Positions 1-64,000 of a stretch of 64,000 nt of DNA are shown here, piece by piece. The notes beneath the pieces are model-generated. The model did not search any database. It was not told the origin of the DNA and saw only the letters and a list, made by a program, of their open reading frames with translations. The translations under genes and the position numbers were made by a program. Source of the stretch: Streptomyces sp. H39-S7 (GTDB lineage Bacteria; Actinomycetota; Actinomycetes; Streptomycetales; Streptomycetaceae); contig NZ_JAPVLU010000026.1 in NCBI RefSeq assembly GCF_027158205.1, positions 62,001-126,000 of the forward strand, given 5' to 3'. Positions within the stretch are counted from its first letter, which is position 1. The number at the start of each line of letters is the position of its first letter.

Positions 1-1001
1 GCGTTCTTCTTGTGCCGCGCCTTGTTCGGGACCAGCAGGTTGTCGGTCGACGAGATGTAGCCGGCGTCGGGGAACACGAACTCGATGTCGGCGTTGTCGG
101 CCTTCAGCTGGACGAGGTCGCCCGCCCAGGCCAGACAGGCCGCCATGTCGCCCTTGCTGAGGTCGGCGGTGTAGTCGTTCCCGGTGAAGCGGCGGATCTG
201 CTGGGAGTCGACGGCCTTCTGGACGCGGGCGATCGCCGCGTCGAAGTCGTCCGCCGTGAACGTCTCGGGCTTCTTGCCGAGGTCCAGCAGCGTCATGCCG
301 ATCGTGTCGCGCATCTCGGAGAGCATGCCGACCCGGCCCTTGAGCGACGGGTCGTCGAGCAGCTGCGAGACGGAGGTGATCTTCCGGCCGCCGGTCGCCT
401 TCTTGTTGTACGCGATGACCGTGGCGATGCCCTGCCAGGGGTAGGAGTACGCGCGGCCCGGGTCCCAGTCGGGGCTGCGGAACCGCTGCTCCAGGTTGGC
501 GTACGCGTGCGGCAGGTTCGACGGGTCGAGCTTCTGCACCCAGCCGAGCCGGATCAGCCGGCCGGCCAGCCAGTCGGTGAGCACCATCAGGTCGCGGCCG
601 GTGTCCTGGCCCGCGGCGAGCTGCGGCTTGACCTTGCCGAAGAACTCGACGTTGTCGTTGATGTCCTCGGTGTACTTGACGGCTATGCCGGTGCGCTTGG
701 TGAACGCGTCGATCGTCGGACGGTGCTTGCCGTCGTCGGTGACGTCGATGTACTCGGTCCAGTTGGAGAAGTTGACCGTCTTCTCGGAGCCGGAGCGGTC
801 CGTCGTCGTGGCGGCGGAGTCCTTCTGACCGCCCGCGGCCGGGATGCCGCAACCGGTGAGGCCGGTCAGACCGGCGGTCGCCACGGCGCCCAGTCCGGCG
901 GCGCGCAGCAGCGACCGGCGGGCGAGGGCACCACGCCCGTTGGTCATGCTGCGCCGTATCGCCGCGAGCTGGGGCGGCGAGAGTGTCTCGTACTGCTCCA
1001 T
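1..1001 (-). CDS. PotD-like polyamine ABC transporter substrate-binding lipoprotein (3' end outside window)
   Basis: Extracellular solute-binding protein of the spermidine/putrescine type, cut by the window edge after about 333 codons. The ATG at 1001 follows a GAAAGGG ribosome site. The N-terminus carries twin arginines (LARRSLLRAAG, about residues 26-36) and then a lipobox ending LTGC, so Tat export and lipid anchoring are likely. Family-typical stretches follow: NFSNWTEYID, INDNVEFFGK, GRDLMVL and RRFTGNDY. It lies 66 bp after an aldehyde dehydrogenase on the same strand and is clearly paralogous to the binding protein at 7499-8671. The rest of the transporter is presumably beyond position 1. 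Ligand inferred as putrescine or spermidine. Confidence 0.88.
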   Translation of the reverse strand, partial: MEQYETLSPPQLAAIRRSMTNGRGALARRSLLRAAGLGAVATAGLTGLTGCGIPAAGGQKDSAATTTDRSGSEKTVNFSNWTEYIDVTDDGKHRPTIDAFTKRTGIAVKYTEDINDNVEFFGKVKPQLAAGQDTGRDLMVLTDWLAGRLIRLGWVQKLDPSNLPHAYANLEQRFRSPDWDPGRAYSYPWQGIATVIAYNKKATGGRKITSVSQLLDDPSLKGRVGMLSEMRDTIGMTLLDLGKKPETFTADDFDAAIARVQKAVDSQQIRRFTGNDYTADLSKGDMAACLAWAGDLVQLKADNADIEFVFPDAGYISSTDNLLVPNKARHKKN

Positions 1002-1067
1002 GCGCTGTGCCCTTTCACGGGTGGCCGGCCGGGGACCGCTTGAGGTCCGACCGGGGGTCGGAGCTGG

Positions 1068-2582
1068 TTACCGGTCTCCGAAGATCGTGCGGTGCCAGTC
1101 CTTGCGGACGATCGCGGTGTTGTCGTACATGACGTGCTTGACCTGCGTGTACTCCTCGAAGGAGTACGCGGACATGTCCTTGCCGAAGCCGGACGCTTTG
1201 TACCCGCCGTGCGGCATCTCGCTGAGGATCGGGATGTGGTCGTTGATCCAGACGCAGCCCGCCCGCATCTCGCGGGTGGCCCGCCCCGCACGGAAGACGT
1301 CCCGGGTCCAGGCGGACGCGGCCAGGCCGTACGGGGTGTCGTTGGCGAGGGCCAGGCCTTCGTCGTCGCTGTCGAAGGGCAGCACGACCAGCACCGGGCC
1401 GAAGATCTCGGACTGCACGATCTCGCTGTCCTGCGCCGCGCCCGTGATGAGGGTGGGGCGGTAGTACGCGCCCGCCGCCAGCTTGTCGCCGGGCGCCTCG
1501 CCGCCGGTGACGACGGTGGCGTACGCACGGGAGCGGTCGACGATCGCCGCGACACGGTCCCGCTGGAGGTGCGAGATGAGCGGGCCGAGGTCGGTCGACG
1601 CATCGAACGGGTCGCCGAGCCGGATGCCCGCGAAGAGGTCGGCGACCCCGGCGACGAACGCGTCGTACAACGGCCGCTGCACGTAGGCGCGGGTGGCTGC
1701 GGTGCAGTCCTGGCCGGTGTTGATCAGGGAGCCGGCGACGGCGCCGTGCACGGCGGCCTCCAGGTCCGCGTCGTCGAAGACCACGAAGGGCGCCTTGCCG
1801 CCGAGCTCCAGGTGCAGCCGCTTGACGGTGCGGATGGCGATCTCGGCGACGCGCTTGCCGACACCGGTCGAGCCGGTGAAGGAGGTCATGGCGACGTCGG
1901 GGTGGCCGACGAGGTGCTCGCCGGCCTCCTGGCCCGCGCCGCTGACGATGTTGACCACGCCGTCCGGGATCCCGGCCTCGGTGGCGGCGCGGGCGAACAT
2001 CAGCGAGGTCAGCGGGGTCAGCTCGGCGGGCTTGAGCACGATGGTGTTGCCCGCGGCGATGGCCGGCAGCACCTTCCAGGCCGCCATCTGCAGCGGGTAG
2101 TTCCAGGGGGCGATCGAGCCGACGACGCCGACCGGCTCACGGCGTACGTAGGAGGTGTGGTCGGCGGAGTACTCGCCGGCGGCCTTGCCCTCCAGGTGGC
2201 GGGCGGCCCCGGCGAAGAACGCGGTGTTGTCGACGGTGCCCGGCACGTCGAACCCGGCGCTCAGCCGCAGCGGCTTGCCGCACTGCAGCGATTCCGCGAA
2301 GGCCAGGTCGTCCGCCTGCCCGGCCAGCACCTCGGAGAAGCGGTGCATCGCGGCGGACCGCTCACCCGGGGTCGCGCCGGACCAGCCGGGGAGGGCCGCC
2401 TTGGCGGCCGCGACGGCGGCGTCGACGTCCGCGGCTCCGGCGAGCTCGTAGGTGTACACCGTGTCACCGGTCGCCGGGTCGACCACGGAGTGCTGCCGGC
2501 CGGACGTGCCGGGACGGGAGGCGCCGGCGATGTACTGGGCCCCGTCCGCGAACCGGTCCTCCACGTCGAAACGGTGGTCCAT
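1068..2582 (-). CDS. Aldehyde dehydrogenase, gamma-aminobutyraldehyde dehydrogenase type
   Basis: NAD(P)-dependent aldehyde dehydrogenase of 504 aa, most like enzymes that oxidise 4-aminobutanal to GABA in putrescine breakdown. The start ATG at 2582 (MDHRFDVEDRF) has GAGGAG just upstream; an in-frame start 15 bp earlier lacks this spacing. Visible signatures are APWNYPLQMA (cofactor channel), the general-base glutamate in LELGGKAP (about E259) and the catalytic cysteine in NTGQDCTAATR (about C293). It precedes the PotD-like gene on the same strand, pairing polyamine import with aldehyde oxidation. A PucR-type regulator is divergently transcribed across a 294-bp gap. Exact substrate is inferred from context. 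Confidence 0.88.
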   Translation of the reverse strand: MDHRFDVEDRFADGAQYIAGASRPGTSGRQHSVVDPATGDTVYTYELAGAADVDAAVAAAKAALPGWSGATPGERSAAMHRFSEVLAGQADDLAFAESLQCGKPLRLSAGFDVPGTVDNTAFFAGAARHLEGKAAGEYSADHTSYVRREPVGVVGSIAPWNYPLQMAAWKVLPAIAAGNTIVLKPAELTPLTSLMFARAATEAGIPDGVVNIVSGAGQEAGEHLVGHPDVAMTSFTGSTGVGKRVAEIAIRTVKRLHLELGGKAPFVVFDDADLEAAVHGAVAGSLINTGQDCTAATRAYVQRPLYDAFVAGVADLFAGIRLGDPFDASTDLGPLISHLQRDRVAAIVDRSRAYATVVTGGEAPGDKLAAGAYYRPTLITGAAQDSEIVQSEIFGPVLVVLPFDSDDEGLALANDTPYGLAASAWTRDVFRAGRATREMRAGCVWINDHIPILSEMPHGGYKASGFGKDMSAYSFEEYTQVKHVMYDNTAIVRKDWHRTIFGDR

Positions 2583-2658
2583 GGTGTCTCCTCGCATCCG
2601 CTTGGCACCGTGGCCGAAGACTGGATTGATGGCTGATCCTGGCAGAGTAGCCTTGGGC

Positions 2659-2679
2659 CAACAAGGGATTCCGTTGTTG
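2659..2679. promoter_or_regulatory. Inverted repeat in the aldehyde dehydrogenase/pucR divergent promoter region
   Basis: Arms CAACAA (2659-2664) and TTGTTG (2674-2679) flank a 9-bp spacer in the 294-bp gap between the divergent genes. Candidate operator for the adjacent PucR-type protein. The rest of the gap shows no gene. Confidence 0.35.
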
Positions 2680-2876
2680 CCTTTTGGTTACGCGACGAAA
2701 TCTGTCTTCCGTGATCTGCCACACAGCGGCTTCTCCCGGCGTCCCGAGGCACGATGCCGGAGCGCCGCCCGCGACGGAACCGTCACACCGCAACCGGTGG
2801 CGCGGAGAGCTTTACACTCTGCCCCCGGCAGTGGCGCCAGGCCACGCCGGACGCCGACCCGACCGGAGGTCACACC

Positions 2877-4559
2877 GTGTTTCCCACCGTCGCCCAGGTG
2901 CTGGAGCTCGAGGCGCTGCGCCGCGGCGCGCCACAGGTCGTCGCGGGCGCCGCCGGGCTGCACCGGCCGGTGCGCTGGGTGCACATCAGCGAGCTGGCCG
3001 ACATCGCGGGGATGCTGCAGGGCGGCGAACTGGTGCTGACGACCGGCGTCATGCTGCCCGAGGACAAGGAGTCGCTGGCCCAGTACATCGACGCCCTCGC
3101 GGACGTCGGGGCCGCCGGGCTGGTGGTGGAGCTGGGCCGGCGGTACGCCGACGCGCTGCCGCGCCCCCTGGTCAGGGCCGCCGAACGGCGCGGTCTGCCG
3201 CTGGTGATACTGCGCACCGAGGTGCGGTTCGTGAGCGTCACCCAGGCCGTGCACGCCCATGTGGTGGACGCGCAACTGACCGAGCTGCGCGCCTCGGAGG
3301 CCGTGCACCAGACCTTCAACGAGCTGTCCGTCGAGGGCGCCGAGGCCGACGAGGTCGTCCGGGAGGTGGCCCGGATGGCGGGCGCGCCGGTCGTGCTGGA
3401 GAACCTCTCGCACCAGGTGCTGGCCTTCGACCCGGCCGGTTCCGACCCGGAGGCGCTGCTGGACGGCTGGGAGCGGCGCTCGCGCGGCGTGGCCCCGGCC
3501 GGCAGGACCGGCTACGACCGGCGGGCCGGCTGGCTCGTCACCTCGGTCGGCGCCCGCGGCCGCGACTGGGGCCGGCTCGTCCTGGTCGGCGAGCCGGGAC
3601 CGCCGCCGCGCACCTCGGGCGAGGGACGCCCGGTCACCACGACCGGCCCGCACCGGCACGCGGTCCTGCTCGAACGCGGCGCCGCCACCCTGGCCCTCAA
3701 CCGACTGCTGGAGCGCGACCGCGAATCGCTCGAACGCCAGACCCACCGCACCCTGCTCTCCGGGATCCTCACCCACGCGCTGACCGTCTCCGACGTCGCG
3801 CTGCGCGCACGGGCGCTGGGCGTACCGCTCGAAGGGCGCAGGCTGGTCGGCGTCATGCTGCGGCTGCGCGGCGGACCCGCGTCGGCCGCGCTGGAGGCGC
3901 AGTCCCGGCTGCGGGACTTCACCGAGAACGTGGCGCTCGCGGTGCGCGAGCGCGGGCTGACCGCGCTGACCGGAGCGCTCGACGACGGCGCGGTCGGCGT
4001 CCTGGTCTCCCTGGGCCCGCACGACGAGGAGCACCGGGCGCTGGAAGGGTTCGCCGTCGCCCTCGACCGGATCGTCGACCCGGCCTCCGAGGCGCCCGCG
4101 TTCGTGATGGCGGCCGGCTCGTCGGTCGGCTCGCTGCGCGACGCTCGGCGCACCCTGCTGGAGGCGGCGCAGGTCGCCGACGCCGCGCTGCACGGCTCAC
4201 CGGGCGGCGGCGAGCGGCGCAGGGCCGGGACGTACTACCGGCTGCCGGACGTGCGGCTGCGCGGGCTGCTGCACCTGCTGCGCGACGACGCCCGGCTGCA
4301 GACCTACGTCGAGCGCGAGCTGGGGCCGCTGCTCGCCCACGACGCGGAACACGGCTCCGACCTGGTCCGCATCCTCACCGTCTACCTGGACAACGGCCGC
4401 AACAAGTCGGCGGCGGCCGATGCCGCGCACCTGTCCCGCCCCTCGTTCTACGACCGGCTGCACCGCGTGGAGCGGATCCTGGGCATCGACCTCGACCAGG
4501 TGGAGTCGTGCCTGTCCCTGCACGTCGCGCTGCTGGCCCTGGAGGCGGTACGCCGCTGA
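2877..4559 (+). CDS. PucR-family transcriptional regulator
   Basis: 560-aa regulator with a PucR N-terminal domain (about residues 5-125) and a C-terminal PucR-type helix-turn-helix (about 505-555, containing NKSAAADAAHLSRPSFYDRL). The start is GTG at 2877 because a full GGAGGT site lies six bases upstream; an open ATG 123 bp earlier lacks a good site. This family controls purine, GABA or amino-acid catabolism. Its position opposite an aldehyde dehydrogenase plus PotD pair suggests it governs polyamine/GABA use. Stop lies 24 bp from the stop of a convergent gene. Confidence 0.85.
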   Translation: MFPTVAQVLELEALRRGAPQVVAGAAGLHRPVRWVHISELADIAGMLQGGELVLTTGVMLPEDKESLAQYIDALADVGAAGLVVELGRRYADALPRPLVRAAERRGLPLVILRTEVRFVSVTQAVHAHVVDAQLTELRASEAVHQTFNELSVEGAEADEVVREVARMAGAPVVLENLSHQVLAFDPAGSDPEALLDGWERRSRGVAPAGRTGYDRRAGWLVTSVGARGRDWGRLVLVGEPGPPPRTSGEGRPVTTTGPHRHAVLLERGAATLALNRLLERDRESLERQTHRTLLSGILTHALTVSDVALRARALGVPLEGRRLVGVMLRLRGGPASAALEAQSRLRDFTENVALAVRERGLTALTGALDDGAVGVLVSLGPHDEEHRALEGFAVALDRIVDPASEAPAFVMAAGSSVGSLRDARRTLLEAAQVADAALHGSPGGGERRRAGTYYRLPDVRLRGLLHLLRDDARLQTYVERELGPLLAHDAEHGSDLVRILTVYLDNGRNKSAAADAAHLSRPSFYDRLHRVERILGIDLDQVESCLSLHVALLALEAVRR

Positions 4560-4583
4560 GCCGGCCGCAGCCGCCGCGCGGGA

Positions 4584-5654
4584 CTACGAGGCGGGCACGG
4601 GGACCGGCAGGTCCCAGTACGCGTAGTCGTAGGAGTCGCCCGGGGACACGTCGACCTCGACGGAGTCCGTGGAGGGGTCGGGGACGACCACGGTGAAGTC
4701 CAGCGACCGCTCGGCGCCGGGGGCGAGCTGGCCGCTGAAGCCGTCCTGGCCCGAGATGTCCTTCAGCGGGTTGTCCCCCGCCTGGTCCGCGTAGGCGGAC
4801 ACGTCCGCGTAGTCCAGGTTCTCGGTCTTGCTGCCGGTGTTCTTCAGCGTGACGGTGAACCTCATCGCGCTGTCGCCGCCCTCGGCGCTCTTGGCGGTCG
4901 GCGCGAGTCCCGGGTCCCGCACATCGTCGACCGTGACCTGCAGCCCGCCGTCGTACTCGGCGGTCTCGCCGACGGACAGCGGCGAGCCGTAGCTGCCCTG
5001 GTCGGGTCTGCGCATCCCGTCGCTCTCGTCCAGCCAGCCGTTCCCCACCGACACGCCTATGACGACCAGCATTCCGGCGGACAGCACGGTCGCGGTGACG
5101 CCGAGGATCAGCCCGGCCAGCGCCTGCCCGGGATTGGTCGACTCCCCGCGCTTGGCGATCCGCCGTCCGACGATCCCGAAGATGATCGCGGCGATGCCCA
5201 GCGGGGCGCCGAGGACCGCGAAGAAGCACATGACCGACAGCACCGACCCGACGATGCCCAGCACGAGCGCGGTGAGGCCGTAGCCGTTGCGCGGTGCGGG
5301 AGTCCAGCCGCCGTACGGGCCCATCGGGTACCCCGGGTACCCCGGGTAGCCGGGGTAGTCCGGGTAGCCGGGGTAGTCCGGGTAGCCGGGGTAGTCCGGG
5401 TAGCCGGGGTAGTCCGGGTACCCGCCGCCCGCGCCCGTGTACGGCTCGTACGGCGGGGGCGGGTACTGGCCGCCCGGCGGCGGGCCCTGCTGGTCGAACA
5501 GCGGACCGCTCCCGTACCGATCCGTTCCCGGTGCCAGCGGCGGCAGCGGCGGGCCCGTGTCCGCCGGGCCCGGCCCCGGTCCGGCCTGCGGCGGGACGTC
5601 CGCGGGCGGCGCCCACGGGTTGTGGGGCGGGGGGCTGTCGGGCTGGTCGGACAT
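4584..5654 (-). CDS. DUF4190/DUF4352-type membrane protein with YPDYPG repeats
   Basis: 356-aa protein of unknown function. Start ATG at 5654 (MSDQPDSPPP) follows AGAGGAAGG. A cytoplasmic, proline/glycine-rich N-terminus contains a run of YPDYPG hexapeptides (about residues 78-110). Two hydrophobic helices of DUF4190 type come next (NGYGLTALVLGIVGSV and GQALAGLILGVTATVL). An extracellular C-terminal half resembles DUF4352 immunoglobulin-like domains (RFTVTLKNTGSKTEN). Such proteins are common in Streptomyces and lack an assigned role. Convergent with the PucR gene. Confidence 0.75.
   Translation of the reverse strand: MSDQPDSPPPHNPWAPPADVPPQAGPGPGPADTGPPLPPLAPGTDRYGSGPLFDQQGPPPGGQYPPPPYEPYTGAGGGYPDYPGYPDYPGYPDYPGYPDYPGYPGYPGYPMGPYGGWTPAPRNGYGLTALVLGIVGSVLSVMCFFAVLGAPLGIAAIIFGIVGRRIAKRGESTNPGQALAGLILGVTATVLSAGMLVVIGVSVGNGWLDESDGMRRPDQGSYGSPLSVGETAEYDGGLQVTVDDVRDPGLAPTAKSAEGGDSAMRFTVTLKNTGSKTENLDYADVSAYADQAGDNPLKDISGQDGFSGQLAPGAERSLDFTVVVPDPSTDSVEVDVSPGDSYDYAYWDLPVPVPAS
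5330..5421. repeat. 18-bp tandem repeat coding YPDYPG
   Basis: Four to five near-identical 18-bp units (core GTAGCCGGGGTAGTCCGG on the plus strand) lie inside the DUF4190 gene and encode the hexapeptide repeats. Being in frame, copy-number change would alter linker length without breaking the protein. Confidence 0.85.
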
Positions 5655-5773
5655 TGCGGCCTTCCTCTGACTACGTCCGGCAATGCTATGGCCTGCGTAC
5701 GACAGGGGAAGGCCCTCGGACAGCATGGGTGCCGTCTACGATGGCACCACCGCTGACTTGCTGGAGGATCCGC

Positions 5774-6817
5774 ATGACCGACACCGCAACCGGACGTGTA
5801 CCCGGCCTCGACACCTTCATCGCCGGGCTGCCCAAAGCCGAGCTGCATGTCCACCATGTCGGATCCGCGTCGCCGAGGATCGTCGCCGAACTCGCCGCCC
5901 GGCACCGGGACTCCCGGGTGCCCAGCGACCCCGTCGCGCTCGCCGAGTACTTCACCTTCCGCGACTTCGCCCACTTCATCCAGGTGTACCTCTCCGTCGT
6001 CGACCTGATCCGCGACGCCGAGGACGTACGGCTGCTGACCTTCGAGATCGCCCGCGACATGGCCCGGCAGAACATCCGCTACGCCGAGCTGACCGTCACC
6101 CCGTTCTCCTCGACCAACCGCGGCATCCCGGACCACGCCTTCGTCGAGGCGATCGAGGACGCCCGCAAGGCCGCCGAGTCCGAACTCGGCGTCGTGCTGC
6201 GCTGGTGCTTCGACATTCCCGGCGAGGCCGGTCTGGCCTCCGCGGAGGAGACCGCGCGGATCGCGACCGAGCTGCGGCCGGACGGGCTGGTCAGCTTCGG
6301 GCTCGGCGGCCCCGAGATCGGTGTGCCGCGCCCGCAGTTCAAGCCGTACTTCGACCGGGCCCGCGCGATCGGCCTGCACAGCGTCCCGCACGCCGGCGAG
6401 ACCACCGGCCCCGAGACCGTCTGGGACGCGATCAACCTGCTCGGCGCCGAGCGGATCGGCCACGGCACCAGCTCGGTCCGCGACCCGCGGCTGCTGGAGC
6501 ACCTGGCCGAGCACCGCATCGCGCTGGAGGTCTGCCCGACCTCCAACATCGCCACCCGCGCGGTCCGCACGCTGGAGGAGCACCCGCTGCGGCAGATGGT
6601 CGAGGCGGGCGTGCTCGTCACCATCAACAGCGACGACCCGCCGATGTTCAGCACCGACCTCAACAACGAGTACGCGATCGCCGCCCGGCTGCTCGACCTG
6701 GACGCGGCAGGCGTCGCCGGGCTGGCGAAGAACGCCGTCGAGGCGTCGTTCCTCGACGCTCCGGGCAAGGCGCGGCTCGCCGCCGAGATCGACACGTACA
6801 CGGCGGCGTGGCGCTAG
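5774..6817 (+). CDS. Adenosine deaminase family enzyme, probable 6-amino-6-deoxyfutalosine deaminase
   Basis: 347-aa metal-dependent deaminase of the ADA family. The zinc ligands are in HVHHVGSASP (H25 and H27), the catalytic region is PHAGETTGPETV and the late ligand region is INSDDPPMF. The HVHHVGS variant, in place of the usual HVHLDG, matches in my memory the Streptomyces enzymes (SAV2595 type) that deaminate aminodeoxyfutalosine in the futalosine route to menaquinone, which Streptomyces uses. ATG at 5774 follows GGAGGA. The stop overlaps the start of the next gene. Plain adenosine deaminase activity is the alternative. Confidence 0.8.
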   Translation: MTDTATGRVPGLDTFIAGLPKAELHVHHVGSASPRIVAELAARHRDSRVPSDPVALAEYFTFRDFAHFIQVYLSVVDLIRDAEDVRLLTFEIARDMARQNIRYAELTVTPFSSTNRGIPDHAFVEAIEDARKAAESELGVVLRWCFDIPGEAGLASAEETARIATELRPDGLVSFGLGGPEIGVPRPQFKPYFDRARAIGLHSVPHAGETTGPETVWDAINLLGAERIGHGTSSVRDPRLLEHLAEHRIALEVCPTSNIATRAVRTLEEHPLRQMVEAGVLVTINSDDPPMFSTDLNNEYAIAARLLDLDAAGVAGLAKNAVEASFLDAPGKARLAAEIDTYTAAWR

Positions 6818-7557
6818 CGGTCGCCCACCGCGGCGACCCGTACCGGCATCGCGAGAACACGCTGCCGTCGCTGCGATCCGCCCTGCGGGCGGGCGCCGAC
6901 GCGGTGGAGATCGACGTACGCCTCACCCGCGACGGCGTCCCGGTGCTCCTGCACGATCCGACGCTGAAGCGCCTGTGGGGGCACCGGGTCCCCGTGGCCG
7001 AACTCACCGCCGAGCGGCTGCGGCGGCTCACGGCCGACGGCGTGCCCACGCTGCACGAAGCGCTGACGGCCGTCGCCAAGCACGGCACCGCCCGCGCGCT
7101 GCTCGACCTCACCGCCCCGGACCAGGCCGCCGCCTCGGTGGCCGCCGTGCGGGACGCGGAGGCGGAGTCCCGCACGTACTACTGCGGCGGGGCCGCCGCC
7201 ATGTTCGCCGTCCGGGAGCACGACCCGGCCGCCGAGATCGCCCTGACCTGGACGACCTCGGCGCTGCCGGCGCGGGCGCTGCTCGACGCCGTCCGGCCGC
7301 GCTGGATCAATCTGCGCTTCGGCCTGATCGACCGGCCGCTGGTCCGCTGGGCGCACGAGCGGGACCTGCTCGTCGCGGCCTGGACCGCCGACCTGCGGCG
7401 CACCATGTCGCGGCTGCTCGACCTCGGCGTGGACTCGGTGACCACCAACCGCCTGGACGTGCTGCGCGACCTCCTGGACGGCACGCCCCGGCCCGGAGTC
7501 ACAGGCCCACGATCAGATTCCACCGGTCCTCGAACTCCGGGCGCTCCTCCGGCGTGA
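6808..7557 (+). CDS. Glycerophosphodiester phosphodiesterase
   Basis: 249-aa GDPD-family protein that would hydrolyse glycerophosphodiesters to glycerol-3-phosphate and an alcohol. The catalytic pattern is visible at the N-terminus: AHRGDP, RENTLPSL, a metal-binding EIDVRLTRDG and LLHDPTL. The GTG start at 6808 overlaps the stop of the deaminase by 10 bp, indicating translational coupling. No signal peptide, so a cytoplasmic enzyme is expected. Its 3' end overlaps by 59 bp the 3' end of the convergent PotD-like gene. Confidence 0.82.
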   Translation: MALAVAHRGDPYRHRENTLPSLRSALRAGADAVEIDVRLTRDGVPVLLHDPTLKRLWGHRVPVAELTAERLRRLTADGVPTLHEALTAVAKHGTARALLDLTAPDQAAASVAAVRDAEAESRTYYCGGAAAMFAVREHDPAAEIALTWTTSALPARALLDAVRPRWINLRFGLIDRPLVRWAHERDLLVAAWTADLRRTMSRLLDLGVDSVTTNRLDVLRDLLDGTPRPGVTGPRSDSTGPRTPGAPPA

Positions 7558-8671
7558 TGTCGCGGGCCACCTTGAGGCGCTTGCGCATCCCGTCGTCCGG
7601 AAAGATCAGCGGGTCCTCGGCCAGGGCGGCGGTCTCCTCGTCCTTCGACGAGGCGAGCACGTCGCGCGCGGCCGGCACCGGGCAGACGTAGTTGACGTAG
7701 GCGGCGAGCTCGGCCGCGACCTCGGGGTCGTAGTAGAAGTCGACGAGCGCCTCGGCGTTGCCCTTGTGCGCGGCCAGGTTCGGGATCATCAGGCTCTCGG
7801 CCCACAGTTCCGCGCCCTCCTGGGGCACGACGAACTCGATGTCCGGGTTGTCGGCCTGCAGCTGCACGACGTCGCCGGAGTACGCCTGGCAGGCCAGTAC
7901 ATCGCCGGAGGAGAGGTCCTTGATGTAGTCGTTCCCGGTGAAGCGCCGGATCTGCTTGCTGCGCACCAGGGAGGCGACCTGGTCGGTCATCCGGTGGAAG
8001 TCGTCCGCCGTCCACCGGGCGACGTCGACGCCCTGCCCCTGCATGAGCAGCGCGAACGCCTCGTCCATCCCGGACAGCAGGGTCACCTTCCCCTTGAGGT
8101 CGGGGGCCCACAGGTCCGACATGTGCTGGATCTCGCGGCCCAGCGCCTTCTTGTTGTAGGCGATGCCGGTGATCCCGGACTGCCACGGCACGGCGAACCG
8201 GCGGCCCCGGTCGAAGGCGGGGTCGCGCAGCAGCGGGTCCAGGTACTTCGTGACGTTGGGCTGCCGGGAGCGCTCCATCTCCTGCACCCAGCCCAGCCGT
8301 ACGTACCGCGCGGACATCCAGTCGCTGACGACGATCAGGTCGCGGCCGATGTCCTGGTGGTTCATCAGGGCGGGGCTGATCTTCCCGAAGAACTCGTCGT
8401 TGTCGTTGATCTCCTCGGTGTACTGGACCTTGATCCCGCTGTGCGCGGTGAACGCGTCGAGCGTCGGCCGCCGCTGCGCGTTCTTCTCGTCGACGTCGAT
8501 GTAGAGCGGCCAGTTCGCGAAGTTCAGCCGCTTGTCCTGCGCCGAGCGGTCGCGTGCCGCCCGGTCCGCCGCGTCTATGTGCGCCGGCGGTACGCCGCAC
8601 GCCGAGGCGGCTGCCAGCAGCCCTGCCAGCCCGAATCCACGCAGCACCGAACGACGGGAGAGATCACTCAT
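7499..8671 (-). CDS. PotD-like polyamine-binding lipoprotein
   Basis: 390-aa extracellular binding protein, full length for the PotD family. ATG at 8671 with GGAGGGAGGG upstream. The leader has a Tat-type LSRRSVLRGFG and a lipobox ending SAC (about C26). Shared signatures with the copy at 1-1001 include INDNDEFFGK, GRDLIVVSDW, RRFTGNDY and DNPDIEFV. It is 150 bp downstream of an aldehyde dehydrogenase, separated by a strong hairpin, so it may be expressed less than that gene. No transporter membrane genes adjoin it; it may feed the transporter encoded near or beyond position 1 (inference). Confidence 0.87.
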   Translation of the reverse strand: MSDLSRRSVLRGFGLAGLLAAASACGVPPAHIDAADRAARDRSAQDKRLNFANWPLYIDVDEKNAQRRPTLDAFTAHSGIKVQYTEEINDNDEFFGKISPALMNHQDIGRDLIVVSDWMSARYVRLGWVQEMERSRQPNVTKYLDPLLRDPAFDRGRRFAVPWQSGITGIAYNKKALGREIQHMSDLWAPDLKGKVTLLSGMDEAFALLMQGQGVDVARWTADDFHRMTDQVASLVRSKQIRRFTGNDYIKDLSSGDVLACQAYSGDVVQLQADNPDIEFVVPQEGAELWAESLMIPNLAAHKGNAEALVDFYYDPEVAAELAAYVNYVCPVPAARDVLASSKDEETAALAEDPLIFPDDGMRKRLKVARDITPEERPEFEDRWNLIVGL

Positions 8672-8772
8672 GCGGCACACCCTCCCTCCCGCCGGCGGCC
8701 CGGGGCAACGAGCGATCCGTCAGCCGTAACCCCCAACTGCCTGACACTGTGTCTCGCGGCCGGGACGTGCGA

Positions 8773-8805
8773 CGGCCCCGGACGCGGCCTGCGCGTCCGG
8801 GGCCG
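8773..8805 (-). terminator. Hairpin between aldehyde dehydrogenase and PotD-like gene
   Basis: A perfect 14-bp stem (CGGCCCCGGACGCG pairing with 8792-8805) with a 5-nt loop lies just after the aldehyde dehydrogenase stop. No U tract, as usual in Streptomyces. Terminator or partial read-through attenuator. Confidence 0.75.
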
Positions 8806-8821
8806 GTACAGACCGTCCGGG

Positions 8822-10258
8822 TCAGCCGTCCAGCGACGTCATGACGTGCTTGACGCGGGTGTAGTCCTCGAAGCCGTAGGCGGAGAGGTCCTTGCCGTAG
8901 CCGGACTTCTTGAAGCCGCCGTGCGGCATCTCGGCGACGAGCGGGATGTGGGTGTTGATCCACACGCAGCCGAAGTCGAGGCGCTTGGACATCCGCATCG
9001 CGCGGCCGTGGTCCTTGGTCCACACCGAGGAGGCGAGGGCGAAGTCGACGCCGTTGGCGTACTCGACGGCCTGGTCCTCGTCGGTGAAGGGCTGGATGGT
9101 GATGACCGGCCCGAAGACCTCGTTCTGGATGATCTCGTCGTCCTGCCGGAGGCCGGAGACGACGGTCGGGGCGTAGAAGTAGCCCTTCTCGCCGACGCGG
9201 TGTCCGCCCGCCTCGACCTTGGCGTGCGCGGGCAGCCGCTCGATGAAGCCGCTGACCTGGGCGAGCTGGTTGGCATTGTTCAGCGGGCCGTAGAGCACGT
9301 CCTCGTCGTCCGCGGCGCCGGTCCTGGTGTCGGCGGCGGCCTTGGCGAGCGCGGTGGTGAACTCGTCGTGGATCGACTCGTGGACGAGCACGCGGGTGGC
9401 CGCCGTACAGTCCTGGCCGGCGTTGAAGTAGCCCGCGACCGCGATGTCCTCGACGGCCTTGGCGATGTCGGCGTCGCCGAAGACCACGACCGGCGCCTTG
9501 CCGCCGAGCTCCAGGTGGACGCGCTTGACGTCCTTGGCGGCGCTCTCGGCCACCTGGATGCCGGCGCGGACGGAGCCGGTGATGGAGGCCATCGCCGGGA
9601 CCTCGTGCTCGACCATGGCGCGGCCGGTGTCGCGGTCGCCGCAGATGACGTTGAAGACGCCCTTGGGCAGCACCTCGCCGAGGATCTCGGCGAGCAGCAC
9701 CGTCGAGGCCGGGGTGGTGTCCGACGGCTTGAGGACGACGGTGTTGCCCGCGGCGATCGCCGGGGCGAACTTCCAGACGGCCATCATCATCGGGTAGTTC
9801 CACGGCGCGACCTGCGCGCAGACGCCGACCGGCTCGCGGCGGACGATGGAGGTCATGCCCTCCATGTACTCGCCGGCGGAGCGGCCTTCGAGCATCCGGG
9901 CCGCACCCGCGAAGAAGCGGATCTGGTCGACCATCGGCGGCAGTTCCTCGCTGGCGGTGAGGCCGAGCGGCTTGCCGGTGTTCTCGCTCTCCACGGCGAC
10001 CAGTTCGTCGGCCCGTGCCTCGATCGCGTCGGCGACCTTCAGCAGGGCGCGCTGGCGGGCCGCCGGCGTGGCGTCGCGCCAGGCCGGGAAAGCAGCCTCG
10101 GCGGCGGCCATCGCGGCGTCGACGTCGGCGGCGGCGGAGAGCGGCGCGGTGGCGTAGACCTCACCGGTGGCCGGATTGACCACGTCCGTGGTCCGCCCGT
10201 CGGCGGCGTCGCGGAACTCTCCATTGATGTAGTTGCGCAGACGCTTGAGCTCGCTCAC
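8822..10258 (-). CDS. Aldehyde dehydrogenase, gamma-aminobutyraldehyde dehydrogenase type (second copy)
   Basis: 478-aa aldehyde dehydrogenase. GTG at 10258 follows AGGAGAGG at good spacing. Catalytic residues are E250 in HLELGGKAP and C284 in NAGQDCTAATR; the cofactor site contains APWNYPMMMA. It is paralogous to the enzyme at 1068-2582. It is divergent from an Lrp-type regulator and an aminotransferase. The aminotransferase could turn putrescine into 4-aminobutanal and this enzyme would convert that to GABA. I recall the matching S. coelicolor block being linked to polyamine use. Confidence 0.88.
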   Translation of the reverse strand: MSELKRLRNYINGEFRDAADGRTTDVVNPATGEVYATAPLSAAADVDAAMAAAEAAFPAWRDATPAARQRALLKVADAIEARADELVAVESENTGKPLGLTASEELPPMVDQIRFFAGAARMLEGRSAGEYMEGMTSIVRREPVGVCAQVAPWNYPMMMAVWKFAPAIAAGNTVVLKPSDTTPASTVLLAEILGEVLPKGVFNVICGDRDTGRAMVEHEVPAMASITGSVRAGIQVAESAAKDVKRVHLELGGKAPVVVFGDADIAKAVEDIAVAGYFNAGQDCTAATRVLVHESIHDEFTTALAKAAADTRTGAADDEDVLYGPLNNANQLAQVSGFIERLPAHAKVEAGGHRVGEKGYFYAPTVVSGLRQDDEIIQNEVFGPVITIQPFTDEDQAVEYANGVDFALASSVWTKDHGRAMRMSKRLDFGCVWINTHIPLVAEMPHGGFKKSGYGKDLSAYGFEDYTRVKHVMTSLDG

Positions 10259-10353
10259 TGCACCTCTCCTGTCCTGTGTCCGATGGGTGAGACGCTTCCA
10301 GAGTAATCGAGCCTATCCCCAGCACTGCCGTGTTCGACATACCCGCCTCGCCA

Positions 10354-10405
10354 GAACGATGGAATCAGTGATATTCGAGTACCAGAACCACGAATTTCAT
10401 CGTTC
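10354..10405. promoter_or_regulatory. Long inverted repeat in the aldehyde dehydrogenase/Lrp divergent region
   Basis: Perfect 8-bp arms GAACGATG (10354-10361) and CATCGTTC (10398-10405), extended by AT-rich flanks, are separated by 36 bp in an AT-rich patch of the 189-bp gap. The wide spacing suits an Lrp-type octamer that wraps DNA. Candidate operator for the adjacent Lrp protein. Confidence 0.45.
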
Positions 10406-10447
10406 AGGGGTTGCGGGACCGTCGACCTCTCCTGCACAGTGTGACTC

Positions 10448-10936
10448 GTGGCCACTCGTAGTACGGATCCGAAGAACACCAGCGGCTCCGGAGTGCTCGA
10501 CTCCGTCTCCAAGGCGATCATCGAGCAGCTCCAGGAGGACGGGCGCAGGCCCTACGCCGCGATCGGCAAGGCCGTGGGCCTCTCCGAGGCGGCCGTGCGG
10601 CAGCGCGTCCAGAAGTTGCAGGACCAGGGCGTCATGCAGATCGTCGCCGTGACCGACCCGCTCACCGTCGGCTTCCGCCGGCAGGCGATGGTCGGCATCA
10701 ACGTCGAAGGTGACATAGAGCCCGTCGCCGACGCCCTCGCCGAGATGGGCGAGGTCGAGTACGTCGTCATCACCGCGGGCTCCTTCGATCTGCTGATCGA
10801 GATCGTCTGCGAGGACGACGACCACCTGCTGGAAATGATCAACAAGCGGATCCGCGCGCTGCCCGGCGTGCGGACCACCGAGAGTTTCGTTTACCTGAAG
10901 CTCCGGAAGCAGACCTACACCTGGGGAACCAGATAG
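10448..10936 (+). CDS. Lrp/AsnC-family transcriptional regulator
   Basis: 162-aa regulator: N-terminal winged HTH (IIEQLQEDGRRPYAAIGKAV, about residues 20-65) and a C-terminal RAM/AsnC ligand-binding domain (about 75-150). GTG at 10448; no strong ribosome site is visible. Its stop is 2 bp before the aminotransferase start, so the two form an operon. Divergence from the aldehyde dehydrogenase suggests it senses an amino acid or amine and controls the local polyamine genes. Confidence 0.85.
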   Translation: MATRSTDPKNTSGSGVLDSVSKAIIEQLQEDGRRPYAAIGKAVGLSEAAVRQRVQKLQDQGVMQIVAVTDPLTVGFRRQAMVGINVEGDIEPVADALAEMGEVEYVVITAGSFDLLIEIVCEDDDHLLEMINKRIRALPGVRTTESFVYLKLRKQTYTWGTR

Positions 10937-10938
10937 CC

Positions 10939-12300
10939 ATGAACGCGGACCTCTCGAAGACCGCGTACGACCACCTGTGGATGCACTTCACCCGCATGTC
11001 GTCGTACGAGAACGCCCCTGTGCCGACCATCGTGCGCGGCGAGGGCACGTACATCTACGACGACAAGGGCAAGAAGTACCTCGACGGCCTCTCGGGGCTG
11101 TTCGTGGTCAACGCCGGTCACGGCCGCCACGAGCTCGCCGAGACCGCGTACAAGCAGGCGCAGGAACTGGCCTTCTTCCCCATCTGGTCGTACGCCCACC
11201 CCAAGGCCGTGGAACTGGCCGAGCGGCTGGCGAACTACGCTCCCGGCGACCTGAACAAGGTCTTCTTCACCACGGGTGGCGGCGAGGCGGTCGAGACCGC
11301 CTGGAAGCTCGCCAAGCAGTACTTCAAGCTCACGGGTGAACCGACCAAGTACAAGGTCATCTCCCGCGCGGTCGCGTACCACGGCACCCCGCAGGGCGCC
11401 CTGTCGATCACCGGCCTGCCGGCCCTCAAGGCCCCGTTCGAGCCGCTGGTCCCCGGTGCGCACAAGGTGGTCAACACCAACATCTACCGCACCCCGCTCT
11501 TCGGTGACGACCCGGAGGCCTTCGGCCGGTACTGCGCCGACCAGATCGAGCAGGAGATCCTGTTCGAGGGCCCGGAGACGGTCGCCTGCGTCTTCCTGGA
11601 GCCGGTGCAGAACGCCGGCGGCTGCTTCCCGCCGCCGCCCGGGTACTTCCAGCGGGTCCGCGAGATCTGCGACAAGTACAACGTGCTGCTCGTCTCCGAC
11701 GAGGTCATCTGCGCCTTCGGCCGCCTCGGCACCATGTTCGCGTGCGACAAGTTCGACTACGTGCCGGACATGATCACCTGCGCCAAGGGCATGACGTCGG
11801 GCTACTCCCCGATCGGCGCCTGCATCATCTCCGACAAGCTCGCCGAGCCGTTCTACAAGGGCGAGAACACCTTCCTGCACGGCTACACCTTCGGCGGCCA
11901 CCCGGTCTCCGCGGCGGTCGGCATCGCGAACCTCGACATCTTCGAGCGCGAGGGCCTCAACCAGCACGTGCTCGACAACGAGGACGCGTTCTTCAGCACA
12001 CTGAAGAAGCTCCACGACCTGCCGATCGTCGGTGACGTCCGCGGCAACGGCTTCTTCTACGGCATCGAGCTCGTCAAGGACAAGGTCACCAAGGAATCCT
12101 TCACGGACGAGGAGACCGAGCGCGTCCTGTACGGCTTCCTGTCGAAGGCGCTCTTCGAGAACGGCCTGTACTGCCGGGCCGACGACCGCGGCGACCCGGT
12201 CATCCAGCTCGCCCCGCCGCTGATCTCCACCCAGGAGACCTTCGACGAGATCGAGGGCATCCTGCGCGCGGTCCTCACCGAGGCGTGGACCAAGCTCTGA
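10939..12300 (+). CDS. Class-III PLP-dependent aminotransferase (putrescine/diamine type)
   Basis: 453-aa omega-aminotransferase. The PLP lysine is in ITCAKGMTSGYSPIG and the cofactor aspartate in LLVSDEVICAFGR; TTGGGEAVETAWK forms the phosphate-binding region. Enzymes of this subgroup (SpuC-like, pyruvate or ketoglutarate acceptors) transaminate putrescine or cadaverine. ATG at 10939 directly follows the Lrp gene. With the divergent aldehyde dehydrogenase it would form a two-step route from diamine to amino acid. Substrate is inferred from context. A 12-bp hairpin follows. Confidence 0.85.
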   Translation: MNADLSKTAYDHLWMHFTRMSSYENAPVPTIVRGEGTYIYDDKGKKYLDGLSGLFVVNAGHGRHELAETAYKQAQELAFFPIWSYAHPKAVELAERLANYAPGDLNKVFFTTGGGEAVETAWKLAKQYFKLTGEPTKYKVISRAVAYHGTPQGALSITGLPALKAPFEPLVPGAHKVVNTNIYRTPLFGDDPEAFGRYCADQIEQEILFEGPETVACVFLEPVQNAGGCFPPPPGYFQRVREICDKYNVLLVSDEVICAFGRLGTMFACDKFDYVPDMITCAKGMTSGYSPIGACIISDKLAEPFYKGENTFLHGYTFGGHPVSAAVGIANLDIFEREGLNQHVLDNEDAFFSTLKKLHDLPIVGDVRGNGFFYGIELVKDKVTKESFTDEETERVLYGFLSKALFENGLYCRADDRGDPVIQLAPPLISTQETFDEIEGILRAVLTEAWTKL

Positions 12301-12325
12301 CCGCTTCGCGGTGATCCGGCGCCGG

Positions 12326-12362
12326 CGCGCCGGGCGGCCCTTCCGGGGGCCCGCCCGGCGCG
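12326..12362 (+). terminator. Terminator after the aminotransferase
   Basis: 12-bp perfect stem CGCGCCGGGCGG / CCGCCCGGCGCG with a 13-nt loop, 26 bp after the stop codon. Confidence 0.75.
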
Positions 12363-12522
12363 TCGCTGCGTGCCGGCGGGTGCGGTGCGGCCGTCCGGGC
12401 GACCCGGGCGCCGTGGCGCACCCGACCGGTCCCGGAGAATCCTTAGCCTGCCAACGCAGTGACCGGTCTCCCCCGCATTCGTTGACCGACCCAGGGGGAA
12501 CGACTCGCGGAGGTAAGCGGCA

Positions 12523-13251
12523 ATGGTGGCCCCGCCCGACAACGACGTGCTCTGGGCCCGCGCCCTGCGCCACTCCTTCCAGGGCTCCCCCGCGCTGCTC
12601 GGCGTCTCGCTGGGCGTGCGCGAGGGCGAGATCCTCGGTTTGCTGGGACCGCGCGGCGCCGGCAAGACCACCCTGCTGCGCTGCCTGGCCGGGCAGCTGC
12701 TGCCCGACCAGGGCGAGGTGTGGTTCAACAGCGCCCCGGTGCACACGCTCCCACCGGCCGCACGCGAGCGGCTGCGCCGCGAACGCTTCGGCTGGGTCGG
12801 CGGCACCCCGCAACTGCTGCCCGAACTCACCGCCCGGGAGAACGCCGCTCTGCCGCTGCTGCTCTGCGGCATGTCGCACCGCACGGCCAAGAACACCGCG
12901 CAGGAGTGGCTCGACCGCCTGGACGTCGGCTCGGTGGCCCGCAAACGGCCCGCGGAACTGCTCCAGGCGCAGCGTCAGCGGGTGGCCATCGCCCGCGCGC
13001 TGGTCACCCTCCCCGCGGTGATCTTCGCCGACGAACCCACCGCGCCGCTGCACCGCGCGGACCGCGCCCAGATCCTGCGGACGCTCACCAGCGCCGCCCG
13101 CTCGCACAACATCACCGTGGTGCTCGCCACCATCGATCCCGAGGTCGCCGCAGCGGCCGACCGGATCATCACCATCGTCGACGGCCGGCCGGCCGCCGCC
13201 ATGCCCACCCAGGACCGGGAGGGTGCCGCATCGTGCTCAGCCTCCGTGTAG
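12523..13251 (+). CDS. ABC transporter ATP-binding protein with degenerate signature motif
   Basis: 242-aa nucleotide-binding subunit of FtsE/LolD/MacB-like type. Walker A is GPRGAGKTT (about residues 43-51); Walker B and its glutamate are VIFADEPTA. The expected LSGGQ signature is replaced by LLQAQRQRVAIARAL, so ATP coupling may be weak or altered. ATG at 12523. Its end overlaps by 19 bp the following membrane protein, the probable permease partner. Substrate unknown. Confidence 0.8.
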   Translation: MVAPPDNDVLWARALRHSFQGSPALLGVSLGVREGEILGLLGPRGAGKTTLLRCLAGQLLPDQGEVWFNSAPVHTLPPAARERLRRERFGWVGGTPQLLPELTARENAALPLLLCGMSHRTAKNTAQEWLDRLDVGSVARKRPAELLQAQRQRVAIARALVTLPAVIFADEPTAPLHRADRAQILRTLTSAARSHNITVVLATIDPEVAAAADRIITIVDGRPAAAMPTQDREGAASCSASV

Positions 13252-14375
13252 CCCGCGGATCCGTCCCCACGGTCCTGCTCCGCCGGCTGCTGGTGGCCGC
13301 CGCGGCCGCCGGCACCGGCCTCCTCCTGCTGGCCGCGCTCGGCTACGCCCTGGGACACCCCGGTGACCCGTCGGCGTCCAGTGCCCGGCTCGTCTGGTGC
13401 CTGCTCCCGTTCGCCGTCGCCCTGCAGCTCGCGGTGGCCGTCTCCAGGGCCGAGCCCAGCGGGCGGCTGCACGCCGGGCTCGCCGCGGTCGGGCTCGGCC
13501 GCAACGTGGTGCCGCTGCTGGCCGCCGCGACCACCGGGCTGTCCTGCGCGCTGGGCAGCGCCGTCGCCCTGGTGGTCTACCTGCGGCTGCGCGGCACGGC
13601 CGTCGAAGCGCTCGGCCCGGAAAACCCGCTGCCCTTCGCGGGCGCCCTCGTGCTGCTCGCCGCCGTACCGCTGCTCGCCGCGGCTGCCAGCGCCGCCAGC
13701 CTGTGGCCGCGCGGGGCCGACCCTTCGGGCCCCGCGTCGGCCGACGCCGACGACCCGGGCGCACTCTCGGCGGTCGCCGCCCCGGCGGGCCTGCCGTGGG
13801 GCGTCGCGCTCACGGCCATCGGACTCGCCGACGACCTGAGCAGCTAGACCGCGACCGACCTGCTGCCGCTGCCCGGCGGCCTCGGCAGCGCCGCCCCCAC
13901 CGTCCTGGCCGGCTGGGCGCTGATCGCGGCCGGCATGATCCTGGCGGGCCCGGCCCTCGTCCACGCCTGCGGACGCCTGCTGGCCGCCGTGCGCCCCGGC
14001 GCCCTGCGACTGCTCGCCGGCCGTGCCCTCCAGGAGGAGGCGGGCCGGATCGGCCGTCCGATCGGCGTGCTGTGCGCCGTCACCGCCGGGGGGCTGGCCG
14101 CCCTGCAGCTCTACGGCACCGGCGACCGGAGACTCGGCCCGCTCACCGGCTTCGCCGCCGCCCTCATCACGCTCTGCGCGCTCGCGACCGTGCTCGCCGC
14201 CGCGCTCGAAGCCCGGCGCACCCGCGAGCACTCCACCGCCGCCCTCGTCCAACTCGGCGCCCCCGCGAGCCTGCTGCGCAGGGCCGTCGGCCTGCGCTGC
14301 GGAACGGTGCTGGTCGTGGTCCTCCCCCTGACCGCCCTCATCGCCCAACTCGCGGCGTCCCCCCTGGGGGTCTGA
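13233..14375 (+). pseudogene. ABC permease-like membrane protein interrupted by an in-frame amber codon
   Basis: The frame from GTG 13233 (GGGAGGG site upstream) reads a hydrophobic protein of 380 residues with several membrane segments. A TAG at 13845-13847 (codon 205) interrupts it. The same frame continues to 14375 with membrane-like sequence (GWALIAAGMILAGPALVHAC) and DNA codon use like its neighbours. As written, translation would stop at 204 aa. Options are a recent nonsense mutation, a sequencing error, or two separately translated halves (ATG at 13935 is available). Partner of the preceding ATPase by overlap. Confidence 0.7.
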
Positions 14376-14406
14376 GCACTGCCGTAGCCGGCGCTAGGGT
14401 TCCTTC

Positions 14407-15537
14407 GTGCTGACCGAACCCACGCCGCACGGCGGCGCCCACGACCACGAGATCGAATCACCCGCCGAGTTCGACCGGGTGGCCGCCACCGGCTCGCTCG
14501 CCGGATACCGCCTGCAGGCGGTCGACCTGACGGGCCGTACGGCCGCGCTGCTGGCCCTGGACCCGGCGGAGGCGGTGTTCCTCGGCTGCCCCATGGAGCC
14601 CGAGGCCCTCACCCACGTACGGGCGCGCGGGGCGATGGTCTTCCCGCCGGTCCCGTACCTGCCGTTCGATCCGTACCGCGGCACGCTGTACACCCCCGAG
14701 GCGCTCTACGACGGGCTGGCAGCGGGGTACGGAACGACCCCCGACGCCCGCGCCTACGAGTGGTTCCAGCGGACCAGGGCGGACGGCGACATACTCGCGT
14801 CGATGCTGCGGAGCATCCACGACGACGCCGTCTCGGACGCGCTCGACGAACTGCTCGCCGGCGAGCGGGTGGTCGGTGTCATGGGCGGCCACGCCATGGA
14901 GCGCGGCAACGACGCGTACGCGGGCGCCGCCGTCCTCGGCCGGACGCTCGCCCGCTCGGGGCTGACCGTCGCCACCGGGGGCGGCCCCGGCGCCATGGAG
15001 GCGGCGAACCTCGGCGCGTACCTGGCTCCGTTCGCGGACGAGGTGCTCGGTGAGGCGCTACGGACGGTGGCGAAGGCGCCCCTGTTCACGCCGTCGATCG
15101 GCGACTGGGCGTCGGCCGCGTTCGCCGTCCGCGAGCGCTGGCCGGACGGCGGCACGTCCGTCGGCATCCCGACCTGGTTCTACGGCCACGAGCCGCCGAA
15201 CGCCTTCGCGTCGCACATCGCCAAGTACTTCGCCAACGCCGTCCGCGAGGACGGCCTGCTGGCCCGCTGCACCGCAGGCGTGATCTTCCTGCCGGGCGCG
15301 GCCGGCACCGTCCAGGAGATCTTCGACAACACGACGCCGAACTACTACGAGTCCCGCGGCGTCCCGACCCCGATGGTGCTGGTGAACCGCGAGCACTGGA
15401 CCCGCGACCTGCCCACCTGGCCCCTGCTCCAGGCGCTGGCGAAAGACCGCCCGATGGCGGCCCGCATCGCCCTGGTCGACTCCGTCGACGAGGCCCCGGA
15501 GGCGCTGGCCCGGCTCACGGCCGCCGCTACCGGCTGA
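14407..15537 (+). CDS. LOG-family Rossmann nucleotide-binding protein
   Basis: 376-aa protein with a C-terminal lysine-decarboxylase-like (LOG) Rossmann domain: VVGVMGGHAMERG, VATGGGPGAMEAAN and FLPGAAGTVQEIFDN. The last is a variant of the family PGGxGTxxE motif, with an alanine in place of the second glycine. Short LOG proteins hydrolyse nucleoside monophosphates; this long subfamily has an extra N-terminal region of about 150 residues and no defined activity. GTG at 14407. Its 3' end overlaps the convergent ABC ATPase gene by 11 bp. Confidence 0.75.
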   Translation: MLTEPTPHGGAHDHEIESPAEFDRVAATGSLAGYRLQAVDLTGRTAALLALDPAEAVFLGCPMEPEALTHVRARGAMVFPPVPYLPFDPYRGTLYTPEALYDGLAAGYGTTPDARAYEWFQRTRADGDILASMLRSIHDDAVSDALDELLAGERVVGVMGGHAMERGNDAYAGAAVLGRTLARSGLTVATGGGPGAMEAANLGAYLAPFADEVLGEALRTVAKAPLFTPSIGDWASAAFAVRERWPDGGTSVGIPTWFYGHEPPNAFASHIAKYFANAVREDGLLARCTAGVIFLPGAAGTVQEIFDNTTPNYYESRGVPTPMVLVNREHWTRDLPTWPLLQALAKDRPMAARIALVDSVDEAPEALARLTAAATG

Positions 15538-16564
15538 GGACCACGACGTCCTGAGCGCTGAACGCGACGCCCACCTCGGTGCCGGACTCCGGCGCGTCGC
15601 GCAGCGAGCAGGCCGCCTCCAGCGGGGGGCCGTCCGCGGGGCGCAGCAGCAGGGTGACGAGGTCGCCGCGGAACGTCCTGGCCGTCACCGTGCAGGGCAG
15701 CCCGTCGCGCACGGCCGTCAGCCGTACCCCGGCGGGGCGGACCAGCAGCCGGCACGGCCCCTGGGGCGCGCCGGGCTGCACCGGCACCTTGCCCCACGGG
15801 GTGTCGGCCGCCTCCCCGAGCACCGCCGCCCCGACGACGTTGTCGAAGCCGAGGAAGCGGGCGACGAACTCGGAGGCGGGCCGCTGCCACACGTCCAGCG
15901 GGGTCCCGCTCTGCGCGATCAGGCCGTCGCGCATGACCACGACCCGGTCGGCGAGCGCGAACGCCTCGCCCTGGTCGTGGGTGACGGCCAGCACGGTCGT
16001 GCCGAGCCGTTCGAACAGCTGGCGCAGTTCGACGACGAGCCGCTCGCGCAGGCCCCGGTCGAGCTGGCCGAGCGGCTCGTCCAGCATCAGCAGTTTCGGC
16101 TCGGGCGCCAGCGCGCGGGCCAGCGCCACGCGCTGCTGCTCACCTCCGGAGAGCGCGGTGATCGCGCGCCGCTGCGCGCCGGGCAGGCCCACCATGTCGA
16201 GCAGCCGGGAGACCGTGCGCTCCGCCTCGTCCCGCCGGGTCCCGCGCATCCGCAGACCGAAGGCGACGTTGCCGCCGACGTCCCGCTGCGGGAAGAGCTG
16301 GTGGTCCTGGAACATCAGGCCCAGGCCGCGCCGGTGGGTGGGGACGCCCGCCTGGTCGCGGCCGTCCAGCAGCACCCGGCCGGCGTCGACCGCCTGCAGC
16401 CCGGCCACCGCGCGCAGCAGGGTGGACTTGCCGCTGCCGCTGGGGCCCAGGACGCACACCGTCTCGTGCGCGGCGACCTCCAGGTCCACGGCGTCCAGCG
16501 CCGCGCGCTGCCCGAAGCGGACCGTCACGCCGTCGAGCCGCAGGAGCGCGGTCGGGGATGCCAT
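15527..16564 (-). CDS. Thiamine-type ABC transporter ATP-binding protein (ThiQ-like)
   Basis: 345-aa ATPase: Walker A GPSGSGKST (about residues 39-47), Q-loop LMFQDHQLFP, signature LSGGEQQRVALARAL, Walker B LLMLDEPLG, and a C-terminal TOBE-like domain (about 240-345). The ATG at 16564 directly abuts the permease stop (TAGATG). Third gene of a binding protein-permease-ATPase operon behind a TPP riboswitch, hence the thiamine assignment. By sequence alone the subfamily also includes iron and molybdate importers. Confidence 0.82.
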   Translation of the reverse strand: MASPTALLRLDGVTVRFGQRAALDAVDLEVAAHETVCVLGPSGSGKSTLLRAVAGLQAVDAGRVLLDGRDQAGVPTHRRGLGLMFQDHQLFPQRDVGGNVAFGLRMRGTRRDEAERTVSRLLDMVGLPGAQRRAITALSGGEQQRVALARALAPEPKLLMLDEPLGQLDRGLRERLVVELRQLFERLGTTVLAVTHDQGEAFALADRVVVMRDGLIAQSGTPLDVWQRPASEFVARFLGFDNVVGAAVLGEAADTPWGKVPVQPGAPQGPCRLLVRPAGVRLTAVRDGLPCTVTARTFRGDLVTLLLRPADGPPLEAACSLRDAPESGTEVGVAFSAQDVVVLSR

Positions 16565-18265
16565 CTAGAAGTCTCCTGATTCTGAACGGTCGGTGCGCAG
16601 CCGCTCCAGTGCCAGCAGCGCGCCCGCGCAGACCAGCATCAGGACGGTGCTCAGGGCCATCGCCTGCCCGTAGTTCAGCTCCCCGGCGCGCCCGAGGAGG
16701 CGGGCCACCGCCACCGGCAGGGTCGGGTTGTCGGGCCGCGCGATGAAGACGGTCGCGCCGAACTCGCCGAGCGAGACGGCGAACGCGAAACCCGCCGCGA
16801 TCAGCAGCGCCCGGCGCACCAACGGAAGGTCCACCTCGCGCCAGGCCCGCCACGGCGAAGCGCCCAGCACCGCCGCCGCCTCCCGCAGCCGCTCGTCGAC
16901 GGCGCGCAGCACCGGCAGCATCGTGCGGACCACGAACGGCACCCCCACCAGGGCCTGCGCCAGCGGCACCAGCAGCCACGTCGACCGCAGATCCAGCGGT
17001 GGCTCGTCGAGGGTGATGAGGAAGCCGAAACCGACGGTCACCGCCGACGTGCCCAGCGGCAGCATCAGCAGCGCGTCGAACCCCCGCACCAGCCGCCCGG
17101 CACGCCGTGTCAGCGCGGCGGCGGCGAGGCCGCCCACCAGCAGGGCGACGAGGGTGGCCACCGCCGCGTACCGCAGGGAGTTCCAGACCGCTTCGATGGG
17201 CGCGACGACGAAGGTCCCGCCGGTCTGCGGAACGGAGAGCAGCGCCCGGTAGAAGGTGAGGCCGTAGCCGTCCGGGCCGTCCAGCGAACGCGCCACCAGG
17301 ACGCCGAGCGGCACCAGGATCAACACCACGATGACGGCCAGCACCGCCCACAGCAGTCCCCACTGGGCCGCGCCGCGCGGGCGCCGCGCGGTGTGCGCGG
17401 GGTCGACGAGCCGCAGCGTGCTCTCCCGGCGGCGCACCGTCCACGCGTGCAGCGCGAGGATCGCCGCGACCGCCGCGAACTGCACCAGCGTGAGCACGGC
17501 GGCCGTCGGCAGATCGAGGAACTGCGCGGTCTGCTGGTAGATCTCCACTTCCAGCGTCGAGTACTTCGGCCCGCCGAGGATCTGGATCACGCCGAAGGAC
17601 GTGAACGTGAAGAGGAACACCATCAGCGCGGCGGCGGCCACAGCCGGCCCCAGCGCCGGCAGCGTCACCCGCCGCCACGCCTCGAAACGGCCGGCGCCCA
17701 GGACGCGGGCGGCCTCCTCCTGGCGCGGGTCGAGCTGGGACCACAGACCGCCGACGGACCGGACGACCACGCCGAAGTTGAAGAAGACGTGCGCGAGCAG
17801 GATCGCCCACACCGTGGTGTCCAGCCGGACGCCCCACAGGTCGTCGAGCACCCCGCCGCGGCCCAGCAGCGCCAGGAACGCCGAGCCGACCACGACCGTC
17901 GGCAGCACGAACGGCACCGCCACCACCGCTCGCAGCAGCCGCTTGCCCGGGAACTCGAAGCGGGCGAAGACATACGCCGCCGGCAGCGCGATCAGCAGCG
18001 TCAGCCCGGTCGAGACGACCGCCTGCCACGCGGTGAACCAGAGCACCCGCAGGATCTCCGGGTCGGTCAGCACCTCACCGATCCGGCCGAACCGCCACCG
18101 CCCGCCGTCGCGCAGACCGCGGGTGACGATGGCGGCCACCGGATAGGCGAAGAAGACCGCGAAGAACGCGGTGGGCACGGCCATCAGACCGAGCCGCACC
18201 AGGGCGGCGCGCGGAAAGCCCGGGGCTTTCGACGGGGTCCCTACTTCAGAACGAGCGAGGACCAT
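16565..18265 (-). CDS. Fused double-permease ABC transporter protein (ThiP-like)
   Basis: About 566-aa membrane protein of two homologous permease halves, about 12 helices in all. Each half has the EAA-type cytoplasmic loop for the ATPase: EEAARVLGAGRFEAWRRVTL in the first, REAAAVLGASPWRAWREVDL in the second. The ATG at 18265 overlaps the binding-protein gene by 25 bp; a GTG 12 bp earlier is also possible. Translocates the ligand delivered by the upstream binding protein; thiamine inferred from the riboswitch. Confidence 0.83.
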   Translation of the reverse strand: MVLARSEVGTPSKAPGFPRAALVRLGLMAVPTAFFAVFFAYPVAAIVTRGLRDGGRWRFGRIGEVLTDPEILRVLWFTAWQAVVSTGLTLLIALPAAYVFARFEFPGKRLLRAVVAVPFVLPTVVVGSAFLALLGRGGVLDDLWGVRLDTTVWAILLAHVFFNFGVVVRSVGGLWSQLDPRQEEAARVLGAGRFEAWRRVTLPALGPAVAAAALMVFLFTFTSFGVIQILGGPKYSTLEVEIYQQTAQFLDLPTAAVLTLVQFAAVAAILALHAWTVRRRESTLRLVDPAHTARRPRGAAQWGLLWAVLAVIVVLILVPLGVLVARSLDGPDGYGLTFYRALLSVPQTGGTFVVAPIEAVWNSLRYAAVATLVALLVGGLAAAALTRRAGRLVRGFDALLMLPLGTSAVTVGFGFLITLDEPPLDLRSTWLLVPLAQALVGVPFVVRTMLPVLRAVDERLREAAAVLGASPWRAWREVDLPLVRRALLIAAGFAFAVSLGEFGATVFIARPDNPTLPVAVARLLGRAGELNYGQAMALSTVLMLVCAGALLALERLRTDRSESGDF

Positions 18266-19332
18266 GCCTTGACCCACTGGTCACGGTTCTTGGCGATCTC
18301 GTCGGGCGCCACGGTGGGCGGGGTGTCGATCTTCACGCCGTACTTGGTGAACTCGGCGGGCAGCGCCGCGTCCTGGCGGGCCGGGTTGACGAACATCTGC
18401 AGCGGCATGTCCTGCTGGAACGTCTTGCTCAGCAGGAAGTCCAGCAGCGCCTTGCCGCCCGCGTCGTTCCCGCCGCCCTTGAGCAGCCCGGCGAACTCGA
18501 TCTGCCGGAAGCACGTACCGGTCGCGACGCCGGTCGGCCCCTGCGCCGGCTGCGGCTTGACGCCCAGCACCTCGGCGGGCGGGCTGGAGGCGTACGACAC
18601 GACGAGCGGCTTGTCGCCCTTGCCCTTGCCGCCGGCCGAGCCGGAGAAGCGGTCGTTGTACGCCTGCTCCCAGCCGTCGACGACCTCGACACCGTTGGCC
18701 TTGAGCTTCGTCCAGTACTCCTTCCAGCCGGCGTCGCCGTACTTCGCGATCGTGCCGAGCTGGAAGGCGAGGCCCGGGGAGGACGTCGCGGCGTTCTCGG
18801 TGACCAGCAGGTTCTTGTACTCCGGCTTGACCAGGTCGTCGAAGGTCGCGGGCACGGCCAGCTTGTGCTCGTCGAAGTACTTGCGGTCGTAGTTGACGCA
18901 GACGTCGCCGGAGTCGATCGGGGTGACCCGGTGCTTCGCCCTGTCCAGCTGCAGCGCGGCCGGGACCTGGTCCAGGCCCTTCGCCTCGTACGGCGTGAAC
19001 AGGTCGTTGTCGAGGGCCCTCGACAGCAGCGTGTTGTCGACGCCGAAGAAGACGTCGCCCTGCGGGTGGCCCTTGGACAGGATCGCCTGGTTGACGGCCG
19101 CGCCCGCGTCACCGCCGGCCAGCACCTTGACGGTGTAGCCGGTCTCCTTGGTGAACTCCTTCAGCACGGCCGGCGAGGCCGTGAAGGAGTCATGGCTGAC
19201 GAGGGTGACGGTCTTCGACGTCGCCTTCGTGCCATCGGCCTTGTCGTCGGAGCCGCCACAGGCGGTCAGTGCCGTCGCGCCGAGGGCGGCGGCCGTTATG
19301 GCCGTCGCGGCGCGCCGAAGGTTGGTGTTCAT
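18241..19332 (-). CDS. Thiamine ABC transporter substrate-binding lipoprotein (ThiB-like)
   Basis: 363-aa periplasmic-type binding protein. ATG at 19332 gives a signal peptide with lipobox ending LTACGG (about C24). Features typical of ThiB/iron-binding relatives: VTLVSHDSFTASPAVLKEF, GDVFFGVDNTLLSRAL, VCVNYDRKYF and a late FRQIEFAGLLKGG. A TPP riboswitch occupies the leader just upstream, so expression should fall when thiamine pyrophosphate is abundant. First gene of a three-gene operon. Confidence 0.87.
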   Translation of the reverse strand: MNTNLRRAATAITAAALGATALTACGGSDDKADGTKATSKTVTLVSHDSFTASPAVLKEFTKETGYTVKVLAGGDAGAAVNQAILSKGHPQGDVFFGVDNTLLSRALDNDLFTPYEAKGLDQVPAALQLDRAKHRVTPIDSGDVCVNYDRKYFDEHKLAVPATFDDLVKPEYKNLLVTENAATSSPGLAFQLGTIAKYGDAGWKEYWTKLKANGVEVVDGWEQAYNDRFSGSAGGKGKGDKPLVVSYASSPPAEVLGVKPQPAQGPTGVATGTCFRQIEFAGLLKGGGNDAGGKALLDFLLSKTFQQDMPLQMFVNPARQDAALPAEFTKYGVKIDTPPTVAPDEIAKNRDQWVKAWSSLVLK

Positions 19333-19339
19333 GAGCGGT

Positions 19340-19440
19340 TGACTCCCTACGCCGGCATTACCCGGATCAGGTCCGAGGGTCTGCGGCCGCACCGGCTTCG
19401 CCGGTGGCCGCACTCTCAGCGCTGGTGCGCTCCCCTGTCG
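19340..19440 (-). ncRNA. TPP (THI-box) riboswitch
   Basis: Read on the minus strand, the leader has the TPP aptamer hallmarks: an opening GGGGAGC, GCTGAGAG (19413-19420), a GC-rich variable hairpin (19383-19410), then GACCCTCGGACCTGATCC and GGGTAATGCCGGCGTAGGGA, which closes with the 5' strand. It ends about 10 nt before the start codon, so control by hiding the ribosome site is likely. Confidence 0.93.
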
Positions 19441-19509
19441 GAAATGTTCAGTTGTACGAATCTACGAGCGCCACGATAGCAGCGCGCCCGCCGACGCCCG
19501 CCGGGCGTC

Positions 19510-20616
19510 TCAGCCTTCGGAGGCCGCCAGCTGACCGCACGCTCCGTCGATCTCGCTGCCGCGCGTGTCACGCACGGTCACCGGTACCCCGTGCGACTCC
19601 AGCATCCGCACGAACGCCCGCTCGTCCTCGGGCCGCGAAGCGGTCCACTTCGACCCGGGCGTCGGGTTCAGCGGAATCAGATTCACGTGCACCCGCTTGC
19701 CCTTGAGCAGCCGCCCGAGCAGGTCCGCCCGCCACGCCTGGTCGTTGATGTCCTTGATCAGCGCGTACTCGATGGAGATCCGCCGGCCGGACACCTCGGC
19801 GTAGTGCCACGCGGCGTCCAGCACCTCGCGCACCTTCCACCGGGTGTTGACCGGCACCAGGGTGTCGCGCAGCTCGTCGTCCGGCGCGTGCAGCGACACC
19901 GCGAGCCGGCACTTGAAGCCCTCGTCGGCGAAGCGCAGCATCGCCGGCACCAGCCCGACCGTCGACACGGTGATCCCCCGCTGCGACAGCCCCAGCCCGT
20001 CCGGCTCCGGGTCCGTCAGCCGGCGGATCGAGCTGATGACGCGGTTGTAGTTCGCCAGCGGCTCGCCCATGCCCATGAACACGATGTTGCTCAGCCGGGC
20101 CGGGCCACCGGGGATCTCGCCGTCGCGCAGCGACTTCATCCCCGCCACGATCTGGTGCACGATCTCGGCCGTCGAAAGGTTCCGGTCCAGCCCCGCCTGC
20201 CCGGTCGCGCAGAACGGGCAGTTCATCCCGCACCCGGCCTGCGAACTGATGCACATGGTGACCCGGTCCGGGTACCGCATCAGCACCGACTCGACGAGCG
20301 TCCCGTCGAACAGCCGCCACAGCGTCTTGCGCGTCGTGTCGTCGTCACAGCTGATGTGCCGCACGACCGACATCATCTCGGGCAGCAGCCCGTCCGCGAG
20401 CTTGTCGCGCGAAGCCGCCGGAATATCCGTCCAAGCGGCACGGTCGTCGTCGTACCGCGCGAAGTAGTGCTGCGACAGCTGCTTCGCACGGAACGGCTTC
20501 TCGCCCAACGCGACAACCGCCTCCCGTCGCTCGGCAGGCGTCATGTCGGCGAGATGCCGCGGGGGCTTCTTGGCCCCACGCGGCACGGCAAAAGTAAGTT
20601 CTCCGGGTACAGGCAT
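19510..20616 (-). CDS. rlmN: 23S rRNA (adenine-C2)-methyltransferase RlmN
   Basis: 368-aa radical-SAM methyltransferase that modifies A2503 of 23S rRNA and A37 of some tRNAs. The cluster-binding motif is CGMNCPFC (C129, C133, C136). [15 protein letters not shown] is the SAM-binding GGE-like region, and GACGQL near residue 361 supplies the second catalytic cysteine. ATG at 20616 (MPVPGELTF). Monocistronic here, followed by the riboswitch of the thiamine operon. Confidence 0.95.
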
Positions 20617-20774
20617 GGTCCTACCAGTGTCGCAGACCCGACAGGCAGCTCCGCGTGACAGCGGTCACGGCAACGACCATCCGTCGCCCCCGGCCGCCCT
20701 GCCAGGCCACCTCGGTCCTTTCGGACGGCCCACGGACGGCCCGGCAGAGCCTGCCGGTCCGGCGGGCGCGCGGG

Positions 20775-21755
20775 TCAGCCGGTGCCTACGAAGATGGCCA
20801 GGAGGAGCCAGACCACGGGGGCTGTGGGGAGGAGCGAGTCGAGGCGGTCCATGATGCCGCCGTGGCCCGGGAGGAGGGTGCCCATGTCCTTGATGCCGAG
20901 GTCGCGCTTGATCATGGATTCGCCGAGGTCGCCGAGGGTGGCGCTGACCGCGGTGACGAGGCCCAGGATCAGGCCCTGCCACCACTTGCCGCCGTCGATC
21001 AGGTACTGCATCGACAGGGCGCCGGCCGTCATCGCGAAGGCGATGGCGCCGAAGAGGCCGGCGCGGGTCTTGCCGGGGCTGATGCGGGGGGCGAGGAGGC
21101 GGCGGCCGAAGCGCCAGCCGACGGCGTAGGCGCCCGTGTCGCTGATCACCGTGAGCAGCAGGAAGACGAGGACCCGCCAGTGGCCGTCGTCCGCGGCGAG
21201 CATCATCGACACGAAGGTGGCGAGGAACGGCACGTAGAACGCGGCGAAGATGCCCGCGGTGACGTCCCGCAGGTAGTTCTCCGGTGGCTCCGTCATGCGC
21301 CACACGAGGATGGCGAGCGAGGTGAGGGCCGCGGCGACCCACGCGCCCTCGGCGCCGCGCACGTAGCCCGCCACCACCATGGCGACGCCGCCGACCATGA
21401 GCGGCACGAGCGGGATGCGGATCGCCTTCTTCTCGGCGAGCCGGGAGGTGAGCTCCCACAGGCCGACGACGACGGCGAGCGCCACCACGCCCACGAAGGC
21501 GGCCTTGACGACGAACAGCGAGGCGGCGATGACCGCGCCCATGCCGACACCGACCCCTATCGCGGCCCGCAGGTTGCGGCCGGCGGACTTCTTCACGGGC
21601 GGGACGGGTTCCGGTGACGGCTCAGGCGGCATACGAGGAGTCTGCGCTGCTTCGAGCGCTTCCCGCGCGAAACCCGCCGAGCCGTCGCCCGGTCCCCCCG
21701 CCGGCGTTTCCCAGTGGCCGGAGCGCGGCGTAGCACCCCAGGAGGAGTCGTTCAC
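20775..21755 (-). CDS. cdsA: Phosphatidate cytidylyltransferase CdsA
   Basis: 326-aa integral membrane enzyme making CDP-diacylglycerol from phosphatidate and CTP. The signature near the C-terminus is SMIKRDLGIKDMGTLLPGHG followed by GIMDRLDSLL. About eight hydrophobic helices follow a proline-rich cytoplasmic N-terminus of about 65 residues. GTG at 21755. Downstream of frr and pyrH, the usual arrangement; a 120-bp gap separates it from frr. Confidence 0.94.
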   Translation of the reverse strand: MNDSSWGATPRSGHWETPAGGPGDGSAGFAREALEAAQTPRMPPEPSPEPVPPVKKSAGRNLRAAIGVGVGMGAVIAASLFVVKAAFVGVVALAVVVGLWELTSRLAEKKAIRIPLVPLMVGGVAMVVAGYVRGAEGAWVAAALTSLAILVWRMTEPPENYLRDVTAGIFAAFYVPFLATFVSMMLAADDGHWRVLVFLLLTVISDTGAYAVGWRFGRRLLAPRISPGKTRAGLFGAIAFAMTAGALSMQYLIDGGKWWQGLILGLVTAVSATLGDLGESMIKRDLGIKDMGTLLPGHGGIMDRLDSLLPTAPVVWLLLAIFVGTG

Positions 21756-21875
21756 TGAGTTTCGCCTCGCGTTGTCGATCAGGACCAGGCGGCCGGCCTG
21801 GTGTTCTGGCGGGGGGTGCGGGGGTGACCCCCCGGAAGAGAACGTCGGGTCGGACCGCCGGGTCGCAGCGGTGCG

Positions 21876-22433
21876 TCAGACCTCGAGCAGCTCGGCTTCC
21901 TTGTGCTTGAGCAGCTCGTCGATCTGGGCGGCGTACTTGCTGGTCGTGTCGTCGAGCTCCTTCTCGGCGCGGCGCACGTCGTCCTCACCGGACTCGCCGT
22001 CCTTGACGAGCTTGTCGAGGGTCTCCTTGGCCTTGCGGCGGACGGCGCGGATCGAGATCTTCGCGTCCTCGCCCTTGGTCCTGGCGACCTTGATGTAGTC
22101 CTTGCGGCGTTCCTCGGTCAGCTGCGGGAACACCACCCGGATGATGCGGCCGTCGTTGCTCGGGTTGACGCCGAGGTCCGAGTTGCGGATCGCCTCTTCG
22201 ATGTTGCGCAGCGCGCTGACGTCGAAGGGGGAGACCACGGCCATCCGGGGCTCCGGCACCGAGAAGGAGGCCAGCTGGTTGATCGGCGTGATGGCGCCGT
22301 AGTACTCGGCCACGATCTTGTTGAACATCGCGGGGTGCGCACGGCCGGTGCGGATCGCGGCGAAGTCGTCCTTCGCGACGATGACGGCCTTCTCCATCTT
22401 CTCCTCGGCCTCGAGGAGGGTCTCTTCAATCAC
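21876..22433 (-). CDS. frr: Ribosome recycling factor
   Basis: 185-aa factor that, with EF-G, splits post-termination ribosomes. Diagnostic stretches: [25 protein letters not shown] and KIAREEGEDAK-like [19 protein letters not shown]. The sequence allows GTG at 22433 or ATG at 22436; GTG is preferred because the AGGAG site then sits six bases away and the known Streptomyces protein begins MIEETLL. It follows pyrH by 100 bp in the same direction. Confidence 0.96.
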
Positions 22434-22534
22434 CATGTGCTCCTGGTTTTCAGAAGGCAGAGCCTGGCCCCTGCGCGCGTCTTTCCTGCACGGTGTCCGA
22501 CCGGCAGCCTGTTGTCCATCCCCGGTGCGGGCGG

Positions 22535-23332
22535 TTAGGCCCGCGTTCCCTGGTCGTTGACGAGCGTGCCGATCTTCTCACCCTTTACCGCTCGCGAGAT
22601 GTTTCCCTCGGCGAGCAGTTCGAAGACGAGGATCGGCAGCTTGTTGTCACGGCACAGGGTGATCGCGGTGGCGTCGGCGACCTTGAGGTCCCGCGAGATG
22701 ACCTCGCTGTACTCCAAGGCGTCGTACTTGACCGCGTCCGGGTTGTGCTTGGGGTCGGAGTCGTAGACCCCGTCGACCCCGTTCTTGCCCATGAGCAGCG
22801 CCTGGGCGTCGATCTCCAGGGCGCGCTGGGCGGCGGTGGTGTCGGTGGAGAAGTACGGCATGCCCATGCCGGCGCCGAAGATGACGACGCGGCCCTTCTC
22901 CAGGTGCCGCACGGCGCGCAGCGGGATGTACGGCTCGGCGACCTGGCCCATCGTGATGGCGGTCTGCACGCGGGTCTCGATGCCTTCCTTCTCCAGGAAG
23001 TCCTGGAGGGCGAGGCAGTTCATGACTGTGCCGAGCATGCCCATGTAATCCGAGCGGGCCCGGTCCATGCCGCGCTGCTGGAGCTCCGCGCCGCGGAAGA
23101 AGTTGCCGCCGCCGATGACGATGGCGATCTCGTAGCCCTCTTGGACGACGGCCGCGATCTCGCGGGCGATCGCGTGGACGACATCTGGGTCTACGCCCAG
23201 TCCGCCGCCTCCGGCGAAGGCCTCGCCGGACAGCTTCAGCAGGTACCGGCTCCGCGGAGCCCCGGTGCCGGGCGCGGTGCCGGTCCCGGAGTCGCTGGCC
23301 TTGTCGGCGGCCTTGTCGGCGCCCTCATCCAT
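22535..23332 (-). CDS. pyrH: UMP kinase PyrH
   Basis: 265-aa uridylate kinase phosphorylating UMP to UDP. Core motifs: [22 protein letters not shown] and [12 protein letters not shown]. The N-terminal 27 residues before the kinase core are Ala/Gly/Thr-rich and typical of Streptomyces. ATG at 23332 follows GGAGAC. A strong hairpin at 23360-23404 isolates it from tsf upstream. Confidence 0.95.
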
Positions 23333-23359
23333 GGAGTCTCCTCATGCGCGTACGAAGAA

Positions 23360-23404
23360 GGCCATTGCCGTGGGTCCACGTGGGGTCCCTCTACGGCAAT
23401 GGCC
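23360..23404 (-). terminator. Terminator between tsf and pyrH
   Basis: A perfect 12-bp inverted repeat, GGCCATTGCCGT / ACGGCAATGGCC, with a 21-nt internal segment, lies in the 153-bp gap after tsf. Ends the rpsB-tsf transcript. Confidence 0.85.
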
Positions 23405-23485
23405 TCCTCGTCACTACTGCGGTCGGCCGGCGGGCGGCCGACCGCGTCCGACCCTAGCGGGGTCGTCGGTCATTCGCTGGCTGGC

Positions 23486-24322
23486 TCAGACACCGACGCG
23501 GAAACGCGCGAAGCGCTTCAGCGTGACACCGGCCTCGTCCAGAACCTTCTGGACGGTCTTCTTGCTGTCCTTCGCGAAGGACTGCTCAAGGACGGAGTTC
23601 TCCTTGACGTAGCCCGTGACGCGGCCCTCGACGATGCGGGCGAGCGCGGCTTCCGGCTTGCCCTCCTCGCGCGCGGTGGCCTCGGCGACGCGGCGCTCGT
23701 TCTCGAGCACGTCGGCGGGGATGTCCGCGCGGGACAGGAACAGCGGCGAGAACGCGGCGATGTGCTGCGCGACGTCCTTCGCGACCTCCGCGTTCTCCTT
23801 GTCCAGCTCGACCAGCACGCCGACCTGCGGGGGCAGGTCCGGGCTGGTGCGGTGCAGGTAGGAGGCGACGTAGCCGTCGGTGAACTGCGCGAAGCGGCTC
23901 AGCACGATCTTCTCGCCGAGGGTGGCGTTGGCCTCGTCGACGAACGCCTGGACGGTCTGGCCGTCCTTGATCTCGGAGGCGAGCAGCGCCTCGAGGTCGG
24001 CGGGCTTGGTGGCGGCGACGTGCGCGGCCAGCGCGTCGGCGACGGTGACGAACTTGTCACCCTTCGCGACGAAGTCGGTCTCGCAGTTGAGCTCGAGGAG
24101 CACGCCCTCGGAAGCGCCCTCGGCGATCAGGGAGACGACGGCACCGTTGGAGGCCGAACGGCCTTCGCGCTTGGTGACGCCCTTCTGACCCTTGACGCGG
24201 AGGATCTCGACGGCCTTGTCCAGGTCGCCTTCGGCCTCTACGAGAGCGTTCTTGCAGTCCAACATGCCGGCGGCGGTCAGCTCGCGGAGCTTCTTGACGT
24301 CAGCGGCGGTGTAGTTCGCCAT
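23486..24322 (-). CDS. tsf: Elongation factor Ts
   Basis: 278-aa nucleotide-exchange factor for EF-Tu. The family signature LRELTAAGMLDCKNALVEA opens the protein, and VLLELNCETDFVAKGDKF is the second signature. ATG at 24322. Co-transcribed with rpsB, with a hairpin in the 98-bp gap that could adjust the ratio of the two. Confidence 0.97.
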   Translation of the reverse strand: MANYTAADVKKLRELTAAGMLDCKNALVEAEGDLDKAVEILRVKGQKGVTKREGRSASNGAVVSLIAEGASEGVLLELNCETDFVAKGDKFVTVADALAAHVAATKPADLEALLASEIKDGQTVQAFVDEANATLGEKIVLSRFAQFTDGYVASYLHRTSPDLPPQVGVLVELDKENAEVAKDVAQHIAAFSPLFLSRADIPADVLENERRVAEATAREEGKPEAALARIVEGRVTGYVKENSVLEQSFAKDSKKTVQKVLDEAGVTLKRFARFRVGV

Positions 24323-24368
24323 GGTCGTTGAGTCTCTTCCCGATGAGAGTCGGTTGATCTACGGGTGA

Positions 24369-24394
24369 ACGGCGGGGGCCGAAGCCCCCGCCGT
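24369..24394 (-). terminator. Hairpin in the rpsB-tsf gap
   Basis: 11-bp perfect stem ACGGCGGGGGC / GCCCCCGCCGT closed by a CGAA tetraloop. Probably an attenuator or partial terminator between rpsB and tsf. Confidence 0.7.
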
Positions 24395-24420
24395 CGTCAC
24401 ACGTACTGGAAGGCGGAGCC

Positions 24421-25371
<951 letters not shown>

Positions 25372-25627
25372 GGCCGCGCTCCTTGAGGTACTCGGTTATC
25401 GCGGCGGCCGGACGGCCGTCGCGCCTGACGCCCCGACGCGCCGTGCCACGAGGGACCGAGGGGCGCGGCCACCCTTCACGAGGAAGTCGGTGGCGGGGCG
25501 TGCGAAGTCGATCCAGTGACCCGGATCGCCAGAGAAAGTGTACGTGACCGGCGGAGTGCGCAACGACAGCTTCTTGAGCCACAGGTTTATCCACAGGCCG
25601 CCTGCATGATCGTCTTTCGCGGCCGGA

Positions 25628-26560
25628 ATGCGGGACCGTCGCAGCATGCTTCCTTCCCCCGCTCTTCCCCTGGTTCTGCCGCTGTGGCTCTCCCTGCTCG
25701 CCGCGCTGGCCCTCGGCGTACCGCTGCCGGTCGCCGGCTCGGGCGGCCCGGCCGGAGCGCCCGCGCCCGACGGCCGGAGCTGGCCGGTCGGCGCGCGCGA
25801 GGGCGGGCGGCCGGTGGTGGTGCGCGGGTTCGAGCCGCCCGCGTCTCCGTGGGGCGGCGGGCACCGGGGAGTGGATCTCCGCGCCGGACCGGGCACGCCG
25901 GTGCGGTCGGCCGCGCCCGGCAGGGTGTCGTTCGCCGGCCGGGTGGCGGGCGTCGACGCGGTCTCGGTCCTGCTCGCGGACGGGCGGCGCACCACGTATG
26001 AACCGGTACGGGCGCTGGTCGCGGTGGGCGACGTGGTGGCTGCGGGCCAGGGGGTCGGGGTGCTGGAGCGCGGCCCTTGGCACTGCCCGGCGGGCTGTCT
26101 GCACTGGGGGCTGCTGCGCGGGGACGTCTACCTCGACCCGCTGAGCCTGCTGCCCGACTGGATGCTGCGTGGCGGCCGGTCCCGGCTGCTCCCGGTGTTC
26201 GGCGTTCCCGGGCCGGGGTTCGGAACTACGGGCGTTCGTCGGGTTCGTCGCCGGGAGCGGGTGCCGGGGACGGGGCGGGGCTCCGCACTCCGTGCAGGGC
26301 CATCGCCACCGCGGCCTCGACGATCCGGTCCGGGACCTCGGCGGCCCCGAGCTCGATGCGGCGCACCGCGGCATCCACGACACCCTGCAGCAGCATCGCC
26401 GTCAGCCGCGGCTCCTCGTGTCCGAGGTCGCCCAGCGCCTCGACCACCATGGCGATCAGACCGCCGTGCGCGGCGCGGATCTTCTCGCGGGCCCCGGCGT
26501 CCAGCTCGCCCGCCGAGATGGCCACCACGGCCCGGTGCCGCCGGTCGCCGACCAGGGTGA
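25628..26560 (+). CDS. Secreted M23 (LytM-type) metallopeptidase with over-long reading frame
   Basis: The first 195 or so residues form a complete short M23 protein: signal peptide (LVLPLWLSLLAALALGV), zinc motif GGHRGVDLRAGPGTPV and late LHWGLLRGDVYLDPLSLLP. These proteins cleave peptidoglycan cross-links. The conserved part ends near 26215, but the frame has no stop until 26560, adding about 110 Arg/Pro-rich residues that run antisense through the TetR gene. That tail looks like non-coding read-out, suggesting a lost stop codon or frameshift near 26215. ATG at 25628 or 25646; neither has a clear ribosome site. Divergent from rpsB. Confidence 0.7.
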   Translation: MRDRRSMLPSPALPLVLPLWLSLLAALALGVPLPVAGSGGPAGAPAPDGRSWPVGAREGGRPVVVRGFEPPASPWGGGHRGVDLRAGPGTPVRSAAPGRVSFAGRVAGVDAVSVLLADGRRTTYEPVRALVAVGDVVAAGQGVGVLERGPWHCPAGCLHWGLLRGDVYLDPLSLLPDWMLRGGRSRLLPVFGVPGPGFGTTGVRRVRRRERVPGTGRGSALRAGPSPPRPRRSGPGPRRPRARCGAPRHPRHPAAASPSAAAPRVRGRPAPRPPWRSDRRARRGSSRGPRRPARPPRWPPRPGAAGRRPG

Positions 26561-26858
26561 GCTGGCTGCGTACATACGCCTCGATCTTGGCCGCGGCGCC
26601 GTCGACGGCCTGCATCGCCGCCTCGACCTCGGCGGCCCAGACCGGGAAGTCCACGGAGCACAGTTCCTCGACGACGGCCGCCCGGGACCGGAAGTACTCG
26701 TAGACGGACGACCGGGCGAGGCCGGTGCGCTCCGCCAGCGCGGGGAAGGTCAGCGCCTCCGTGCCGCCCTCGGTCAGGAGGGATCGGGCGGCGTCCAGCA
26801 GGGCGTCGCGCTGCATCGTCCGGTGCTCGGCCACCGAGGCCGCTCGAATCCTGGGCAC
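26226..26858 (-). CDS. TetR-family transcriptional regulator
   Basis: 210-aa regulator with N-terminal TetR HTH (LTFPALAERTGLARSSVYEYF, about residues 38-58) and a helical ligand-binding domain. ATG at 26858. It follows whiG by 26 bp on the same strand and could be cotranscribed. The ligand is unknown. Its 3' half is overlapped on the opposite strand by the extended M23 frame. Confidence 0.85.
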   Translation of the reverse strand: MPRIRAASVAEHRTMQRDALLDAARSLLTEGGTEALTFPALAERTGLARSSVYEYFRSRAAVVEELCSVDFPVWAAEVEAAMQAVDGAAAKIEAYVRSQLTLVGDRRHRAVVAISAGELDAGAREKIRAAHGGLIAMVVEALGDLGHEEPRLTAMLLQGVVDAAVRRIELGAAEVPDRIVEAAVAMALHGVRSPAPSPAPAPGDEPDERP

Positions 26859-26884
26859 CCGTCCACTGTAGGCGGTGACCGGCG

Positions 26885-27721
26885 TCAGCGGCCGACGTCC
26901 GCCAGCTTCGCGCGCAACTGCAGCACTGATTTGGTGTGGATCTGGCTGACGCGGCTCTCGGTGACCCCGAGCACCTGGCCGATCTCGGCGAGCGTGAGCC
27001 CCTCGTAGTAGTACAGCGTCACGACGGTCTTCTCGCGCTCCGGGAGGGTGTTGACCGCGCGCGCCAGCAGTCGGCGCAGCTCACGGTCCTCCGCGACCTC
27101 CACCGGGTTGTCGGCGCCGGTGTCCTCCAACGTGTCGACCAGGCTGAGCCGGTCGCCGCTTTCGCCGCCGACGTGCAGCAGTTCCTCCAGCGCCACCACG
27201 TTCGCCAGCGACAGGGCGCTGAACACTCCGTGCAACTCTTCCAGGCCGACGCCGAGCTCGGCGGCGACCTCGGACTCACTGGGAGTGCGCCGCAGCGAGG
27301 CCTCCAGGGTGGCGTAGGCACGCTCCACCGCCCGCGCCTTCTGACGCACGGAGCGCGGGATCCAGTCCAGCGCCCGCAGTTCGTCGATCATGGCGCCGCG
27401 GATCCGGGTGATCGCGTACGTCTCGAACTTGATCGCCCGTTCCGGATCGAACTTCTCAATGGCGTCGATGAGCCCGAAGACGCCCGAGGACACGAAGTCC
27501 GCCTGCTCGACGTTGGCCGGCAGGCCGACGCTGACCCGCCCGGCGACGTACTTCACCAGGGGCGAGTAGTGCAGGATCAGCTGCTCCCGGAGCTTCGCGT
27601 CCGCCGTGGACTTATAGGTCCGCCACAGCACGTCGAGCGCGGTGGGACCGGCGGGACGGGGGACACTGCGCGCGGCGGTGGCCGCCGTGGCCCGGTCCGG
27701 CCCGGGGGGGTGCTGGGGCAT
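26885..27721 (-). CDS. whiG: RNA polymerase sigma factor WhiG
   Basis: 278-aa FliA/WhiG-class sigma factor that commits aerial hyphae to sporulation. Region 2 contains [20 protein letters not shown] and [20 protein letters not shown]; region 4 contains [23 protein letters not shown] at 27721. Position beside the TetR gene and upstream of the rpsB region matches the known whiG locus. The 276-bp gap upstream to dprA contains its promoter; I see no other gene there. Confidence 0.96.
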
Positions 27722-27997
27722 GCGTCGTCTTGTGCCGTTCTGCCGAGACGTAGGCGAAAAGGGGAGTCAATGGGAGCGTAGCGTGACCATGGCGTCGCTT
27801 ATTGCTACGACTTCGGTCTGGGGCGTGCGCAGATACGTTCCGCTGAGGGGTTCGGGAGTGCGCGTCCACGGCGAGTCCCTCGCGAGGGAATGTTGAGCAA
27901 GCATGCATTCCCTCCGCCCACTCCACACCTCTTCACCCGATTGACGCAGGTCAACCACCTTCCTTCGAAGTGCTCCATGTTGACCGGGTCACTCGGC

Positions 27998-29194
27998 TCA
28001 GGGAACCGGCCGGTCCTGGGGGAATCGCGTCAACTTCCATCGTTCTCCGTCCCGTTCCACAAAGCCCAGCGCCTGCAATTCGTAGAGACGTCCGAGCGTG
28101 TCGTCCTTTCCGGTGCCCGAGGCGCGGGCGAGCTGCTCGACGCAGGCGCCGCCCTGGGCGGGCAGCGCCTCCAGCACCCGCGTGGCGCCTGCCTCCAGCA
28201 GATCCCTGGCCAGTACAGGACCATGCCGCTCGGGCGCCAGGTCCCCGCCGATCCGGCCGACCATCTCGACGACCTCCGACGCGTCGGTGACCAGCGCCGC
28301 CTCGTTGCGCAGCAGTTCGTGCACACCGGCCGAGAGGCCCGAGGTGCACGGCCCCGGCACACCCATCGTCAGCCGCCCCAGCTCGCGGGCGCACCGCGCG
28401 GTGATCAACGAGCCGCTGCGGTGCTGCGCCTCGACCACGACCGTGCCGCGCGTGAGGGCGGCGATGACGCGGTTGCGGAGCACGAACCTGCTGCGGGTCG
28501 GGTGGGAGCCCGGCGGCAACTCCCCGACGATCAGGCCCTGTTCCGCGATGCGGGAGATCAAGTCGGCGTGCCCCGGCGGGTAGTGGACGTCCGCGCCGCA
28601 GGCGAGCACCGCGATGGTCGCTCCGGGCACCGACAGCGCACCCCGGTGGGCGGCGCCGTCCACGCCGTACGCGGCGCCGGAGACCACCACCCAGCCCGCT
28701 CGGGCCAGCCCCGCGCCCAGTCCGGCCGCCATGTGGGCGCCGTAGTCGGTACAGGCCCTGGCGCCCACCACCGCGACCGACCGCAGGGCCCACATCCGCA
28801 GCTTCGGCCTCCCCCGCACCCACAGGCCGTATGGCCGCCGGGCGCCGAGATCGTCCAGCTGCGCCGGCCAGTCGGCGTCGCCCGGGCACACGAAGCGCCC
28901 GCCGAGCCCCTCCATCGCGGCCAGGTCCGCGGCCGGGTCCAGCGCGCCGGCCCGTATCCGGTACCCCGCCATCCGCTGCTCGCTCGCCCCCGGCAGCGCG
29001 ACCCCGGCCCGGATCTCCCGCACCACGTCGCGCGGATCACGGTCCCGCAGCCACGCGCCGACGGTCTCGTCCCCGGGATCGGCGATCCGCGTCAGCGCGG
29101 CGCGCGCGAGCCGCTCCTCATCCCCGACGCCCCCCACGCCACCCACGCCAGCGGCGGCACCAGCACCGGCAGCACCCAACTCATCGACGGCCAT
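27998..29194 (-). CDS. dprA: DNA-processing protein DprA
   Basis: 398-aa DprA/Smf protein. The Rossmann core reads VAVVGARACTDYG and VVVSGAAYGVDGAAHRGAL, with GLIVGELPPGSHPTR-like VGELPPG later. A C-terminal winged-helix-like domain (about residues 325-398) follows. DprA loads RecA on incoming single strands in transformation. The ATG at 29194 overlaps the end of the yifB fragment by 14 bp. It would normally be cotranscribed with yraN and yifB; the element at 29.83 kb now separates it from that promoter. Confidence 0.94.
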   Translation of the reverse strand: MAVDELGAAGAGAAAGVGGVGGVGDEERLARAALTRIADPGDETVGAWLRDRDPRDVVREIRAGVALPGASEQRMAGYRIRAGALDPAADLAAMEGLGGRFVCPGDADWPAQLDDLGARRPYGLWVRGRPKLRMWALRSVAVVGARACTDYGAHMAAGLGAGLARAGWVVVSGAAYGVDGAAHRGALSVPGATIAVLACGADVHYPPGHADLISRIAEQGLIVGELPPGSHPTRSRFVLRNRVIAALTRGTVVVEAQHRSGSLITARCARELGRLTMGVPGPCTSGLSAGVHELLRNEAALVTDASEVVEMVGRIGGDLAPERHGPVLARDLLEAGATRVLEALPAQGGACVEQLARASGTGKDDTLGRLYELQALGFVERDGERWKLTRFPQDRPVP

Positions 29195-29831
29195 CAGCCA
29201 TCACCCCCACGACGGCGGGCACCCCACGGGCGACGCCGGTGCGCAGTTGCAGGGCCTCCGCCATCTCCGGCGGGCCGGGCCGCTCGGCCCCCGCGAGGTC
29301 CGCGATCGTCCAGGCCACCCTCAGCACACGGTCCAGGCCCCGGGCGGTGAGCAGGCCGCGCTCCATGTCCCTTTCGGCCTCCCGCAGTCCGGCCGGGCCC
29401 ACCTGCCAGCGGGTGCGCAGCTCGTGCCCCGGCACCTCGCTGTTGGTCCGCCACGGGGTCTCCGTGTAGCGCGCCGTCGCCCGTTCCCTCGCCAGCCGCA
29501 CCCTCTCCGCGACCCGCGCGGTCGGCTCGGCGCCCGCGGCGCCCTCGATCAGTTCGGTACGGGTCACCGCCTCGACCTGGACGCGGAGATCCACCCGGTC
29601 CAGGAGCGGCCCGGACAGCCTCGCCTGATACCTGCGGACCGCGGCCGGCGAGCAGTCGCACGCCAGCGCCGGCAGCGAATGCCGGCCGCACGGACAGGGG
29701 TTCGCGGCGAGGACGAGCAGGAAGCGTGCGGGCAGCCGCATCACTCCCGCGGAACGGGCGACCACCACATGTCCGGACTCCAGCGGCTGACGCATCGCGT
29801 CGAGCACCCGGCCGCTGAACTCCGGGGCCTC
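29181..29831 (-). pseudogene. 3' fragment of yifB/comM-like AAA+ ATPase, split by an integrated element
   Basis: Encodes the C-terminal part of a Mg-chelatase-like (YifB/ComM) ATPase from just after the Walker B LDE: APEFSGRVLDAMRQPLESG, then LVLAANPCPCG, the sensor/arginine region LSGPLLDRVDL and the C-terminal helical domain. It has no start of its own at the junction; sequence beyond 29831 belongs to the element. Its partner fragment is at 36895-37881. Excision would restore the full gene. Confidence 0.93.
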
Positions 29832-29854
29832 ATCCAGGTAGCTGGACTTACTCC
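29827..29854 (+). other. attL: left junction of the integrated element
   Basis: Core GCCTCATCCAGG at 29827-29838 resembles GCCTCGTCCAGG at the right end. Element-side arm GGACTTACTCC is at 29844-29854, 12 bp from the TC dinucleotide at 29830-29831. The matching arm GGAGTAAGTCC lies at 36882-36892 at the same distance. Confidence 0.88.
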
Positions 29855-29904
29855 ACCCAGAACGCCAGCACGTAGGGTGCAGGCCTGAGCAGGAGGAGCA
29901 CAAC

Positions 29905-31548
29905 ATGGCAAGGGTCCTGGGCGCGCTGCGCCTGTCGAGAGCATCGGATGAGTCGACCTCGGTCGTTCGACAGAAGGCAGCCATCCAGCGATGGGCGGAC
30001 AGCCGAGGAGATACGGTCGTCGGTTGGGTGGAGGACGTAGACGTCTCCGGCGCCATCGCCCCATGGGAGCGACCAGGTCTCGGCCAGTGGCTCCCGTCGA
30101 CCATCGGTAAGGACGTAAGCGCAGTAGAGCTGCGTCTCGCATGGGAGATCTCCCGAGTCGATGAATGGGACATCCTCTGCGGGATGAAGCTCGACCGGAT
30201 CTCCCGGCGAGTGCTGCACATCGCTCAGCTTGTCGAGTGGGCTGGGAAGCACAACAAAGAGATCGCGGCAGCCGAGGACGGCTTCGACCTTTCCTCACCC
30301 ATGGGCAAGATCCTGTTCCAGCTCATCGCCGCATTCGCCGAGGGCGAGCTGGAGGCGATCAAGTTCCGTGCGAAATCCTCATACGCATACCTGATGAAGA
30401 CCGGTCGTTGGCGCGGCGGCTTCGTCCCGTACGGGTACCGGGCTGAGAAGGACGCCGAGGGAGACGGCTGGAAGCTGGTACCGGACGAGTACGGGACGGA
30501 GACAGCGAAGGTAGTCCGAGAGGTCGTTCGACGGACACTCGAAGGCGAGGCGACGAATGCCGTGTGCCGATGGCTGAATGAGAGCAAGACCCCGAGTCCA
30601 CTGGATGCTCAGCGCATCCGGAGCGGGAAGGAGTCGAAAGGTGCTGTCTGGCGTGTGGGCAACCTTCTGAAGATGCTTCGCTCTCACACACTTCTCGGTC
30701 GAGTCGAAATGACCGAGGAGGTCATACTCCCGGACGGCACCAAGGAGAAGCGGACTCGCCTCGTGCGGGACGCCGAGGGGCTGCCGCTTCAGCGGGCGGA
30801 GCCGCTCATCAGTAAGGAGGAGTGGGATCAGCTTCAAGCAAAGCTGAAGGAGAACAGCAATCCTCGGGCAGGCAACCGCTTCGACCGTTCCCCCTTGCTT
30901 CGAGTGGCCTACTGCACCTGCGGCAAGGCGCTGTATCGGAACAACGGCCGCAACCAGATGTACTACCGGTGCAGCTCTCGCAACATCACCGGCGCCGAGT
31001 GCGACTCGACTGAAGCCATACAGGCGACGCTCTTGGAGAAGGTCATTGAGGAGGCGTTCCTCAAGGCCGTTGGTCACGCTGAGATCGTCCGCCGAGTGTT
31101 TCGCCCCGGAGTCGACCACACTCAGGACGTCACCGAGGTGACACGCGCTCTGGCCGAACTCCGCGAGGACCGCGAGGCAGGGCTCTACTCCTCCGAGCTC
31201 AGCAAGAAGGAGTTCCGAGAGGAATACCTGCGGCTCGAAGCGAAGCGAGAGACACTCGCCGCCATGCCAGTAGTGCCGGACCATTGGGAGGAGACCTCTA
31301 CCGGCCAGACGTACGCGGACAGGTGGGCACAACTCACGACCTCAGCGGAGAAGAACAAAGAGCTGCGCGAGGCAGGCGTAAAGGCGATCGTCCACACCAG
31401 GAAAGTCCCGCCCATGACAGCCGCCCAGCTCATGGAGCCCAAGGGGCATGAGGGCATGTGGCAACACGCGGTCGGCAGGGTTCAGCTCCTCATGCCGATG
31501 AATCTGCGTGACCGAGTCCGCAGCCTCGCTGCCGAGCACATCGTGTAG
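29905..31548 (+). CDS. Large serine recombinase (site-specific integrase)
   Basis: 547-aa integrase of the phage/ICE serine type. The resolvase-like catalytic domain has the nucleophile in LRLSRASDES (S11) and the helix-E region AAFAEGELEAIKFR (about 142-155). A recombinase domain follows (about 175-310), then a zinc ribbon with C337, C339, C356 and C366, and a probable coiled coil (about 410-450). ATG at 29905 follows AGGAGGAGC. It sits 50 bp from attL, as usual. It would catalyse attP x attB integration; excision would need a directionality factor, which I could not identify. Confidence 0.96.
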   Translation: MARVLGALRLSRASDESTSVVRQKAAIQRWADSRGDTVVGWVEDVDVSGAIAPWERPGLGQWLPSTIGKDVSAVELRLAWEISRVDEWDILCGMKLDRISRRVLHIAQLVEWAGKHNKEIAAAEDGFDLSSPMGKILFQLIAAFAEGELEAIKFRAKSSYAYLMKTGRWRGGFVPYGYRAEKDAEGDGWKLVPDEYGTETAKVVREVVRRTLEGEATNAVCRWLNESKTPSPLDAQRIRSGKESKGAVWRVGNLLKMLRSHTLLGRVEMTEEVILPDGTKEKRTRLVRDAEGLPLQRAEPLISKEEWDQLQAKLKENSNPRAGNRFDRSPLLRVAYCTCGKALYRNNGRNQMYYRCSSRNITGAECDSTEAIQATLLEKVIEEAFLKAVGHAEIVRRVFRPGVDHTQDVTEVTRALAELREDREAGLYSSELSKKEFREEYLRLEAKRETLAAMPVVPDHWEETSTGQTYADRWAQLTTSAEKNKELREAGVKAIVHTRKVPPMTAAQLMEPKGHEGMWQHAVGRVQLLMPMNLRDRVRSLAAEHIV

Positions 31549-31570
31549 TCCTCGTTCGAAGGCTCGACTG

Positions 31571-31596
31571 GCCCCGCTCTCACCCGAGGGCGGGGC
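31571..31596 (+). terminator. Terminator after the integrase
   Basis: 7-bp stem GCCCCGC / GCGGGGC with a 12-nt loop, 22 bp after the integrase stop. Confidence 0.7.
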
Positions 31597-31881
31597 TTCG
31601 TCATGTCCGATCAGATGGGCTGAGGCTCAGCCGGCCAGGTTGACGACTGAGCAACCGGCCGTGTAAGAAGATCCTCCCGCTCCTTCGAGGAGCGGACACC
31701 GTAGCTCCCGTCGTGTGACGCCGGTAGAGCTGGCCACTCCGTGAAGGGGCCGCCATCCCAAGGGGCTGGCAGGGGAAGCCGAGGGCACCCCGAAGCGCAG
31801 GACGGTACTGCGCGACTTCCACTCACCCGCCGAGGTACAGCTACACGCTGCCCTCGGCCGCCGCCGGGAGGTCGCCACCCC
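31597..31881. other. Gap between integrase and the small HTH-like gene
   Basis: No gene is supported. An open frame from 31741 reads into the next gene but its translation before 31882 is Pro/Arg/Gly-rich and unlike a conserved protein. GGGAGG at 31866-31871 is the probable ribosome site for the TTG at 31882. Confidence 0.5.
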
Positions 31882-32238
31882 TTGACCAGCACCATCAACT
31901 TCGGCCCCGGCCGCCCGTGGGGCGGAGTATCTCAGCGCGAGTACCAGCGCATGGCCCAAGACCCTCGACACCAGCTCGCCTACCGCATCCACTTCGCGGC
32001 CCTCGGTTGGGCCGACCGCCACGGACACGCAAGCTTCGGTCCCGGCAAGCTCGCCGCACTGCTCGGCAAGGAGGGCAAGTCCCTGTCCGACCAGAGCACG
32101 AACAACGCCCTGGCCCGCGCCAGGGAGCTGGAGCTTGTCTCGCCCCGATCGGGGGCCGCTTGCCTTGTCGTCCCCTCTCACGTCTTCCAGAAAAGGAAGG
32201 GCGCACCCGTGCCGTGCCGCCTGCACCTCGATCGCTGA
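31882..32238 (+). CDS. Small HTH-like protein of actinobacterial mobile elements
   Basis: 118-aa protein. From TTG at 31882 it begins with TSTINFGPGRPWGGVSQREY and continues with AYRIHFAALGWADRHGHASF, NNALARARELELV and a C-terminal CLVVPSHVFQ. I recall similar proteins beside integrase and replication genes in Streptomyces integrative elements, where they look like winged-HTH initiator or regulator domains. The alternation of charged helices with a LV-SPRSGA-CLVV ending fits a winged helix. Role unproven; replication initiation or control of the integrase are possibilities. Confidence 0.7.
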   Translation: MTSTINFGPGRPWGGVSQREYQRMAQDPRHQLAYRIHFAALGWADRHGHASFGPGKLAALLGKEGKSLSDQSTNNALARARELELVSPRSGAACLVVPSHVFQKRKGAPVPCRLHLDR

Positions 32239-32832
32239 CTACGTCTCTCGCGTGTAGCCAGCACACGCCTGACGTGTACCGAGACGAGATCTCACCTGCG
32301 GAGACGTTCGCGTCTTCTCTTGTCTTTTTGGCCTCACAGCTTTTGGCCTCACAGCGCAGCCCCGAAGGGGAGAAGGAAGCCAAGTACGTACTTACACGTC
32401 AGCGGTAAGGAAGGTGGGGCGCGGTAGCGCCCTCAGTCGCAAGGGCACCGGCGAAGAGACCCAAGCGACAGGCGCGGCCTCCGGCCGCACAACCGGAAGA
32501 TACTTCGCACGAGCGGTCCCGAAGGGGCCGACATCAGGAAGACCAGGGAGCTGACCAAGTGGGGGCGCTACCGCGCCCCGCTACCCCAAGGCCCCAGGGC
32601 AAGGCGCTCGGGCAAGGGGCCGCTACGCGGCCACAACGGGAAGCAACAAACGGCAAGCCTCGAAGGGACCTCACTCTTGTGCCGTCCCTGAGTGCTCGCC
32701 ATACCGGGCACAGCCCTCCTACCTGCATCTTCTTCGCCGCTGCCTCACTCCTCCGGTGTCTGACGGGGTCTGAAACCGTGGCACGATCTTGGCCGGTAAG
32801 ACATGGCGGTCTGGACTTGCCTGCCATGGGGG
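32239..32832. other. 594-bp noncoding stretch rich in palindromes
   Basis: No convincing gene. Contents: a tandem duplication of TTTTGGCCTCACAGC (32326-32355), the perfect palindrome AAGTACGTACTT (32382-32393), and five compact hairpins at 32417-32432, 32474-32488, 32514-32530, 32562-32579 and 32618-32632 with 6-7 bp stems and 3-4 nt loops. May be a structured RNA, regulatory zone or origin remnant. Confidence 0.55.
32326..32355. repeat. 15-bp tandem direct repeat
   Basis: TTTTGGCCTCACAGC occurs twice without spacer (32326-32340 and 32341-32355). Confidence 0.95.
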
Positions 32833-33423
32833 TCATACCCCACCCCCGTTCGCCTCCTTGGGAGGCTCGGTTACCTGCTCTCTCCTCAGTTGCACAAGAA
32901 GAGTGCGGCAGATCCAGTCGAAGATTCCGGAGCCTGCCTGATACAACTCGTCGGCCAAGGTTTCCGCTTCTTCGTAGGAGATCTCGATGACGGCCGCAGC
33001 AGTACGCCTCTTGCTGACAAGCGCATACGCCGCGCTGGGTAGCGGCTCAGTCTCTGGCACATTCAGAGGCGTCCACATGCCATGCACCAAGTGGTTTCGT
33101 CGGGCAAGCAAAGGCTTGAGGGTCGCAAGTTTGGAGCGGCACTCGGTGCGCTGCGCTTCCGTGATCTCCCGGTTGATCTTCACGAGTGCCGTACACATAT
33201 CGATCAGCTCATTTGCTCCAAGCCCCGCAGCCACAACCTCGGCATACCTGCTGTCGATGAGGCAGGTCATGAGTCGGCGAAGGTAGTACTCCAGCGCAGC
33301 ACTCCCCCTTGCCACCTCGCCCACCAACAGAGACATGCGTTGTTGCACCTCCTCCATCTCCTCGTCCGATCGGAGGATCGGAAGCCCATCGAGACCGCTT
33401 GGCGGGACCGCTTCGTCAGACAT
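32833..33423 (-). CDS. Hypothetical protein with a HEPN-like RN-x3-H motif
   Basis: 196-aa, largely helical protein. ATG at 33423 (MSDEAVPPSG); no Shine-Dalgarno sequence is evident. It carries LLARRNHLVHGMW with R109, N110 and H114, the R-x4-H arrangement of HEPN-superfamily RNases (compare the RN..LVH motif of HepT toxins). A conserved-looking four-helix layout flanks the motif. HEPN proteins act in toxin-antitoxin, abortive infection and CRISPR accessory roles; no nucleotidyltransferase partner is adjacent. The gene is divergent from a resolvase across a 161-bp region filled with GTCTC repeats. Function not known; HEPN assignment is by motif only. Confidence 0.6.
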   Translation of the reverse strand: MSDEAVPPSGLDGLPILRSDEEMEEVQQRMSLLVGEVARGSAALEYYLRRLMTCLIDSRYAEVVAAGLGANELIDMCTALVKINREITEAQRTECRSKLATLKPLLARRNHLVHGMWTPLNVPETEPLPSAAYALVSKRRTAAAVIEISYEEAETLADELYQAGSGIFDWICRTLLVQLRREQVTEPPKEANGGGV

Positions 33424-33442
33424 GCCGAGGAGCGTACCGGGC

Positions 33443-33581
33443 GTCTCACAATCCTTCGTTTTCGGGACGGCGAGACCAGGCTCGGAGCGCGTCCGTTTCG
33501 CCCACGCTCGACCGTCTCGCAACCCGTCTCGAAACATCCCCCTCAGGACTGGCTTTCGGGACACGTTTGTGAGACGGTCTC
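33443..33581. promoter_or_regulatory. Divergent control region with six GTCTC/GAGAC half-sites
   Basis: GTCTC occurs at 33443, 33514, 33526 and 33577, and GAGAC at 33472 and 33571. The last pair forms the palindrome GAGACGGTCTC (33571-33581), ending 3 bp before the resolvase start. Candidate operators or recombination subsites. Confidence 0.55.
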
Positions 33582-33584
33582 GTC

Positions 33585-34418
33585 ATGACTACGACCACCC
33601 CGGCCTCACAGGTCGAACGCCACGCTTGCCCGAAGTGCGAAGCCCCCGCCGGTAGCCCCTGCCGTACGACGACGGGCAAGGTGGCAGCGAACTACCACAC
33701 GGGCCGCTTCGCCTTGGTGCCCGCCCTCAAGGCGGAACTGACCGTGAAGACTCCGGCTGACCGCAACCCCGGCAAGGCGTGGACACAGTGCGCTCCTGTC
33801 ACACAGGTGCCCGACGCGATGCCGGGCGCAGCGATCCGACTGGGCTACGCCCGTTGTTCAACCGTTGGGCAGGAACTTCAGTCCCAGTTGGACATGCTTG
33901 CCCGTGCCGACTGCACCCGCGTCTTCTCGGAGAAGATCAGTACCCGTGTGAAGGAGCGGCCGGAACTGGAGAAGGCGCTCACGCTGGCACGGGAGATCAA
34001 GGCAGCCGCACCGAATCAGCCGGTCATCTTGACCGTGGTCGAGATGAAGCGGCTTGCCCGCAGTGCGTCAGAGCTGATGACGCTGTCTTCCACCCTTCAG
34101 GCGGACGGCATCCAACTGGAACTCCTGTCCGGTCCCCTTCAGGGTGTGTACGACCCGAACGGGGCCGGTGCCATTGTGTTCGCCGTCCTCGCCGTCAGTG
34201 CCGAGGTGGAGCGGGAAGGCATCCGGGAGAAGACGTTGGAAGGGCTGGAGGCTGCGGCCCGTAAGGGCAACGTCGGTGGGCGTCCGTCCGTCATGGACGA
34301 TGACACCTTGGCCGTAGCCCGTGCCCGACACGCCAAGGGAGACAGCGTCACAGCCATCGCCAAGGCCCTGGGAATCGGGCGCGCCACGCTGTACCGCCAT
34401 TTGGGAGAGAGCGCCTGA
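33585..34418 (+). CDS. Resolvase/invertase-type serine recombinase with N-terminal zinc finger
   Basis: 277-aa protein in three parts. Residues 10-45 form a CxxC...C...H module (C15, C18, C26, H38), probably zinc-binding. Residues 85-225 are a resolvase catalytic domain with the nucleophile in YARCSTVGQ (S92). Residues 235-275 hold a Hin-like HTH (VTAIAKALGIGRATLYRHL). ATG at 33585. A small recombinase of this kind usually inverts or resolves local sites rather than integrating. The zinc module fused in front is unusual relative to classical Tn3 resolvases. No ribosome site is visible. Confidence 0.85.
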   Translation: MTTTTPASQVERHACPKCEAPAGSPCRTTTGKVAANYHTGRFALVPALKAELTVKTPADRNPGKAWTQCAPVTQVPDAMPGAAIRLGYARCSTVGQELQSQLDMLARADCTRVFSEKISTRVKERPELEKALTLAREIKAAAPNQPVILTVVEMKRLARSASELMTLSSTLQADGIQLELLSGPLQGVYDPNGAGAIVFAVLAVSAEVEREGIREKTLEGLEAAARKGNVGGRPSVMDDDTLAVARARHAKGDSVTAIAKALGIGRATLYRHLGESA

Positions 34419-34442
34419 GACAGGCGCACAGGGACACAGGCA

Positions 34443-34467
34443 GGCCCCCGACATCGCGTCGGGGGCC
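34443..34467 (+). terminator. Terminator after the resolvase
   Basis: 10-bp perfect stem GGCCCCCGAC / GTCGGGGGCC with a 5-nt loop, 25 bp after the stop. Confidence 0.8.
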
Positions 34468-34519
34468 GCTGTCATGCATGGGCGCATGACGCCGTGGTTC
34501 GAACCTCGCCTACCGGCGT

Positions 34520-34542
34520 ACCCCCCTCAGCACACTGGGGGT
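34520..34542 (-). terminator. Small hairpin after the DUF7848-like gene
   Basis: 6-bp stem ACCCCC / GGGGGT with an 11-nt loop, just past the stop at 34550 on the minus strand. Confidence 0.45.
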
Positions 34543-34549
34543 CTGTCGG

Positions 34550-34774
34550 TCACTCGTCCCGGACCACAATCGCGAACGATGTGCAGAGGCGCCGGAATCC
34601 TTTGTGACCGCTCCGGCCGGTGTGGCTCATGCACTCCACATCGACCGCCACGCCGTCAGTCGAGGGCGTGGCTGCCCATTTGCAGTGAAGGCACTCCGCT
34701 TCGAAGGTCACGTCAGTGTCCGGGTGTCGCGTGATCCTGTGCCTCACGTACCGCATGACGGAACGCGCCATCAT
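34550..34774 (-). CDS. Small cysteine/histidine-rich protein, DUF7848-like
   Basis: 74-aa protein (from ATG 34774, or 72 aa from ATG 34771). It contains AECLHCKW and CMSHTGRSGH, giving ligands C28, C31, C48, H51 and H57, so zinc binding is likely. I recall the CMSHTGR...F pattern from small Streptomyces mobile-element proteins now called DUF7848. The start overlaps the stop of the preceding gene (ATGA), indicating coupled translation. Function unknown. Confidence 0.7.
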   Translation of the reverse strand: MMARSVMRYVRHRITRHPDTDVTFEAECLHCKWAATPSTDGVAVDVECMSHTGRSGHKGFRRLCTSFAIVVRDE

Positions 34775-34974
34775 TGGACCCCGTGGTCTTCCCGCAGATG
34801 CGTAAGGAGCACCACGTTCGCATCGGACACCTTCGAGTAGTCCCCGACCGATCGGGCGTTGGTTCGAATCAGGGTAATGCCGAGGCATTCCTGACAGCTC
34901 GATACCGCGTTCGGTTCCTGGAGTGGAGTCGTCAAGTTCACCGGACCTGACATCGTCGTCTTCGGTGTGCTCAT
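34771..34974 (-). CDS. Small CxxC...HxxxxH protein of the element
   Basis: 67-aa protein with good coding support: ATG at 34974 behind GGGGAGG. Potential zinc ligands are C27 and C30 (SSCQECLGI) and H59 and H64 (LLTHLREDHG). First gene of a two-gene operon; its promoter region holds the inverted repeat AACGTGCAT / ATGCACGTT. Function unknown; a DNA- or protein-binding mini zinc finger is plausible. Confidence 0.65.
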   Translation of the reverse strand: MSTPKTTMSGPVNLTTPLQEPNAVSSCQECLGITLIRTNARSVGDYSKVSDANVVLLTHLREDHGVQ

Positions 34975-35022
34975 TCTGTACGACCTCCCCGGCTGCGTGT
35001 GTGCCAGGGAATGATGCCGTGG

Positions 35023-35053
35023 AACGTGCATTCTTTCGCAGTCCATGCACGTT
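35023..35053. promoter_or_regulatory. Inverted repeat AACGTGCAT-N13-ATGCACGTT upstream of the two-gene operon
   Basis: Perfect 9-bp arms at 35023-35031 and 35045-35053. The half-site recurs upstream of the three-gene operon at 36689-36697 (ATGCACGTT) and nearly at 36673-36681 (ATGCATGTT). Likely a binding site for an element-encoded regulator. Confidence 0.6.
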
Positions 35054-35065
35054 GTTGGGTAAAGG

Positions 35066-35899
35066 TCATGAGCGGCAGGCAGCCGACCACTCTGCGAGCA
35101 TCGCTCTTGCTTCCCCATCGGATGCCGCGTATTCCTCGTACTGGGCGAACTCGTCGAGGTAGCTCCGTACGTCTCGGCTGTCGCGGAGTACGAGACTTCC
35201 GGCCGATGTCTCGATGGTGACCAACGAAGCGTCGTAAACGGTGAACGTATTCAACGGGACTCGCGAGGTGGGGGCACCCACTGGGATCACTCCGATACGC
35301 ACGTTCGGGAGGTAGGTCAACGAGGAGAGCCGGTCCATCTGCTCAGCCAACGCCAAAGGTGAAACGACCGGCCATCGAATGGCCTGCTCGGTCAGAATGA
35401 AGCTGAACTGTTTCGACACGTCATACAGAATGGCTTGCCGTTCCAGCTTTCCCGCCACTGCCTTACTCGTATCCGCCGGGGAATGGGCGAGGCTCGCCCG
35501 TACGTACTCCGGAGTTGCAAGAAGGCCCGTCACCATCGAGAGCAGGAAGTAGCGCATGTGCGTCGAGGACGCTTCAAGAGACCTCAGTTCCGCTTGTCTC
35601 GTCCCAAGTCCCTTACGACGCAACCCCCGAAGGTTTCGCCACTCGGTATGGGCCAACCTGGCAAGGGCGGCCACTTCGGCAATCATGCTGGGTGGTGCGT
35701 CGAGGGCCCTCAAGATCTGCTCGACGTCGACCAGGGACGGCCGTGTCCGCCCGTTCTCGATCCGACTCACCTTGGACTGAGACATGTTGCAGCGCGCGGC
35801 AAGCCGGTCCCCGGAGAGACCGGCCCGCTTGCGTAGCTCTCGAAGCAGTGAAGCGAGTTCCGTTCCCGACTCGCCGAGCCGCTCAGCTTCGAACGTCAC
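35066..35899 (-). CDS. XRE-family regulator with DUF5753 C-terminal domain
   Basis: 277-aa protein: N-terminal XRE HTH (RLAARCNMSQSKVSRIENG, about residues 32-50), then a DUF5753 domain (about 95-270) starting at FLLSMVTGLLATPEYVRA. This class pairs with small partner proteins in Streptomyces and often acts with them as an antitoxin-like or developmental regulator. GTG at 35899 overlaps the DUF6879 stop (GTGA). Best candidate to bind the ATGCACGTT sites in the element. Confidence 0.85.
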   Translation of the reverse strand: MTFEAERLGESGTELASLLRELRKRAGLSGDRLAARCNMSQSKVSRIENGRTRPSLVDVEQILRALDAPPSMIAEVAALARLAHTEWRNLRGLRRKGLGTRQAELRSLEASSTHMRYFLLSMVTGLLATPEYVRASLAHSPADTSKAVAGKLERQAILYDVSKQFSFILTEQAIRWPVVSPLALAEQMDRLSSLTYLPNVRIGVIPVGAPTSRVPLNTFTVYDASLVTIETSAGSLVLRDSRDVRSYLDEFAQYEEYAASDGEARAMLAEWSAACRS

Positions 35900-36411
35900 T
35901 CCCCCACGTACTCCAAGAATGGCACCGACTCGGCGATGGCGATTCGCTGGTATTCGACGAACGGGGCCGGATCACCCTCGTACAGTTCTCGGCCGATCTG
36001 CGCACCGTTGCCCTCGTAGTGCATGAGAACAACCTTCGAGCGGTCGAACATCCAGAAGTCGCGAACCTCCGGCAACGGGTTCTCTCGATCCGTCACGTCC
36101 AGAATTCGGATCTCTTCGCCGGCTCGCACATGCGGAGCGTAGTATCGGGAGAACTCGAACCGCAGATACTCGGAGAGTGGTTGAGTCACGATGTGCACTC
36201 GCCCCTTACTCTTCCCCTCCCCTCGTATCCGATTCAGGCTTTCCGTGTACGGGGACGAGTAGGAATTCAGGTCGACTCGCCTACCGGCCCGGAACGCTTC
36301 GAGCTCGTCGGCCTCCTGCGGCATGAGGTACTGCGGCAAGGTCTCCAGTCTCCATGCCTCCGACTGGAATTCCCGCAGCGCTGTCCGCCACTCGTCACCA
36401 TCCAAGAACAC
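35896..36411 (-). CDS. DUF6879-family protein
   Basis: 171-aa protein. GTG at 36411 follows GGGAGG at ideal spacing. Family-like segments include FLDGDEWRTALREFQSEAWR, LETLPQYLMPQE, RVHIVTQPLSEYLRFE and VVLMHYEGNG. DUF6879 proteins sit beside XRE/DUF5753 regulators across Streptomyces and have a partner-like or effector-like genomic habit, but no activity is established. Coupled to the regulator by a 4-bp overlap and to the small upstream gene by a 17-bp overlap. Confidence 0.78.
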   Translation of the reverse strand: MFLDGDEWRTALREFQSEAWRLETLPQYLMPQEADELEAFRAGRRVDLNSYSSPYTESLNRIRGEGKSKGRVHIVTQPLSEYLRFEFSRYYAPHVRAGEEIRILDVTDRENPLPEVRDFWMFDRSKVVLMHYEGNGAQIGRELYEGDPAPFVEYQRIAIAESVPFLEYVGE

Positions 36412-36601
36412 GAATCGCCTCCCGAAGAACGCTCTCCGGAATCTCCACAAGCCCCTCCCCCTGAGGCGGAGTGAAGGCGCCGGACACGTCACCTTGCACA
36501 ACGAACGTTCCTCGGTCGGTCCGGTACACGTTCGGGCAGTCGTCTTCGCCGCACTCCCCGTTTCCGTTACCGGTAAGCCGAGTCAGCTCCTCGCGTGCCA
36601 T
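36395..36601 (-). CDS. Small hypothetical protein heading the DUF6879-XRE operon
   Basis: 68-aa acidic protein. ATG at 36601 follows AAGGGGG. It contains GECGEDDCPNVYRTDRGTF with a C-x4-C pair (C17, C22) and FVVQGDVSGAF, then EIPESVLREAI. I recall very similar short proteins (C...CPN.Y.T..G.FVVQG) preceding DUF6879 genes in other Streptomyces. Function unknown. Confidence 0.7.
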   Translation of the reverse strand: MAREELTRLTGNGNGECGEDDCPNVYRTDRGTFVVQGDVSGAFTPPQGEGLVEIPESVLREAIRVLGW

Positions 36602-36881
36602 ACGAAACCCCCTTGCTCGCGCCCCGGTTGGGGCGTTGGACACGACCGTACGAGCGTCACAGTCGACCGTCCATGCATGTTCGTGGGTATGCACGTTGTT
36701 GCATGAACCCGTGGCCTTCGATGCAGCGCGTCCGTCGCCGCCCCATACGGGCGCGTGGTGGGCGTCTGCGACCGGGACGACGGGATGGCCTGGGCAGGCA
36801 GCCGACAGGGCGCGAGACGGCCACTGGGGGGCCATGGCGAAACGCCCGCGCCGATCGGGAGCACTGGTGTACCTTGATCGC
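36602..36881. promoter_or_regulatory. Promoter region of the three-gene operon, up to attR
   Basis: No gene is supported. Direct repeats ATGCATGTT (36673-36681) and ATGCACGTT (36689-36697) lie 16 bp apart, 72 bp upstream of the start. The second is followed by GTTGCAT, making an extra ATGCA...TGCAT palindrome. The remainder to 36881 shows nothing recognisable. Confidence 0.5.
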
Positions 36882-36913
36882 GGAGTAAGTCCCTCTACCG
36901 CGCCTCGTCCAGG
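36882..36913 (+). other. attR: right junction of the integrated element
   Basis: Element arm GGAGTAAGTCC (36882-36892), 12 bp, then core GCCTCGTCCAGG (36902-36913) with the TC dinucleotide at 36905-36906. Joined to the left end it forms an attP with perfect 11-bp inverted arms. The single core difference (G here, A in attL) falls just after the TC, so G is the chromosomal base. Confidence 0.88.
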
Positions 36914-37881
36914 AACAACACCCCGCGGTGGGCCAGGGAGACCGCGCCCGGCCGGGGCAGGCCGCTGCCACCGCCGATGATGGAGGGCATGGTCGCCGAG
37001 TGGTGCGGGGCGCAGTAGGGCGGGGTGTCGACCAGCGGTTTGCCGGGAGGGAGGATTCCGGCGACCGAGTGCACCGCCGTGACCTCCAGGGACTCCTGGG
37101 CGGTGAGCCGCGGCAGGAGCCCGGCCAGCCGCTCGGCCAGCATCGTTTTGCCGGCGCCCGGCGGGCCTTTCAAGTACAGGTGATGGCCGCCGGCCGCGGA
37201 GATCTCCAGGGCGCGCCGGGCGGTGTGCTGGCCCGCGACGTCGGCGAGGTCGGGGAGCGTCTGCCGGTCGCAGACGCCGGTGCCGATGCCGGCTCCGGGC
37301 ACCGCGAGCCCGGCGAGCAGGGGATCGGGGCGTCCCTCGCCCCGGTTCTCCGTCTCCTCGGGGACCGTCTCGTCGTTGAGGATCGCGATGAGCTGGCGCA
37401 GGGTGCGGATGCCGAGCACCGAGACGCCCGGCACCAGCGAGGCCTCGGCCGCGGTGCGTTCAGGAACGACCACCTGCCGGTACCCGGCGTCGGCCGCGGC
37501 GAGGACGGCGGGCAGCACTCCGCGGACCGGCCGCACCCGGCCGTCGAGACCCAGCTCGCCGATCATCACCAGGTCGGCGATGGCCGGGGGCGCGATCCGC
37601 TCGTTGGCGGCCAGGACCGCGCACGCGACCCCGAGATCGAAGCCGCTGCCGCTCTTGGGGACCGAGGCGGGGCTGAGGCCCACGGTGAGTTTCTTCTGCG
37701 GCCAGGTCTCGCCGCTGTTCACGATCGCCGCCCGGACGCGGTCGCGGCTCTCGCTCAGGCTCTTGTCGGGCAGGCCGACGAGGGTGAACGCGGCGAGCCC
37801 CGGTTCGAGGTCGGCCTGGACCTCGACGACCACCCCTTCCACCCCGACCAGGGCCACCGAGCAGGTGCGGGCGAAGCCCAT
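36895..37881 (-). pseudogene. 5' fragment of yifB/comM-like AAA+ ATPase, split by an integrated element
   Basis: Starts at ATG 37881 ([16 protein letters not shown]) and encodes the Lon-like N-terminal domain and Walker A (YLKGPPGAGKTMLAERLAG). It runs to the Walker B strand LFLDEA, where the element begins; the frame then ends after one foreign codon at 36895, giving 328 aa instead of about 540. It lacks the rest of the ATPase and is presumably inactive. The start overlaps the yraN stop (TGATG). Confidence 0.93.
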
Positions 37882-38240
37882 CAGGCCACCCCCCGCACAT
37901 GCTCGACCCGCGCGGCGCCGCGGCCGGGCAGAACCACCCCGACCAGGTCGATCCGCACCCCACCGGAGGGCGGGCCGCCGTGCTCGCTGAGCCAGTACTC
38001 GGCGAGCAGCCGCAGCCGCTGCGCCTTGCGCGGGGTGACGGCCGCCATGGGGTGCTCGTAGGCACCACCGGTGCGGGTCTTCACCTCGCACATCACCAGC
38101 GCGTCGCCCTCCGACGCGACGATGTCCACCTCGCCCCGGCGGCACCGCCAGTTCCGTTCCAGAACCCTCAGGCCCGCCGTGGCGAGCCAGCGGGCGGCCA
38201 GCTCCTCGCCGTACCTGCCCCGGGCTGCTCGTGCGTTCAC
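37881..38240 (-). CDS. YraN/UPF0102-family endonuclease-like protein
   Basis: 119-aa protein with a PD-(D/E)XK nuclease-type core: [32 protein letters not shown] and [17 protein letters not shown] at 38240 is preferred because GGAGG lies eight bases upstream; an earlier GTG at 38258 would put the ribosome site inside the gene. YraN adjoins yifB and dprA in many bacteria. Cellular role is poorly defined. Confidence 0.88.
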
Positions 38241-38335
38241 GCACACCACCTCCGCCACTCACTGTGACGGAGGTGGGGCATAGCGGATGATCTTGAACTT
38301 ACCTGTGGATAACCCGGTTCACGAGCTACCGCCGG

Positions 38336-38662
38336 TCAGCTGTTGAAGCCCGCCTCGTCGGACGCGAGATCGAGATCGGCCTTGTTCAGCTCTTCGATGT
38401 TCACGTCCTTGAATGTGAGGACCCTGACCTGCTTCACGAAGCGGGCCGGCCGGTACATGTCCCACACCCAGGCGTCAGCCATGGACACCTCGAAGAAGAC
38501 CTCACCCTGAACCGAGTGCACCTGCATCTCGTAATCATTGGTCAGGTAGAAACGCCGCTCGGTCTCAATCACATATTTGAACAACCCGACGACATCGCGG
38601 TACTCCCGGTAGAGCTTCAGCTCCATCTCGGTCTCGTACTTCTCGAGGTCCTCGGCGCTCAT
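38336..38662 (-). CDS. DUF2469-family protein
   Basis: 108-aa protein highly conserved in actinobacteria: SAEDLEKYETEMELKLYREY at the start, then FYLTNDYEMQVH and FKDVNIEELNKADL. ATG at 38662 behind AAGGGGA. Function unknown; it keeps company with the signal peptidase and yraN genes. Confidence 0.92.
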   Translation of the reverse strand: MSAEDLEKYETEMELKLYREYRDVVGLFKYVIETERRFYLTNDYEMQVHSVQGEVFFEVSMADAWVWDMYRPARFVKQVRVLTFKDVNIEELNKADLDLASDEAGFNS

Positions 38663-38701
38663 CGCATGTTCCCCTTCAGCCGTACGTCCCCCCATTGTGC
38701 G

Positions 38702-39184
38702 TCAGTCACGCTCCGTCCCCAGGGGGATCGGGAATTGTGGGGGTCCTTCGTCGAGCAGCGTACGCAGCAGCCCGGCGAGCCTGATCGGGTACACCGTCTC
38801 ACGAGAGGACAGAAGTTCCTCGCAGGTCCACCATCGAAGCCCGGTGACGCTGCGCCGCTCCAGTTCCGTGTGCCCGGCGGTGTCGAACTCCGTGGTTCCG
38901 GTGCGCGCCAGGTAGTACCACTCGTCCTGCTCCCAGCGGCGCCCGTCGAACGTGAAGGAACAGGTCCGCTCCCACAGCACCGGCCCCAGCTCCACGGAGC
39001 CCATCCCGGTCTCCTCGACCAGTTCGCGGCGGGCCGCCGCCTCCAGGCTCTCGCCGTCCTCGACCCCGCCACCCGGGGTGAACCACCAGGTCGTCGAGGG
39101 GTCGGCCGGTTCGCGACCGTGCAGCAGCAGGATGCGGTCGGCGGGATCGAGCAGGACGACGCGGGCCGCGCGGCGCCTGATCAC
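38702..39184 (-). CDS. NUDIX hydrolase (MutT-like)
   Basis: 160-aa NUDIX protein with the full box GGGVEDGESLEAAARRELVE followed by ETGM (about residues 38-61). GTG at 39184 overlaps the sipZ stop (GTGA), so the two are coupled; a mutT-like gene after sipZ is the arrangement I recall in S. lividans. Hydrolyses a nucleoside diphosphate linked compound; substrate not deducible. Confidence 0.88.
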   Translation of the reverse strand: MIRRRAARVVLLDPADRILLLHGREPADPSTTWWFTPGGGVEDGESLEAAARRELVEETGMGSVELGPVLWERTCSFTFDGRRWEQDEWYYLARTGTTEFDTAGHTELERRSVTGLRWWTCEELLSSRETVYPIRLAGLLRTLLDEGPPQFPIPLGTERD

Positions 39185-39915
39185 CGGTGGCGGCGCAGTC
39201 TGCGGGCGATCGGTCCGTGCGCCGCGCCGCCGAGGATCAGCACCGCTCCGGCGAGCGCCGCGACGGTGATCCAGCGCAGCGGCCCCGGCTCGGAGACCCC
39301 GCCGGGCAGCGCGGAGAAGTTCGTGGCCCGGTCCACCATGCCGAGCCGCCCCAGCGGCCAAGCCACCGCGTCCACCCGGGCCCGGACGGCGCCGCGCGGC
39401 ACCGTACCGGTGTCGCCGCCGGCCAGGTGCTCCCGGGAGTCCAGCGACTCGGCCCGGTTGTCGCCGAGGAGGAAGAGCTGCCCCTTGGGGACCGTGGTCT
39501 CGAACGGCGTGAGCGACGCCGGTCCGCCGTGGAGGAGGTAGCTCTCCTCGACGGGTTTGCCGTTGACGAGCATCCGGCCCTGCTTGTCGCAGCAGGTGAT
39601 GACGTCCCCGTCCACCCCGACGACGCGCTTGACGAGCGTCGCGCTGCCCCACAGCTGGTCCTGGAAGACCACGATGTCGCCGCGCCGCACCTCCGACCCG
39701 TCGACCCGCTGCGCCAGGATCCGGTCACCCGGCTCCACGGTCGGCTGCATGGACCCGGTCGGCACGGTGTAGGGCCGGTAGGTCACCGCGCCCCAGGCGA
39801 AGCCGCCCAGGAACAGCACGCACCCTATGGCTACGGCCAGCCCGGACAGTATGCGTCCGAGCCGGCCGTCGTCCTTGCGTATCGCGCTGCTGCTCGCGGA
39901 AGTGCTGCTGCTCAT
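39181..39915 (-). CDS. sipZ: Type I signal peptidase SipZ
   Basis: 244-aa signal peptidase. N-terminal membrane helix (about 22-42), catalytic serine in VPTGSMQPT (S55), lysine in LVKRVVG (K96), and GDNRAESLDSR box E. A second helix near residues 215-235 (VAALAGAVLILGG) anchors the C-terminus. ATG at 39915. Fourth member of the sipW-X-Y-Z cluster. Confidence 0.9.
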   Translation of the reverse strand: MSSSTSASSSAIRKDDGRLGRILSGLAVAIGCVLFLGGFAWGAVTYRPYTVPTGSMQPTVEPGDRILAQRVDGSEVRRGDIVVFQDQLWGSATLVKRVVGVDGDVITCCDKQGRMLVNGKPVEESYLLHGGPASLTPFETTVPKGQLFLLGDNRAESLDSREHLAGGDTGTVPRGAVRARVDAVAWPLGRLGMVDRATNFSALPGGVSEPGPLRWITVAALAGAVLILGGAAHGPIARRLRRHR

Positions 39916-40057
39916 GGACCCGCACCTTACCCGTCGGTACCCGCCGAGGTCAGCAGTCCTCGGCACGCATTCGCAACACCCACGGATCCCACACGTCCCA
40001 CCAGTCCCGGCGGCCACCTGCCCGGACGGGCAGCCCTTCCAGGCAGCGCGCCCGTCG

Positions 40058-41056
40058 TCAGCCCGCGGAGCCTTCGGCGGCCTCGGCGCCCTTGCGGATC
40101 AGCCGGCGCCGGCGCATCAGCACCAGCGGGACCGCGCCCACGAGGCCGGCGGCGGCCGGCAGCGGGCCCGCCGCGTTGATCCCCGGCTGGTCGAAGGTGT
40201 CGGGGACGGGCAGGGTGCCCCAGCGGTTGATCGGCCAGGCCTTCACGAAGGCACGGCCGACCACGTCGTCGAGCGGGACGTACCCGTTGCCCGGCTGGTC
40301 CATGTGGTACCGGGAGTCCAGCGAGTTCTGGCGGTGGTCGCCCATCACCCAGATGTGGTCCTCGGGCACCTTCACCTTGAACGGCTTCTCCGCCGTGCAC
40401 GGGGTGTTGTCCGGGTAGACGTACGGCTCGACGAGCGCCTTGCCGTTCACCTTCAGCGGACCGGTCCCGTTGCACTCGACGGTGTCGCCGCCCACGCCGA
40501 TGACCCGCTTGATCAGGTCCTTCTCCTGCGCGGACGGCATCAGGCCGATGAAGCTGAGGGCCGACTGCAGACCCCGCGTCACGGCGTTGCCGCTGGGCGG
40601 CGGGTTCTCGGGCAGCCAGCCGCCCGGGTCGTGGAAGACGACGACCTCGCCGCGGTCGGGCTCGGAGCCGAACCACGGGGTCAGCTTGTCCACCAGCACC
40701 CGGTCGCCCTCCTGCAGAGTGTTCTGCATCGAGTCCGACGGGATGGAGAACGCCTGCACCAGGAATGTCTTGATCAGCAGCGCCAGTACCAGCGCGATAC
40801 CGATGAGCAGCGGCAGTTCCTTCCAGAACGACCGCTGCTTGCGCTCCGGCCTACGGCGCCTGCCCGCCGTGCCGCTGTCTCCGCCCGTACCCTCGCCACC
40901 GGACCGCGGCGCCGGGGGTTCGTGTCCGGATTCGTTCTCGTGCCCCGCATCGGGGGCCGCGCCGCCGCCCGCCGTCTTCTCGACAGAGCCCGCCGGGATG
41001 TCCCCGTCTTCGGGCTCGCCGGATCCGGATCGTGCGCCGACCGCCAGGTCCCCCAC
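40058..41056 (-). CDS. sipY: Type I signal peptidase SipY
   Basis: 332-aa signal peptidase with a long charged N-terminus, a membrane helix (about 82-97), catalytic serine in IPSDSMQNT (S109) and lysine in LIKRVIG (K183). MGDHRQNSLDSR is the conserved box. GTG at 41056 is chosen because GGAG then lies five bases upstream; a GTG at 41062 is too close. A C-terminal hydrophobic segment (AAAGLVGAVPLVL) precedes RRRR. Its first 206 bp overlap the end of sipX. Confidence 0.9.
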   Translation of the reverse strand: MGDLAVGARSGSGEPEDGDIPAGSVEKTAGGGAAPDAGHENESGHEPPAPRSGGEGTGGDSGTAGRRRRPERKQRSFWKELPLLIGIALVLALLIKTFLVQAFSIPSDSMQNTLQEGDRVLVDKLTPWFGSEPDRGEVVVFHDPGGWLPENPPPSGNAVTRGLQSALSFIGLMPSAQEKDLIKRVIGVGGDTVECNGTGPLKVNGKALVEPYVYPDNTPCTAEKPFKVKVPEDHIWVMGDHRQNSLDSRYHMDQPGNGYVPLDDVVGRAFVKAWPINRWGTLPVPDTFDQPGINAAGPLPAAAGLVGAVPLVLMRRRRLIRKGAEAAEGSAG

Positions 41057-42251
41057 GTTCACTCCTCATTCCACGCTGCCGCCTGCGCCATGACTGACGC
41101 AGGCCCACCACTCCCATAACGAGCGGGAGTTCCGCAGGAGTCGGGAAGTGGCTCGTTCCTTGCCCATTGTTGGCCGTGCCCACCCTAGTGGGCGGTTCCA
41201 GCGCACTCGCGCCGCTCGGGCGCGGGTCGGGCACCGAGGCATACGTCCCCGGCTCCTCCAGTTTGCGCCAGTGACCCAGCGGCCACGCGATGACGAACGC
41301 CCGGCCCACCACCAGGTCCAGCGGAACCGTCCCCTGACCAGGCTGGTCCATGTGGAATCGGGAGTCCGCAGAGTTGGAGCGGTGGTCCCCCATCACCCAC
41401 ACCCGCCCGACGGGCACCTTCACGCTGAACGCCGAGATCGAGGGCGTATCCCCCGGATTGATGTACGGCTCGATCAACGGCATGCCGTTGACGGTGATCC
41501 GGCCGTCCTTGTCGCAGCACTTGACGGTGTCCCCGCCGACCGCGACCACCCGCTTGATCAGGTCCTGCTCGCCCGAGGCCGGCAGCAGTCCGATGAAGGT
41601 GAAGAACTCCTTCACCTGCTTGACCACCACGGGATCCGGCTTGGGCTTGGGCTCGTTCGCCAACCAGCCGCCCGGATCCTTGAAGACCACGACGTCGCCG
41701 CGCTGCGGCGTGCTGCCGAACCACGGTGTCAACTTGTCGACCAGCACCCGGTCGCTGATCTTGATCGTCTGCTCCATCGAACCGGACGGGATGACGAACG
41801 CCTGCAGCAGGAACGTCTTGAGCACCAGGGCGATCAGGAGCGCCACCACGAGCAGCAGCGGCACCTCCCGCGCCGCCGACCGGCGCCGCTTGCGCTTGAC
41901 CTTGCGGGCCAGCTTGCGCCGCTCCGCCCGGGTGGCACCGGCCCGTGGCGCGGAACCTCCGCCGGACGGACCGCCATGGCCGGCGCCGGGCTCATCGTCC
42001 GAACCGCCCGAACCGCCGTACCCGTCGCCGCGCCCTCGCGCGTACCCTTCCCCGTCCTCGTACCTGTCGCCGCGCCCTCGCCCGTACCCGTCGCCATGCT
42101 CTCGCCCGGAATCGTCGCCGTACGCCGAGCCGCCCCCGGCGCCCCGCCCACGGCCGGACCCACGGCCCGCCCCGCCGTCCCCGCCCCCGCGACCCGGCGG
42201 GACCGCGCTCGGCCGGTGGTGCCCGTACCGCGGCCGGCCGCGGTTACCCAC
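40851..42251 (-). CDS. sipX: Type I signal peptidase SipX with extended C-terminus
   Basis: 466-aa frame. The Gly/Arg/Asp/Tyr-rich N-terminus (about 100 residues) is followed by a membrane helix (about 131-146), catalytic S158 (IPSGSMEQT) and K233 (LIKRVVAVGG), and MGDHRSNSADSR. After the second hydrophobic segment (ELPLVMGVVGL) the frame continues for about 90 Arg/Gly-rich residues into sipY, overlapping it by 206 bp in another frame. Typical family length is nearer 320. GTG at 42251 overlaps the sipW stop. Confidence 0.85.
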   Translation of the reverse strand: MGNRGRPRYGHHRPSAVPPGRGGGDGGAGRGSGRGRGAGGGSAYGDDSGREHGDGYGRGRGDRYEDGEGYARGRGDGYGGSGGSDDEPGAGHGGPSGGGSAPRAGATRAERRKLARKVKRKRRRSAAREVPLLLVVALLIALVLKTFLLQAFVIPSGSMEQTIKISDRVLVDKLTPWFGSTPQRGDVVVFKDPGGWLANEPKPKPDPVVVKQVKEFFTFIGLLPASGEQDLIKRVVAVGGDTVKCCDKDGRITVNGMPLIEPYINPGDTPSISAFSVKVPVGRVWVMGDHRSNSADSRFHMDQPGQGTVPLDLVVGRAFVIAWPLGHWRKLEEPGTYASVPDPRPSGASALEPPTRVGTANNGQGTSHFPTPAELPLVMGVVGLRQSWRRRQRGMRSERGGPGGRRTIRIRRARRRGHPGGLCREDGGRRRGPRCGARERIRTRTPGAAVRWRGYGRRQRHGGQAP

Positions 42252-42954
42252 GGCCCCGGCCCGGTGCGGGTATGGCGGCGAAGACGTCCGGACGGTCCAG
42301 GGACCGCATCCGCCCGATCGGCCAGCCGATCCAGTCGGCGCGGCCGATCACCTCGTCGAGCGGGACGGTGCCGCCGCCGGGCTCGCCGAGGTGATCCCGC
42401 GAATCGCGGGAGTCCTCCCGGTGGTCACCCATCACCCACAGCCTCCCTGCCGGCACTTGGATGTCGAACGGTACCCGGGACGGTGTATCGCCCGGATACA
42501 GATAACCCTCGTCCAGGGGATGACCGTTCACCATGAGCCTGCCCAGCGGATCGCAACAGGTGACCCGGTCCCCGCCGATTCCGATCACCCGCTTCACATA
42601 ATCGGTCCCGCCGGTCTGGAGGAACGATCCGTCACCGTCGAAGACGACGATGTCGCCCCGCTCCGGCACCCGGCCGAAACGGTACGCCAGCTTGTTCACC
42701 AGCACCCGGTCCCCGATCTGCAGCGTCCCCTCCATCGATCCGCTCGGAACGAGGAACGGCTGCACCACGAAGGCGTTCGCCAGGAACAGGGCGGCCACGC
42801 AGAGCACGGCCGGCAGCGCCGTACGCCACCAGCGGGCCACGGACCACCACGGGGGGACGGAGGACGGGAACACAGCGAAGCGCGACCGCTGCTCCCCCTG
42901 CTGTTCAGCAGGGGAAGAGCGATCGCGCTCCGAAGGTTCTGCGTCCGTGTCCAT
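42244..42954 (-). CDS. sipW: Type I signal peptidase SipW
   Basis: 236-aa signal peptidase with one N-terminal membrane helix (about 46-62), S73 in VPSGSMEGT, K121 in YVKRVIG and MGDHREDSRDSR. It has no hydrophobic C-terminal anchor, unlike the other three. ATG at 42954, 33 bp after rplS on the same strand. Confidence 0.9.
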   Translation of the reverse strand: MDTDAEPSERDRSSPAEQQGEQRSRFAVFPSSVPPWWSVARWWRTALPAVLCVAALFLANAFVVQPFLVPSGSMEGTLQIGDRVLVNKLAYRFGRVPERGDIVVFDGDGSFLQTGGTDYVKRVIGIGGDRVTCCDPLGRLMVNGHPLDEGYLYPGDTPSRVPFDIQVPAGRLWVMGDHREDSRDSRDHLGEPGGGTVPLDEVIGRADWIGWPIGRMRSLDRPDVFAAIPAPGRGRG

Positions 42955-42987
42955 CGAGCGGAGAGCCTATACGGCCCCGCGAAGGAC

Positions 42988-43335
42988 TCAGTTGTCGCGC
43001 TTCTCCTTGATCTTCGCGGCCTTGCCGCGCAGCTCACGGAGGTAGTACAGCTTGGCGCGACGGACGTCACCGCGGGTCACGATCTCGATCTTCTCGAAGA
43101 TCGGGCTGTGCACCGGGAAGGTACGCTCCACGCCGACGCTGAAGCTGACCTTGCGGACCGTGAAGGTCTCGCGGACGCCGGCGCCCTGGCGGCGGACGAC
43201 TACGCCCTTGAACTGCTGCACACGCGAGCGGGTGCCTTCGATGACACGCACGTGGACGTTGATGGTGTCACCGGGGCGGAACGACGGGACGTCGTCGCGC
43301 TTCGACGCGTTGTCGACGGAGTCGAGAATATGCAT
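42988..43335 (-). CDS. rplS: 50S ribosomal protein L19
   Basis: 115-aa L19, full length. Signatures: [32 protein letters not shown] and [21 protein letters not shown] at 43335. Between trmD and the sip cluster, as in other Streptomyces. Confidence 0.97.
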
Positions 43336-43469
43336 GAAGATCTTCTGCTTCCTTCGCCCATGCCACAGGTCATCGGCGGAACGGTCGTGATGATGATTCG
43401 GAATGCCGCTCCGTCGGGCGAGCGTCGGTCCCCCTGTGGCAGGGGCGCCGCCGGACGTACAGCAGGCGC

Positions 43470-44288
43470 CTATTCTTCCACGGCGGAGGCCGAGCGCCCA
43501 AATCGGCCGTCCGGCAGCTCTTCCCAGCCCAGCTCCGCCAGGAGCGCGCGGTCGGCCTTGTCGAGGGCGGCGGGGTCGCAGCGCTCGATCAGGTCCGGCC
43601 GGTTGGCGGTCGTACGGCGGAACGCCTCGTCGCGGCGGAAGCGGGCGACCTTGCCGTGGTGGCCGCTCAGCAGCACCTCGGGCACCTCGCGTTCCCGCCA
43701 GACGGGCGGCTTCGTGTAGACCGGCCCCTCCAGGAGGTCGGCCATCGCGCCGGGCGCGAAGGAGTCGTCGCGGTGCGACTCGGCGTTGCCGAGCACGCCC
43801 GGCAGCAGCCGCGCCACCGCCTCGACGATCACCAGGACCGGGGCCTCGCCACCGGCCAGGACGTAGTCGCCGATCGAGACCTCACGGACGTCGAAACGGT
43901 CGCCGTACTCCTCGATGACCCGGCGGTCGATGCCCTCGTAGCGGGCGGGCGTGAAGACCAGCCAGGGCCGCTCGGACAGTTCGACGGCCAGTTCCTGGGT
44001 GAACGGCAGACCGCTGGGCGTCGGGACGACCAGTACGGGCCGCACCTCGCCCGCTGCCGCTTCCGCGGTCACCGCGTCGAGCGCCTCGCCCCACGGCTCG
44101 GGCTTCATCACCATGCCCGGACCGCCGCCGAACGGGCTGTCGTCCACGGTGTTGTGCCGGTCGTGGGTCCAGTCACGCAGGTTGTGGATCCGCACGTCGA
44201 GCTGCCCGCGGGCCCGCGCCTTGCCGACCAGCGACACGTTCAGCGGTTCCAGGTACTCCGGGAAGATCGTGATGACGTCGATACGCAT
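43470..44288 (-). CDS. trmD: tRNA (guanine-N1-)-methyltransferase TrmD
   Basis: 272-aa SPOUT enzyme making m1G37 in tRNA. Signatures: [29 protein letters not shown], the knot segment YEGIDRRV and [11 protein letters not shown]. Its ATG overlaps the rimM stop (TGATG), so the pair is translationally coupled. Confidence 0.97.
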
Positions 44289-44908
44289 CAGACGGTGCCG
44301 TCACGACCGTCGGTGCCGTCACGGCCGTCGGCGCCGCCCTCGGTACCGTCGGTGCCATCGGTGCCGTCGCTGTCACGGGCGCTCGCGACCTCGGCCTCGG
44401 CCTCGTTGAGCAGGCCGGGCGGCGGGTTGATCACGGCGCGCTGGTTCTCCAGATCGATCTCCGGGACGATCTCGCTGACGAACGGGATCATCACCTCGGT
44501 GCCGTCCGGGCGCTCGACGATCAGCAGGTCCTGGCCCGGCAGGTGCGAGATCTCCAGGATGCGGCCGACCTCCGTACCGTCCACGGTCACCACGTCGAGG
44601 TCGACCAGCTGGTGGTCGTAGAACTCCTCGGGGTCCTCGGGCAGCTCCGCCGGGTCCACCTCGGCGATCAGCAGGGTGTTGCGCAGCGCCTCGGCGGCGG
44701 TGCGATCGTGCACGCCTTCGAAGCGCAGCAGCAGACGTCCGCTGTGCACCTTGCCGGACTCGATGGTCAGCGGGCCGGCGGTGGCCGGGTCCGTGTCCAG
44801 CACCGCGCCCGGGCCGAGCCGCACCTCCGGCTCGTCGGTGCGCACCTCGACGGTGACCTCGCCCTTGATGCCGTGGGCGCGCCCGATCCGGCCGACTACC
44901 AGCTGCAC
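44288..44908 (-). CDS. rimM: 16S rRNA processing protein RimM with DGT-repeat tail
   Basis: 206-aa 30S maturation factor that binds S19. N-terminal RimM domain ([19 protein letters not shown]) and PRC-barrel domain ([13 protein letters not shown]). The last 30 or so residues are low complexity (repeats of DGT and DGRDGT) encoded by a degenerate repeat at 44288-44375. GTG at 44908. Confidence 0.93.
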
Positions 44909-44948
44909 TCTGCTTGCCCTTCACTCGAAGATGTCCTGGAACGCGACA

Positions 44949-44984
44949 ACGGGCCGGGGCCGGCAATCGCCGCCCCCGGCCCGT
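44949..44984 (-). terminator. Hairpin between khpA and rimM
   Basis: 11-bp stem ACGGGCCGGGG / CCCCGGCCCGT with a 14-nt loop in the 94-bp gap. Possible attenuator inside the rpsP-rplS operon. Confidence 0.55.
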
Positions 44985-45002
44985 GCCGGTACTGCATTGG
45001 TC

Positions 45003-45242
45003 TCAGCGGACCTGATCCACGTCGACGAGGTCGACGCGGATGCCACGGCCACCGAGGGCGCCCACGACAGTACGCAAAGCGCGTGCGGTGCGGCCGTTGC
45101 GGCCGATCACCTTGCCGAGGTCGTCCGGGTGCACCCGGACCTCGAGGACGCTCCCGCGGCGCAGGGTCTTCGCGGACACCTGCACATCATCGGGATTGTC
45201 GACGATGCCCTTCACGAGGTGCTCGAGAGCCTCCTCGAGCAT
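45003..45242 (-). CDS. khpA: KH-domain RNA-binding protein KhpA
   Basis: 79-aa single KH domain with the GxxG loop in KVIGRNGRTARAL. ATG at 45242, 2 bp after rpsP. Partners of KhpB-type Jag proteins in RNA binding and cell-size control in other Gram-positives. Confidence 0.93.
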   Translation of the reverse strand: MLEEALEHLVKGIVDNPDDVQVSAKTLRRGSVLEVRVHPDDLGKVIGRNGRTARALRTVVGALGGRGIRVDLVDVDQVR

Positions 45243-45244
45243 GC

Positions 45245-45703
45245 TCAGGCCTCGGTGGTCTCGGCCGGGGCCTCAACAGCGGCCTCGACGGCGTCATCGG
45301 CCTTCTTCTCGGCCTTGTCCGCCTTCTTGGCCTTCGGGGTGATGGCCTCACCCTTGGGCTCGTTGCCGGCGTCCTTGGCAGCGGCCTCGAAGAGGATCCG
45401 CTTGTCGGCCTTCGGCTCGGCGACGAGCATCGGGGCCGGGGCCGGCAGGCCCTTGAACTTCTGCCAGTCGCCGGTGACCTTGAGGATGGCCATCACGGGC
45501 TCGGTCGGCTGTGCGCCGACACCCAGCCAGTACTGGACACGCTCGGTGTCGACCTCGATGCGCGAGGGGTTCTGCACCGGGTGGTACAGGCCGATCTCCT
45601 CGATGGCCCGGCCGTCACGGCGGGTACGGGAGTCGGCGATGACGATGCGGTAGTGAGGCGAACGGATCTTGCCCAGACGCTTCAGCTTGATCTTGACTGC
45701 CAC
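45245..45703 (-). CDS. rpsP: 30S ribosomal protein S16
   Basis: 152-aa S16. Starts at GTG 45703 ([20 protein letters not shown]), with GGAGAA upstream; upstream in-frame codons are not part of S16. A Lys/Ala/Glu-rich tail of about 60 residues extends the usual 80-90 aa core, as in other Streptomyces. First gene of the rpsP-khpA-rimM-trmD-rplS run. Confidence 0.96.
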
Positions 45704-45898
45704 GGGAGTGGGTTCTCCTGGAATTGACGAGGTTGGGCACGGCAAACACCCACGTGGGGTTGTGGGATTCGTGCGCCCAGCGGATTCGTCAGCCGAAGGA
45801 GAGAGGGTTCCTGCACGGCTGTCGAGTTCTCAGCTGGCTATTCTGCCACACGGTGACACGCCCGGCTAACCGGAGTGGCCCAGCGGCTTCGGCTCACC

Positions 45899-46495
45899 TC
45901 ACCCGACGCCGGCGCCGACGACCTCCGGGATGCGGAACGCCTGACCGCAGGCACCGCACATGATCGGGGCCTGGGCGAGGACCGACGGCACGACGCGGAC
46001 GTTGCGCCCGCAGTCGCACACGGCCTTGACGCGCACTCCCCCTCCGGACGAGCCGTGCCGCGCGGCCGGGCCGCGGAAACTGCGGGCGGTGTCCGCGGTG
46101 GTCGCGACCGTGTGCGCCCTCAGGGCCCGGTGGAGCCGGTCGATGGTGGCTCGATAGCGCTTCTTGGTATCGGGGCGCAGACCGACCAGGGAGAAGCCGC
46201 TGCTGGGATGCGGCTCCTCGGAGTGGTCGAGGCCCAATTCATCGGCGATCGCCAGAAAACGGCGGTTATGGTAGCGGCCGGCTCGCGACGTGTCACGGAC
46301 GCCGCGTGCTGCGGCGACTCCGTGCACGGCCTCGTGGAGCAGCCTTTCGAAGGAGAGCTCGATCCCGCAGGCGGACGAGGACTCTCCGATAAGGGACTCT
46401 GGCGCGGCCAGATCCGGCAGTTCGGGGTGGTGCCGTTGAATGTCGGCCCACGCGACTGCCAGCTCGGCGGCGAGAACTGGTGGTGTCGTGCTCAC
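45899..46495 (-). CDS. SprT-like putative zinc metalloprotein
   Basis: 198-aa protein. An HExxH motif (LLHEAVHGVA, H54 and H58) is followed by RRFLAIADELGL, as in SprT/SPRTN-like proteins. A C-terminal zinc ribbon follows (CDCGRNVRVV near 160 and CGACGQAF). The architecture suggests a DNA- or ribosome-associated metalloprotein. GTG at 46495. Not part of the rpsP operon, since it is 195 bp upstream in the same direction. Confidence 0.7.
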   Translation of the reverse strand: MSTTPPVLAAELAVAWADIQRHHPELPDLAAPESLIGESSSACGIELSFERLLHEAVHGVAAARGVRDTSRAGRYHNRRFLAIADELGLDHSEEPHPSSGFSLVGLRPDTKKRYRATIDRLHRALRAHTVATTADTARSFRGPAARHGSSGGGVRVKAVCDCGRNVRVVPSVLAQAPIMCGACGQAFRIPEVVGAGVG

Positions 46496-46850
46496 GCCGT
46501 ATCAACGAGCCGGGGTGGCCCAGTGTTCCGATTCCGGGACACCCCAAATAATTTGCACTGATCGGTCAGTTCCGGATGATGCGTCCGGCGCGGGGCGGGA
46601 GCGGAGGATAGTGGAGAATCCCCGCACCCGCCCCGAACTCGGGACGTATCACCGAAAAACTACGCTCATTTCCGGCCAGCTACCGTGGGCAACCGGCGGA
46701 GGACCGTCAGCGACCGGCGGCGACGGCCGGCACAGGCACGCCTTACGCGGACTCGGCACGCGAACCCGGTGCGGGAACGTGCGAGCCCCGTACGCCACTC
46801 AGTGCATGAACTCAGTACGCAAACTCAGTACGTGAACCAGGTACGCGGAC
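46496..46850. other. 355-bp gap between proS and the SprT-like gene
   Basis: No gene. The right half is a 13-bp repeat array (see separate entry). The left part, 46496-46750, holds the promoter region of the SprT-like gene; nothing else recognised. Confidence 0.6.
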
Positions 46851-46861
46851 TCAGTACGCGC
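46751..46861. repeat. 13-bp tandem repeat array at the 3' end of proS
   Basis: Five consecutive 13-mers (consensus ACTCAGTACGYGA) occupy 46797-46861. Three more degenerate units (ACTCGGCACGCGA, ACCCGGTGCGGGA, ACGTGCGAGCCCC) occupy 46751-46789, after a 7-bp break. The last unit contains the proS stop codon. Confidence 0.9.
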
Positions 46862-48263
46862 GAGCGACGACCGCGATGGTGCCCGGGGCGTCGTCCGCGG
46901 CCGGCACGGAGCCGTCCTCGGCGATCAGACAGCGCACGGAGACGCTCTGCTGGGCGAGCTTGGCCTCGCCCTCCGGGCCGAGGTCCGCCCACGGGATGCG
47001 GGCCCAGCCGGTGGCGGCGGCCTCGGCCGCCTCCTCGATGGTCGCCACGTCCACGGTGCGCGACTCGCGGCGCTCGCGGCTCTCGCGCAGCAGCTGCGCC
47101 TGATCCTCTTCGAGGATCTTGGGGATCAGGGTCTCCAGCGCGTCGAGCGCCACCGGCTCCTTGCCCCCGGCGATCCGGCGGGCCAGCATCGCGGTGCCGT
47201 TCTCCAGGTCGCGCGGGCCGACCTCGACCCGCACCGGGACGCCCTTGAGCTCCCAGTCCACCGCCCGGCGGCCGAACGGGGTGTCCGTGCGGGCGTCCAC
47301 CTGGACGCGGATCCCGGCCGCCTTGAGGCGGGCGCCGATCTCGTGCACCTTGTCGATGACCGTGTCGTCGCCCTTGATGGCCACCACGACCACCTGGACC
47401 GCGGCGAGCCGCGGCGGGACGCGCAGACCGTTGTCGTCGCCGTGCGACATGATCAGCCCGCCGACCATGCGGGTCGAGACGCCCCACGAGGTCTGCCAGA
47501 CGTGCTCCTGCTTGCCCTCGCCCGACAGGTACGAGGTGTTGAACGCCTTCGCGAAGTTCTGGCCCAGCTCATGGCTGGTGCCCATCTGCAGGGCCTTGCC
47601 GTCGCCCATCATCCCCTCGAGGGTGAGGGTGTTGATGGCGCCCGCGAAGCGCTCCTTGGCGGTCTTGCGACCGAGCACCACATCGATGCCGAGGACGTTC
47701 ACCATGAAATCGGCGTACACGTCCCGGTGAATCCGCGCCGCGTAGGTGCGCGCGTCTTCGTACGTGGCGTGGGCGGTGTGGCCCTCCTGCCAGAGGAACT
47801 CGGTGGTGCGCAGGAAGATGCGCGGACGCATCTCCCAGCGGACCACGTTCGCCCACTGGTTGATCAGCAGGGGCAGGTCCCGGTAGCTCTGCACCCACTT
47901 GGAGAAGTACTCGTTGATGATCGTCTCGGAGGTCGGCCGGACGACGATCGGCTCGTCCAGCTCCTTGCCGCCGCCGTGCGTGACGACCGCCAGCTCGGGG
48001 GCGAAGCCCTCCACGTGCTCGGCTTCGCGCGTCAGGTACGACTGCGGGATGAAGAGCGGGAAGTACGCGTTCTGGGCGCCCGCGTCCTTGATGCGCGCGT
48101 CCATCTCCTGCTGCATCCGCTCCCAGAGGGCGTATCCGTACGGCCGGATCACCATCGTGCCGCGCACCGGGCCGTTGTCGGCCAGCTCGGCCTTGTTGAC
48201 CAGGTCCTGGTACCAGCGGGGGAAGTCGACCGCCTGAGGCGTGAGAACGGGGGGCTTTGCCAT
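46851..48263 (-). CDS. proS: Prolyl-tRNA synthetase, archaeal/eukaryal (short, type 3) form
   Basis: 470-aa class-II synthetase. Motif 2 is RWEMRPRIFLRTTEF with WQEGHTAH, motif 3 region is SWGVSTRMVGGLIMSHGDDN followed by GLRVPPRLAA; PYGYALWERMQ is the archaeal-type motif 1 area. It lacks the large insertion domain of the usual bacterial enzyme (about 565 aa). ATG at 48263 (MAKPPVLTPQAVDFPRW). I recall Streptomyces carrying a bacterial-type proS elsewhere, so this may be a second, accessory enzyme. Confidence 0.9.
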   Translation of the reverse strand: MAKPPVLTPQAVDFPRWYQDLVNKAELADNGPVRGTMVIRPYGYALWERMQQEMDARIKDAGAQNAYFPLFIPQSYLTREAEHVEGFAPELAVVTHGGGKELDEPIVVRPTSETIINEYFSKWVQSYRDLPLLINQWANVVRWEMRPRIFLRTTEFLWQEGHTAHATYEDARTYAARIHRDVYADFMVNVLGIDVVLGRKTAKERFAGAINTLTLEGMMGDGKALQMGTSHELGQNFAKAFNTSYLSGEGKQEHVWQTSWGVSTRMVGGLIMSHGDDNGLRVPPRLAAVQVVVVAIKGDDTVIDKVHEIGARLKAAGIRVQVDARTDTPFGRRAVDWELKGVPVRVEVGPRDLENGTAMLARRIAGGKEPVALDALETLIPKILEEDQAQLLRESRERRESRTVDVATIEEAAEAAATGWARIPWADLGPEGEAKLAQQSVSVRCLIAEDGSVPAADDAPGTIAVVARAY

Positions 48264-48413
48264 GCCGCCGATGTTACGGGGCGATGACCGTCGGACGTGA
48301 ATCGGGCCGCCCTCTGGACGGGAGCGCAAAACCGGAGTTGTCTGGCTTTCGGGGACATGCACAAAGCACCGGGGGGCACGAGGACGGCGACTCGGCTGAT
48401 TGGGGCGGCTCCG

Positions 48414-49238
48414 ATGACAACCACGCTCGTTCGCGGATCCACGACACGTGGCGACAGCAGGGCACGGGACTGGGCCGAGATACAGGAGCGGATGCTCGTA
48501 CCGCTCTACGAGGCCGTGTACGACCGGCTGGATGTCGGCCCCTCCACCCGCCTGCTCGGGCTGGGCTGCGGCTCGGGCCTCGCGCTGCTGATGGCATCGG
48601 CCCGCGGCGCGACCGTCACCGGCTGCGACGTCGACGAACGGCGGCTCGCGCTGGCCCGTGAGCGGCTGCTCCCCGAACCGCAGTGGGGCGTGCCGGCCCG
48701 GCGACGGACCCGTGCCGAGTTACGCACGGGCGGCGTCGAGCACTCGGCGGACCGCAAGGGCGCGCCGTTCACGATGGTGACGGCACTGGATCCCGCGTCG
48801 CCCTGCGACGAGTTGCGGCCCGAACTGCAGGAGGCGGCCCTGCTCACGGAGCACGGCAGCCCCGTGGTGCTGGCCGGCTGGGGACCCTCCGAGCGGTGCG
48901 CCACCTACCGCGTGCTGTGTGTCGCGGCCCGGCTGGCGGAACCGCGCGGGCACACGGCCAGAAGGCGGCTGAGCGGCCGCGACGACCTGGAGGAGCTGGC
49001 CCGGGACGCCGGGCTGCGGCCGGACGGCTCCGGCCGGGTGGCCTGCCCCTTCGGCTATCCGGACATGGACAGCGCGGTCCGCGGACTGCTCTCCACCGGC
49101 CTGTTCGATCCGGCCACCGAGGCCACCGACCAGGCGCAGGTGGAGAAGGAGCTGGCGGAGGCGCTGCACTCGTACCAGCGGGCCGACGGGACGGTGCGGA
49201 TGGAGAACGTCTTCCGGTACGTGGTCGCCCGCGTCTGA
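48414..49238 (+). CDS. SAM-dependent methyltransferase-like protein
   Basis: 274-aa protein with a Rossmann SAM-binding motif (LLGLGCGSGLALLMAS, about residues 43-58) and an acidic residue after strand 2 (CDVDERRLALA). C-terminal part contains a conserved-looking FGYPDMDSAVRGLLSTG region found in several Streptomyces methyltransferase-like proteins. ATG at 48414 behind GGGGCGG. Substrate unknown. Divergent from proS, so regulation may be shared. Confidence 0.75.
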   Translation: MTTTLVRGSTTRGDSRARDWAEIQERMLVPLYEAVYDRLDVGPSTRLLGLGCGSGLALLMASARGATVTGCDVDERRLALARERLLPEPQWGVPARRRTRAELRTGGVEHSADRKGAPFTMVTALDPASPCDELRPELQEAALLTEHGSPVVLAGWGPSERCATYRVLCVAARLAEPRGHTARRRLSGRDDLEELARDAGLRPDGSGRVACPFGYPDMDSAVRGLLSTGLFDPATEATDQAQVEKELAEALHSYQRADGTVRMENVFRYVVARV

Positions 49239-49504
49239 CCCCGCCCAACATCCGCGCGCGTCCGCCCACGTCCGACCCGGCGTGACACGTCGAGTCCGGC
49301 CCGAACCCGTCCGCCTCGCCCAGCGCCCGCGAACCGCTCCCGTCAGGGAGCCGGTCCGCGGGCGTCGGCATGTCCGGGGCCGGTTGAGGAGAGGACTGTC
49401 GGTTCGGAGGAGGACGCCCACTCCGATGCCGCGGCCGCTCGCGCCAATTCGGGAGTAAATCGTACGATCAGGTCAAAATCGGCATCCAGGCAGGAGCCTT
49501 GACC

Positions 49505-51529
49505 ATGCGGTTCTCCCCCCACGCCCGCGTTTCCCCTGGTCCCGGCGCCGTCCTCGGCGCACTGCTCGGCCTGCTGCTCGCCCTCGCCGTGCCGCTCGCG
49601 CAGGCGCCGGCGCACGCCGCCGACGCCATGCCGCGCACCATCCCCGCCCTCCAGCAGTGGACCGCGGGCACCGGTTCCTACACCTTCGGCCCCGCCAGCC
49701 GGGTCATCACCGACAGCGTCCACTCGTCCGCGCTCGGCACCACCGGACAGGTCTTCGCCGACGACCTGACGCAGCTCGCCGGAAGGACCGTGAGCCACAC
49801 CAGCGGCCCTGCCTCCGACGTGCGGCCGGGAGACCTCTTCCTCACGCTCGGCTCGACGGACACCGCCCTCGGTACCGAGGGCTACGCCCTGACCGTGGCC
49901 CCGTCCGTCACCGTCCGGGCACGGACCGACGCCGGGGCCTTCTACGGCACCCGCACCGTGCTCCAGCTCCTCAAGCAGTCCCCCACCATCGCCGCCGGGT
50001 CGGCCCGCGATTGGCCGGCCAAGCCCGAGCGCGGGCTGATGGTCGACGTGGGGCGGAAGTTCTTCACCCTGCCCTGGCTCCAGGGCCAGATCAGGGACCT
50101 CGCCTATCTGAAGATGAACTACTTCCACCTGCACGTGTCCGACACCTACGGCTTCCGGCTGGAGAGCGTCAGCCACCCCGAGATCACCTCCGCCGAGCAC
50201 TACACGAAGCAGCAGATCACCGATCTCATCGCGCTCGGCGCGCGGTACCACGTCACCGTCGTGCCCGAGATCGACATGCCGGGCCATATGAACACGACGC
50301 TGGCCGCCCATCCCGAGCTGCGGCTCACCAACAGCGCGGGCACCGCCAGCAACCAGTACATCGACCTGTCCAACCCGGCGGCCTACCGCCTCATCAAGGA
50401 CCTGATCACCGAGTACCTGCCGCTGTTCCCCGCCGAGTACTGGCACCTGGGCGCGGACGAGTACGTCACCAACTACGCCAACTACCCGCAGCTCCTCAGC
50501 TACGCCCGCGACCACTACGGCGCCGACGCGACCGCCAAGGACGCGTACTACGGCTTCATCAACTGGGCGGACTCCCTTGTCCGGGCGGGCGGCAAGACGA
50601 TGCGGATGTGGAACGACGGCATCAAGCCGGGCGACGGCACGATCACCCCGAACGCGGACATCACCGTCGACTACTTCAACGTCTACGGGCTCACCCCGCA
50701 GCAGCTCATCGAGGCAGGCCACACCGTCCAGAACGCCAGCTGGAACCCGACCTACTACGTGTTCGGCGGCGGCCGGCCCAACACCCAGTACATGTACGAG
50801 ACCTGGAACCCGGACATCTTCCAGGGCGGTTCCACCATCGCCGCCCCGTCCCGCAACCGGGGCTCGAAGCTGCACGTCTGGTGCGACCACCCGGACGCCG
50901 AGACCGAGGAGCGGACGGCGGCAGGGATCATGACGCCGATGCGCGCCCTCGCCCAGCGGACCTGGGGCTCCCCTCTGCTCGTCCCGACCCTCGCGGAGTT
51001 CCAGCCGATCGCCACCGCCATCGGCCGGCCGCCCGGCTGGCCCACCGACACCGCCGCCGGTGATCTGGCGCTCGGCCGTCCGGTGACCGTCTCCAGCACC
51101 GAGGCGCCCGCCCTGGCGGCGGAGAGCGCCGTGGACGGCAGCTACGGCAGCCGCTGGTCCAGCGCCTTCGCGGATCCGCAGTGGCTGACGATCGACCTGG
51201 GCGGCAGCCAGGCCGTCGACCGCGTCAAGCTCACCTGGGAGGCGGCCTACGCCACGGCGTTCCAGATCCAGCTGTCGGATGACGGCGCGACCTGGAACAC
51301 GGTCTACTCCACCACCAGCGCCTCCGGCGGCACCCAGAACCTGACCGGGCTCAACGGCTCCGGACGGTTCCTGCGCGTCAACCTCACCCAGCGCGGCACC
51401 GTCTACGGCTACTCGCTGTGGGAGGTCGAGGCCTACCACGACGGTGCCGCCTCGGCGGAGGTTCCTGCGGTGACGAGTCCCGTAGCGACGAGTCCCGCAG
51501 TGACGAGTCCCGTGGCCGCCACGACGTAA
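49505..51529 (+). CDS. Secreted GH20 beta-N-acetylhexosaminidase with discoidin-type domain
   Basis: 674-aa exoenzyme that would release terminal GlcNAc/GalNAc, for example from chitin oligomers. ATG at 49505 after AGGAG; signal peptide with likely cleavage after APAHA (about residue 38). GH20b domain about 45-170; catalytic TIM barrel about 175-490 with the Asp-Glu pair in HLGADEYV (D318, E319). An F5/8 type C (CBM32-like) domain spans about 515-650, and a PAVTSPVATS-repeat tail ends the protein. No anchor seen. Confidence 0.92.
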   Translation: MRFSPHARVSPGPGAVLGALLGLLLALAVPLAQAPAHAADAMPRTIPALQQWTAGTGSYTFGPASRVITDSVHSSALGTTGQVFADDLTQLAGRTVSHTSGPASDVRPGDLFLTLGSTDTALGTEGYALTVAPSVTVRARTDAGAFYGTRTVLQLLKQSPTIAAGSARDWPAKPERGLMVDVGRKFFTLPWLQGQIRDLAYLKMNYFHLHVSDTYGFRLESVSHPEITSAEHYTKQQITDLIALGARYHVTVVPEIDMPGHMNTTLAAHPELRLTNSAGTASNQYIDLSNPAAYRLIKDLITEYLPLFPAEYWHLGADEYVTNYANYPQLLSYARDHYGADATAKDAYYGFINWADSLVRAGGKTMRMWNDGIKPGDGTITPNADITVDYFNVYGLTPQQLIEAGHTVQNASWNPTYYVFGGGRPNTQYMYETWNPDIFQGGSTIAAPSRNRGSKLHVWCDHPDAETEERTAAGIMTPMRALAQRTWGSPLLVPTLAEFQPIATAIGRPPGWPTDTAAGDLALGRPVTVSSTEAPALAAESAVDGSYGSRWSSAFADPQWLTIDLGGSQAVDRVKLTWEAAYATAFQIQLSDDGATWNTVYSTTSASGGTQNLTGLNGSGRFLRVNLTQRGTVYGYSLWEVEAYHDGAASAEVPAVTSPVATSPAVTSPVAATT

Positions 51530-51545
51530 GCCGCGCGTTCCGCGC

Positions 51546-51570
51546 TTGACCTCAACCTTGGTTCAACTCG
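51546..51570 (+). promoter_or_regulatory. MerR-type promoter-like sequence
   Basis: TTGACCTCAACCTTGGTTCA has a TTGAC -35 followed by a near-dyad ACCTCAACCTTGGTTCAACT, as at MerR/SoxR-class promoters with long spacers. It lies 60-80 bp upstream of the NmrA-like gene. No MerR gene is in the window. Confidence 0.4.
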
Positions 51571-51625
51571 CAGGCTGACGGCACACACACCGAGCAGCAC
51601 ACGAGCACCGATCGAGGAGAGCGTC

Positions 51626-52477
51626 ATGATTCTGGTCACCGGAGCGACCGGCAAGGTCGGCGGACAGGTCGTGTCCCAACTGCTGGACCGGGGGGCGGCC
51701 TTCCGCGCCCTGAGCCGCGACCCCGGCACCGCCGGGCTGCCCGACGGCGTCGAGGCCGTGGCCGGCGACCTGTCGGACCCGGAGAGCCTGGACGCGGCGC
51801 TCGACGGCGCCGACACCGTCTTCCTGGTCTGGCCGTTCCTCACCGCCGAGGCGGCGCCCGCCGTCCTCGACAGGATCGCGAAGCACGCCCGCCGCATCGT
51901 CTATCTGTCGATGATGGGCGCACAGGAGCGGACCGACGGGCCCGTGGACCCCATCACCTTGTTCCACAGCGAGGTGGAACGGCAGATCGAACGGTCCGGG
52001 CTCGCGTGGACCTTCCTGCAGCCGGTCGGCTTCGCGTCCAACACCCTCGGCTGGGCACCGCAGGTACGTGCCGAGGGGGTCGTCCGCGATCTGAACGGGG
52101 CACTGGCCCGGCCGCTGATCCACGAGCGGGACATCGCGGCGGTCGCCGTACGCGTGATGACGGACGGCCCGGACGAGGGGCACGCGGGCGCCAAGTACGT
52201 CCTCACCGGACCCGCCCTGATCACGCAGGCCGAGCAGGCGCACGCCATCGGCGAGGCGATCGGCCGCCCGGTGCGGTTCGAGGAGATGACGTTGGCGGAG
52301 AAGCGGGAGCAGATGCTGGCCTGGCTGCCGCCGTCGGGGGTGGACGCCGTCATGAACGCATGGGCCGGCATGGCGGGCTCCTCCGAGCCGGTCACCGACA
52401 CCGTCGAAGAACTCACCGGCACCGCCCCGCGCACCTTCCGCGCATGGGCCGCCGACCACGCCGCCGACTTCCGCTGA
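51626..52477 (+). CDS. NmrA-like NAD(P)-binding protein (atypical SDR)
   Basis: 283-aa protein of the NmrA/HSCARG type with VTGATGKVGGQVV at the N-terminus (GxxGxxG nucleotide loop). The pattern AGDLSDPESLDAALDGADTV and a YLSMMGAQ stretch in place of a YxxxK catalytic pair fit the atypical SDRs. ATG at 51626 behind GGAGAGCGTC. Could be a quinone reductase or a redox-sensing protein. The MerR-like promoter suggests redox or xenobiotic induction (inference). Confidence 0.8.
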   Translation: MILVTGATGKVGGQVVSQLLDRGAAFRALSRDPGTAGLPDGVEAVAGDLSDPESLDAALDGADTVFLVWPFLTAEAAPAVLDRIAKHARRIVYLSMMGAQERTDGPVDPITLFHSEVERQIERSGLAWTFLQPVGFASNTLGWAPQVRAEGVVRDLNGALARPLIHERDIAAVAVRVMTDGPDEGHAGAKYVLTGPALITQAEQAHAIGEAIGRPVRFEEMTLAEKREQMLAWLPPSGVDAVMNAWAGMAGSSEPVTDTVEELTGTAPRTFRAWAADHAADFR

Positions 52478-52508
52478 CACCGGGGCCCCCACCGAGCACG
52501 GGGACGGG

Positions 52509-53024
52509 TCAGGCGCCGGGCCACTCCTCGGCGGTGAGGGCGAAGCGCTCGTGGTCGCGCCAGTCGTCGTTCAGGTAGAGCATGCGCGGTGAGAAGCCCT
52601 CGTGGCGGAAGCCGAGGCGCTTGGCCATGGCGAGGGAGCGCCCGTTGTCGGGCTGCACGTTGATCTCCAGCCGGTGCAGACCGAGCCCGTCGGGATAGCT
52701 GGTGAAGCAGCGGTCGACGACCTGCCGCAGGCCTTCGGTCATCCGGCCGGTGCCCGCGTACGGCAGGTAGCTGTCGTAGCCGAGGGTGCCGTTGCGGAAC
52801 CGGGCCCGCACGATGTTCGCGACGTTGACCTTGCCGACGATGCCGCCGTCCTCGTCGTTGAGGATCAGGAAGGTGCGCAACGACGGGCCCTGGCGGCGCA
52901 GAAGTTCGTGGAAACCGTCCGGATCGACCGGGTTCCACGGGCTCAGATGATCGGCGGACCGCAGGACGGCCTTGGCGTACGCGTCGGCGTCGCCAGGACG
53001 TGGTTCTCGGATGGATACGCGCAT
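52509..53024 (-). CDS. GNAT N-acetyltransferase (RimJ/RimL-like)
   Basis: 171-aa acetyltransferase of the RimJ/RimL group: IREPRPGDADAYAKAV, GYDSYLPYAGTGRMTEGLRQ (acetyl-CoA loop region), HRLEINVQPDNGRSLAMA and KRLGFRHEGFSPRML. ATG at 53024. Likely acetylates a protein N-terminus or small amine; substrate unknown. Convergent with the NmrA-like gene. Confidence 0.87.
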   Translation of the reverse strand: MRVSIREPRPGDADAYAKAVLRSADHLSPWNPVDPDGFHELLRRQGPSLRTFLILNDEDGGIVGKVNVANIVRARFRNGTLGYDSYLPYAGTGRMTEGLRQVVDRCFTSYPDGLGLHRLEINVQPDNGRSLAMAKRLGFRHEGFSPRMLYLNDDWRDHERFALTAEEWPGA

Positions 53025-53047
53025 GGCGCCATCATGCCCCGGACGTG

Positions 53048-53073
53048 AGAGCGCCCCCTGCCGGGGGCGCTCT
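53048..53073 (-). terminator. Terminator after ffh
   Basis: 11-bp perfect stem AGAGCGCCCCC / GGGGGCGCTCT with a 4-nt loop, 25 bp after the ffh stop. Confidence 0.82.
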
Positions 53074-53097
53074 TCCGCCGTGCCGTCCAGGAGGACG

Positions 53098-54639
53098 TCA
53101 GCCCATGAACTTCTTGAACTCGTCGGGGAGTTCGAAGTTCTGCGCCTCCGGTGCGGCGGCCGCGCCGAAGGGGCTGTCGGCCTGCTCGGCACGGCGGGCG
53201 GCCTCCGCCGCCTCGTCCGCCTTGCGCTTCATCGGGTTGCCACTGCGCTGCTTGCCCTTGGCCTGCTTGACCTGCTTCTTCTTCTTACCGGCACCACCCA
53301 TGCCGGGCATCCCCGGCATACCGGGCATGCCGCCGCCCTGGGCCATCCGCGACATCATCTTGCGGGCCTCGAAGAAGCGCTCGACCAGGTTCTTGACCGC
53401 GCTGACCTCGGTGCCGGAGCCCTTGGCGACGCGGGCCCGGCGCGACCCGTTGAGGATCGTCGGGTCCTGGCGCTCGGCGGGGGTCATCGACTTGATGATG
53501 GCGGCGGTGCGGTCCACGTCGCGCTCGTCCAGATTGGCGATCTGGTCCTTGATCTGCCCCATGCCCGGCAGCATGCCGAGCAGCTTGGAGATGGAGCCCA
53601 TCTTGCGGACCTGCTCCATCTGGGACAGGAAGTCGTCGAGCGTGAACTCCTTCGGACCCTTGGCCAGCTTCTCGGCCATCTTCTGGGCCTCGGCCTGCGA
53701 GAAGGTCTGTTCGGCCTTCTCGATCAGGCTGAGCATGTCGCCCATGCCGAGGATGCGGGACGCCATCCGGTCCGGGTGGAAGGTGTCGAACTCGTCGAGC
53801 TTCTCGCCGTTGGAGGCGAACATGATCTGCTTGCCGGTCACGTGCGCGATGGAGAGCGCGGCGCCACCGCGGGCGTCACCGTCGAGCTTGGAGAGCACCA
53901 CACCGTCGAAGCCGACGCCGTCGCGGAACGCCTCGGCGGTGTTGACCGCGTCCTGGCCGATCATCGCGTCGACGACGAACAGGATCTCGTCCGGGCTGAC
54001 GGCGTCACGGATGTCGGCGGCCTGCCGCATCAGCTCCTCGTCGACACCCAGCCGGCCGGCGGTGTCGACGATCACCACGTCGTACTGCTTGGACTTCGCG
54101 AACTCGATGGAGTCCTTGGCGACCTTGACCGGGTCGCCGACGCCGTTGCCCGCCTCGGGCGCGAAGACCGCGACGCCCGCGCGCTCCGCGACGACGGAGA
54201 GCTGGGTCACGGCGTTCGGACGCTGCAGGTCGCAGGCGACGAGCAGCGGGGCGTGGCCCTGGCTCTTGAGCCAGTAGCCGAGCTTTCCGGCGAGGGTGGT
54301 CTTACCGGCACCCTGCAGACCCGCGAGCATGATCACGGTCGGCGGCTGCTTGGAGAAGCGGACCCGGCGGGTCTCGCCGCCGAGGATGCCGACGAGTTCC
54401 TCGTTGACGATCTTGATGACCTGCTGCGCCGGGTTCAGCGCCTGCGAGACCTCCAGTCCGGAGGCCCGCTCCTTGACCTGCTTGATGAACGCACGGACCA
54501 CCGGCAGCGCGACATCCGCTTCCAGCAGGGCGATACGGATCTCGCGCGCGGTGGCGTCGATGTCCGCCTCGGAGAGGCGGCCCTTGCCCCGGAGGTTCTT
54601 GAACGTCGCTGCAAGGCGATCGGAGAGGGTATCGAACAC
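53098..54639 (-). CDS. ffh: Signal recognition particle GTPase Ffh
   Basis: 513-aa SRP54 homologue. N domain, then the G domain with P-loop GLQGAGKTT, DTAGR region (VIVDTAGRLGVD) and TKLDG-type VVLSKLDGDARGG. The methionine-rich M domain ends with RMAQGGGMPGMPGMPGMGG. GTG at 54639 starts FDTLSDRLAATFKNL; the longer upstream frame is not conserved. Works with FtsY (61793-62998) to target membrane proteins. The SRP RNA gene was not seen nearby. Confidence 0.97.
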   Translation of the reverse strand: MFDTLSDRLAATFKNLRGKGRLSEADIDATAREIRIALLEADVALPVVRAFIKQVKERASGLEVSQALNPAQQVIKIVNEELVGILGGETRRVRFSKQPPTVIMLAGLQGAGKTTLAGKLGYWLKSQGHAPLLVACDLQRPNAVTQLSVVAERAGVAVFAPEAGNGVGDPVKVAKDSIEFAKSKQYDVVIVDTAGRLGVDEELMRQAADIRDAVSPDEILFVVDAMIGQDAVNTAEAFRDGVGFDGVVLSKLDGDARGGAALSIAHVTGKQIMFASNGEKLDEFDTFHPDRMASRILGMGDMLSLIEKAEQTFSQAEAQKMAEKLAKGPKEFTLDDFLSQMEQVRKMGSISKLLGMLPGMGQIKDQIANLDERDVDRTAAIIKSMTPAERQDPTILNGSRRARVAKGSGTEVSAVKNLVERFFEARKMMSRMAQGGGMPGMPGMPGMGGAGKKKKQVKQAKGKQRSGNPMKRKADEAAEAARRAEQADSPFGAAAAPEAQNFELPDEFKKFMG

Positions 54640-54760
54640 GGTGGTTGCGGGTCCTCGCGTCAGGGGTTGGCGGTGGTCGTCCCCCAGGGTATCCGCTGGT
54701 GTGCCCTCCATCGCCGGGCAGGCGGGATTGCGCCTGCCCGGCGACGGACGACCGTACGGC

Positions 54761-57241
54761 TCAGCGCAGCGCCCGCTCCACCTCGCGGGCGACCTCCGCC
54801 GCCCGTACCTCGCCCAGAGGAGCGCCGTCCGCGCCGACGACGTAGAACGCGTCGACCGCGTTCGCGCCGAGCGTGCTGATGCGGGCGGACCGCACGTCCA
54901 CCCCGGTCGCGGCCAGGGCGTAGCCGATCCGGTGCAGCAGTCCGGGGGCGTCCTGGGCGCGGACCTCGATCACCGTGGCCACCTGGGAGCTGCCGGCGGC
55001 GACGGTGACCCGGGGCGGCGGGGCGGCGAGCGCGCGGCGGCGCGGGTAGGCCGCCTCGCGTTCGGCGAGCCGGGCCTCGATGTCGAGCGAACCGTCGAAG
55101 GCCCGCCCCAGGTCGGCGCGGAGCCGGGCGGCTTCCGGCAGCGCCCCGTACTCGGCGGAGACCCGCCAGCTGAGCAGCGTCACCGGCCCTTCCCCGATCG
55201 GGTCGACGGACCGCAGGTCGGCGGCGCGCACGGTGAGCCGGTGCAGGGCGAGCACGCCGGCGGCCTGGGCGAGCAGTCCCGGCCGGTCCGGGACGGCGAG
55301 CAGCAGCTCGACGCCCAGCCGCTCGGGGGTGCTCTCGTCGCCTCCCTCGGGGTCGGGTTCGGCGTGGGCGTGCAGGGCGAGCACCGGGCCGCCGGTGCGG
55401 GCGGCCTCGACGGCGAGGCGTTCCTCCTCGGCCGTCGTCTCGGCGGCGGCCGGTTCCGGCACCTCGCCGCCGGCGAGCAGTTCCGCGACGCGTTTGACGA
55501 GGTCGGCGAGGAGCGAGGCGCGCCAGTTGCTCCACGCGGCGGGGCCGGTGGCGAGCGCGTCGGCCTCGGTCAGGGCGTGCAGCAGCTCCAGCGTGCCGCT
55601 GTCGCGCACCACGTCGGCGACGCCCTTCACGGTCACCGGGTCGTCGAGGTCGCGGCGGGTCGCGGTGTCGATGAGCAGCAGGTGGTGGCGGACGAGCAGC
55701 GCCAGCGTCTCCACGTCGGCGGGGCCGAATCCGATGCGGATGGCGACATCGCGGGCGATGACCTCGCCGGCTTCGCTGTGGTCGCCGGGCCAGCCCTTGC
55801 CGATGTCGTGCAGCAGGGCCGCCATCAGCAGCAGGTCGGGGCGCCCGACGCGGCGGGTGAGACCGGAGGCGCGGACCGCCGTCTCGACGAGGTGCCGGTC
55901 GACCGTCCAGCGGTGGACGGCGTTGCGCTGCGGGCGGCAGCGGACCCGTTCCCAGTCCGGCAGCAGCCGGGTGATGAGCCCTTCGGCCTCCAGCGCCTCC
56001 CAGACCTGGACGGTGGCCTCGCCCGCGCCGAGCAGGGTGAGCAGTTGTTCGCGGGCCTCGGCCGGCCAGGGCACCGGCAGAGGGCGGGCGGCGGCGGCCA
56101 GCCGGCGCACCGCGTGCAGGCTCAGCGGCAGCCCGGCCTGGGCGGCCGCGGCGGCGGCGCGCAGCGGCAGTACGGGGTCGCGTTCGGGCTTCGCGGCCAG
56201 GGCCAGGACGGCCTCGCCCTCGTGCTCGACGACTCCCTCGGCGAGCGGGGTGCGCTCGGCGGGGGCGGCGGCCGGGCCGGAACGGCCGATGCCGAGCAGG
56301 CCACGGCGGCGCGGGCGCGCCTCGCGGGAGCGCAGCACGCGGCCGACCTCGCGCCAGGTGACGTCGGCCGCGTAACTGATGGTGCGGGCGGCTTCGTAGA
56401 CCTGGCGCAGCAGGGCGTCGGCGTCGAGCAGGCCGAGGGCTTCGGCGACCTGGTCCTGCTCCTGGAGGGCGAGCCGGTCGGTGGCCCGGCCGGTGACCAG
56501 GTGCAGGGCGTCGCGGGCGTTCAGCAGCCGGGTGCGGGCCTGCTCCAGACCTTCGCGGGGCGCGTCGGCGAGCCAGGACGCGGCGACGGCGCGCAGTGCG
56601 GTGGCGTCGCGCAGCCCGCCCCTGGCCTCCTTGAGGTCGGGTTCGAGGAGGTAGGAGAGCTCCCCCTGGCGTTCGGCCCGTTCCTGGCACAGTTCGTACA
56701 GGGCGGGCAGCCGCTTGGGGGCCTGGTTGCGCCAGTCGGCGAGGGTGGCCGTCCGCAGGGCCGCGGTGAGGGACGGGTCGCCCGCGATGTGCCGGGCGTC
56801 GAGCAGTCCGAGCTGGACCTTGAGGTCCTCGGCGGCGGTCTCGCGGGCCTCGGCGGCGGTGCGGACGGAGTGGTCGAGGTCCAGACCCAGGTCCCAGACC
56901 GGGTACCAGATCCGGTCGGCGAGCCCGGAGACCCGCTCCTTGGCGACGGAGGGGTCGTAGAGCAGCAGCAGGTCGAGGTCGCTGCGCGGGGAGAGCTCGC
57001 CGCGCCCGTAGCCGCCGACGGCGACCAGGGCGTATCCGGCGACGCCGGTCTCCCTCGCCGCGCCCGCGGCGAGCCCCGCCAGCCAGTCGTCGGTGAGTCC
57101 GGACAGGGCGGAACGGCGCGGCGGCCCGGACCGCGCCTCCTCGTTGAGGAGGCGCAGCCGGGCCGCCGCGTAGCCGCCGGGACCCTCAGGGGTTCCGGCG
57201 GCGGATCCGTCGTCCGCTTTCGCTTCGACGTTTTCCGTCAC
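54761..57241 (-). CDS. glnD: PII nucleotidyltransferase GlnD
   Basis: 826-aa sensor that modifies and demodifies GlnK (adenylylation in Streptomyces, from the literature). Nucleotidyltransferase domain GGYGRGELSPRSDLDLLLL (D88, D90), an HD domain (LLHDIGKG) and two C-terminal ACT domains. GTG at 57241 with GGAG five bases upstream. Third gene of amtB-glnK-glnD, 59 bp after glnK. Confidence 0.95.
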   Translation of the reverse strand: MTENVEAKADDGSAAGTPEGPGGYAAARLRLLNEEARSGPPRRSALSGLTDDWLAGLAAGAARETGVAGYALVAVGGYGRGELSPRSDLDLLLLYDPSVAKERVSGLADRIWYPVWDLGLDLDHSVRTAAEARETAAEDLKVQLGLLDARHIAGDPSLTAALRTATLADWRNQAPKRLPALYELCQERAERQGELSYLLEPDLKEARGGLRDATALRAVAASWLADAPREGLEQARTRLLNARDALHLVTGRATDRLALQEQDQVAEALGLLDADALLRQVYEAARTISYAADVTWREVGRVLRSREARPRRRGLLGIGRSGPAAAPAERTPLAEGVVEHEGEAVLALAAKPERDPVLPLRAAAAAAQAGLPLSLHAVRRLAAAARPLPVPWPAEAREQLLTLLGAGEATVQVWEALEAEGLITRLLPDWERVRCRPQRNAVHRWTVDRHLVETAVRASGLTRRVGRPDLLLMAALLHDIGKGWPGDHSEAGEVIARDVAIRIGFGPADVETLALLVRHHLLLIDTATRRDLDDPVTVKGVADVVRDSGTLELLHALTEADALATGPAAWSNWRASLLADLVKRVAELLAGGEVPEPAAAETTAEEERLAVEAARTGGPVLALHAHAEPDPEGGDESTPERLGVELLLAVPDRPGLLAQAAGVLALHRLTVRAADLRSVDPIGEGPVTLLSWRVSAEYGALPEAARLRADLGRAFDGSLDIEARLAEREAAYPRRRALAAPPPRVTVAAGSSQVATVIEVRAQDAPGLLHRIGYALAATGVDVRSARISTLGANAVDAFYVVGADGAPLGEVRAAEVAREVERALR

Positions 57242-57300
57242 GTGTGCTCCAGCGCTGGGCGCTTGTCGCGAGAACCGGTCCGCCAGGGCGGGGACCGGGT

Positions 57301-58988
<1,688 letters not shown>

Positions 58989-59090
58989 CGGCGTCTCCTC
59001 GTCATCCGAGCGGCCCTGCGGGACGGTGCTGGGTGGGCCGGTTATCGCCCAGAGGTTGTCCCAGTCGGGTTTCGCCCGATGCCGCAGGGT

Positions 59091-59126
59091 GTTTCGACGC
59101 GGTGACGAAGAAGTCCCATGTGTTAC
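59091..59126 (-). promoter_or_regulatory. GlnR-type operator upstream of amtB
   Basis: On the minus strand a GTAAC-N6-GACTT box (59111-59126) is followed after 4 bp by GTCAC-N6-GAAAC (59091-59106). This is the arrangement of actinobacterial GlnR boxes. Activation on nitrogen limitation is expected. Confidence 0.8.
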
Positions 59127-59266
59127 GTGAAGATGAACCGCTCCCGGCAGAGGCGGCCGCTGTATACGGGACCGGCCGCGGAAGTCACCCGGTTGACCTG
59201 GCGTGGGGGAGCCGAGTCGAGCTGAACGGGTGGACTGCCGCGGCCGGGGTCTGAGGGTGCCGACGG

Positions 59267-60742
59267 TCAGGCGGTTTCGGCCACTTCCGGGAGCTCGACC
59301 GCCAGCCGCTCGGAGAGGTCGATGACCTCGGCGATGTCTCCGAAGTCGCGCATCGCGGTGTCGGCGGTCTTGCGGATCCGGGTGTTCACCCGTTCCGAGC
59401 GCACTTTTCTGGCCACGGAGATGGCCTTGTGCGTCATGTCGGCGGCCTGTTCCGGGTTCCGCTCAAGGAGGTGGACGGTGGCCATACCGATGAGGTTGAG
59501 GGCGTACGCCCGCTGGTGGACGGAGTCCTGGCCGAACAGCTCGACCGCCCGCTCCATCACGGGGTGGGCGAGCGAGGCGTAGGTGGAACTGCGGCCGGCG
59601 ACGTAGGCGAGGTCGCGGTAGGAGTGGGCGTTCTCCGCGTTCAGCTCGGCCTCGTTGAAGAAGCTGATCCAGTCCGGGTCGTCGTCCTTGCGGGCGTCGG
59701 AGAAGGTGTCCTCGGCCATGCGCACGGCCCGGTGGCACTTGCTGACCTGGCCCATGCTGGCGTAGGCGCGCGCCTCGACGGCGTGCAGCATCGCCTGGGT
59801 GGTGGCGGTGGCCGAGTCCCGGCTGCCGTACTGGGCGAGGTGGATGAGCTCCAGCGCATCGTCCGGCCGGTTCAGGTGGATCATCTGGCGGCTCATGCTG
59901 GAGAGGATGAACGCGCCCAGCGGCCGGTCCGCGGCCTCCTTGGCGGCGTGCAGGGCGAGCACGAAGTACTTCTGCGCGGTGGGCTGCAGGCCGACGTCGT
60001 AGCTCATCCAGCCGGCCAGCGCGGCGAGGTCGCCGGTGACGCGGTAGAGCCGCTTGGCGACCGCTTCCGGGTGCGACTCCTGGAGCAGGTCGGTCACCTC
60101 GTGCAGCTGGCCGACGACCGCCTTGCGGCGCAGCCCGCCACCGCACTGGCTGTCCCAGGTGCGGAACATCACCGTGGTGCTCTCCAGCAGCTGCAGCTCG
60201 GGCTCGGAGAGCCGGTTGGGCCGGTTCCCGGTGTCCCGGGGCGCGCCGGCGACCGGCGTCGGGAAGGCGCCGAGCGAAGGGGGCACCAGCCACCGCTGCA
60301 TCGGCTCGACGAGAGCGGGCCCCGCCGAGAGGGCCAACGAGGCTCCGAGGAAGCCGCGGCGGCCGAGCATCAGGTCGCTGCGGGAGAAATCGTTGATCAG
60401 CTGGACCGTCTGGGGGCCCGCCCAGGGCAGGTCCACGCCCGATTCCGACGGTGACTGGTGCGCCGACCGCAGCCCCAGGTCCTCGACCGGGACCACGCAG
60501 CCGAACCGCTCGGAGAACAGCTCGGACATGATGCGCGGAATCGGCTCGCGCGGCTGCTCACCGTCGAGCCAGCGCCGCACCCTGGACGTGTCGGTGCTGA
60601 TGTGGTGGGCGCCCATCTGCCGCGCCCTGCGGTTGACCTGCCGGGCCAACTCACCCTTCGACCAGCCACTGCGCACGAACCACGAGTTCAACTGCGCGTT
60701 GGGCTGCTTGTCCTGTGTGCCGCCCACCGGTTTGGCCCCCAT
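59267..60742 (-). CDS. nsdA: NsdA-type negative regulator of sporulation and antibiotic production
   Basis: 491-aa cytoplasmic protein. The N-terminal 80 residues form an XRE-like region (SKGELARQVNRRARQMGAHH and RRWLDGEQPREPIPRIM). The remainder is helical, with TPR-like pairs such as RPLGAFILSSMSRQMIHLNR. By length, content and location next to amtB this matches NsdA (SCO5582 in my memory), whose loss raises antibiotic production. ATG at 60742. Confidence 0.88.
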   Translation of the reverse strand: MGAKPVGGTQDKQPNAQLNSWFVRSGWSKGELARQVNRRARQMGAHHISTDTSRVRRWLDGEQPREPIPRIMSELFSERFGCVVPVEDLGLRSAHQSPSESGVDLPWAGPQTVQLINDFSRSDLMLGRRGFLGASLALSAGPALVEPMQRWLVPPSLGAFPTPVAGAPRDTGNRPNRLSEPELQLLESTTVMFRTWDSQCGGGLRRKAVVGQLHEVTDLLQESHPEAVAKRLYRVTGDLAALAGWMSYDVGLQPTAQKYFVLALHAAKEAADRPLGAFILSSMSRQMIHLNRPDDALELIHLAQYGSRDSATATTQAMLHAVEARAYASMGQVSKCHRAVRMAEDTFSDARKDDDPDWISFFNEAELNAENAHSYRDLAYVAGRSSTYASLAHPVMERAVELFGQDSVHQRAYALNLIGMATVHLLERNPEQAADMTHKAISVARKVRSERVNTRIRKTADTAMRDFGDIAEVIDLSERLAVELPEVAETA

Positions 60743-61006
60743 CCGAGTCGCCCAACGCCTTTACGGCCAAGGCCCGCTGATACCGAACCCTGCTGCCTTG
60801 CCTCCGGCATACCGGCGGGGACACATGGCTGGTGCTCACGAACTGAAAGTAATCCTACGATCACCCATCCGGCGAGTGCCACAGCGGAAACGCCACCATT
60901 CGCCACCCCTTCGAATGAACTCCTCTGCGGCTGTACACGATTCACTTGACACACCCCGGCCAAGCAGGGGCGTAACCATCGGCGACTGCGATCCGTTGGG
61001 GGTGTC

Positions 61007-61690
61007 ATGGGTTTCACGATCGGCGGCATTCGGGATATCCGGGCCGGCTCGCGCCGGAGAGAACGCGCCACGGCGTGCACCACGGTGGCGGATTACACCG
61101 GGTTGTGCGGTTGGGCGGTCACGCCGGGAGCGCGCGCCGTCCGCGGCGGCGGAGCGTGCTCGTGCGGTGATCCCGCCTGCAAGGAACCGGGGGCGCATCC
61201 GCTGGTCTTCGCCGACGAGATCCCGGCCGGCGCGACCCTGGAGCAGGCCAACGAGGCGTGGGACCAAGTGCCGGGAGCGGCCGTGCTGCTGCCGGTGGGC
61301 CGCACCTTCGACGTCATCGACGTGGCGGAGCACTCCGGGCGGCGCGCGCTGGTGCGGCTGGAACGGATGGGGCTGCGGCTGGGCCCGGTGCTGGTCACCC
61401 CGACGGGCCGCGCGCAGTTCTTCGTCGCATCGGGCGCCGCTGCCGAACTCCCGCACCTGCTCTACCGGATGGGCTGGGACGACACTGCCCTCGACCTGCG
61501 CTGCCTGGGCCTCGGTGACCACGTCACCGCCCCGCCGTCCGACCTCGGCGGAATGGGCCCGGTGCGCTGGCTGCGGTCACCGCTGCTCGACTCGGTCCAC
61601 CAGCCGCCGGAGGCCCGGCTGCTGCTCGGCACCCTGGCCTACGTCTGCCACCGCGACCTGACACCGGGCCCCTGGCTCGTTCGGGCCTGA
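61007..61690 (+). CDS. Bifunctional DNA primase/polymerase N-terminal-like protein
   Basis: 227-aa protein resembling the N-terminal prim/pol (PF09250-type) domain: YTGLCGWAVTPGARAV, a CSCGDPACKEPGAHPL cluster, then FDVIDVAE and GPVLVTPTGRAQFFV. No helicase or primase C-terminal domain follows, and the usual paired catalytic acids are not clear, so it may not polymerise. ATG at 61007 with GGGGGTG upstream. Divergent from nsdA across 264 bp with no other gene. Confidence 0.75.
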   Translation: MGFTIGGIRDIRAGSRRRERATACTTVADYTGLCGWAVTPGARAVRGGGACSCGDPACKEPGAHPLVFADEIPAGATLEQANEAWDQVPGAAVLLPVGRTFDVIDVAEHSGRRALVRLERMGLRLGPVLVTPTGRAQFFVASGAAAELPHLLYRMGWDDTALDLRCLGLGDHVTAPPSDLGGMGPVRWLRSPLLDSVHQPPEARLLLGTLAYVCHRDLTPGPWLVRA

Positions 61691-61725
61691 GGGGCCGGCC
61701 ACCGAACCATCACCGCGCGGGAGAT

Positions 61726-61763
61726 ACGTAAGGGGCGCCCTCGGGGAGGGGCGCCCCTTACGT
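61726..61763. terminator. Bidirectional terminator
   Basis: 14-bp perfect stem ACGTAAGGGGCGCC / GGCGCCCCTTACGT with a 10-nt loop between the convergent prim/pol-like gene and ftsY. Confidence 0.88.
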
Positions 61764-61792
61764 CTACCATCGCTCGAAACTCTCGTACCGGG

Positions 61793-62998
61793 TCAGTCGC
61801 CGATCAGGGCGTCGACGAACGCCTCCGGCTCGAAGGGCGCCAGGTCGTCCGCGCCCTCGCCCAGCCCGATCAGCTTCACGGGCACGCCCAGCTCGCGCTG
61901 GACCGCGATCACGATGCCGCCCTTGGCGGTGCCGTCCAGCTTGGTCAGCACGATGCCGGTGATGTCGACGACCTCGGCGAAGACCCGGGCCTGTACCAGC
62001 CCGTTCTGGCCGGTGGTCGCGTCGAGCACCAGGAGCACTTCGTCGACCGGGCCGTGCTTCTCGATGACCCGCTTGACCTTGCCCAGCTCGTCCATCAGGC
62101 CGGTCTTGGTGTGCAGCCGGCCCGCGGTGTCGATCAGGACCGTGTCCGCGCCCGCGGAGATACCTTCCTTCACGGCGTCGAAGGCGATCGACGCCGGGTC
62201 GCCGCCCTCGGGGCCGCGGACGGTACGGGCGCCCACCCGCTCGCCCCAGGTCTGCAGCTGGTCCGCGGCGGCGGCACGGAAGGTGTCCGCCGCGCCGAGC
62301 ACCACGCTGCGGCCGTCGGCCACCAGCACGCGGGCGAGCTTGCCGGTGGTCGTGGTCTTGCCGGTGCCGTTGACACCGACGACCAGCACGACGGCCGGGG
62401 TCGTCTCGTGACTCTCGGTCTTCAGCTCGCGGTCGAGCGTGGGGTCGACCAGGGTCAGCAGCTCCTCGCGGAGCAGGGCGCGCAAATCGGCGGGGGTGCG
62501 GGTGCCGAGCACCTTCACCCGGGCGCGCAGCCGGTCCACCAGCTCCTGGGTCGGAGTGACACCCACGTCGGCGGTGATGAGGATCTCCTCGATCTCCTCC
62601 CAGGTGTCGTCGTCGAGGTGCTCGCGGGAGAGGAGCGCGAGCAGCCCCTTACCGAGCGTGTTCTGCGAGCGGGACAGCCGGGAGCGCAGCCGCACCAGGC
62701 GGCCGGCGCTGGGTTCGGGCCGTTCGAGTTCGGGAGCCGCGGGTGCGGGCAGCTCCTCCACGGCGTCGGGCGCGCCAGGCGCGTCGGGGAGGACGACCTC
62801 TTCGATCGTCCGGCGCGGCTCGTCCCGTGGGACCTCCGCTTCGTCTCCGACGCGTGGCTCGGCGGGCGGCGCGGTGATGGTCGGCGTGCTCGGCGGCGCG
62901 GGCGGCAGCTGCTTCTTGCGGCGGCTGCCGACCACCAGTCCGCCGGCGGCGACGACCACGACCAGGGCGATGACTACAGCAAGGATGACGGTTTCCAT
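61793..62998 (-). CDS. ftsY: SRP receptor GTPase FtsY
   Basis: 401-aa receptor. An N-terminal membrane helix (about 3-23), a Pro/Glu-rich linker to residue 100, then the NG domain with P-loop GVNGTGKTTTTGK (208-220), VLIDTAGRLHTK and LTKLDGTAKGG. ATG at 62998 (METVILAVV); an earlier in-frame start would add nine residues. Partner of Ffh. Confidence 0.96.
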   Translation of the reverse strand: METVILAVVIALVVVVAAGGLVVGSRRKKQLPPAPPSTPTITAPPAEPRVGDEAEVPRDEPRRTIEEVVLPDAPGAPDAVEELPAPAAPELERPEPSAGRLVRLRSRLSRSQNTLGKGLLALLSREHLDDDTWEEIEEILITADVGVTPTQELVDRLRARVKVLGTRTPADLRALLREELLTLVDPTLDRELKTESHETTPAVVLVVGVNGTGKTTTTGKLARVLVADGRSVVLGAADTFRAAAADQLQTWGERVGARTVRGPEGGDPASIAFDAVKEGISAGADTVLIDTAGRLHTKTGLMDELGKVKRVIEKHGPVDEVLLVLDATTGQNGLVQARVFAEVVDITGIVLTKLDGTAKGGIVIAVQRELGVPVKLIGLGEGADDLAPFEPEAFVDALIGD

Positions 62999-63133
62999 AT
63001 CGCCCCCAGTATCGGTCACGGCCACCCCCGAAGGCGACAGCGCGGCGGGCCGGGCCGGCCACGGACGGCCGCGCCCGCATCGGATCCGGCCCCGGCCGTG
63101 CGGACCGGCGGCCGCGCGACCGCGCCCCTACCC

Positions 63134-63152
63134 ATCTGACACAGCGTCAGAT
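63134..63152. promoter_or_regulatory. Perfect palindrome upstream of the LLM oxidoreductase
   Basis: ATCTGAC (63134-63140), 5 bp, GTCAGAT (63146-63152); 36 bp before the start codon. Typical of a TetR-type operator. No regulator gene adjoins it inside the window. Confidence 0.6.
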
Positions 63153-63188
63153 AACCTCTGGTCCGCCACCGGTGAAGGAGCGTCTGCC

Positions 63189-64000
63189 ATGCCCGTCACG
63201 GTCATCCGGTTCAACCTCGTCGATCCCGCCGCGGAGCCGACGTCGCTCAGTGCCCGCTACAAGGCCGCCCTCGAGATGGCCGCCTACGCCGACGACCGCG
63301 GCGTGGACACCGTCCAGACGGAGGAGCACCACGGCGCGGCCAACGGCTGGCTGCCGTCGCCCCTCACCTTCGCGGGCGCGGTCTTCGGCGCCACCCGGCG
63401 GATCGCGGTCACCGTGTCCGCCCTGATCGGCCCGCTCTACGATCCGCTGCGGCTCGCCGAGGACATCGCCGTGCTGGACCTGCTCAGCGGCGGGCGCCTC
63501 GTCACGGTGGCGGGCATCGGGTACCGGCAGGCGGAGTACGACGCGCACGGCCGGGACTGGACGCGCCGCGGCAAGCTCCAGGACGAGGTGCTGGAGACGT
63601 TGCTCAGCGCGTGGACCGGCGAGCCCTTCGAGTACCGGGGCCGGACCGTACGGGTCACCCCGCGCCCCTTCACCCAGCCGCACCCGCTGCTGCTGGTCGG
63701 CGGCAGCTCGAAGGCGGCTGCCCGCCGCGCCGCCCGGCTGGGTCTGCCGCTCTTCCCCAGCGCGTACCTGCCGGAGCTGGAGGCGTACTACCGGGAGCGG
63801 CTCGCCGAGTACGGCACCGAGGGCTGGTGCATGATGCCGCCGGCGAAGGTGCCGCTGCTGCACCTGTCCGAGGACCCGGACCGCGCCTGGGCGCAGTACG
63901 GCGAGCACCTGCTGCACGAGGCCCGGATGTACGCCTCCTGGCAGTCGGCCGACATCCGCTCCGCCGTGCGCTCGGCCGCCACCGGCGTCGAGGAGCTGCG
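63189..64000 (+). CDS. LLM-class flavin-dependent oxidoreductase (3' end outside window)
   Basis: About 270 residues of a luciferase-like monooxygenase family protein. ATG at 63189 behind AAGGAG. Family-like features: VDTVQTEEHHG, PSPLTFAGAVFGATRRI, LLSGGRLVTVAGIGYR and PLLLVGGSSKAAARRAARLG. Probably uses F420H2 or FMNH2; the start of the protein does not decide which. Behind a perfect operator-like palindrome. Confidence 0.9.
   Translation, partial: MPVTVIRFNLVDPAAEPTSLSARYKAALEMAAYADDRGVDTVQTEEHHGAANGWLPSPLTFAGAVFGATRRIAVTVSALIGPLYDPLRLAEDIAVLDLLSGGRLVTVAGIGYRQAEYDAHGRDWTRRGKLQDEVLETLLSAWTGEPFEYRGRTVRVTPRPFTQPHPLLLVGGSSKAAARRAARLGLPLFPSAYLPELEAYYRERLAEYGTEGWCMMPPAKVPLLHLSEDPDRAWAQYGEHLLHEARMYASWQSADIRSAVRSAATGVEEL

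Follow-up and report, generated by a model that had tools for sequence, protein, structure and literature searches.

The window analyzed here is a stretch of 64,000 nucleotides from Streptomyces sp. H39-S7 (contig NZ_JAPVLU010000026.1), and the gene of interest lies in it within a mobile element, whose features are listed in Table 1. In comparison with the intact comM-like gene of four relatives, homology breaks off at 29836-29841 and is found again from 36900-36902, and the G+C content is 63.5% in the element as compared with 70.4% in the window. By our reading of its two domains, the interrupted gene is comM-like (Mg chelatase-like), and the serine integrase element appears to split it near the Walker B motif; thus, the comM-like gene is interrupted in this strain. 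No transposase could be identified by Pfam among seven element proteins searched, and an integrase was found instead. The first-pass annotation of this DNA had described a small helical protein containing RRNHLVHGMW, encoded opposite a resolvase within a mobile element. The description was accurate with regard to the ORF (ATG at 33423, TGA at 32833-32835, 196 residues, helical), to the motif (residues 108-117, with R109 and H114 correctly numbered) and to the divergent serine resolvase gene. A longer frame of the same gene is open from a GTG at 33564; the ATG start is common to the close relatives at loci L007, L020 and L021. The gene is under purifying selection (dN/dS of 0.29 between the window and L007 and 0.21 between the window and L020).

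Table 1. Features of the element and of the region around the HEPN-like gene (window positions)
Feature	Position	Strand	Evidence
Whole element, ~7.06 kb, in comM-like gene (Mg_chelatase, ChlI domains)	29838..36900	.	Homology break in four relatives; Pfam
Large serine integrase, 547 aa	29905..31548	+	Pfam Resolvase, Recombinase, Zn_ribbon_recom
ORF, 165 aa, convergent with HEPN-like gene	31741..32238	+	91% in L007; no match in L020; no Pfam match
Conserved non-coding stretch downstream of HEPN-like gene; possible structured RNA or terminator region	32463..32832	.	Aligns with L007 and L020
HEPN-like protein gene, 196 aa	32833..33423	-	ORF; 25-member alignment; HepT profile match; models; purifying selection
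R-x4-H motif codons, R109-N-H-L-V-H114	33082..33099	-	R and H invariant in 25/25 members; position 110 is N (18) or H (7)
Intergenic region read as res site (161 bp)	33424..33584	.	GAGAC/GTCTC repeats; conservation in L007 and L020; half-site upstream of 18/32 resolvase loci
Putative 28-bp res site I, CGTCYCR-N14-TGAGACG, next to HEPN-like gene	33442..33469	-	Single match in window, 0 in 100 shuffles
Serine resolvase, N-terminal zinc-finger-like domain, C-terminal HTH_7	33585..34418	+	Pfam Resolvase 1e-25, Phage_zn_bind_8 9e-13, HTH_7 1.4e-9
XRE-type regulator with DUF5753	35066..35899	-	Pfam; L020 relative 62%
DUF6879 protein	35896..36501	-	Pfam 4.9e-43; L020 relative 58%

The HEPN-like gene and the resolvase gene were found together in other elements. 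At the DNA level, positions 31562-34477 of the window were 90% identical to L007 (2.9 kb) and positions 32463-34445 were 76% identical to L020 (2.0 kb), and beyond this module the only noteworthy DNA match was with the XRE-DUF6879 part of L020 (69%). The L007 element has another serine integrase and is inserted in a gene that, by reading, is of the MFS type. Direct repeats of 49 bp, 94% identical to each other, flank the L020 element, with one copy overlapping a tRNA-Leu gene, and no integrase was found among four of the element's proteins searched. At L021 (67%, tblastn), the HEPN-like gene lies without a resolvase ~1.1 kb from a tyrosine integrase gene. Thus, the four closest members occur in or beside elements with differing integrases or integration sites, three of them with the resolvase, and the HEPN-resolvase module recurs in three different elements (comM-like gene, MFS-type gene and tRNA-Leu). 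The view of the gene as element cargo is therefore borne out in a stronger form than first stated. Two side observations concern these relatives. The L020 element (L020:347-9015, ~8.7 kb between the 49-bp repeats at tRNA-Leu(gag)) carries JmjC-like and aldo-keto reductase genes beside the module. At L021, a gene on the same strand ~100 bp upstream of the HEPN-like gene (6083-6871, +) encodes a 263-residue protein, with no Pfam match and no plasmid relative, in which R-N-S-T-K-H followed by G is present near the C-terminus; it is possibly a second HEPN-like partner.

Taken alone, the R-x4-H motif is weak evidence and unremarkable for the composition of the protein: R-x4-H arose in 15%, and R[NDH]-x3-H in 1.1%, of 20,000 shuffles. 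It is the conservation across homologues that places the motif far above chance. Both R109 and H114, together with G35, were invariant in all 25 aligned members (the window's included), among which identity falls to 18%. Position 45 was E in 21 members and D in 4, position 113 was V, I or A, and position 115 was G, A or S; W stood three residues after the H in 16 members, and R occupied position 49 (compare Ex3[KR] below) in only 12. Outside the alignment, the homologues L043 (RNTVVH) and L019 (RNEVIH) carry the motif, and homologue L005/L033 (84 aa) stops short of it. Sequences left out before these counts were L005/L033, L043/L052 (missed by the member search), L019 (partial), and L044 and L035 (both on the contig of L007); L053 and L054, as well as L047 with an over-long reading frame, were included in one alignment (A3) and left out of another (A5).

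No credible match to the 196-aa protein could be found in Pfam, NCBIfam, PHROGs or PADLOC, and PF01934 matched neither the protein nor anything else in its genome. When all 25 members were compared with Pfam, PADLOC and PHROGs, only weak matches to one or two members each were obtained, and Abi_2 was absent from the Pfam matches at E 0.1. Two PADLOC matches, each to a single member, were too weak to be counted as evidence (CARF-HEPN, E 0.006; RT-associated HEPN, 0.024). Likewise, a single-sequence search of solved structures gave no credible relative (0.76 or worse), and the profile matches to solved structures (best 0.0014) were designed proteins and were rejected as relatives. The family is thus one that is not modelled in the libraries searched.

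A more specific comparison was made by hhalign with 22 HepT sequences, which had been kept from 26 candidates gathered here and chosen for the motif and an open frame. After removal of mostly-gap columns from both alignments, the family matched HepT with a probability of 66% and a score of 31.5 (E 5.5e-5), the two motifs being in register within the 67 aligned columns, and with 60% in the other direction; the raw alignments of the first run had given 38% (E 3.3e-4). In 100 column shuffles the score reached at most 15.4, about half of that observed, with a best probability of ~1%, and a reversed profile gave 0.6%. The match was lost once the motif columns were removed (0.6%), and its 66% falls below the 75-98% that is typical of the 2013 HEPN survey (PMC3710099). 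Matches to HEPN_RiboL-PSP (7%) and HEPN_Apea (0.8%) were based on only 3 and 2 sequences, and these two sets matched HepT itself with just 0.6% and 1.9%; a resolvase profile used as a control gave 0.3-0.4%.

According to the description of the superfamily in the same survey (PMC3710099), HEPN domains are marked by R-x4-6-H with a polar residue after the R and with the motif ending helix 3, often by a further acidic residue, commonly as Ex3[KR], that helix 2 contributes close to the motif, and frequently by an insert between helices 2 and 3. The present family has the R-x4-6-H motif, a polar residue (N or H) after the R and, in predicted models, a motif placed at the end of the helix that precedes the final long helix. 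An acidic residue is also present at position 45, a candidate for the further acidic residue of the HEPN signature. In comparison with HepT toxins (PF01934), in which the motif reads, for example, RNxLVHxY, that of the family reads R[NH]xxVHG and likewise falls towards the end of the second-to-last long helix in the predicted models. On the other hand, HepT toxins have an MNT partner and none was found here, a beta hairpin follows the motif here, and the Y two residues after the H of HepT is not kept. Unlike the HEPN domains of Csx1, no CARF domain was matched, and no CRISPR genes were noticed in the element.

Two AlphaFold2 models of members (23-24% identical) had pLDDT 84.7 and pTM 0.74, and pLDDT 86.5 and pTM 0.81, respectively. 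With helices numbered by their order in these predicted, not solved, structures, the two models agree in topology: the motif closes a helix, after which come a beta hairpin and then the final long helix (helix 102-113, strands and helix 150-174 in model 1; helix 73-97 with R93/H98 and helix 129-153 in model 2). In VIA-align, the HEPN domain of sacsin was the first match to model 1, where sacsin and HepT HEPN domains made up 6 of the 50 rows, and the seventh match to model 2, where HEPN structures made up 11 of the 50; both sacsin alignments had Z 8.0 (110 residues at 3.8 A and 105 residues at 3.1 A). The HepT entries, taken to be such in part from their titles, had Z 5.4-7.6. Two further structures, 1wwp and 1ylm, were counted as HEPN following their treatment in the survey (PMC3710099). 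It should be noted that unrelated helical bundles, both designed and natural, reached Z 8.3 as against 8.0 for HEPN; thus, these matches are compatible with HEPN and do not prove it. Foldseek returned nothing from the PDB at E <= 0.001 for either model, and no HEPN was among the matches listed. In BFVD, the only Foldseek match below 0.001 to model 1 was an unnamed 159-residue viral protein (A0A4Y5TZQ9, E 3.6e-4). Overall, the predicted fold is compatible with HEPN, the HepT profile match runs through the motif, and the two residues do not vary, so neither the conservation nor the fold refutes the first-pass assignment; membership of the family in the HEPN superfamily is well supported.

We take the region between the divergent genes to be a likely res site for resolvases of this clade. 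The motif GAGAC/GTCTC occurred 6 times in the 177 bases examined (33424-33600), as compared with 0.34 per 160 bases over the window, and 5 times in L007 and 8 times in L020 (192 bases examined in each). In the window, L007 and L020 alike, the HEPN-like gene is adjoined by a 28-bp imperfect dyad, CGTCYCR-N14-TGAGACR. In the window it is 18 bp from the start of the HEPN-like gene and 115 bp from that of the resolvase gene, and we infer that it is res site I. This pattern, derived from these very sequences, matched 8 of 127 loci, every one a copy of this module. The window itself gave no match in a strict test for 7-bp dyads, since the arms of its site are not identical. Exact 28-bp dyads with the half-site were present upstream of L085 and L076, that is, at 2 of the 12 nearest resolvase loci listed. 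The half-site TCTC[AG][ACT]AA or its reverse, searched within 260 bp upstream, was found at 18 of 32 resolvase loci (0.02 expected per locus from mononucleotide shuffles), lying between -135 and -171 in 11 of the 18, and was not found at the other 14; the resolvase starts had been extrapolated from alignments. These 32 loci comprise 30 (the window's own included) plus L007 and L020, with L057 and L058 counted apart despite identical upstream DNA. The half-site pattern had been chosen after inspection of eight loci, and it was present at 10 of the 24 that had not been inspected by then. No promoter consensus could be recognized in the intergenic region.

Resolvases of this clade are common among plasmids of actinobacteria, with 130 records, and a Tn3 transposase was near the clade resolvase in one of the five plasmid regions opened. 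A search for other R-x4-H genes opposite relatives of the resolvase was dropped, its scattered motif matches lying in ORFs without support. On one of the plasmids, from Kocuria rosea (L130, NZ_CP126484.1), a large 'HEPN domain-containing' protein is encoded at 4695-6173, its gene being the third one downstream from that of a resolvase with 60% identity.

The arrangement can be compared with that of Tn3 transposons. In those with divergent genes, as described in the sections of PMC7157771 that deal with this layout, res lies between the genes and contains the promoters, and resolvase binding represses them; toxin-antitoxin pairs adjoin res site I and tnpR lies at site III (PMC7157771, Lima-Mendez et al. 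2020). A HEPN-MNT pair at res is represented there by one published Tn3 example, TnSod9 (PMC7157771). As in those modules (PMC7157771), a serine resolvase and a likely res site are combined here with a toxin-like gene at one end and the resolvase gene at the other. In contrast, the present module has a single gene with no recognized antitoxin, it is borne by integrase elements with no transposase among the element proteins searched, and its resolvase has a zinc-finger-like domain. With regard to the earlier remark that no MNT antitoxin is adjacent and that any control must be of a different kind, no MNT nucleotidyltransferase was found by Pfam in the six other element proteins. The second part of the remark holds as far as the neighbours go, and the likely res site between the two genes is our candidate for such control.

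On the basis of these results, our preferred explanation is that the gene encodes a solitary HEPN RNase, carried as cargo of a resolvase-res module and probably expressed from res; taken as a whole, this explanation could fail about as readily as hold. In the chain of events that we infer, the protein is a solitary member of the HEPN superfamily, most likely a metal-independent RNase using R109 and H114, whose gene diverges with that of the resolvase from res and starts beside the presumed site I. Promoters in or near res would drive both genes, and resolvase bound to res would hold both at a low level. When resolvase is scarce, as might occur on entry into a new cell, after a change in copy number or upon loss, the HEPN protein would rise and cut RNA, which would slow growth or harm a competing phage or element, and the element could thereby be stabilized or protected. 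We consider HEPN membership the most secure part of this proposal, followed in order by the res function of the intergenic region, RNase activity, resolvase-controlled transcription from res and, finally, harm to the cell or to a rival element.

The distribution of the family bears on this explanation. In genome samples that overlap one another, homologues were present in 5 of 199 relatives (the window's genome included), 5 of 35 genomes of the genus (E 0.01), 15 of 394 genomes of the family Streptomycetaceae, 11 of 392 genomes of one genus sample and 2 of 396 genomes across the phylum (the window's own included). One locus in the genome contig collection matched the protein. With its own sequence as query, no relative of the 196-aa protein was found in plasmid, phage or viral contig collections; distant members used as queries retrieved two plasmid records and no phage match, and two members of the family are located on plasmids. 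Thus, in the samples searched, the family is sporadic and almost confined to Streptomycetaceae, and its rarity elsewhere is uncertain because only nine candidates per genome were scored in the 396-genome sample.

Its genes are lone genes. A partner conserved across the family was looked for and rejected, since no generally conserved neighbour was present within 3.5 kb in 26 loci; the resolvase accompanied the gene only in the window, L007 and L020. The commonest neighbour cluster, with overlapping and antisense ORFs set aside, consisted of regulator-like ORFs at varied distance in 5 of the 26 loci, which by reading are of the GntR type. As 22 of 25 members, including that of L021, have no resolvase within 3.5 kb, the family does not need a resolvase. 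Because most of the family lives without one, the protein must be tolerable at a low level or latent, and for this reason an effector triggered by infection has to be kept as an alternative. By this account the HEPN RNase would be a latent abortive-infection effector, activated by a phage component or a stress signal and harmless before that, and the resolvase would be a neighbour captured in one lineage. The lone and sporadic occurrence of the gene fits such an effector, as does the fact that six Abi systems have HEPN proteins, predicted to be RNases, as primary components in the part of the survey on such systems (PMC3710099). Against it are the lack of a good match in PADLOC, in which two element proteins were searched among the neighbours, the absence of relatives of the window's protein from the phage and viral collections searched, and the repeats kept in three elements, which it can explain only if they serve the resolvase alone. 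On balance, we consider this account somewhat unlikely.

An antidote might also have been overlooked, in which case the protein would be the toxin of a pair with either an RNA from the conserved non-coding stretch downstream or the XRE-DUF6879 pair. The stretch lies between convergent genes, contains several GC-rich hairpins and is kept with the HEPN-like gene in three elements, despite having no reading frame common to the window, L007 and L020; its predicted folding is slightly more favourable than that of shuffled sequences (z -2.1, 1 of 100, three sequences only). The RNA alternative has a precedent in AbiF of Clostridioides difficile, which in the account given in PMC12373285 is prophage-borne and neutralized by an adjacent RNA. 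Like AbiD/AbiF (Abi_2), the present protein is a HEPN protein on mobile elements with no recognized protein antitoxin. The differences are that AbiF has a neighbouring control RNA whereas a conserved non-coding stretch with a weak fold signal is found here, and that the family has no match to Abi_2 models. L021, however, has the gene without the stretch, the stretch had no match in Rfam or in the plasmid collection, and three sequences are too few for covariation. As for the XRE-DUF6879 pair, relatives were present in L020 (62% and 58%) and L026 (30% and 35%), together with a partial XRE match in L007 (27%); against this, XRE-DUF5753 genes were found within 3.5 kb in only 3 of the 26 loci. Such genes are common in these genomes. 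No other antitoxin was recognized among the element proteins searched, and no conserved ORF was found on the free side of the HEPN-like gene in the window, L007 and L020. A small ORF coupled to the gene (32836..32534, ATGA overlap with the HEPN stop) was rejected, its counterparts in L007 and L020 reaching a stop within a few codons. A pair with a hidden antidote thus seems quite unlikely.

A decidedly improbable reading is a one-gene addiction device, in which resolvase bound to res would be the sole brake, and multimers or loss would shift the resolvase:res ratio, free the RNase and penalize cells that do not resolve or keep the element. If true, the part of the 'antitoxin' would be played by a recombinase, whose target is DNA and not the toxin. 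Finally, it is very improbable that the protein is no RNase at all, being a HEPN domain that only binds RNA or a partner or a helical bundle resembling HEPN by convergence: the middling structural scores equalled by unrelated bundles, the lack of a matching family model, the dependence of the profile signal on the motif and the existence of probably non-catalytic HEPN domains agree with it, but the domains proposed as non-catalytic in the survey's discussion of them had lost the motif, whereas here R and H are unvarying in all 25 members and, in the predicted models, the helix preceding the final long helix closes with the motif, as described for HEPN (PMC3710099).

HEPN toxins are already known, as are Abi proteins with HEPN domains and the HEPN-MNT pairs of Tn3 transposons; the literature searched yielded no publication describing either this family or a res site occupied by a solitary HEPN gene. 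What is new here is a HEPN-like gene beside a likely res site, in what looks, from the sequence, like the slot of Tn3 toxin-antitoxin pairs. If our preferred explanation is right, it would add an unmodelled HEPN family scattered over Streptomyces genomes and plasmids, in which a lone toxin-like gene takes the position beside res that, in Tn3 transposons, belongs to full toxin-antitoxin pairs. The question raised for Tn3, whether promoters in res and the resolvase control the toxin gene, would then become open to experiment in a simpler setting, where each side of the site holds a single gene.
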